From positions 1 through 26,715 of the IMG/VR virus record IMGVR_UViG_3300046817_000592: DNA of 26,715 bases. One strand, written 5' to 3'. The notes beneath the pieces were generated by a model. That model saw only the letters and a program-made list of their open reading frames with translations, did no database searches and was not told where the DNA came from. This DNA comes from a virus. The first letter of the stretch is position 1. The number at the start of each line of letters is the position of its first letter. The translations under genes were made by a program, and so were the position numbers. Shown here piece by piece: positions 1-26,715 of the stretch.

Positions 1-315
1 ACGCCGGCGATGACCGGCTGGAAGCTGCGCATCAAAGGATCCTTTGCGCCGTTCGTGTTCGAGGCCGACACCGACCGCACGACCATCGACTGGCAGGCGA
101 TCTGGTTCTTCGCCGTGGCCGAATGCAAAGCGACGTTTAAACGTCTGGACGGCCGTCCGCTGTTCTCTCAATTCGACATCGTCAACGCGCAGGCCAAGGC
201 CGACGAGTACCTGGGCAACCTCGTCGCCGGCTCGCACATGGGCCAGCGCTACGTTCCCGGTGAGCCGGTGCGGCGCAACGCGGTGCAGCCGATCCTGTTG
301 CCGCTGCCGCCATGA
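1..315 (+). CDS. C-terminal part of a phage virion-region protein, unidentified
   Basis: The reading frame is open at the first base, so the gene begins upstream of the window; an in-frame ATG at 10 is probably internal. About 104 residues remain, mixed in character with several aromatic residues (WKLRIKG, DWQAIWFF) and ending in LLPLPP. Its stop overlaps the next start as ATGA (312-315), so it belongs to the same operon as the nozzle-region genes and is probably a tail or head-tail connection protein. I do not recognise a family. Position just before the nozzle-like protein is the only functional hint. Confidence 0.7.
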   Translation, partial: TPAMTGWKLRIKGSFAPFVFEADTDRTTIDWQAIWFFAVAECKATFKRLDGRPLFSQFDIVNAQAKADEYLGNLVAGSHMGQRYVPGEPVRRNAVQPILLPLPP

Positions 316-1130
316 GGACCATCGTCCTCAATGCCACGTCGGCGGGCATGACGCGCCTGCGGACGAAAGGTGGCGCGAGCCCCGAATCGCTGTACGAGCT
401 TTACAACGGCTACGTCAACGCCTCGAAGATCCCCCGCGCGCGACCGCCGGCGGTGTGGAAGTTCCAGGTCGCCGACAAGTCCAAGGGGCTGGTCTGGTTC
501 AAGGGTACTTTTTATACATTTTCCGCGCACGTCGCCACCGCGGTCGCCGGCTCGACCAACCGCGTCCTGATCCACCCGGTCGTCGGCTACGCCGGCGAGA
601 TCAAGCAGATCCACTTCGCCCAGCCCTTCATGGGCTGCTTGTTCGTGACGGCCGAATTCACGGCCGACGGCGCGACGCCGGCGGGGATTTACCACTACTG
701 GCTCACCGACCCGCCGGTCTGGCAGGGCAACCACATCTACAAGGACAACGAGCTGGTGTCGCCTTCGGTGCCGAACGGCCTGTACTACAAGGCGAGCCTG
801 CAGAAGCCGCCGGTGTCGTGGCAACCGCTGACCAGCTACCGCACCAACGACAGCGTGCAGCCGTCCACCTACAACGGCTTCATGTACGTCGCGACGTTTC
901 TGCAGCCGACGAGCCCGACGACCTCGACCGACACCGAGCCGGTGTGGCCGACGACCGAGTACGCGACCGTCATCGAATCCTCGAGCGGCCCCACCACCAC
1001 CAGCCAGCCGCCCGAGCCCCCCGCGCCGCCGCCGTCGCAACCGCCCGGCACCGATCCCGGCGGCCGTTACGGCAACCCCGGCGGATCCGGCATCAAGAGC
1101 AGCCTCATCAACCCGATCAGGCCGAACTAG
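312..1130 (+). CDS. Putative tail structural protein with carbohydrate-binding-like repeat module
   Basis: This is a 272-residue protein. The first ~160 residues look like beta-rich virion protein (KGTFYTF, GCLFVTAEF). Residues ~165-220 carry a module of the form W-Q-P-x-T-S-Y then S-V-Q-P...NGF-Y and E-P-V-W-P-T, which resembles small carbohydrate-binding or fibre modules. The same pattern recurs at the start and middle of the next protein. The C-terminus is a Pro/Gly/Ser-rich linker followed by about ten residues ending NPIRPN. The TAG stop abuts the next ATG with no gap. It overlaps its upstream neighbour by ATGA. A tail/nozzle accessory role is inferred from context and composition; no catalytic motif is visible. 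Confidence 0.75.
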   Translation: MRTIVLNATSAGMTRLRTKGGASPESLYELYNGYVNASKIPRARPPAVWKFQVADKSKGLVWFKGTFYTFSAHVATAVAGSTNRVLIHPVVGYAGEIKQIHFAQPFMGCLFVTAEFTADGATPAGIYHYWLTDPPVWQGNHIYKDNELVSPSVPNGLYYKASLQKPPVSWQPLTSYRTNDSVQPSTYNGFMYVATFLQPTSPTTSTDTEPVWPTTEYATVIESSSGPTTTSQPPEPPAPPPSQPPGTDPGGRYGNPGGSGIKSSLINPIRPN

Positions 1131-3290
1131 ATGGCACGCGGCGCCAACCCCTGGACGATGGGAACCACCTACCCGCCGGGCTCGGTGGTGCAACCCACGC
1201 ACGTCAACGGCTACAGCTCCAACCCGCCGCTGAATCCGGATTTCGAGTCGGGCTTCACGAACTGGACCGCCGACGCCGGCTGGAGCATTTCCACCGCGCA
1301 GATGTACTCAGGCACGCAGTCGGCGATGCTGGCGACCGGCAACAGCAACAAGGCGCTGCTCAACACCCTGCAGGTTGTCGTCACGCCCGGCCAGATGATC
1401 AATGCGAGCGCCGTCGTCAACTTCACCGCGGTCGGCGCGGCGACGATGGCGGTGACGCTGACCTGGTACAACTCAGGCGGCGGTGTCATCAGCACATCGG
1501 TCGGCGCCGCAGCCAACGGCGCGCTCCTGACGCGCGGCTCGCCGGGATGGACCGGCATCAACGTCTTCGGCCAGGCACCCACGACAGCCGTCAAGGTGGC
1601 GATTGGCTGCATCGGCTCCAACACCAGCGGCCACTCGATCTACGTCGACTACTTCGACTGGGACTACCTGCAGGTGCCTTTCCTGGCCCCCAGCCTGTGG
1701 TTCGCGCAGCAGGCCGACACCGGCAAATCGGGGAGCATCGAGCCCGACTGGCTGTCGGTCCCGGTCGGCGGCACCATCAACGACAACACGGTCACCTGGT
1801 CGGCCCAGATACCGACCGCCATCACGTGGGTTTGCCGGGCGCTGATGACCAGCGGCAGCGGCGAGCCCGTCTGGCCGACCGTGCAGGGACAGGTCAAGCA
1901 CGACGGCAGCTTCAACGGCGGCGTGGACTGGATCGCGGTCACGCCACAGGTGGTCGACCCGAAGAATCCGCTGCTGCCGCCGCAGTCGAAATTCGTGTTT
2001 GCCGCGGCCTCGAAGATCTTCATGCTCGACGGTGACATCGCGCCGTTCTCGGCGACGACCAATCCGCTCGACTGGTCGAGCGAGGCGAACGCCGGCTTCC
2101 TGCCAATCGGCCTGCGCGCGTTCGGCACCAACCCGTTCCTGGCCGCCGGCATCTATCGCTCCAACGCCGTGTTTATGAACTCCGAAGGCCTGCAGATGTG
2201 GCAGCTGGACGAAGACCCGGCGAACATGGCGCTGCTCGACGCGCTCCCGGTCGGCTGCTCGCAGCATCGCTCGATCGCGTCGGTCAACGACGACATGCTG
2301 TTCCTGTCGTCGCAGGGCGTGCGCTCGATGGGCATCTCGGCCGGTTCGGGCAACCTGCAGTCCGGCGATGTCGGCATGCCCCTCGACCCGCTGGTGCAGG
2401 TGGCGCAGGCCTGGGCGATCGCGAACAACGTCGAGCCGATCGGCGGCTATTTCCCGGCGCTGGGCCAGTACTTCCTCGCCTTCCCCGGCTGGCCTGCCGA
2501 CAACCAGTTCTGGTCATCCGGCGGCACCTGCCCCGCCACGTCGCACGTCGGCAACGCCTACACGGCCGTCATCCCCGGCGCGACCCTGCGCTACGGCGCC
2601 TTCTACACGATCACCTTCAACTTCACCGCGACAGGGGCGGCCTCGCTCGTCATCAACGACGGCACGAACGACCTGGCGCCGCCGCATGCCATCGGGCCGT
2701 TTGCCAACATCACGGCCGGCTCGACCTGGGCGGTGGTGTACGACCCGAACCTGATGTCCTTCAGCCTGACCGAGATCACGCGCCTGTTCGTCTACACGAT
2801 GGGCCGCACGGGCGAAGTCGGCTCCTGGAGCCACTACGCGGTGCAGTTCACGATCGAGAATTTCTGCCTCGCCGGCGACGGCGTCTACATGCGCGGCACG
2901 CGCGCGGGCGTCCCGCAGGTGTGGCAGTTCGATCCGACGGCGTTGATCGACACCATCTCGACCGGCAACCTGCAGACCTACTCGGTCGTGCAGTGGCCGT
3001 GGCTCGATGACGGCCAGCCCGGCGTGACCAAGCAACTGAGCGGCATCGACATGGCCGTGACGATGCAGAACGCGATCGCGTACTCCGTGGAGATCGGCTA
3101 CGACCAGACCGACAAGAACGCCTTCACCTCTCCGTATTTCCAGATGGCGACCGACACGATTCCGGGGCTCATGTACCCCTTCCAGGTCAAGGCGCCGTCG
3201 TTCTCGTTGCGCGCGGTGTTCCAGAACGATTCGGGCTGGTCGCTGCAGGTGGCGGACCTGTACCTCACCGACAAGAGGCTCACGTCGTGA
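1131..3290 (+). CDS. Tail nozzle-like beta-propeller protein with inserted binding domains
   Basis: This is a 719-residue protein. Residues ~5-28 contain a W...TTY..GSVVQPT..NGY module. Residues ~34-180 look like a galactose-binding/CBM fold (NPDFESGFTNW, then a beta-rich stretch ending DYFDWDYL). Residues ~190-270 hold two further EPxW modules. From ~287 onward the protein resembles the propeller region of podovirus tail nozzle proteins (FVFAAASKIFMLDGD, RSNAVFMNSEGLQMWQLD, MLFLSSQGVRSM, GVPQVWQFDPT). A fibre-like beta domain (~465-545) interrupts this region. In T7-like phages the nozzle (gp12) closes the tail tube and contacts fibres. Assignment rests on motif resemblance and on the GNAT-like and ejection genes that follow. 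Its stop overlaps the next start (GTGA). Confidence 0.72.
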   Translation: MARGANPWTMGTTYPPGSVVQPTHVNGYSSNPPLNPDFESGFTNWTADAGWSISTAQMYSGTQSAMLATGNSNKALLNTLQVVVTPGQMINASAVVNFTAVGAATMAVTLTWYNSGGGVISTSVGAAANGALLTRGSPGWTGINVFGQAPTTAVKVAIGCIGSNTSGHSIYVDYFDWDYLQVPFLAPSLWFAQQADTGKSGSIEPDWLSVPVGGTINDNTVTWSAQIPTAITWVCRALMTSGSGEPVWPTVQGQVKHDGSFNGGVDWIAVTPQVVDPKNPLLPPQSKFVFAAASKIFMLDGDIAPFSATTNPLDWSSEANAGFLPIGLRAFGTNPFLAAGIYRSNAVFMNSEGLQMWQLDEDPANMALLDALPVGCSQHRSIASVNDDMLFLSSQGVRSMGISAGSGNLQSGDVGMPLDPLVQVAQAWAIANNVEPIGGYFPALGQYFLAFPGWPADNQFWSSGGTCPATSHVGNAYTAVIPGATLRYGAFYTITFNFTATGAASLVINDGTNDLAPPHAIGPFANITAGSTWAVVYDPNLMSFSLTEITRLFVYTMGRTGEVGSWSHYAVQFTIENFCLAGDGVYMRGTRAGVPQVWQFDPTALIDTISTGNLQTYSVVQWPWLDDGQPGVTKQLSGIDMAVTMQNAIAYSVEIGYDQTDKNAFTSPYFQMATDTIPGLMYPFQVKAPSFSLRAVFQNDSGWSLQVADLYLTDKRLTS

Positions 3291-3817
3291 CCGCGCGCGC
3301 CCCCCCGGTCGTCGTGTCCCGCCCGCCGGCGAACATCATCCGGTGTAAATTGATACATCTGCACTATTTGTGTGCGCGCGCCCGCGACGACGAGCGCCAC
3401 CAGTTCGCGGTCTTGAGCGACCACGAAGTCTACGACCCCGAGCTGGCGTGGGCCGAGTTCGCTGCGCTGACGCTGCGCGGGCCGCACTTCACCGCACTGG
3501 ATGACGACAACATGCCCGCGGCCGCCGGCGGCTACCACCTGGTCCGCGACGGCGTGTGGCAGTCGTGGATGGTCGGCACCGACGAAGGCTGGGACCGCCA
3601 CTGGCGCAGCATCACCAAGGGCTGTCGCTGGCTCATGGACGGCCTCTTCGACGGCGGCGCGCGGCGCCTGCAGACGAGCGCGCTGGCCTCGCGCGGCGAA
3701 GCGATCCACTGGTACATCGAAGGCCTGAAGATGACGCCGTGCGGCGTGTGGGCAGGCTACGGACGCAACGGCGAGGCCGTCGCGCATTTCGAGCGGTTGC
3801 ATCCTGGAGGTGCGTGA
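3287..3817 (+). CDS. GNAT-like internal virion protein (T7 gp13-type)
   Basis: This 176-residue protein starts with GTG overlapping the upstream TGA (GTGA). Residues ~55-170 have the layout of the phage GNAT-like proteins found beside nozzle and ejection genes: QSWMVGTDEGW, a helix with RWLMDGLFDGG, then RRLQTSALASRGEAIHWYIEGLKM (shown here only by position, ~125-148) and a final GRNGEAVAHFERL strand. T7 gp13 occupies the equivalent place and is needed for assembly of the internal core. The first ~45 residues are an extra, Arg/Cys/His-rich segment encoded by unusually AT-rich codons (around 3343-3372). True acetyltransferase activity is doubtful; a structural role is more likely. Confidence 0.72.
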   Translation: MTARAPPVVVSRPPANIIRCKLIHLHYLCARARDDERHQFAVLSDHEVYDPELAWAEFAALTLRGPHFTALDDDNMPAAAGGYHLVRDGVWQSWMVGTDEGWDRHWRSITKGCRWLMDGLFDGGARRLQTSALASRGEAIHWYIEGLKMTPCGVWAGYGRNGEAVAHFERLHPGGA

Positions 3818-4488
3818 TGGGCGGCGGCGGCGGCACAAGCAGCGCACAGAAACAGGCAGACGCGAACGAGGCCGAACGCCAGCGGAAAATCGCTGAGTCG
3901 ACCGGCGCGATCAACAAGATGTTCGATGACCCCGCGCGCCAGGCGCAGTACGACGCGCTCGGCAACGCCACGACGAAGTTCTACACCGGCGACGTCGACA
4001 AGCAGAACACCGAAGCGCAGCGGCAACTGTCGTTCGCGCTCGCGCGATCGGGCCTTTCCGGCGGCTCCGAGCAGCTGGACAAGGGCAAGGTGTTGACCGA
4101 GGACTACCAGAAGGCGTTGCTCGAGGCATCACGCCGCGGGCAGTCCGCCGCGGCGAGCCTCAAGAGCAGCGACGAGCAGACGCGCCAGCAGCTGATCGCG
4201 ATGGCGATGGGCGGGCTCGACGCGACGTCGGCCAGTTCGGAGGCCGCCAGCGCGCTGCGTTCGAACGTCGAGGGCGCGCAGGCCGACGCGGGGGCCAACT
4301 CGCTGGGCGATCTCTTCACCAACCTGGGCAACACGTACCAGACCTCGCAGGAGGCCGCGGCCGCGCGCCGGGGGCAGAAATACGGCTACACGTCGCTGTA
4401 CTCGCCGATGTTCGGGCCGCAGGCAAGCGCGCCGCCGCCGCAGCAGCAGCCGCAGAACATCACCTATTCTGGCTGGCCGCAGTATTGA
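3817..4488 (+). CDS. Internal virion (ejection) protein, small Ala/Gln-rich
   Basis: This is a 223-residue protein. The ATG at 3817 was chosen because it is preceded by GGAGG at 3806-3810 and overlaps the upstream stop (TGATG); longer in-frame extension upstream is a shadow of the GNAT-like gene. It begins with a MGGGGGTSSAQKQADANEAE segment typical of small internal phage proteins, is helical and Ala/Gln/Ser-rich, and ends with YGYTSLYSPMFGPQ and a PPPQQQP stretch. In podoviruses this slot holds gp14-like proteins that form part of the conduit through the cell envelope on DNA ejection. No strong transmembrane segment is evident here. Confidence 0.65.
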   Translation: MGGGGGTSSAQKQADANEAERQRKIAESTGAINKMFDDPARQAQYDALGNATTKFYTGDVDKQNTEAQRQLSFALARSGLSGGSEQLDKGKVLTEDYQKALLEASRRGQSAAASLKSSDEQTRQQLIAMAMGGLDATSASSEAASALRSNVEGAQADAGANSLGDLFTNLGNTYQTSQEAAAARRGQKYGYTSLYSPMFGPQASAPPPQQQPQNITYSGWPQY

Positions 4489-4500
4489 TCGGAGAACGAC

Positions 4501-5223
4501 ATGGGAACCGAAGCATTCTGGGTGCCATTCGCGATCTCTGCTGCCACAGCAGCGGCGGGCGCCGGCGCGACCTACATCAACCAGCGCAACACCGCGAAAA
4601 AGCAGGACAGCGAGCTGGCGATGCAGCTGCGCGGCCAGGCCGACAAGCAGCGCGAGGCCGATGCCAAGACCGCGCAGCTGATCCAGACCGAAGGCAAGTC
4701 GACCGATGCGGAGGACCGGGCGAAAATCTCGGCCGACTTCGGCCGGCAGCTGGCGTCCAAGGCGCCGGCGACGGCCGCGCCGTTCAGCCTGGCCGGCAAC
4801 GTGTCCGACACGTTCAAGAAAGCCGGCTCGGACACGGCGCTGGGGGTCCAGAAGTACGGCCAGGATCTGGCCGGCAACATGGCCGACATGCAGGCGCCCT
4901 TCGCGCAGCGCCTGCGCGACCAGCTGACGATGGGCCGCTACAAGACCGACATCAACCAGATCGGCCGCTTCAACCGCGGCGACACGTTCCTGTCGAACAT
5001 GCGGCTCAACGCGATCCGCGGCGACCCGAAGCTGGCCGCGTTCTCGAGCATCGCCGGCGCTGCCTCCAAGGCGGGTTTTGGCGCCGCCGCTCCCACCGGC
5101 CCCGGCACCGGGTCGTGGGAAGCCGCGCCGAACCTCACCAACAACCTGCCTGACATCTTCGACTTCAACGGCGCGGCGGCGACGCGGAACCTGCCGTTCA
5201 ACTACTACGCACCCACGGGATGA
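4501..5223 (+). CDS. Internal virion (ejection) protein with N-terminal hydrophobic segment
   Basis: This is a 240-residue protein with a clear ribosome binding site (GGAGAA at 4491-4496) before the ATG. Residues ~5-25 are hydrophobic and Ala/Gly-rich (FWVPFAISAATAAAGAGA), a plausible membrane-inserting segment. A helical region rich in Lys/Gln/Asp follows (QRNTAKKQDSELAMQL), then a Gly/Ala-rich tail ending in NYYAPTG. This architecture and the place after the GNAT-like gene match ejected gp14-type proteins that insert into the outer membrane. The stop overlaps the next start (ATGA at 5220-5223), suggesting fixed stoichiometry with the next protein. Confidence 0.65.
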   Translation: MGTEAFWVPFAISAATAAAGAGATYINQRNTAKKQDSELAMQLRGQADKQREADAKTAQLIQTEGKSTDAEDRAKISADFGRQLASKAPATAAPFSLAGNVSDTFKKAGSDTALGVQKYGQDLAGNMADMQAPFAQRLRDQLTMGRYKTDINQIGRFNRGDTFLSNMRLNAIRGDPKLAAFSSIAGAASKAGFGAAAPTGPGTGSWEAAPNLTNNLPDIFDFNGAAATRNLPFNYYAPTG

Positions 5224-6632
5224 GTGTCATGCCAGCCGGATACGATGAGTACGGAACCCTTTCGCCGAGCAGCGGCCTGTACCAGCCCAGCGCCTACGAG
5301 CTGGCCCGCAATCGCGGCGTGGGCGATCGCCCCGGCTACTCCCGCCTGGGCAGCTCGATCGGCGACATGATCTTCGGCGGCGCCGCGCGCGACGCGGCGA
5401 CGGGCAACGCCTTCGTCGGCGGGGCGGGCAACGAGGTCAAGCTGCAGGATGCGCTGATGAAGGCGCGCGCCGTGCGCGACGCCGAGATCGGCCGGCAGAG
5501 CATGGCCGCGAAGTACATGGACACCGACCCGGACCTGGCCAACCTGATCCTGCAGGACAAAGGAACGCTCAACGGCATGGCCGAATATCGCGCCGGCGCG
5601 CAGAAGCTTTCGGAGATCAAGGATCTCTGGGCGCAGGCGAACAGCGCGAATCCGGACATGAATCGGTTCTCGCGCGGGATGATCGTCGTCGGCGGAAAGG
5701 CGGTGCCGATGTCCACCGTGCAGGGCGACACGATGTTCAACGAGTACATGACGCCCGGCACGAATTCGGCCACGACCACCGAACTGGGCAAGTCGAAGAT
5801 CGGCGCGGAAAAGGCGCTCGAGGCCGAACACTACGCGCAGGCCGAGCGCGCGAAAGCCGCCATCAGCTCCGACAAGGCCGGCTTCTACGACAACTTCACC
5901 GACAACGAAGGCAATCTGTGGCAAGTCGACAAACGCGATCCTCTGCATCCGGTGAAGGTCGGCGGCGAACTGGGTTTCGGCAGTCCCATGTACAAGCCGG
6001 GAACGCAGCCCAAGCCGCCCGACACCTCGCTCAAGCCCTCGCACCTGTCACGCGAGGCGATGGTCACCGATCTGGGCGGGGAGCCCAACGCGGAGGGCGT
6101 TCGCCGCACCGATCCAGGCAAGCTGGCGTCGTTCACCCAGCTCCAGCAGAACCTGATCGCGGCCGGCGATCCGGACGCGCGCAACTCGGATTACGTGATG
6201 GGCAAATGGCTCGAGGCCGTCGGCCACCCCGGCGAAGAACCGCCGCCGGGGGCGATGGTCCCGCCGCCGGGCGATCAGTCTGCACTCGATTGGATCGCCA
6301 AGCACGGCGGTCAGGCGCCGTCCGACTGGCTCGCGGCGCGCGGCAAGCAGCCGTCGGCCGTCACGCAGTCGATGATGCCGCCGGAAGCCCGCTCGGCGAC
6401 GCCGGGCATGATGCTGTCGGACCAGGCGCCGCCGGTCGCCTCGTCTGACTTGGGCGGTCTGGTGACCGGGGCCGCACCACCCGCCGCCGCCGCGCCGGCC
6501 GCGCCGGTTGGCGCCAAACCGCCACGGCCGAAGAACGTCTCCGAATACCGGGCTACGATGCGGGCCGCCGGGTCGAAGATGAGCGACGAGCAGCTCGGCA
6601 AGGCCTACCAGGAGCGGTTCGGTGGCAGTTGA
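5220..6632 (+). CDS. Internal virion (ejection) protein, 470 residues
   Basis: The N-terminal ~230 residues are helical with Ala/Lys/Asp-rich stretches (LQDALMKARAVRDAEIGRQ, AEKALEAEHYAQAERAKA). A small beta-like element occurs at ~222-255 (GNLWQVDKRDPLHPVKVGGE). The last ~150 residues are Pro/Ala-rich linkers (PPPGAMVPPPGDQ, APPAAAAPAAPVGAKPP) before a short helical C-terminus (SDEQLGKAYQERFGGS). I do not recognise a named domain. The gene sits between a gp14-like gene and two very large ejection proteins, so a gp15-like role in the internal core is the best inference. Its end overlaps the next GTG start by 11 bases. Confidence 0.6.
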   Translation: MSVMPAGYDEYGTLSPSSGLYQPSAYELARNRGVGDRPGYSRLGSSIGDMIFGGAARDAATGNAFVGGAGNEVKLQDALMKARAVRDAEIGRQSMAAKYMDTDPDLANLILQDKGTLNGMAEYRAGAQKLSEIKDLWAQANSANPDMNRFSRGMIVVGGKAVPMSTVQGDTMFNEYMTPGTNSATTTELGKSKIGAEKALEAEHYAQAERAKAAISSDKAGFYDNFTDNEGNLWQVDKRDPLHPVKVGGELGFGSPMYKPGTQPKPPDTSLKPSHLSREAMVTDLGGEPNAEGVRRTDPGKLASFTQLQQNLIAAGDPDARNSDYVMGKWLEAVGHPGEEPPPGAMVPPPGDQSALDWIAKHGGQAPSDWLAARGKQPSAVTQSMMPPEARSATPGMMLSDQAPPVASSDLGGLVTGAAPPAAAAPAAPVGAKPPRPKNVSEYRATMRAAGSKMSDEQLGKAYQERFGGS

Positions 6633-8919
6633 GCTTGACATCCCCGATCCCTACGCCGAGCCCAAACCAAAGTACTCGACCAAGCTCGACGTTCCGGATC
6701 CCTACGCCACCAAGCTCGACGTTCCGGATCCGTATGCCGCGGCGCCGCCCGACATCGTCATCGACCCCGCGCGCCCGCTCGACACGATCTCGAGTCTGTG
6801 GAACGCGCTGCCGTCCGTACCGGAAGCCAAGGCGCTGCCGCCGGTGACGGCCGCGGACCTGGACCCGCGCGGGTTGGGTGGCGCCAACATCGTGCCGGGG
6901 CTTGAGGCCACTCGATTCCTGCCGGAAGTGCAGCGTGCGGGACTGGGCGGCTTGAGCCAGCTGGCGATGGCCGGCGCCGGCGCCTCGACGCTGGTGGCGC
7001 CCGACGTTCCGGCGATCCAGGATCCGTTGTTCCGCGCCGCCGACTACTTCGGCGACAAGGCCGCGGCGATCGCGCCGTCGAGCCCGGAAGAGTCGATGAT
7101 GCAGATGCCGCTGACAGGCATCGCCGGCATGTTCGGCGGCGGCCGTGGCCGCGAGGTGGTCAAGGCCGGCGGCACGGTCGAGCAGGGCGTGGCCGGCACC
7201 GGGATCGAGGCGGGCCAGAACCTGTCCTCGCTGCTGGTGCCGTACCTGGGCAAGTCGCTCGTCTCGCGCCTGCTGATGCAGACGGCCGCCGCGCCGGCGA
7301 TCGCCGAAGTCGGCCGCCGCGCCAGCAACGAACTGCTGCCCGAATCGATGCACCAGGAGTACTCGCCTACGGAGTCGATCTTGGCCGCGCTGGGCGCCGC
7401 GCCGTTCGCCTTCGGTGGCGGGCATGGCGGTGCCGAGCCGATCACGCCGCGCGACATGGCCAGGGCCGCCGAATCGCGCGAGCGCGCCGACGTGAACCCG
7501 CCGCCGCCGGAAGCCGCGCCGCTGACGCCCGAACAGGACCGCGCGGCCACCCGCGATGCGCTGATGGCTCGCTGGCAGAACGCCGCCACGCCCGAAGAGC
7601 AGCGCGCCGCCGCCGCCAACCTCGCCGCGTTCGACTACGAGTCTCGCGGTCGGCCCGCCGCGCCGCCGGGCCAGCCGCTCAACGTCACGCCGCCACCCGT
7701 CGGCTCACCGGGTGCGCCCGATACCACGGCGATCAAGGTCGAGCCGGCGCCGGTCCAGCCGGTTGCACCGGAACCGGCTCCCGTCGTAGAACCGCCTGTA
7801 ACGCCCGTGGAGGCGCGCGCGCCCGAGCCGGTCCAACCGGCGGCCGTCGCCGCGCCCACGCAACTGCCGCTGCCGCTGGAGGCTCCCGGTGCCAAAGAAG
7901 CTGCTCCCGTCGAACCCCCGGTGGCTGCTGGCAGGGAGCCTGTCCCAAGGGTGCCTGGCGGCCCTGATGCAGCTGCAGAGGGAGGCGGCACCGAAGTCGC
8001 CACCGAACCCGTCACCAAAGCCGCCACCGAGCCGGTGGCTCCGGTGGGTCAAGAGCCTGCCCCACCTCCGCTGATCACGCCGGAAGAGGCCAAGGCCGGC
8101 GAACCCGCGCCAGCCGCCAAAACTGACGAAACCCCGGCGCCCGCTCCGGAGGGCAAGCCGGCCGAGCCCGCCAAAACTGACGAAACCATCCTGGCGACGA
8201 AGGACGCCACGACGAAGCAGCGCGAGGATCGCGGGGCGTCGGTACTGCCGCCCGACACGCCGCACGAATGGCACGAAGCGGACGCCAAGGCCAAGGACCG
8301 CATCGCGCAGGATCCGAACTACGCGAGCAACCTGGCCAACGAGGTGGTCAAGTCGAAGCGGCCGATCGATGACGTCGAGTCGATGGCGCTGCTCAATCAC
8401 CGCGTGGATCTGCAGAACCGATTCGATGAGGCGACGCGCGCGATCGCCAAGGCGCTGGACGAGGGCGACAAGGGCGCCGAGATCAAGGGTCGCCTCGAGC
8501 GCGCGCAGATCGAGAATGCGCTCGAAACCAACGAGCGCGCCGCGCAGCACAGCAAGAGTGCGGTGGGACGTTCGCTCAACGCGACGAAGGCGGGACTGAC
8601 GCGCGACTTCTCGCTGGCGCACACGATCGCGCGGGCGAAGGTGGCGTACCGCGGAAAGTGGGGCGAGAGTACGCGCGCGACCATCGAGCGCCTGACGAAG
8701 GAGCTGGAAGCGCAGAAGGCGATCGCGGAGGGCAAAGGCAAGGGCAAGACGAAGGCCGCCGGCGAAGGCAAGGCGGGCGGGGAAGCCAAGCCCGCGCCGC
8801 CGCGCGAGCCCAAGCCGAAACAGACGCCGGATGAGAGGATGCAGGCCCGGCTGAAAAAAGAGATCAGCAAGCACGAAGACCAGATCGCCGCCCGCCTCAA
8901 GGCTTGTCCCATCCCATGA
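6622..8919 (+). CDS. Large internal virion protein, N-terminal half of an ejection pair
   Basis: This is a 765-residue protein with a GTG start at 6622 overlapping the previous stop. The N-terminus contains three copies of a LD(I/V)PDPYA motif (residues ~4-39), the last two encoded by a 30-base tandem repeat. Residues ~95-290 are Gly/Ala-rich and hydrophobic in places (LGGLSQLAMAGAGASTLVAP). Residues ~370-540 form a long Pro/Ala/Glu linker with two AKTDET repeats. The C-terminal ~220 residues are strongly helical and charged, with a Gly/Lys/Ala-rich stretch (EGKGKGKTKAAGEGKAGG). No lytic transglycosylase Glu motif could be recognised. The coil at the end appears to continue into the next gene (see findings). 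Confidence 0.6.
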   Translation: MAVELDIPDPYAEPKPKYSTKLDVPDPYATKLDVPDPYAAAPPDIVIDPARPLDTISSLWNALPSVPEAKALPPVTAADLDPRGLGGANIVPGLEATRFLPEVQRAGLGGLSQLAMAGAGASTLVAPDVPAIQDPLFRAADYFGDKAAAIAPSSPEESMMQMPLTGIAGMFGGGRGREVVKAGGTVEQGVAGTGIEAGQNLSSLLVPYLGKSLVSRLLMQTAAAPAIAEVGRRASNELLPESMHQEYSPTESILAALGAAPFAFGGGHGGAEPITPRDMARAAESRERADVNPPPPEAAPLTPEQDRAATRDALMARWQNAATPEEQRAAAANLAAFDYESRGRPAAPPGQPLNVTPPPVGSPGAPDTTAIKVEPAPVQPVAPEPAPVVEPPVTPVEARAPEPVQPAAVAAPTQLPLPLEAPGAKEAAPVEPPVAAGREPVPRVPGGPDAAAEGGGTEVATEPVTKAATEPVAPVGQEPAPPPLITPEEAKAGEPAPAAKTDETPAPAPEGKPAEPAKTDETILATKDATTKQREDRGASVLPPDTPHEWHEADAKAKDRIAQDPNYASNLANEVVKSKRPIDDVESMALLNHRVDLQNRFDEATRAIAKALDEGDKGAEIKGRLERAQIENALETNERAAQHSKSAVGRSLNATKAGLTRDFSLAHTIARAKVAYRGKWGESTRATIERLTKELEAQKAIAEGKGKGKTKAAGEGKAGGEAKPAPPREPKPKQTPDERMQARLKKEISKHEDQIAARLKACPIP
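6679..6738 (+). repeat. 30-base tandem repeat encoding KLDVPDPYA
   Basis: Two adjacent 30-base units (6679-6708 and 6709-6738) differ at only two positions. Each encodes the peptide TKLDVPDPYA. A third, diverged copy lies just upstream at about 6628-6660 (VELDIPDPYA). The near-identity of the last two units points to recent duplication. Confidence 0.9.
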
Positions 8920-11654
8920 AGTGCACACCCGAGTACAACGACGAAACCCGCAGGCTGCAGGCCCGCGAACGCGACTTGCGCCGCGTCGCCAAGGGTGCCG
9001 AAGCAGGCCACTTCGGCGAGGCCATCCGCGCGAAGGCCAACGAGATCATGGACGCCGGCGAAACCGACGAGGCCAAGGTGATCGACCAGACGCATGAGTT
9101 CATCAACGAATTCGCGCCGCACGACAAGTCCGAGATCGCGCACGCGATCACCGACACCACGGCGCGCACGCAGAGTGAAGCCGCCGCGCGGCGTGCTGAA
9201 GTTCGCGCGCGGATCCGCGACCTGGAACACGTCAACGAAGGCCTCGACGCCGGCGAGGCCAAGCGCACCGCCGCGGCGACCGCGAAGGAAAAGGCGCGAC
9301 TGACCAACCAGATCACCGACCTGTCGCGGCAGCTCGCCTTCGCCGTCAGGAACGCGCGCGAGAAGGGAACGCCGATCGACACGCCCGAGATCACCGCGCT
9401 GCGCGAGAAGCGTGACGCGCTCAAGCAAGAGCGCGACATGCAGGAACCCTCGCCGCCGCCGACGCGGCCGGTGGATCCGAATATCGCGAAGAACAAGGCC
9501 GAGCAGGCGCGCGTCGCAAAGCGCATGGAAGTCCTGAAGGAGAAGATCGCCAACCGCGACGCCGCACCGACCGCGAAGAAGGCCAAACCGCAGTGGGACG
9601 AGAAAACCACGCAGATGCGCGAGGAGTATAAAAAGCTAAAAGAGCAGCACGACGCGCTGCAGGAAAAACCCGCGCCGAAGGATCCGGAAACGGCGCGCAA
9701 CGAGCGCGAGGTCAAGCGGCTCGAGAACGAGGTCGCCAAGCTCGATGAGCAGATCGCCAAAGGCGAAGCGGACGCGAAAAAGGGCAAGCTGCAAGGACCG
9801 GAAATCGAACGAATCGCCGAGCTGAAAGCCGAGCGCGCGGCCAAGCAGAAAGAGGTGAACAACATGCGGCCGTCGCCGGAAGCCACGCGCCCGGCCGATC
9901 CCATGGTCGCCAAGAACAAGGCGGCCATCACGCGCCTGGGGAAACGGGAAAAGGAGTTGAGCCGGCAGCTGGCCGAAAACGACTTTCCGGAGGAGGGCGC
10001 CGGCAAGCGCACGCCACCGAATTACAGCGAGGAGGTCAAGCAGGCGCGGCTGCGCGTGCGGGAGCTGGAAAACCAGATCGAATTCCACGTGCAGAAGGGC
10101 GAACGCCTGAACGCGCCGTGGCACAAAAAGCTGATGGGCGCCGTGCACGCGGGACACCTGTTCAACATCTTCACCTCGTACCTGGTGCACAAGAAACTCG
10201 CCGCGGCCGTCCTGGGTGGACACGCCAAGGAGTTTCTCTCGAGCGGCACGATCAGCGTCCTCAAGATGATTCCGGCCATCGCGCGGATCGCCGAGATGTC
10301 GCACGACTACGGCGCCGGCATGACGGCCGCTGGGCTCAAGGCGCGTTACGGTGCGCTCGGCGGTCTGATCAAGGACACCGCGCACGGCATCGTCACGCTG
10401 CAGGCCAAGGGCGCGGCGCTGGAAACGCTCAAGCACGGCGCCTCGAAGCTCGAGATGGCGCTGGGAGATCCCGGCAAAATGTCCGACGCGGCCTACTCGC
10501 ACCTTGGCACGCTGACGGAGGCGATGCAGACGGAGGGCAAGATGGGCAAGGCAGCGGAAGTGGCGCGCGTCCTGGCCGCGTATCCGGCGCGCTCGCACGG
10601 TTTCATCAAGCAGTTCCTGTCGCACCCGGCCTACTACGAATCGCTGGCGAACCAGCGCATCCAGATGGGCAAGGCGCTGAAGAAAGCCGGCCTGACTGAC
10701 GCCGAGATCGAGTCGCACATGAACCTGGAGTCGGTGCAGGCGTCGATGCAGGACCGCGCGATGGCGCGCGCCTACGACGAAAAGATGCAGGGCAAGAATC
10801 GCTGGAACGACGCGATGATCGCGCACATCCGCGATCTGGAAAAATCCGACCATCCGTTCGCCAACGCGGTGGCCTTCATCGAGCGCTCGCTGCTGCCGGT
10901 CGCGCGCGTGGGTCCGAACGTGTTCAAGCAAGGCACCTCGCTGCTGTTCGGTGGCGTCAAGGCCGCGCTCGAGGCCGCCGGCAAGGGCGAGATGACGCCC
11001 GATCGCGCCGACTACATTATGAAAAACATCGGCTCGCAGGGCGTGGGCGCGATCCTCGTCGCGACGGGTGCGGTGTTCGCCGACCAGATCGGCGGTGTTC
11101 CCGGCGCGGAGCCGAAAAAGAAGAAGCAGCCGGGGGATACGGAAGAGCCGATCAAGCCGGGCGACGCCTCGCTCTTCGGGCTCGACGTTGGAGCCGAAGC
11201 GTTCCACGGTGCGCCGGCGGCGATGCTGCAGATCGGCGCCAGCCTGCGGCATCTCTACCAGGACGAGATGAAGATGTCGAAGGACCAGTCGATCAACGCC
11301 ACCCTGATTTCGCTGGGCAGCGCGAGCGGAAAAACCCTGTGGCACTGGGGCATCCGGACCCTGCCGATCACCGACCAGATCCGGCGGATTTCCAACACGC
11401 TCGACTACGGGCGCCGGCACGGCAAGGACGGCAACCCGTGGAGCGAGGTCGGCGGCAACGTACTGCGGAGCATGCTGGTCCCGACCGGCCTGCAGCAGTA
11501 CGCCCAAGCCACCGATCCGAACCAGCACTACACGCGGCCGCGCAACGTCAAGGAAGACATCGAGCAAGGCCTTCCCGACGAGCTGTTCGGTCTGGCCCCC
11601 GGCACGAAATTCCGCGGGGAAGTTCCCCACACCGGCCCTCTCATTCCCAAGTAA
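8916..11654 (+). CDS. Large internal virion/ejection protein with repeated coiled-coil units
   Basis: This is a 912-residue protein. ATG 8916 overlaps the upstream TGA (ATGA); an in-frame TTG at 8904 is a less likely start. The N-terminal ~400 residues are long charged helices built from a repeated unit. Copies of a TRP(V/A)DP..AKNKA motif lie about 142 residues apart (near residues 181 and 323), each followed by a K-R...L coil and a P-x-x-x-E element. The C-terminal ~500 residues are less charged and Gly/Ala-rich, with a hydrophobic stretch near 11041-11100 (GVGAILVATGAVFADQIGG) that could cross a membrane. Size, position and composition fit the large ejected core proteins of podoviruses (T7 gp16-like role), but sequence identity to a named family cannot be claimed. 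Confidence 0.6.
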   Translation: MKCTPEYNDETRRLQARERDLRRVAKGAEAGHFGEAIRAKANEIMDAGETDEAKVIDQTHEFINEFAPHDKSEIAHAITDTTARTQSEAAARRAEVRARIRDLEHVNEGLDAGEAKRTAAATAKEKARLTNQITDLSRQLAFAVRNAREKGTPIDTPEITALREKRDALKQERDMQEPSPPPTRPVDPNIAKNKAEQARVAKRMEVLKEKIANRDAAPTAKKAKPQWDEKTTQMREEYKKLKEQHDALQEKPAPKDPETARNEREVKRLENEVAKLDEQIAKGEADAKKGKLQGPEIERIAELKAERAAKQKEVNNMRPSPEATRPADPMVAKNKAAITRLGKREKELSRQLAENDFPEEGAGKRTPPNYSEEVKQARLRVRELENQIEFHVQKGERLNAPWHKKLMGAVHAGHLFNIFTSYLVHKKLAAAVLGGHAKEFLSSGTISVLKMIPAIARIAEMSHDYGAGMTAAGLKARYGALGGLIKDTAHGIVTLQAKGAALETLKHGASKLEMALGDPGKMSDAAYSHLGTLTEAMQTEGKMGKAAEVARVLAAYPARSHGFIKQFLSHPAYYESLANQRIQMGKALKKAGLTDAEIESHMNLESVQASMQDRAMARAYDEKMQGKNRWNDAMIAHIRDLEKSDHPFANAVAFIERSLLPVARVGPNVFKQGTSLLFGGVKAALEAAGKGEMTPDRADYIMKNIGSQGVGAILVATGAVFADQIGGVPGAEPKKKKQPGDTEEPIKPGDASLFGLDVGAEAFHGAPAAMLQIGASLRHLYQDEMKMSKDQSINATLISLGSASGKTLWHWGIRTLPITDQIRRISNTLDYGRRHGKDGNPWSEVGGNVLRSMLVPTGLQQYAQATDPNQHYTRPRNVKEDIEQGLPDELFGLAPGTKFRGEVPHTGPLIPK

Positions 11655-11660
11655 CCGCTG

Positions 11661-12860
11661 ATGAAAAGCTTCCTGCAGCTGTTCCGGGCCAACAAGGGCA
11701 TCTGGGTCGATCCCGACGCGACCGTGGGCGCGGTGATCGGCGAGGATTTGTTCATTCGCCTGGACGACGGCTCGCTGGCGCTGTTCGAGCCCACTGCCGG
11801 CAACATCGTCACGGGTGACGGCTCCGTCACGCCGGTCGCGCTGACCGAGCAGTCGAGGCAGAAGCGCCTCAACGGCAGGAGCGTGAAGAGCGGCAGCACC
11901 ACCACGACCGCGATCACGCGCAGCGAGAACCGCCTCCTCCTGTCGCGCGGCGGCGGCCTGGCCACGCCGGGCAGCAACTCCGGTTACCAGCCGGCGAACA
12001 GTCCGGCGACGCCGCAAACGAACTTCGACCTCGATCCGCACATGATCGCGGATCTGCCGGCCGCGCTGGCGGGTGGCAGCTCGCTCGTCCGCACGGTCAC
12101 GCAACCCGCGCACGGGTTCGGGGCCGGCGACGTGCTGCAGATCAGCGGATCCGGCACGTACTCGAAAGCCAAGGCCGACACGCCGGCGAACGCGGAGGTC
12201 GTCGGCATCGTCGTGCAGGTGGTCGACGCGAGCCATTTCAAGCTGTGCGTGGGCGGCTATATTTCCGCCTTCGCGGGCCTCGTTGCGGACACGGTCTACT
12301 TCCTCAGTCCGACGACGGCGGGGACGCTGACGGCGCTCGAGCCTTCGACGGCGGGGCAGATCTCCAAGCCGCTTTTGTGGGCCGACACCGCGGTCAGTGG
12401 CTACCTTTTCAACATGCGCGGCAAGACGGTCGGCGGGGCCGGCGCGGGCGGCGCGGGGGCGAAAAAGTACCCTTTTCCCTTCAGCGATTCGACGCAGTCG
12501 ACCAAGTACGACGCGACGACGAAGCTCTCTCTCGGCTCGAAGTTTTTCGATCCGAACGATGCAAGCTGGGGCCTGTCGGCGACGTCGGTCATCACGTTCA
12601 ACATGCTGCTCGAGACAACCAACGCGGCGATCACGGTGCAGGGCGATCTGAATCGCGAAACCGGCACCGGCGCACCGGCGTTGATCGCGACGACGGCGGC
12701 GGTCAACGGCTTGACCACGTCGCTGGTCACGACGCCCGTGTCAGCGTCTTTCCGGCCCGGCGCGAACGCCGGAATCTTCACCGCCGAATGCTGGATCACG
12801 GCGGCCAACGGCAGCGATCGCGCGACCTGTCGCGGCGCATGGCTTGAGGTACAACCCTGA
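11661..12860 (+). CDS. Tail fibre or tail-spike-associated virion protein
   Basis: This is a 399-residue protein. Residues ~115-260 resemble a short beta domain common in phage appendage proteins (HGFGAGDVLQISGSGTYSKA, then VVDASHFKLCVGGY, DTVYFLSPTTAGTLTALEP). A Gly/Ala hinge (GGAGAGGAGAKKYPFPF, ~268-285) leads to a beta-rich C-terminal domain (~286-399). The start follows the previous TAA by six bases with only a weak ribosome site. Its stop overlaps the next ATG (TGATG at 12858-12862), where GAGGT precedes the start. It opens the four-gene receptor-binding cluster and probably attaches the fibres to the tail, though that is inference from position. Confidence 0.65.
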   Translation: MKSFLQLFRANKGIWVDPDATVGAVIGEDLFIRLDDGSLALFEPTAGNIVTGDGSVTPVALTEQSRQKRLNGRSVKSGSTTTTAITRSENRLLLSRGGGLATPGSNSGYQPANSPATPQTNFDLDPHMIADLPAALAGGSSLVRTVTQPAHGFGAGDVLQISGSGTYSKAKADTPANAEVVGIVVQVVDASHFKLCVGGYISAFAGLVADTVYFLSPTTAGTLTALEPSTAGQISKPLLWADTAVSGYLFNMRGKTVGGAGAGGAGAKKYPFPFSDSTQSTKYDATTKLSLGSKFFDPNDASWGLSATSVITFNMLLETTNAAITVQGDLNRETGTGAPALIATTAAVNGLTTSLVTTPVSASFRPGANAGIFTAECWITAANGSDRATCRGAWLEVQP

Positions 12861-13798
12861 TGGCCTTTCCCCTTCCGACCCTGAGCAAAGCGTGGCAGAT
12901 GAGTTGCAACAACGCGATTGCAGCGCAAGGCACGCTGCTCGCGGACGTTCGCTTGATGTGGCGCACGATCAAGAATCAAATGCTCGCCTTCGCCGCGTCG
13001 CCCTTCGTGGTCAAGTACAGTTGCAACAGCGTCGTCGCAGGCGTTCCCGGCGATGGCATCGACCGTTGGGTGACTGATGCAAATCTGGTGTGGAACCAGA
13101 GCGGCGGCGCGCACTCGTGGATCGTGCTTGGTCAGTCGGGGATCCTGTCAACGACTCAAGTTCTAATTTCCCTGTCTCCCGTCAGCGGCAGCAACCCGCA
13201 GACCATCAAGTACGCAGTTTCAAACGCCGGGTTCACCGGCGGATCCACGACGCTCGATCCGACAGCGACAGATGCAACCCTCGTCGTGAGTGCCGCGAGT
13301 GTCCCGAATTTTTCCACCGACTTGGCGACACGCTGGTCGGTGATGCAAACGAACGACGGGCAATGCACAAGGATCATCGTGTTCGCGGGCGGCAATCTCG
13401 CCTTTCAGGGCTTCATCGACAAGCTGGCGAATCCTACGACGGGGTACTCGAATGGTGGAGTGATCGGCTTCAGTGCCAGCGCGGGCATAAATGTTTTGAA
13501 CGTAGGACAAACGAATCAGGCCGGTGGCTCCAGCACAACGCAGGCCGCGTGGGAATCAGCGGCTGGCCTTGCCATCCCCAACGACATGAGCGGTCTTTGG
13601 GACATGTTTCCTTGCTCCGCTTTCGGCCTCACCGTTGGAGCGAGGGGGCGGATGGGAACCTTTCAAGACATGTGGGTCGGATCGTCCGGAATCGCGACCG
13701 GCGATGTGTATCCGCTGACCGGCTCGCCTGCCGCGCAATTCATCCAAGTCGGCCAAGTCATCCACCCTTGGAACAACGGCCCGGTGAACCTGTCGTGA
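12860..13798 (+). CDS. Tail fibre/receptor-binding region virion protein (lower-GC gene)
   Basis: This is a 312-residue protein. The N-terminal helix ([12 protein letters not shown]...[11 protein letters not shown]) is followed by [15 protein letters not shown] and [27 protein letters not shown] element leads into a beta region. The C-terminus is [12 protein letters not shown]...[13 protein letters not shown]. The D-x-RW/HSWIVL pattern recurs, as far as I recall, in appendage proteins of several phages of Gram-negative bacteria. Sampled lines in its middle are about 53-58% G+C, against about 70% in a sampled line of the internal-protein genes, consistent with a swapped host-range cassette. 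It overlaps both neighbours (TGATG before, GTGA after). Not an Mtd-like variable protein: no template repeat or reverse transcriptase is present. Confidence 0.65.
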
Positions 13799-14058
13799 CC
13801 GCGCGCGACGGCTACTTTTTGGGCGGGGTCGTAGTCGCTCCGCAACTGGGCGGCAACGAAGGAACCGTCAGCGCCGACAATGGCTACCTCGCCGTCTTCG
13901 GCATCGTCACGACCACCGCCCCGCCGACCTACAAGAACCAAGGTTGGTACGCGGCGGGCGCGGTCTGGGAATCGTGGGTCACGACCGGCGCACCGAGCAC
14001 GGCACCGCCGAGCGGCCACACGCTGACCAATCTCAGCTACGTGGTACTGCCGCCGTGA
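13795..14058 (+). CDS. Small virion-cluster protein, 87 residues
   Basis: The GTG start at 13795 overlaps the previous TGA (GTGA). The whole 87-residue protein reads as one beta-rich domain: [30 protein letters not shown], then [17 protein letters not shown] and [11 protein letters not shown]. It lies inside the fibre cluster and ends in another GTGA overlap. It is not recognised, but size, composition and position suggest a fibre chaperone, adaptor or small attachment domain. Confidence 0.7.
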
Positions 14059-16085
14059 GCCAGTCCGCACTGGCCGACACCATCGGCGCCGTCGGCGCGA
14101 CCGGGCCGACCGGAGCCACCGGCGCCGGCGTCACGGGCGCCACCGGCGCAACAGGCGCAACAGGCGCCACGGGTGTAGGCACGCCTGGCGCAATCGGGGC
14201 GACCGGACCCACCGGCGCGACCGGCGCCGGCGCAACGGGCGCCACCGGCCCCACCGGCGCGACCGGCCCGACGGGCGCCACCGGATCCGGCTCGCTCGGC
14301 TCGCTCGGCGCGATTGGCTCGAACCCGAACGCCACCGCGATGACGCTCGCCGCCAGCGTCCTCAACCTTGAGCCGGCCAACCAGTCGTTCGGCGGCGTGG
14401 TCACGACCGGCGCGCAGGCGTTCGCCGGTGCGAAGACCTTCGCCCAGGTGATCAGCAGCTCCTCGTTCGATCTGCCCACGACGGCCAGCGCGACCGTCGG
14501 CGTGATCCGCATCAACGGGGTGCCGGTCCTGCATTCCTTCGGCGGCGGTGCCACGCCCAACTTCTTCCTCGGCGCGGGCGCCGGCAACTTCACGCTGACC
14601 GGGTCCGACAACGTGGCCCTGGGACGCTCTGCCGGCGGCGCCTTGACGACGGCGGGCAACAGCGTGTTCCTCGGCCGCGAGGCCGGCAAGTCGAACCAGA
14701 GCGGCGGCGGCACGGTCGCCATCGGCTCCAACGCGGTCGCGACCAACGTCAGCGGCGCGCAGAATACCGGCGTCGGCAACGTCGCGCTGCAACTGTGCAC
14801 CTCGGGGCTGAACGCGGCCGTCGGCAACGGTGCGTTGCAGAATCTTTCCACCGGGGCGCAAGGCACCGCCATCGGCCACTCGGCCGGCGGCAACGTCACG
14901 ACGGCCAACTTCGCCATCGCCATCGGCTACGGCGCGCAGCCCGCCAGTGCGACCGCCGACGGCGGCATGTCCATCGGCAACATCATCTACGGGTTCGGCA
15001 ACACCGGATCCGGCGCGACGGTGTCCACCGGCCGGCTATCGTTCGGCTCGAATGCCGACGACGGCGTCTACAAGGTGCAGATCTACGGGCCGGCCGCTTT
15101 TTACGGCGGCAATCCCTACATCCCGAGCGCCTACCTGGACTTCGGCGCGACCACGCGGCAGATGATCTCGCTGTGGGGATCTGGCAGCTACGGCATCGGC
15201 GTGCAGTCGAACGCGCAATACAACCGCAGCCCCGGCGGTTTCGCTTGGTTCAAGAACGGCGTGCACAACGACGCGACCAACAATCCTGGCGCCGGCGGCA
15301 CCTTGCTGGCGTCGCTGGACGCCAGCGGCAATTTCGTCATCCCCGGCAACCTGACGGCCGCGAACTTCCCCGGCGCCAGCAGTGGCGTCACCACGATGGC
15401 GAACATCGGCGCGGCGCCGAACCTGCAGGGCGCGTCGATCAGCGGCGCGACCCTCACGCTGCAGCCGGCGAGCGCGGGCTTTGGCGGCGTGATGACCTCG
15501 GGCACGCAGACCATCGCGGGCGCCAAGACCTTCAGCGGCTCGATCTCCTGTTCGGTGCAGGTGGCACCGTACTACGACATCGGCATCTTCACTGGCAGCG
15601 GCGTGACGATCAACTGGGGCGCCGCGACCAACCAGGCGATGGCCCCGAACGGCGCGGCCAACGTCACCATCGCGTTCTCGGCCCCGCCGGCCAGCTGCAT
15701 CTGCGTCGTCAACATCTACGCCGGCGTGAACGTGGCCTTGAGCTGGCCCTTGAGCGTTCACGGCATGCCGCCGGCGAACCTCACCGCGGGCAGAAACACG
15801 GTGTGTGTTTTTTACTTCGACGGCAGCTCGATCTACTACTACATCAGTGGCGCGACCAACGCGCTCCTGACCAAGGAGGAGCAGCAGGAGATCATGCTCC
15901 GGTCGGCCGTCGCCGCGAAGAAAAACGCCGCCGTGAAGGCCGCCAAAACGCGCGCGCTGAAGCGCCTCGCCGCCGCGAAGCTCGCTAAATCAACCCCAGC
16001 TGGACGGGCGAGCAGTCAAGGACGGGCTCGACGCGGACCAATTCTGGCGGCTCGAAAACGGAGGCCATCTGGGAAAGAGGCGTGA
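14055..16085 (+). CDS. Tail fibre with collagen-like shaft
   Basis: This is a 676-residue protein starting with GTG at 14055 (GTGA overlap). Residues ~11-80 are Gly-X-Y triplets dominated by [12 protein letters not shown], a collagen-like trimeric shaft found in many phage fibres. Residues ~85-140 are a short domain containing [18 protein letters not shown]; a similar element recurs near ~470-500 ([18 protein letters not shown]). Between them, ~170-300, are repeats of the [19 protein letters not shown] type, like trimeric adhesin or fibre beta-roll repeats. The C-terminal domain (~500-620) is beta-rich and probably the receptor-binding tip. The last ~60 residues are Lys/Arg/Ala-rich, and the final 34 codons overlap the antisense gene 15985-16590, so the natural C-terminus may have changed. 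Confidence 0.82.
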
Positions 16086-16590
16086 GCAGGCGATTCTGGA
16101 TCGACCGGCAGTCGTAGGAAAAAGTACACTTTTTGACGATTTCGCCTTCCTTGTGGTCGACGCCTTTTTCCTCGAGCAGCTCGCGCGTGCAGCACCCGCA
16201 CACGTAGACGGTGTGGTACGAATCGATGTCGTGCTTGTCGGTGCACTGGATGCTCATAAAGAGGTAGCCGAACACCCGCTGGTGGTCGTAGCGCAGCTTC
16301 GAGACATTGCTTTCGTATTTGCCCAGCGGCGGCCGCGTGCAGTGCGCGCTCTTGGCTTCCCATCGCTGCCCGAAGATCTCGTAGTCGTAGCGCGTGTCGC
16401 CCTTGCTGTACTTGAAGGGGATCCGGAACCGCTGCAGCAGAAATTCCGCCACGACCTCGCCGGTGAAACCGACGAAAGCCCGTGGCCAATCCTGGTCGCC
16501 GAAGGGCGCGTTTCGATGGGCCGGCGGACAGTTCCGGATGCGCTCATGCGCCTGTTCGCGGAAGTCGCTGTCGAGGCCGACGATGATCAT
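15985..16590 (-). CDS. Candidate PD-(D/E)XK nuclease, antisense to the late operon
   Basis: This is a 201-residue protein (ATG at 16590; a TTG at 16650 is possible but has no better ribosome site). Residues ~42-50 read [10 protein letters not shown], giving the helix-1 Glu. Residues ~64-78 are [20 protein letters not shown], giving D...E-A-K as in the PD-(D/E)XK core. Later, VCGCCTREL and KKCTFSYDC form a possible metal-binding knuckle. It points against the tail-fibre gene, overlaps that gene's 3' end by 101 bases, and is cut off from the leftward operon by a terminator hairpin. The role could be homing, DNA degradation or exclusion of rivals; none can be chosen from sequence. A TGCGATACT extended -10-like element lies at about 16603-16611 (minus strand). 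Confidence 0.7.
16119..16134. repeat. AT-rich perfect inverted repeat inside the nuclease gene
   Basis: AAAAAGT-AC-ACTTTTT is a 7-base perfect inverted repeat with a 2-base centre, sitting in an otherwise GC-rich coding region. It contains one of four AAAAAGTAC/GTACTTTTT copies in the window (see findings). It could be a protein-binding site or simply the codons for K-C-T-F-S. Confidence 0.5.
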
Positions 16591-16658
16591 CGAGGCCAAG
16601 TATCGCACGCGCGTTGCATGGCGACCGCGCACTGCTCGGCGGCACCGCAACCGTAATC

Positions 16659-16672
16659 TGCAAAAAGTGCAA
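16659..16672. promoter_or_regulatory. Short AT-rich inverted element upstream of the nuclease gene
   Basis: The sequence TGCA-AAAAG-TGCA forms a small inverted repeat in the 114-base gap (16591-16704) between two leftward genes. It lies upstream of the nuclease start and beside the terminator. It may be an operator or promoter element. No convincing -35/-10 pair could be placed. Confidence 0.35.
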
Positions 16673-16680
16673 ATGAAGAA

Positions 16681-16705
16681 GGGGCGCGAAAGCGCCCCTT
16701 TTTTT
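16681..16705 (+). terminator. Intrinsic terminator for the late plus-strand operon
   Basis: GGGGCGC (16681-16687), loop GAAA, GCGCCCC (16692-16698), then seven T (16699-16705). The stem is perfect and the U-run follows it on the plus strand, so it stops rightward (late) transcripts. Reading leftward, the stem is followed only by a mixed TTCTTCATTT, so termination of the early operon here would be weaker. It lies about 600 bases past the end of the last late gene, on the far side of the antisense nuclease gene. Confidence 0.9.
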
Positions 16706-17874
16706 CAGCGGCGTTCCTGCAGGAGATCTTCGCGATCCGCCAGAATGCCGGCAGCCTCGCCGGTCGAAACCAATCCGGCCGGGATCGGCTCACTGGCCTC
16801 CATATCGACGCCGCCCGCGGTGAAGGTGCGCGCGTCGAACACGTTGAATTTCGGCGCGGTAACGGCGCACTCGAACCCGTTCCAAGTGAAGCGGCTCGCG
16901 CCGCGGATGTGTTCGTGCACAGTGGATGTCTTGCCGTCCCTGATGCGCTGATGCTCCTTCACGTAGTGCACGATCCGGCGCCTGCTGCCGTCCGGACACA
17001 GGGCCGTGCGATCGCGATCCTTGAAGTAGTACTTCGTGCGGTTCGGGCCGACCAGGAACGTCGCCCGCGCGCCGCTCTTGCGAACGCCGACCGTCCAGCT
17101 GATCCCGATGCGCTGGTGCGCGTCGATGGCCCAGCCGACGAATTCGGCAACCTCTTGCGGCGTGTGCTTTTCGTAGATGATGCTGCCGTGGTCGAACGAT
17201 TCCCGGCGAATGTGACTGGGTGCGCCCCGGCGATGCCGGATCTCATGCCACTCCGGATGCCGGTACTGCAGCATGGTGATCACGCCGGTCGCGCGGTCCA
17301 CGCTGGCGTAGCCGCTGCACCAGTACGTGCGCGAGGCGCCGTGCACGCGCTGCTCTTTCGCGCTCCATGCCACGCGGATCCCGACCGACACCTGACAGAC
17401 GATTCCGGTGGTCAGCTCGACGTTGTACGGAACGCCCTTCATCCGCTGAATGTATACAAATTCAGGGTAGTACCGGGTGTCGTCGTCATTGTGGGTTTCT
17501 GGATTGCCTCCCGTCGACATCGACACGAAGATAAAGGTCGGGATTTTTTCCGGTGCGTCCACCAGTGCGCCGATCCGATAGGCCTTGCCGTTTTCGACCA
17601 CCAGAGGGCCGAGTTTGCGGAAGGCGGTCCTGCTGTCGCGGTCGAGGCCGGCGCCGCGCGGGATGCGTTTGGTCAGTCCCTCGAACGTCGTGTCGAGTGA
17701 GTCGAGCAGATCCGACAGGGTCCAATCCCAGTCGCCCAGTCGAGTGCGCTTTTTCTTCGGTGCATCAGGAAGAACAGGTGTCGCAGGTGCCGCAGGTGTC
17801 GCAGCCTTCCAGCGAAAAAGCCCAGCGATGCGGTCGAACAGCGAGCGCAGCGCGGCTGAGAACATCAGAGTCAT
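16705..17874 (-). CDS. Unrecognised 389-residue protein, last gene of the leftward operon
   Basis: The start ATG at 17874 is preceded by a good ribosome site (AAAAGGAAA). The N-terminus (1-25) is hydrophobic/basic (SAALRSLFDRIAGLFRW), perhaps membrane-associated, followed by a Pro/Ala linker encoded by a short CAGGTGTCG-type repeat (about 17767-17805) and KKKRTR. The main body (~45-360) is a mixed alpha/beta domain with many Trp/Tyr/His residues: GDWDWTLSDLLDSL, FIFVSMSTGG, DDDTRYYPEFVYIQR, VEFVGWAIDAHQRIG-like and SRFTWNGFECAV segments. No nuclease, kinase or methylase motif is evident. It is the longest protein of unknown function in the operon and ends exactly at the terminator. Confidence 0.75.
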   Translation of the reverse strand: MTLMFSAALRSLFDRIAGLFRWKAATPAAPATPVLPDAPKKKRTRLGDWDWTLSDLLDSLDTTFEGLTKRIPRGAGLDRDSRTAFRKLGPLVVENGKAYRIGALVDAPEKIPTFIFVSMSTGGNPETHNDDDTRYYPEFVYIQRMKGVPYNVELTTGIVCQVSVGIRVAWSAKEQRVHGASRTYWCSGYASVDRATGVITMLQYRHPEWHEIRHRRGAPSHIRRESFDHGSIIYEKHTPQEVAEFVGWAIDAHQRIGISWTVGVRKSGARATFLVGPNRTKYYFKDRDRTALCPDGSRRRIVHYVKEHQRIRDGKTSTVHEHIRGASRFTWNGFECAVTAPKFNVFDARTFTAGGVDMEASEPIPAGLVSTGEAAGILADREDLLQERR

Positions 17875-17890
17875 GTGTCGTTTCCTTTTT

Positions 17891-18022
17891 TTAGTCGAGA
17901 ACTCGCGCGCAGTACCACCAGGGATTGGCGTCCAAGCACTCGCGCCAGGAGTACCAGTCCCACGCCGCCCAAGCCGTCATCAGGCAGAGGATCGCGGCGG
18001 CGAGCAGCAGCACGCGCCTCAC
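17891..18022 (-). CDS. Tiny membrane protein, 43 residues
   Basis: The GTG start at 18022 overlaps the upstream TGA (GTGA on the minus strand). The first ~20 residues are hydrophobic (RRVLLLAAAILCLMTAWAAW), a signal-anchor or transmembrane segment, and the tail is rich in Trp/Tyr/Cys (YSWRECLDANPWWYCARVLD). A longer in-frame extension to 18142 is out of register with the neighbouring small gene and looks like shadow. Function unknown; one of six tiny genes in the operon. Confidence 0.6.
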   Translation of the reverse strand: MRRVLLLAAAILCLMTAWAAWDWYSWRECLDANPWWYCARVLD

Positions 18023-18156
18023 GGCCGCCACCTGACTTCTGCGCCGCACGTCTTGCAGCGAAAGCCCGTCGTGCCGGTGACGAGGTGCAGCAGCCACAGC
18101 ACCGGCAGGCGGTAGAACCGGCGCCAGCCGGTGACGGTGCACACGTGGTCGATCAT
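18019..18156 (-). CDS. Tiny protein with CxxC knuckle and hydrophobic stretch, 45 residues
   Basis: The ATG at 18156 overlaps the upstream stop (ATGA), and its own stop overlaps the next GTG. It begins MIDHVCTVTGWRRFYRLPVL, passes through a short hydrophobic segment (LPVLWLLHLVTG) and ends with FRCKTCGAEVRWRP, a CxxC typical of zinc knuckles. The overlaps on both sides are the main evidence that it is a real gene. Function unknown. Confidence 0.6.
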   Translation of the reverse strand: MIDHVCTVTGWRRFYRLPVLWLLHLVTGTTGFRCKTCGAEVRWRP

Positions 18157-18281
18157 TTCATCACGCTCCAGAACGCGCGCCAGGCGCAGGCGAGGCGATG
18201 GATGGACCAGACGAGAATCACCAAGGAGAGCGCCTTCGACACGTCGTCCCAGTGCGCTTGGATCAGGTCGGCGATGGTCAT
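18153..18281 (-). CDS. Tiny membrane protein, 42 residues
   Basis: The ATG at 18281 overlaps the stop of the DUF7694 gene (ATGA), and the stop at 18153 overlaps the next ATG. It has an amphipathic start (MTIADLIQAHWDDVSKA) followed by one hydrophobic helix (LSLVILVWSIHRLACAWRAF). Probably a single-pass inner-membrane protein. Function unknown. Confidence 0.65.
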   Translation of the reverse strand: MTIADLIQAHWDDVSKALSLVILVWSIHRLACAWRAFWSVMK

Positions 18282-18649
18282 GCTTTCGGCCCGATCATGT
18301 AGCCCGGCGGCCGCACCAGCTTCACGTAGGTCGGCCGCCACCAGTGCAGGCAGAAACGGTGCACGTTGACGTGGTCCTTGGCCGGCACGTGGTACTGCAC
18401 GGCGGCCTCGTCGTCCTTGAAGAACGCCTTGGCGATCTGCTCCATCTCGTCGTAGGTCGGGCAGCGGTCGGGGCGCGACACGCTGACGTGGTCCCAGCCG
18501 TCGCCGACGCTCGCGATCACGGCCATCGGCTTGGCGTCCTCGCAGGACATGAAGCGGAACACGCCGTTGCTGCCGTCGCCGTGGCCGCCGTAGAAGTCCA
18601 GCTCGAATTTCACGTCGCGCGCGTGGTCCAATTCGTGGAGATCTCTCAT
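18278..18649 (-). CDS. DUF7694-type phage protein
   Basis: This is a 123-residue protein starting at ATG 18649, with GAGG about seven bases upstream and ATGA overlap with the previous gene. The C-terminal half carries the pattern I associate with DUF7694: GWDHVSVSRPDRCPTYDEM, then IAKAFFKDDEAAVQYHVP and NVHRFCLHWWRP. Proteins of this type occur widely in phages and have no known biochemical role. Extension upstream to 18733 would be in shadow of the neighbour. Family recall is good; function is not claimed. Confidence 0.72.
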   Translation of the reverse strand: MRDLHELDHARDVKFELDFYGGHGDGSNGVFRFMSCEDAKPMAVIASVGDGWDHVSVSRPDRCPTYDEMEQIAKAFFKDDEAAVQYHVPAKDHVNVHRFCLHWWRPTYVKLVRPPGYMIGPKA

Positions 18650-18936
18650 AGCGGCGCCTCGTCGGCAAAGTCGTTGTCCGGAACGACGGCGACGTCGCCC
18701 ACGATCGGCGGCGGGTTCGAGCCCGGCCTGCATTTGGCGTGATACAGCACGGTCGCCGCGTTGTTGGCCGGCAGGCCGAGTCGGTGGCCGTTGTCGTTGA
18801 CCAGCATCACGTGCACGCGATCGGTCAGCGTGACGGTGTCGATAATCTTCGCGCCGATCAGCTTGCTCAACTCGTCCATCGTGTGCTTGCGGGTCAGCTC
18901 GATCTTCGTGCCGTTGGCCCTGAGAATTACCCTCAT
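18646..18936 (-). CDS. DUF3846-like small phage protein
   Basis: This is a 96-residue protein with ATG at 18936 overlapping the exonuclease stop (ATGA). Features: MRVILRANGTKIELTRKHTM, then LSKLIGAKIIDTVTLTDRVH and NDNGHRLGLPANNAATVLYH. This strand-helix-strand layout with a 'LPxN..A' ending resembles DUF3846 proteins of phages. The C-terminus is acidic (VVPDNDFADEAPL). Function unknown. It sits directly after the exonuclease in the same transcript. Confidence 0.65.
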   Translation of the reverse strand: MRVILRANGTKIELTRKHTMDELSKLIGAKIIDTVTLTDRVHVMLVNDNGHRLGLPANNAATVLYHAKCRPGSNPPPIVGDVAVVPDNDFADEAPL

Positions 18937-19511
18937 GCGATCTCCTCCATCATTTCCTGCACCATCATCTCGACCGTGATCGCGCGATTGGTCATCTCGA
19001 TCACGTCGTCCTCGGTGAGCTGCTCCTCCACGATCACGCCGCCGCCCTGCGGGTGCCACGCGACGAAGTGAAACTCCTTCACGCCGGCCGCCCACGCCTG
19101 CCAGCGGCACTGCCAGCGGTACTCGGTCGGCACCTCGCGCGTCTGCTTGGTCTGCGACCATTCGGCGAACGAGGGCGCCTTCGTCTCGATGGTGCGAACC
19201 CCGCGGATCAGGCCGTCTGGCGTGGCCGCGACGTAGGGCATGTCGCGGTGGCGCACGAACACCTGGCGCTCCACGTCGAAGCAGTCGGTGTGGAATTCGT
19301 ACCAGTCGAGCGCGCGGGGCTCGAATTTCTTGCCGCGCTTCATCCAGCGGCTGGAGAATTCCTCCTCGTCCAGCACGCCGTGCAGGCGTTCGCCGGCGAG
19401 CCGGCGCACGTAGTTGTCGAGGCCTTCGGTCTTCAGGCCGCCCATGATCACGGCCGCCATGCTGCCGGTCAGCAGGCCCAGCCGTTCGGGGGAGAGGTCA
19501 CTCGCCGCCAT
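18933..19511 (-). CDS. YqaJ/lambda-type recombination exonuclease
   Basis: This is a 192-residue protein. Residues ~8-22 (RLGLLTGSMAAVIMG) match the opening of YqaJ-type viral exonucleases. Residues ~59-72 contain RGKKFEPRALDWYE (helix Glu), and ~95-112 contain TPDGLIRGVRTIETKAPS, the D...E-x-K catalytic core of the PD-(D/E)XK superfamily. ~126-150 holds YRWQCRWQAWAAGVKEFHFV, the usual Gln-rich helix and strand. Such enzymes chew 5' strands of double-stranded ends so that an annealing protein can load. The ERF protein two genes upstream is the expected partner. It overlaps the upstream gene by 14 bases. Confidence 0.9.
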   Translation of the reverse strand: MAASDLSPERLGLLTGSMAAVIMGGLKTEGLDNYVRRLAGERLHGVLDEEEFSSRWMKRGKKFEPRALDWYEFHTDCFDVERQVFVRHRDMPYVAATPDGLIRGVRTIETKAPSFAEWSQTKQTREVPTEYRWQCRWQAWAAGVKEFHFVAWHPQGGGVIVEEQLTEDDVIEMTNRAITVEMMVQEMMEEIA

Positions 19512-19881
19512 TGGTGGCCCCCGGCACGATGATCTTCGGCGGCTCGGTCGGCGCTTCGGCGTCGGGATCGTGCTGGCGCGGATCTCCCGGCATGATCACC
19601 TTCGGGCCGGGCTCGGGCTCGGGTTCGGATGGATCTGGAATGACCAGCACCTCGATCGCGTGCGTGGCGCTGGTGGGCAGCAGCTGCGCGTTCTCGTCGC
19701 AGCCGGTGATGACCAGGATGTGCCGGTGGTTGGGCTCGTCCTCGCCGATCCCGAGCGTGATGTACTTGAACTTGCCCTCGATCAGCACCGTGCACACCTT
19801 GGCGAACGTCGCGACCGACAGCAGGCACATCGGCGAGACGCCTTGGATCGTCAGCGTCGGCTGGCGGAATTCGTCAGTCAT
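19498..19881 (-). CDS. Hypothetical protein between annealing protein and exonuclease, 127 residues
   Basis: The ATG at 19881 follows AGAAGGTG. The N-terminal ~80 residues look like a compact domain (LTIQGVSPMCLLSVATFAKV, FKYITLGIGEDEP, HILVITGCDENAQ). The C-terminal ~45 residues are a Pro/Glu-rich tail (DPSEPEPEPGPKVIMPGDP, TEPPKIIVPGATNGGE). The acidic C-terminal tail and placement beside ERF and exonuclease make a single-strand-binding or accessory recombination role conceivable, but no OB-fold signature is clear. Overlaps its neighbours by 8 and 14 bases. Confidence 0.65.
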   Translation of the reverse strand: MTDEFRQPTLTIQGVSPMCLLSVATFAKVCTVLIEGKFKYITLGIGEDEPNHRHILVITGCDENAQLLPTSATHAIEVLVIPDPSEPEPEPGPKVIMPGDPRQHDPDAEAPTEPPKIIVPGATNGGE

Positions 19882-20191
19882 GGCGCACCTTCTTGAGCCA
19901 GTCTTCGAGCTGCTCGGCGGTCAGTTCCCACTGGTAGCCCCAGTGCGCCACGTGCGCGGCCTTGAACGCTTGGTAGTGGTTGAGCGCCACTTCCTCGCTG
20001 CCGGTGTGGTCGAGCAGCAACGCCAGCGCCAGCTGCGACGGCCCGCTGCCGCCATAGCCCCAATTGAATCCATCCGGCGAATGGTTCGCGACTCGCAGGC
20101 TCGGCACGGGCGACAGCGGCCGGCCGTCGGCGGTGACCACGACCGGGTCGGCCCGACCGCCTTGGCGGTGGCCTTTGTACAGGGCCGTCAT
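19874..20191 (-). CDS. DUF6166-type phage protein
   Basis: This is a 105-residue protein with ATG at 20191 overlapping the ERF stop (ATGA). Central residues NHSPDGFNWGYGGSGPSQLA and LALLLDHTG match the characteristic DUF6166 core (S-P-D-G-F-x-W-G-Y-x-G-S-G-P-x-Q-L-A-L-A), followed by LNHYQAFKAAHV and a helical end (LTAEQLEDWLKKV). This family is common in phages and plasmids and has no established function. Its place between ERF and exonuclease suggests a link with recombination or DNA handling. Confidence 0.82.
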   Translation of the reverse strand: MTALYKGHRQGGRADPVVVTADGRPLSPVPSLRVANHSPDGFNWGYGGSGPSQLALALLLDHTGSEEVALNHYQAFKAAHVAHWGYQWELTAEQLEDWLKKVRHD

Positions 20192-20958
20192 GGAGTCACC
20201 TCGGTGGTCGCCTTGATGGCCTTGGCGCGCAGCAGGTAGGTGCCCAGCAGGACCGGCGGCACGTTCGACTCGCCCTTGTACGCATCGATCATGTCGGCCT
20301 TGGAGATCCGCAGCTGCTCCAGATCGATGATCGCGTTGAAGTGTTCGGTCCACTGGTCGATGACCTTCTGGTCCTCGGCGCTGACGCCGGGAGTGCCACC
20401 GCCGGCGCGGCCGTCGTCGTCGTCGTCGGCCGTGGCCAGTCCGGTCAGCGCGAGCAGCGTGTGGCGTTCGAGGTACGTCTTGGCCGACACCAAGGCTTGG
20501 ATCGCGTTCTTGCCGCCCGACTCATCCGGCGCGGCGAACAGCTCGCACGTCTCGGAGTGGCCGGCCTCATGCGTCAGGGTGCACGTGACGTAGATCAGGC
20601 CGTCGGCTTGGCGCGTGGTCCAACGGTGCGAGAAGCCGTGCTTGGCGAGCCACGGCACGATGTTGCCGACGACGTTGCCGATCGTCGCGTGCATGTACGC
20701 GGTCGTGCCGCCGCCCGTGGTCTGGTAGCTGACGGCCTTCTCCTTGACGATGATCGGCGCGTCGGCCTTGGCGGCGGCCATCTCGGTGACGAAGGTTTTC
20801 CGGGCCTGGTCGGCCTCCCAGATTTTCTGCAGCTCGTACAGCTCCCGCAGCTGCGCGATGTCGACTTTCTTTTCGAGCGCGTAGCGGATCAGGTCGGACG
20901 GTGTTGCCACCGGGCGGGCGATCGCGCGCTCGGCGGCTTTTTCGGTTGCGGTGTTCAT
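20188..20958 (-). CDS. erf: ERF-family single-strand annealing protein
   Basis: This is a 256-residue protein with an excellent ribosome site (AAGGAGAA, seven bases before ATG 20958). Residues ~40-180 show the ERF pattern: a helix with FVTEMAAAKADAPIIVKEK, AYMHATIGNVVGNIVPWLAK, HGFSHRWTTRQADGLIYVTC and an ASAKTYLERHTLLALTGLA-like helix (ALVSAKTYLERHTLLALTG). An acidic DDDDDGR run near ~190 precedes a C-terminal domain. ERF forms rings that anneal complementary single strands during phage recombination and genome circularisation. The exonuclease is encoded three genes downstream, giving a complete end-resection/annealing pair. Confidence 0.88.
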   Translation of the reverse strand: MNTATEKAAERAIARPVATPSDLIRYALEKKVDIAQLRELYELQKIWEADQARKTFVTEMAAAKADAPIIVKEKAVSYQTTGGGTTAYMHATIGNVVGNIVPWLAKHGFSHRWTTRQADGLIYVTCTLTHEAGHSETCELFAAPDESGGKNAIQALVSAKTYLERHTLLALTGLATADDDDDGRAGGGTPGVSAEDQKVIDQWTEHFNAIIDLEQLRISKADMIDAYKGESNVPPVLLGTYLLRAKAIKATTEVTP

Positions 20959-22004
20959 GCGGGTTCTCCTTTTTTCTTGCGAGGTTTCTTGGTCGGCTTG
21001 GTCGCCACCGGCGGGAGCGGCAGCTGCTGCTGCGCGCTGTTGTGTTCGATCGCGAAACCCAGCGCCACGGTGACGTCGTCGTCGGCGTAGACGCCGTCCT
21101 CGACCTCGAGCAGCAGCTTGTGCGCGTCGATGGCGGCCTTGAGCAGATCGGTCGAATTCGCGCGCAGCGTGTCGAGGTGTTGCTGGTAGGCCTTCTGGCG
21201 TTCCTCGGCTTGGCGTCGGTCGAGTTCCAGCCGCTCGGCCATCAGCCGGTCGCGCTCGGCCGCGGCGAGGCGCTCGCGCTCGGCCGCGGCCTCGCGATCG
21301 GCCTGCACGCGCGCCTCATGCTCCAGCGCGCGTTCCTGCGCCAGGCGGTCGCGCTCGGCCTTCGCGTTCGCGGCCTCGGCTTCCAGCGCCTGCCGGTGCG
21401 CGTTGCGCTCGGCGGCCAGTTTCTCGGCCTCTGCGGCCCGCTCGCGGGCGAGCGCGGCGTCGGCCTCCTCCCGCCTCGCCTTTTCGGCGGCGGCCGCCTC
21501 GGCCTGCTGGCGCTCGAATTCGGCCCGTTCGGCGGCGAGCGACGCGCGCTCGGCCGCGAGCGCCTCCTCCTTCTCGCGCTGCACGCGCTCGGCCTCGGCG
21601 CGCTCCGCGGCCAGCCGGTCGCGCTCGATCTGCGCCAGCCGCTCCTTCTCGGCGTCCTCGCGGGCCTTGCGGGCCACCTCCTTGCGCGCCTCCTCGGCCT
21701 TGATCGCCTCATCGATCGGCGTTTCCAGCTTGAGCAGCTCCTCGGTGATGCGCTTGGCCTCGGCGTCGATCAGCCGGCAGCGTTCGAGCGCCGGCGCCTT
21801 GATCTCGACGCGCAATTTTTCGAGGTTCACGCGGTAGGTGCGGATCTCCGCGCGCGCCTCCTTGGCGACGGTCATGCCCTTGGTCGTTGAAACGTCGAGG
21901 ACCAGGTTCTTGTGCTTGTCGCGCAGGGCGATCAGGCCCAGCTCGGTGGCGCTGTAGTCGGCGATCGAGGTGCTTTTGCCGAGATCGGGTGGGTTGTCGG
22001 TCAT
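20955..22004 (-). CDS. Long coiled-coil protein, 349 residues
   Basis: The start ATG at 22004 follows AAGGAAAA; upstream in-frame sequence is shadow. Residues ~1-85 form a compact domain (ATELGLIALRDKHKNLVLD, GMTVAKEARAEIRTYRVNL) resembling the N-terminus of phage coiled-coil proteins encoded next to annealing proteins. Residues ~90-270 are an almost uninterrupted Ala/Glu/Arg coiled coil (AERAEAERVQREKEEALAAE and similar). A short C-terminal domain (~280-330) ends in a basic tail (KPTKKPRKKKGEPA). Overlaps its neighbours by ATGA on both sides. A role in recombination or nuclease control is plausible; nothing catalytic is visible. Confidence 0.78.
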   Translation of the reverse strand: MTDNPPDLGKSTSIADYSATELGLIALRDKHKNLVLDVSTTKGMTVAKEARAEIRTYRVNLEKLRVEIKAPALERCRLIDAEAKRITEELLKLETPIDEAIKAEEARKEVARKAREDAEKERLAQIERDRLAAERAEAERVQREKEEALAAERASLAAERAEFERQQAEAAAAEKARREEADAALARERAAEAEKLAAERNAHRQALEAEAANAKAERDRLAQERALEHEARVQADREAAAERERLAAAERDRLMAERLELDRRQAEERQKAYQQHLDTLRANSTDLLKAAIDAHKLLLEVEDGVYADDDVTVALGFAIEHNSAQQQLPLPPVATKPTKKPRKKKGEPA

Positions 22005-22237
22005 AGATTTTCCTTGGCGATTCGTTCGACTCGATGGGCTTGCATGATTCCCAGACCGACGAGGTAACCGTCGAGGAAGCTCTCGCAGATCTGGGGGGCT
22101 TTGGATTGGTCGATGCCAAATTCGCGCACGCAGATCTCGCACATCGCGACCCGCAGGCGGGTCTGGACCCGCTTCGAGCGGCGCATGCGGACGAGCAGGT
22201 TGGCGATCTGGGTTGAATGGGTCCGCTCAGTGGTCAT
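22001..22237 (-). CDS. Hypothetical helical protein, 78 residues
   Basis: ATG 22237 follows AAGGA. The protein is helical and basic at the start (IANLLVRMRRSKRVQTRLR), with C-E-I-C (residues ~33-36) and a hydrophobic helix near the end (FLDGYLVGLGIMQAHRVERI). Overlaps the next start by ATGA and the previous gene by 11 bases. Function unknown. Confidence 0.72.
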   Translation of the reverse strand: MTTERTHSTQIANLLVRMRRSKRVQTRLRVAMCEICVREFGIDQSKAPQICESFLDGYLVGLGIMQAHRVERIAKENL

Positions 22238-22529
22238 TGCTGTCCTTGTTGCGGCGCCCGGCGATCTGCTCGAACAGGAAATTGATCACCTTTTTCGGGT
22301 CGAGGATCAGGCACGACTGCATGTTCATGTGCGTGCCGGTGGCCTCGCGGGCCTCGGGCAGCGTGTCGTAACACCCGGTCGGCACGCGGTCGCCCATGCG
22401 CTTGTCGAAGTAGTACACGCGGTACTTCCCGCCGCCGGTCAGCGTGATCTGGTAGGTCTGCTCGAACAGCAGCTTTTCCTCGACGCCCTCGGGCGACAGG
22501 ATTTCGTCCTTCAGCACGTCGTCGCTCAT
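22227..22529 (-). CDS. Hypothetical protein, 100 residues
   Basis: ATG 22529 overlaps the upstream stop (ATGA). Contains a beta-rich middle (TYQITLTGGGKYRVYYFDKR) and DTLPEAREATGTHMNMQSC, with a helical end (KKVINFLFEQIAGRRNK). It begins with an acidic helix (MSDDVLKDEILSPEGVEEKL). Not recognised; position in the early operon is the only functional clue. Confidence 0.7.
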   Translation of the reverse strand: MSDDVLKDEILSPEGVEEKLLFEQTYQITLTGGGKYRVYYFDKRMGDRVPTGCYDTLPEAREATGTHMNMQSCLILDPKKVINFLFEQIAGRRNKDSNDH

Positions 22530-22753
22530 AGCGCCTCGGCTTTCGCGACGCACGCGCGCACCCGCTGGACGATGCTCAAGTCGAAGCACTGCACGCTCAT
22601 CGGATCGGTGCGGAATTCCGCGTCGATCAGGCCGAGCAGCGCGAGTGCCTCGCGCGAGTTGTCGCGCAGAGCCTGTTTTTCCTCGGTCAACCTCTGAAGC
22701 TTGGCGAGGGTGGGGAGGCCCATTTTTTCTACGGTCGCTTTGGATTTAGCCAC
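22526..22753 (-). CDS. Hypothetical helical protein, 75 residues
   Basis: The GTG start at 22753 is preceded by AAAGGAAA. Basic, helical N-terminus (MAKSKATVEKMGLPTLAKLQ) and heptad-like leucines (LTEEKQALRDNSREALALLG). It may be a small DNA-associated or regulatory protein, but no helix-turn-helix is evident. Overlaps by 8 bases upstream and ATGA downstream. Confidence 0.68.
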   Translation of the reverse strand: MAKSKATVEKMGLPTLAKLQRLTEEKQALRDNSREALALLGLIDAEFRTDPMSVQCFDLSIVQRVRACVAKAEAL

Positions 22754-22901
22754 GTCGATTTCCTTTGAAAAAGCCGCCCACAGCGAGCCAGAGGAGGAAG
22801 CAAGCCGCGCTGCCGACGAAGTCCCAGAAACCCGGCCACCAGATGGCCAAAGCCACCAAGCAGACGAGCCACTGGCCCGGTGTAAAAAAGTACATTTTCA
22901 T
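22746..22901 (-). CDS. Tiny membrane protein, 51 residues
   Basis: ATG 22901 overlaps the upstream stop (ATGA). Almost the whole protein is hydrophobic: WLVCLVALAIWWPGFWDF and SAACFLLWLAVGGFF, two likely transmembrane helices in a hairpin, with a basic end (KGNRRG). The start codons (ATG AAA ATG TAC TTT TTT) create an AT-rich patch. Small two-helix proteins of phages can be holins or exclusion proteins; nothing here decides between them. Confidence 0.7.
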   Translation of the reverse strand: MKMYFFTPGQWLVCLVALAIWWPGFWDFVGSAACFLLWLAVGGFFKGNRRG

Positions 22902-23137
22902 CGCTTCAGGATCTGCGATTCGGGTAGCACGATCTTCGACGGCCAGATCGGCTCGCCGGCGTCCTCGCGCAGGAAGTTGCGGCCGCGCCAGATCGCGTGG
23001 CGTTCGAGCGCGGACGGGATACGCACCGTGTGCAGCACGATGCCGCGCACGTCGCCGTCGTCGCGCCACGGCAGCGGGGTGAAGGCGATCGCGGCGCCGA
23101 TGACAAACAACACGACGGCGAGCAGGAAAAAGGTCAC
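22898..23137 (-). CDS. Small membrane-anchored protein, 79 residues
   Basis: The GTG start at 23137 overlaps the upstream TGA (GTGA). A hydrophobic N-terminus (TFFLLAVVLFVIGAAIAF) acts as a signal anchor, followed by a soluble ~55-residue domain (DDGDVRGIVLHTVRIPSALE, then RGRNFLREDAGEPIWPSKIV). Function unknown. Confidence 0.7.
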   Translation of the reverse strand: MTFFLLAVVLFVIGAAIAFTPLPWRDDGDVRGIVLHTVRIPSALERHAIWRGRNFLREDAGEPIWPSKIVLPESQILKR

Positions 23138-23286
23138 GGCATCATCCTCGCCGCGAGCCCGATGAAGAGCCCCAGCAGCGTGCCAAGGAGTCCGCACGCG
23201 AGGCAGGCCAGCAGGTTGTCGATCAGCGTCTCGCGGAACACGCGCGCCGCGGTGATCTCCTCGAAACGTCGGTTGCGTTGCCTCAC
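23134..23286 (-). CDS. Tiny membrane protein, 50 residues
   Basis: The GTG start at 23286 overlaps the upstream TGA (GTGA), and its stop overlaps the next GTG. A basic N-terminus (MRQRNRRFEEITAARVFRE) is followed by a Leu/Gly-rich helix (LACLACGLLGTLLGLFIGLA). Single-pass membrane protein, probably N-in by positive-inside rule. The longer ORF upstream to 23673 is shadow. Confidence 0.66.
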   Translation of the reverse strand: MRQRNRRFEEITAARVFRETLIDNLLACLACGLLGTLLGLFIGLAARMMP

Positions 23287-23486
23287 GGGCGAACTCCCGG
23301 TAGCCAAGGGCGGTGGAACCAGCACATCGAGCCGGGCCGGCAATGCGGGCAGGGCGGCGGCTCGACCTCGGTCGGCTGCGCGCGCTGCGTCAGCTCCATG
23401 AGCAGCAGGCAGTCCTCGAGGAGGGTGGTCTGGGGGGCCAGGCCGATGACTTCGGCTACCTGGCGGTCGATAACAAGCTCGCACAT
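23283..23486 (-). CDS. Small Cys-rich protein, first gene of the leftward operon
   Basis: This is a 67-residue protein. ATG 23486 is preferred over the GTG at 23495 because GGAGA lies nine bases before the ATG and too close to the GTG. It has a helical N-terminal half (DRQVAEVIGLAPQTTLLEDC) and a C-terminal PCPHCRPGSMCWFHRPWLPG with C-x-x-C...C...H, a possible zinc site. Being first after the divergent control region, it may be the earliest leftward product. Confidence 0.68.
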   Translation of the reverse strand: MCELVIDRQVAEVIGLAPQTTLLEDCLLLMELTQRAQPTEVEPPPCPHCRPGSMCWFHRPWLPGVRP

Positions 23487-23578
23487 TTTCTTCACTCTCC
23501 GTTAGCGGTTGACCCCGCCGTCGGAAAGTATCAAACTTTAGGACTCTGCACAAGAACCCATAGAAGGAAAAATTCGAT
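23487..23578. promoter_or_regulatory. Divergent early control region
   Basis: These 92 bases separate the leftward recombination operon from the rightward replication operon and are the longest AT-richer gap of the early region. A perfect inverted repeat AAAGT-ATCAA-ACTTT (23525-23539) overlaps a leftward -10-like GATACT, 15 bases after a TTGTGC -35-like hexamer. A TTGACC hexamer (around 23509) could serve rightward transcription, but no good -10 at standard spacing was found. AAGGAAAA at 23564-23571 is the ribosome site of the next gene. The repressor-like product of that gene is the natural candidate to bind here. Confidence 0.6.
23525..23539. promoter_or_regulatory. Candidate operator: inverted repeat
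   Basis: AAAGT ATCAA ACTTT has perfect 5-base arms separated by five bases. Its place at the centre of the divergent promoter region, beside an HTH-protein gene, fits a Cro/CI-type operator. Only one copy was found, whereas lambdoid operators usually come in sets. Confidence 0.5.
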
Positions 23579-23824
23579 ATGGCTGCTATCCCGAAACGGA
23601 TGAGCATCAAGACCGCCTGTCGCCTGCTGCGGTGCGCGAACGACAACCAGCTGGCAAAGCGCATCGGCGCCAACCAGGGAACGGTGGGCTACTGGAAAAA
23701 GCAGGGCGGCATGGTCCCTCGCCTGTGGCGCGACCGGATCGAGCTGATTCTCCACCGCGAGCGCGGCGCCATCGCCGACGTTGATGCGGCGATCGCAAGG
23801 GTGGATGCCGTCAGGAGCGCCTAG
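23579..23824 (+). CDS. Cro/YdaS-like helix-turn-helix regulator
   Basis: This is an 81-residue protein with ribosome site AAGGAAAA before ATG 23579. Residues ~22-50 (DNQLAKRIGANQGTVGYWKK then QGGMVPRLWRDRIELI) form a helix-turn-helix very like YdaS/Cro-type phage regulators, including the W-K-K-x-G-x-V-P ending. The tail (~60-81) is Ala-rich and may mediate dimerisation. First gene of the rightward operon, next to a palindromic candidate operator. No opposing CI-type repressor gene is present in the window. Confidence 0.78.
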   Translation: MAAIPKRMSIKTACRLLRCANDNQLAKRIGANQGTVGYWKKQGGMVPRLWRDRIELILHRERGAIADVDAAIARVDAVRSA

Positions 23825-23826
23825 CC

Positions 23827-24684
23827 GTGGGAAGGATTCGATCGATCAAGCCCGAGCTGCCGCTGTCGGAAAACCTCGGCCGCTGCTCACGCGACGCGCG
23901 TCTGCTCTTCATCCTGCTGTGGACGATCTGCGACGACGAAGGGCGTGCGCGTGCGGTCCCACGCATGCTGGCTAGCCTTCTGTTCCCATACGACGACGAC
24001 GCCTCGAAAGAAATCGACGGCTGGCTCGCCCAGCTCCAGCGCGAGGGCTGCATTACCCGCTACGTCGTAGATGGCTCGCATTACCTTCAAGTTCACAACT
24101 GGTTGAAACATCAGCTGATCTCCCACGCAACGCCGTCGAAGATACCACCTCCTCCGGAGCCGCTCCAGAAAGTTCCGGAATCCTCCGGAAAACTCCGGCC
24201 TGATCTTGATCTTGATCTTGATCTTGATCTTGATCTGGATCTGGAAGGGAAAGGGAAAGGGAAAGGGAAAGGGAAAGATCAACAGCATGTGCGGCAAGCC
24301 GCACGCGAGGTGTCCAGATTCGCGGAGTTTTGGGCTGTCTACCCGATCAAACGCGGCAAGAAGACCGCCCACGCCAAGTGGGTGAGCAAGCGCCTCGACG
24401 CCCGCGCCGACGAGCTGATCGCCGACGTGCAAAAGCGCGTGAGCAGCGATGAGCAATGGCTGCGCGGCTACGCCCCTCACGCCTCGACCTACCTGCACCA
24501 GGAACGATGGGAAGACGAGCTGAATGGCCGGCGCGAACCTGTGCTGCCGCCCTCCAAAACCATGACCAAACTCACCAAGCTCCAGAGGAAAAAAGATGGA
24601 CAGCACGACCCACAGCAGGACATTGATCTTGAGCCGCATGCAGCGCCTCGTTTGCTTGAGCTTGGAGGGAACACCAGGCGATGA
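23827..24684 (+). CDS. O-like replication initiator with internal repeats
   Basis: This is a 285-residue protein with a GTG start at 23827 (AGGAG at 23811-23815). Residues 1-110 match the N-terminal domain of many phage replication proteins: MGRIRSIKPELPLSENL, ARLLFILLWTICDDEGRARA, LQREGCITRYVVDG and VHNWLKHQLISHATPSKIPP. Residues ~126-150 are low complexity, (DL)n then (GK)n. The C-terminal domain (~160-240) has FAEFWAVYPIKRGKKTAHAK and LRGYAPHASTYLHQERWED, typical of the phage O-like C-terminus. The repeats coincide with DNA arrays that look like an origin. The gene's end overlaps the next one by 89 bases. In lambda, O binds iterons within its own gene. Confidence 0.8.
   Translation: MGRIRSIKPELPLSENLGRCSRDARLLFILLWTICDDEGRARAVPRMLASLLFPYDDDASKEIDGWLAQLQREGCITRYVVDGSHYLQVHNWLKHQLISHATPSKIPPPPEPLQKVPESSGKLRPDLDLDLDLDLDLDLEGKGKGKGKGKDQQHVRQAAREVSRFAEFWAVYPIKRGKKTAHAKWVSKRLDARADELIADVQKRVSSDEQWLRGYAPHASTYLHQERWEDELNGRREPVLPPSKTMTKLTKLQRKKDGQHDPQQDIDLEPHAAPRLLELGGNTRR
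24153..24199 (+). repeat. Helically phased TCCGGA elements (candidate origin iterons)
   Basis: TCCGGA or one-base variants occur at 24153, 24164 (TCCAGA), 24174, 24184 and 24194 (TCCGGC), spaced 11, 10, 10 and 10 bases, close to one DNA turn. They lie inside the O-like gene, immediately before the tandem hexamers. They encode P-E-P...E-S-S-G-K-type residues, so protein coding does not obviously demand the spacing. Confidence 0.7.
24201..24242 (+). repeat. TGATCT hexamer array (6 perfect + 1 variant)
   Basis: Six exact TGATCT units (24201-24236) are followed by GGATCT (24237-24242), encoding alternating Asp-Leu. Each unit carries a GATC site, giving seven Dam-type sites in 42 bases. Such arrays easily change copy number by slippage in steps that keep the frame. 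Confidence 0.95.
24243..24276 (+). repeat. GGGAAA hexamer array
   Basis: Five exact GGGAAA units (24247-24276) follow GGAA, encoding (GK)n. The strand is purely purine across the whole array, with the pyrimidine strand opposite. Directly abuts the TGATCT array. Confidence 0.95.
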
Positions 24685-25057
24685 CGTGATCGACGGAACG
24701 GCCGAGATCTGGCTGGAGCGCCTGCAGCACTTCCACCCCGAGCGCCTGCGGTTGGCGTTCGAGGCGGTCGAGGCCCACTGCAAACGCTGGCCCACCCCGG
24801 CCGAGATCATCGAGTGCCTGCCAACCTACCCTCACGCTTGGGAGACGCCGGCGCCGGTCGAACGCCAGATTCCACCGGACCGCGAGGCCGGCCAGCGCAT
24901 CAGCGACCGGGCGCAACGCAATCGCGACCGGGCGCACAAGGCCGTTGCCGACTGCGCCAAGATGCTCGACGTCACGCTGCCACCCGGCACCATCGGGGCA
25001 GAGACATGCGATCCGGCGACTGCCGCCGAACTCAAGGCCGCAGGGAAGCTCGGCTGA
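24596..25057 (+). CDS. Replicative-helicase-loader-like protein
   Basis: This is a 153-residue protein. ATG 24596 is preceded by AGAGGAAAAAAG, a strong ribosome site, so the 89-base overlap with the initiator gene seems genuine; M15 at 24638 is a weaker alternative. Residues ~38-75 (EIWLERLQHFHPERLRLAFE, then KRWPTPAEIIECLPTYPHAW) resemble the helical core of phage helicase loaders of the lambda P / G39P kind. The C-terminal half is Arg/Ala-rich and helical (DRAQRNRDRAHKAVADCAKM). The place right after the O-like gene is that of lambda P. It is a loader by context and weak motif; no ATPase motif is present. Confidence 0.62.
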   Translation: MDSTTHSRTLILSRMQRLVCLSLEGTPGDDVIDGTAEIWLERLQHFHPERLRLAFEAVEAHCKRWPTPAEIIECLPTYPHAWETPAPVERQIPPDREAGQRISDRAQRNRDRAHKAVADCAKMLDVTLPPGTIGAETCDPATAAELKAAGKLG

Positions 25058-25524
25058 TGCAGTACGAATTCCACCACGTGCTGAACAAGCTCGACCCGCG
25101 GCGCGACGGCATCCTCGCCAGTACGATCGCGCGGCTGCAGGCGCTCCCGGTCGACCAGTCCTTCGACGTGACCGTCGAGCATCACAAGCGCGAGGCGACC
25201 GACAAGCAGCGCCGCTCGATGTGGGGCGTCGCCTATGTCGCGCTGATGGCGCACATCGGCCTGCGCGGCGCGGAGGAAAAAAAGGATCTGCACCGCGAGA
25301 TGTGCAAGCGCTACTTCGGCGAGCGCGTGACCGTCGGCGGCATCCGCATCCCGGCGCGCACGACGACCAAGGACGAAGAGGGCAAAGACAGCCGGCTCAC
25401 CACCGTCGAGCAGCTGGACTTCTACGCCTACCTGCAGCAATTCGGCGCCGAGATCGGCTGCTACGTCCCTGACCCTGATCCATTCTGGCGCGAGAAGGCC
25501 GAGAAGGAGGCCCATGCTCCCTGA
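25057..25524 (+). CDS. ninB: NinB-like recombination protein
   Basis: This is a 155-residue protein with ATG 25057 overlapping the previous TGA (TGATG) and GGGAAG ten bases upstream. Residues ~40-75 (FDVTVEHHKREATDKQRRSM then AYVALMAHIGLRGAEEKKDL) and ~85-130 (ERVTVGGIRIPARTTTKDEE, STVEQLDFYAYLQQFGAEIG-like end) match NinB of lambda, a single-strand-binding recombination mediator. The order O-like, P-like, NinB is exactly that of lambdoid phages. Overlaps the next gene by 11 bases. Confidence 0.82.
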   Translation: MQYEFHHVLNKLDPRRDGILASTIARLQALPVDQSFDVTVEHHKREATDKQRRSMWGVAYVALMAHIGLRGAEEKKDLHREMCKRYFGERVTVGGIRIPARTTTKDEEGKDSRLTTVEQLDFYAYLQQFGAEIGCYVPDPDPFWREKAEKEAHAP

Positions 25525-25714
25525 GTCGTTCGTCAAGCGCGGCCTTGAGCGGGCCAAGACGCTGTACCTGTTCGGCCAGCGGGCCGATGGCCTCACGCGC
25601 GACGAGCTGCTCGCCGGCCTGGCCGAAGTCGCGCACTCGGCCGAAGTGCAGCGCGAGAGCAGCAAGCACACGACCGATTTTCTGTTCGACCTGATCAAAG
25701 CGAGGCGCGCATGA
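25514..25714 (+). CDS. Small paralogue A of a tandem pair, 66 residues
   Basis: ATG 25514 follows GGAGG and lies inside the end of ninB. The protein begins LPESFVKRGLERAKTLYLFG and continues GLTRDELLAGLAEVAHSAEV. It shares V-K-R-G-L, then G-x-T-R-D-E-L-L-A at the same spacing with its downstream neighbour. Helical; function unknown. The stop overlaps the next ATG (ATGA). Confidence 0.75.
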   Translation: MLPESFVKRGLERAKTLYLFGQRADGLTRDELLAGLAEVAHSAEVQRESSKHTTDFLFDLIKARRA

Positions 25715-25911
25715 GCCTGTCCCGATCCGTCGTCAAGCGCGGCCTGCGGTCGGCCGACACGGTCACGTACAACGGCCAGCCTGTCACTGGCTTCACGCGC
25801 GACGAGCTGCTCGCGACCATCGGCCTGATCTCCGAGCGCAACCTGCAGCTCGAGCGGTGGTTCGCGGCCATCGCGGCCGCGATGAAGTCGATCAACCAGG
25901 AGTCCACGTGA
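25711..25911 (+). CDS. Small paralogue B of a tandem pair, 66 residues
   Basis: ATG 25711 overlaps the upstream TGA. It begins SLSRSVVKRGLRSADTVTYN and continues GFTRDELLATIGLISERNLQ. It is the same length as the upstream gene and shares its two conserved blocks, both at protein and DNA level, while its C-terminus differs (LERWFAAIAAAMKSINQE). Ends in GTGA overlap with the next gene. Function unknown. Confidence 0.75.
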   Translation: MSLSRSVVKRGLRSADTVTYNGQPVTGFTRDELLATIGLISERNLQLERWFAAIAAAMKSINQEST

Positions 25912-26486
25912 GCGCGATCACGCAATCGGCCGCCGGCCAGTCCTGCACGATCCGCGTGCCGGGGATCTGCGAATTCCATCACGCGGTGCTGTGCCACTAC
26001 CGCATGGCCGGCACCGCCGGCGCCGGCGAGAAGCCGCCCGACATGCAAGGCGCCTACGGCTGCACGCCGTGCCACGACGAGGTCGATGGCCGCATGCACC
26101 GCAGCGCCTTCAGCCGCGCCGATCTGCGCCTCATGCACGCCGAGGGCGTCATGCGCACGCAGCTGCTGCTGCTGCGCCAGGGCCTGATCACCATCGCCGC
26201 CGACGCGCGGCCGCCCAAGCTGTCGTTCCAGGGCGTGCCGATCACCTGGGACGAACCGGGCGATCCGCGCATGAATCCGGTGCGCGCGCGCTGGATCAAC
26301 GAACTCGGCTGCTGCGTCCAGGTCTTCCACCTGGCCGCCGCCGACGCCGAGAAGTCGCACCCGAACGACACGCCCGAGCAGCACGCCGCGCGCTGCGCGC
26401 GCTACCAGGCCGCCATCACGCGGCTCCTCGACCACGTCGAACCGGCCCTGGATCTGCTCACCGCCAGCCAGAGGATCGGCCCATGA
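25908..26486 (+). CDS. YbcO/DUF1364-like nuclease
   Basis: This is a 192-residue protein with GTG 25908 (GTGA overlap). Residues ~10-60 match DUF1364: QSCTIRVPGICEFHHAVLC, GAGEKPPDMQGAYGCTPCHD, EVDGRMH. The pairs C...C and C-x-x-C-H with flanking His are those expected of the metal-binding HNH-like fold; E. coli YbcO of this family has DNase activity. The remaining ~130 residues, including FQGVPITWDEPGDPRMNPVR, form a C-terminal extension beyond the usual ~95-residue YbcO length. The position after NinB matches the nin region of lambdoid phages. The stop overlaps the next ATG. Confidence 0.82.
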   Translation: MSAITQSAAGQSCTIRVPGICEFHHAVLCHYRMAGTAGAGEKPPDMQGAYGCTPCHDEVDGRMHRSAFSRADLRLMHAEGVMRTQLLLLRQGLITIAADARPPKLSFQGVPITWDEPGDPRMNPVRARWINELGCCVQVFHLAAADAEKSHPNDTPEQHAARCARYQAAITRLLDHVEPALDLLTASQRIGP

Positions 26487-26715
26487 CCCGGCACGCGCAT
26501 GCAAACCGCGTCGATGGCAACCAGTCGGCCATCGTGGACGCGCTGCGCCGGATCGGCGTACGCGTGAAGGTCACCAGCAGCGCCGGCGACGGCTTGACGG
26601 ATTTGCTGATGTTCTACCGCGGGCAAACCCTGATCGGCGAGATCAAGCGCGACGACGACCAGGAACTCACGCCGGCGCAGGCCGAACTGCACGCCCTGGC
26701 GCTCGAAGCCGGTGT
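26483..26715 (+). CDS. VRR-NUC/PD-(D/E)XK nuclease, truncated by the window edge
   Basis: 77 residues are visible from ATG 26483. GNQSAIVDALRRIGVRVKVT is a helix then strand; GDGLTDLLMFYRGQTLIGEI followed by KRDDDQELTPAQAELHALAL shows D...(E-x-K) and a T-P-A-Q helix, the catalytic core of VRR-NUC-type nucleases. In phages these can replace RusA/NinG Holliday junction resolvases, which fits this nin-like position. The C-terminus lies beyond the window. Confidence 0.82.
   Translation, partial: MTRHAHANRVDGNQSAIVDALRRIGVRVKVTSSAGDGLTDLLMFYRGQTLIGEIKRDDDQELTPAQAELHALALEAG

Follow-up and report, generated by a model that had tools for sequence, protein, structure and literature searches.

Phage lambda carries the binding sites for its replication initiator within the initiator gene itself; its O protein bends the 19-bp iterons that it binds in gene O and opens up the 40-bp A+T-rich region next to them (PMC5043065, PMC7466680). 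RepA_N initiators bind boxes situated centrally in rep, where the DNA of the boxes codes for a deletable linker in the protein (PMC5703833), and the rep boxes of pSK41 and pTZ2162 are semi-palindromic with 8–9-bp inverted repeats around an A-tract (PMC7145576). The iteron plasmid origins of P1, F, and RK2 contain helix-phased initiator-binding repeats beside the region that is melted (PMC5043065). The replication origins of most phages are unknown, and we describe here a DNA pattern with a period of one helical turn that predicts an origin to about 100 bp from sequence alone.

The window, which is the entire 26,715-bp stretch of viral DNA analyzed here, contains a replication initiation protein gene encoding two domains, followed by a gene in the position of lambda P:

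23827–24684, + strand: replication initiation protein gene, GTG start, 285 aa (PHROG matches)
23827–24162, + strand: N-terminal winged-helix domain with helices 22–31, 45–52, and 59–72 and wing 76–89 (AlphaFold2 model, mean pLDDT 93.4)
24301–24561, + strand: C-terminal helical domain (about aa 159–245), FxxFWxxYPxK...TWLNxxRWxDE (homologue alignment; model pLDDT 72)
24596–25057, + strand: gene that follows, occupying the lambda P position; family of unknown function (phrog_8159, 5.6e-19)

The initiator matches phrog_1408 (1.4e-30, residues 1–117) as well as PHROGs 16167, 2149, and 270, all annotated as replication initiation protein, and its N-terminal domain is 62–67% identical to those of the nearest viral homologues. 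Neither Pfam nor NCBIfam yields a match to the window initiator, the RepA_N Pfam domain is matched neither by this protein nor by 42 homologous domains, and there is no O-like PHROG or Pfam match. The earlier note had described the protein as O-like, which holds only for its layout and probable mechanism; its matches are to PHROG initiation families, and homology to lambda O is not detectable. RepA_N initiator structures are among the top fold matches of the N-terminal domain model, although the match to 4pql (Foldseek probability 1.00, E 0.013; VIA Z 7.9, rmsd 3.2 over 87 residues) has a Z below 8, the level of the common winged-helix background, and these matches may reflect only a common winged helix. 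The initiator has no sequence match to solved structures, and the lack of a closer structural family among the matches listed is not evidence for a new fold. The model of the C-terminal domain is of moderate confidence and gave no fold match; this domain is possibly a helicase-loading or partner module.

The sole match of the gene in the P position is to phrog_8159. This gene may share 89 bp (24596–24684) with the initiator gene, and a homologue on a Klebsiella plasmid overlaps an annotated replication protein P by an equal 89 bp. Family members are present on two circular plasmid records with phage-type regulators, one from Bradyrhizobium (46.6 kb; L256, 3001–3696) and the other this Klebsiella plasmid (51.5 kb; L257, 1201–2184), and these may be phage-plasmids using an initiator of this family. 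NinB is encoded downstream (25054–25521), and Erf and a RecE-type exonuclease are encoded in the divergent leftward arm, neighbors that fit a lambda-like early region. A sigma-70 promoter scan of 23300–24700 identified no promoter; positions 23523–23582, immediately upstream of 23579 in the gap separating the divergent arms, are also among the least stable regions of the record and likely correspond to the early promoter/operator region.

Three consecutive repeat arrays lie between the N- and C-terminal domains: TCCGGA-type, (TGATCT)7, and (AAGGGA)5.5. By direct reading, the TCCGGA-type hexamers start at 24153, 24164, 24174, 24184, and 24194, with steps of 11, 10, 10, and 10 bp, and in order are TCCGGA, TCCAGA, TCCGGA, TCCGGA, and TCCGGC (three exact, two with a single mismatch). 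Including its flanks, the repeat unit approximates the 8-bp palindrome YTCCGGAR:

24152–24159, + strand: iteron 1, CTCCGGAG (sequence; synonymous nulls 0/5000)
24163–24170, + strand: iteron 2, CTCCAGAA, one core mismatch, 11 bp after iteron 1 (sequence; TCCAGA variant also in L078)
24173–24180, + strand: iteron 3, TTCCGGAA, 10 bp after iteron 2 (sequence; TRF period 10)
24183–24190, + strand: iteron 4, CTCCGGAA, 10 bp after iteron 3 (sequence; TRF period 10)
24193–24200, + strand: iteron 5, CTCCGGCC, one core mismatch, 10 bp after iteron 4 (sequence; TRF period 10)

Tandem Repeats Finder (TRF) independently calls a period-10 array at 24163–24198 with the consensus CTCCGGAAAA. The five-element chain is the single instance in the window of a chain of at least four hexamers at 10/11-bp steps. 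Two synonymous nulls that retain the same protein, codon permutation and codon resampling, never matched the five-element chain (0/5000 in each). The five elements and their spacings are thus as the earlier note reported them, and its placement of the array in a hinge is borne out by the winged-helix domain on one side and the C-terminal domain on the other. Since neither 10 nor 11 is divisible by 3, the copies lie in different reading frames. There are 18 occurrences of TCCGGA in the whole window where 9.7 are expected (2 of 100 shuffles are as high), a mild excess that does not explain the phasing. We consider it very probable that the initiator binds this array as part of a replication origin lying within the gene.

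Relatives of the initiator were gathered from phages, plasmids, bacterial genomes, and viral contigs, and those with readable hinges were reduced to a non-redundant 140 at 90% N-terminal identity; 84 of these, including the window, are close (at least 55% identical). Hexamer recurrences were counted by lag in an 80-nt region beginning 20 nt past a conserved HQ and were compared with a protein-preserving null. The close set has 490 recurrences at lag 10 against 14.1 expected (z about 80), and 230 against 7.5 at lag 20, an excess indicating that it is the DNA spacing that is conserved and not the peptide. The hexamer is TCGCGA in 82 of the 84, usually in two or three copies, and the exceptions are the window (TCCGGA) and L118. 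Gaps between exact TCGCGA copies (n=118) are 10 bp in 99 cases, 11 bp in 3, and 20–21 bp in 13, with the 20–21-bp gaps corresponding to one degenerate copy in between. At least two exact copies 10 or 11 bp apart are present in 63 of 83 relatives, whereas eight control palindromes form a phased pair in none of them (0/83). The extended site in close homologues is YTCGCGAR, and the equivalent Y...R frame surrounds four of the five window copies. The earlier note had asked whether spacing is kept while residues vary, and this is what is seen; the 10-bp step is kept over the 84 close homologues, in all frames and with a varying hinge peptide, which is the opposite of amino acids being kept and the 10-base spacing lost.

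The two arrays that follow the iterons also encode simple peptides:

24201–24242, + strand: (TGATCT)7 array, coding for DLDLDL; candidate DNA unwinding element (TRF; stability; codon choice)
24245–24277, + strand: (AAGGGA)5.5 purine-strand array, coding for GKGKGK (TRF)

In silico, the least stable 40-bp and 80-bp segments of the 26.7-kb record are 24203–24242 and 24203–24282, respectively, and their position adjoining the array matches the expectation for an unwinding element beside iterons. Codon choice in (TGATCT)n goes beyond what the protein needs (11/20,000), and CTT accounts for 5% of the leucine codons in the other genes of the window. At the downstream place relatives have 5–7-bp GGA-type repeats (GGACCAA, GGATCTA, GGAAGGG; 297 recurrences at lag 7 against 12 expected), and in the close homologues these are on average purine-rich on the coding strand and only mildly unstable. 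The mild instability counts against the origin reading, and a melting role of the downstream tract is better supported in the window than across the family.

The relatives have a second TCGCGA cluster at nt 100–150 of the gene, within codons for the second helix of the winged-helix domain:

23947–23979, + strand: codons 41–51, place of the second TCGCGA cluster of relatives; absent in the window (homologue comparison)

This cluster is commonly 194 bp, and also 204 bp, upstream of the hinge sites; a claim of looping from this regular distance was set aside, as it may merely reflect a fixed domain length. Two exact TCGCGA copies are present here in 72 of 83 relatives, normally 10 bp apart and often with CTCGCG 10 bp upstream, against a TCGCGA background, taken over 3 kb, of about 0.03 per 50 bp. 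Synonymous codons are frozen at the cluster (homozygosity 0.815 vs 0.379 elsewhere, p = 7e-6), with S45 encoded by TCG in 96%, R46 by CGA in 93%, and A49 by GCG in 98%. The window and several other lineages have lost the cluster, and all but L118 retain the one in the hinge, which makes the hinge cluster the core element. Paired clusters separated by 194 bp could form a repression loop, and would suit an alternative in which the array is an operator by which the initiator represses its own transcription (or blocks RNA polymerase), with the origin elsewhere. We regard this as improbable, since the sites are far within the gene and not at a promoter, they adjoin the weakest duplex of the record, a second repeat array follows the hinge sites in relatives, and the hinge cluster persists in lineages without the upstream one.

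Viral contigs were scanned, independently of any protein, for the pattern TCGCGA-N4-TCGCGA-N4-TCGCGA, and 71 of the 80 loci found are inside a gene matching the initiator profile. One further locus is in the hinge of a Lin1244_N (PF14297) protein (L302, 2253–3257, − strand), with three TCGCGA copies at 10 bp, and this may represent another initiator family with an equal phased site. Among six prophage-bearing genomes the triple occurs once in four and is absent from two, and of 369 genomes sampled from a single class, it is present only in the one already known to carry the prophage. With the TCCGGA version, four of 54 loci are in initiator genes, including those of distant, Firmicute-like members, and a TCCGGA array alone was rejected as a specific marker, in contrast to TCGCGA. 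TCCGGA arrays at 10 bp are present in many phage contigs outside recognized initiator genes (L208, L210, L216, L219, L221, L227, L231, L251, L252, and others).

In a tree of 146 N-terminal domains (about 104 columns, with many unresolved forks), motif class is strongly clustered, requiring 36 changes as compared to 70.6 when shuffled. The window is within a supported TCGCGA clade on a long branch, and its TCCGGA is therefore most simply a switch from TCGCGA; TCCGGA requires at least three changes on the tree. No simple specificity code emerged for helix residues 36–55; TCCGGA is found with very different sequences (the window, L078, and L223), and S45P is also present in TCGCGA users. The sites could instead be bound by another protein, such as a host nucleoid protein, a phage repressor, or a partition protein, which would accord with no simple winged-helix residue code accounting for the switch to TCCGGA. 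This is quite improbable, however, given that the DNA pattern and the initiator gene travel together in viral contigs and that initiators with one class of motif tend to group on their tree.

Distant homologues also have phased repeats, with 11 bp as the commoner step (lag 11, 140 vs 7.6 expected; lag 10, 43 vs 2.8). The longest array found is in the hinge of the L089 initiator gene (at 2501), with 13 copies of AGCAGTGC at exact 11-bp steps. Phrann gp60 contains four copies of TCGCGAG at 11 bp, L078 contains five of CCTCCGGA/CCTCCAGA with steps of 10, 11, 11, and 10 bp, and other motifs at 10 or 11 bp include GTCGTCGA (L062) and ACTCAC (Gsput1). Informally, palindromes of even length (TCGCGA, TCCGGA) tend to be spaced by 10 bp and those of odd length (TCGWCGA, CTCASTGAG) by 11 bp, although Phrann, with TCGCGAG at 11, departs from this. 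No significant 10/11-bp chain is present in some gammaproteobacterial relatives (HK639, LESphi2), and this counts against the origin reading. The hinges of some relatives contain an insert resembling an HNH endonuclease (L014, 1201–2283, e.g. RCLKCGCVESLTIDHIVPLSKGG; also the initiator genes of L032, L071, and L094), and no good 10/11-bp chain could be identified in these hinges; the insert may be a homing-type nuclease lodged at the origin.

Neutral tandem duplication or slippage is a very improbable explanation of the repeats; the downstream 6-bp arrays do resemble slippage products, but the hexamer and the 10-bp step are constant despite variation in the 4-bp spacers between sites, and position and step persist over large divergence, several host groups, and distant homologues. 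That the repeats follow from selection for the linker peptide (SRxLAxPRExS and the like), the DNA itself having no role, is hardly credible, for although the hinges of TCGCGA relatives read as recurring peptides (e.g. SRILANPRESS), steps of 10/11 bp are not codon multiples, TCGCGA copies occupy all three reading frames (70, 51, and 79 in frames 0, 1, and 2 of the close set), and shuffles that preserve the protein always fall far short of the repeats observed, which refutes the peptide as sole cause.

The reading of the array as the initiator-binding part of an intragenic origin draws on the uniqueness of the phased chain and its absence from both synonymous nulls, on the conserved 10-bp lag, frames, and extended site in close homologues and the 10/11-bp lags in distant ones, and on the co-location of TCGCGA triples with the initiator gene in blind scans. 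It is also consistent with the predicted easily melted tract adjoining the array, the winged-helix fold with RepA_N structures among its top matches, and the lambda-like gene neighborhood. The candidate origin proposed in the earlier note is thus supported, but not by the GC-skew check that it suggested; cumulative skew falls over the fragment to a minimum at 26533 and is uninformative, and since the record is a fragment, neither skew nor coverage can place an origin.

In the mechanism that we propose, the N-terminal winged-helix domain would bind the palindromic YTCCGGAR sites, and the one-turn spacing would cause bound copies to stack on one face of the DNA and to bend or strain it. This strain, together with negative supercoiling, would open the weak (TGATCT)7 tract directly downstream, and the purine-strand repeat (AAGGGA)5.5 may keep hold of the opened strand. 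Recruitment of the host helicase would follow, through the C-terminal domain and/or the product of the overlapping P-position gene. A single stretch of DNA would in this way serve two codes, one for protein and one for the origin. The prediction reaches a large phage and prophage family whose N-terminal domain matches no Pfam model at cut-off, and the natural initiator–iteron pairs, with their apparent specificity switch, make co-evolution and the role of helical phasing directly testable. No earlier description of these arrays was found in the literature searched, which lay largely outside subscription journals, and one may exist. A broader proposal, toward which we lean slightly more to doubt than to acceptance, is that these loci form a widespread class of phage origin, written twice in its own initiator gene (in the winged-helix codons and in the linker) and followed by a 5–7-bp strand-biased repeat acting as a single-strand loading track; the iteron sequence would be free to switch (TCGCGA, TCCGGA, TCGWCGA, CTCASTGAG, and GCAC types) with the helical spacing fixed, creating new replication specificities.

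The initiators of PHROGs 1408, 2149, and 16167 are of the same protein family, with annotated relatives including Phrann gp60 and the Gsput1 protein, but these are annotated by protein only, with no described origin or iterons found for them in the literature searched, and the window has TCCGGA where its clade has TCGCGA. The P1, F, and RK2 origins are similar in having helically phased repeats and an adjoining melted region (predicted in the window). In those origins the iterons, about 19–22 bp long, generally do not overlap the rep coding sequence. The locus resembles ori-lambda in that repeated sites and an easily melted tract (in silico in the window) occupy the center of an initiator gene that belongs to an early operon and is followed by a gene in the P position. 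It differs in that lambda has 19-bp inverted repeats bound by O dimers whereas the window has 6–8-bp palindromes every 10–11 bp, in agreement with the different, shorter iteron described in the earlier note, and in the lack of detectable homology between the window protein and lambda O. With the RepA_N initiators of pSK41 and pTZ2162 it shares a winged-helix N-terminal domain, repeats central in the gene that encode a linker, and a separate C-terminal domain, but the window protein lacks a RepA_N Pfam match and the fold similarity is within the common winged-helix background. Because the shared design is that of a binding domain, a linker doubling as the origin, and a second domain, we propose by analogy that the window system works like those of lambda O and RepA_N, and we claim membership in neither.
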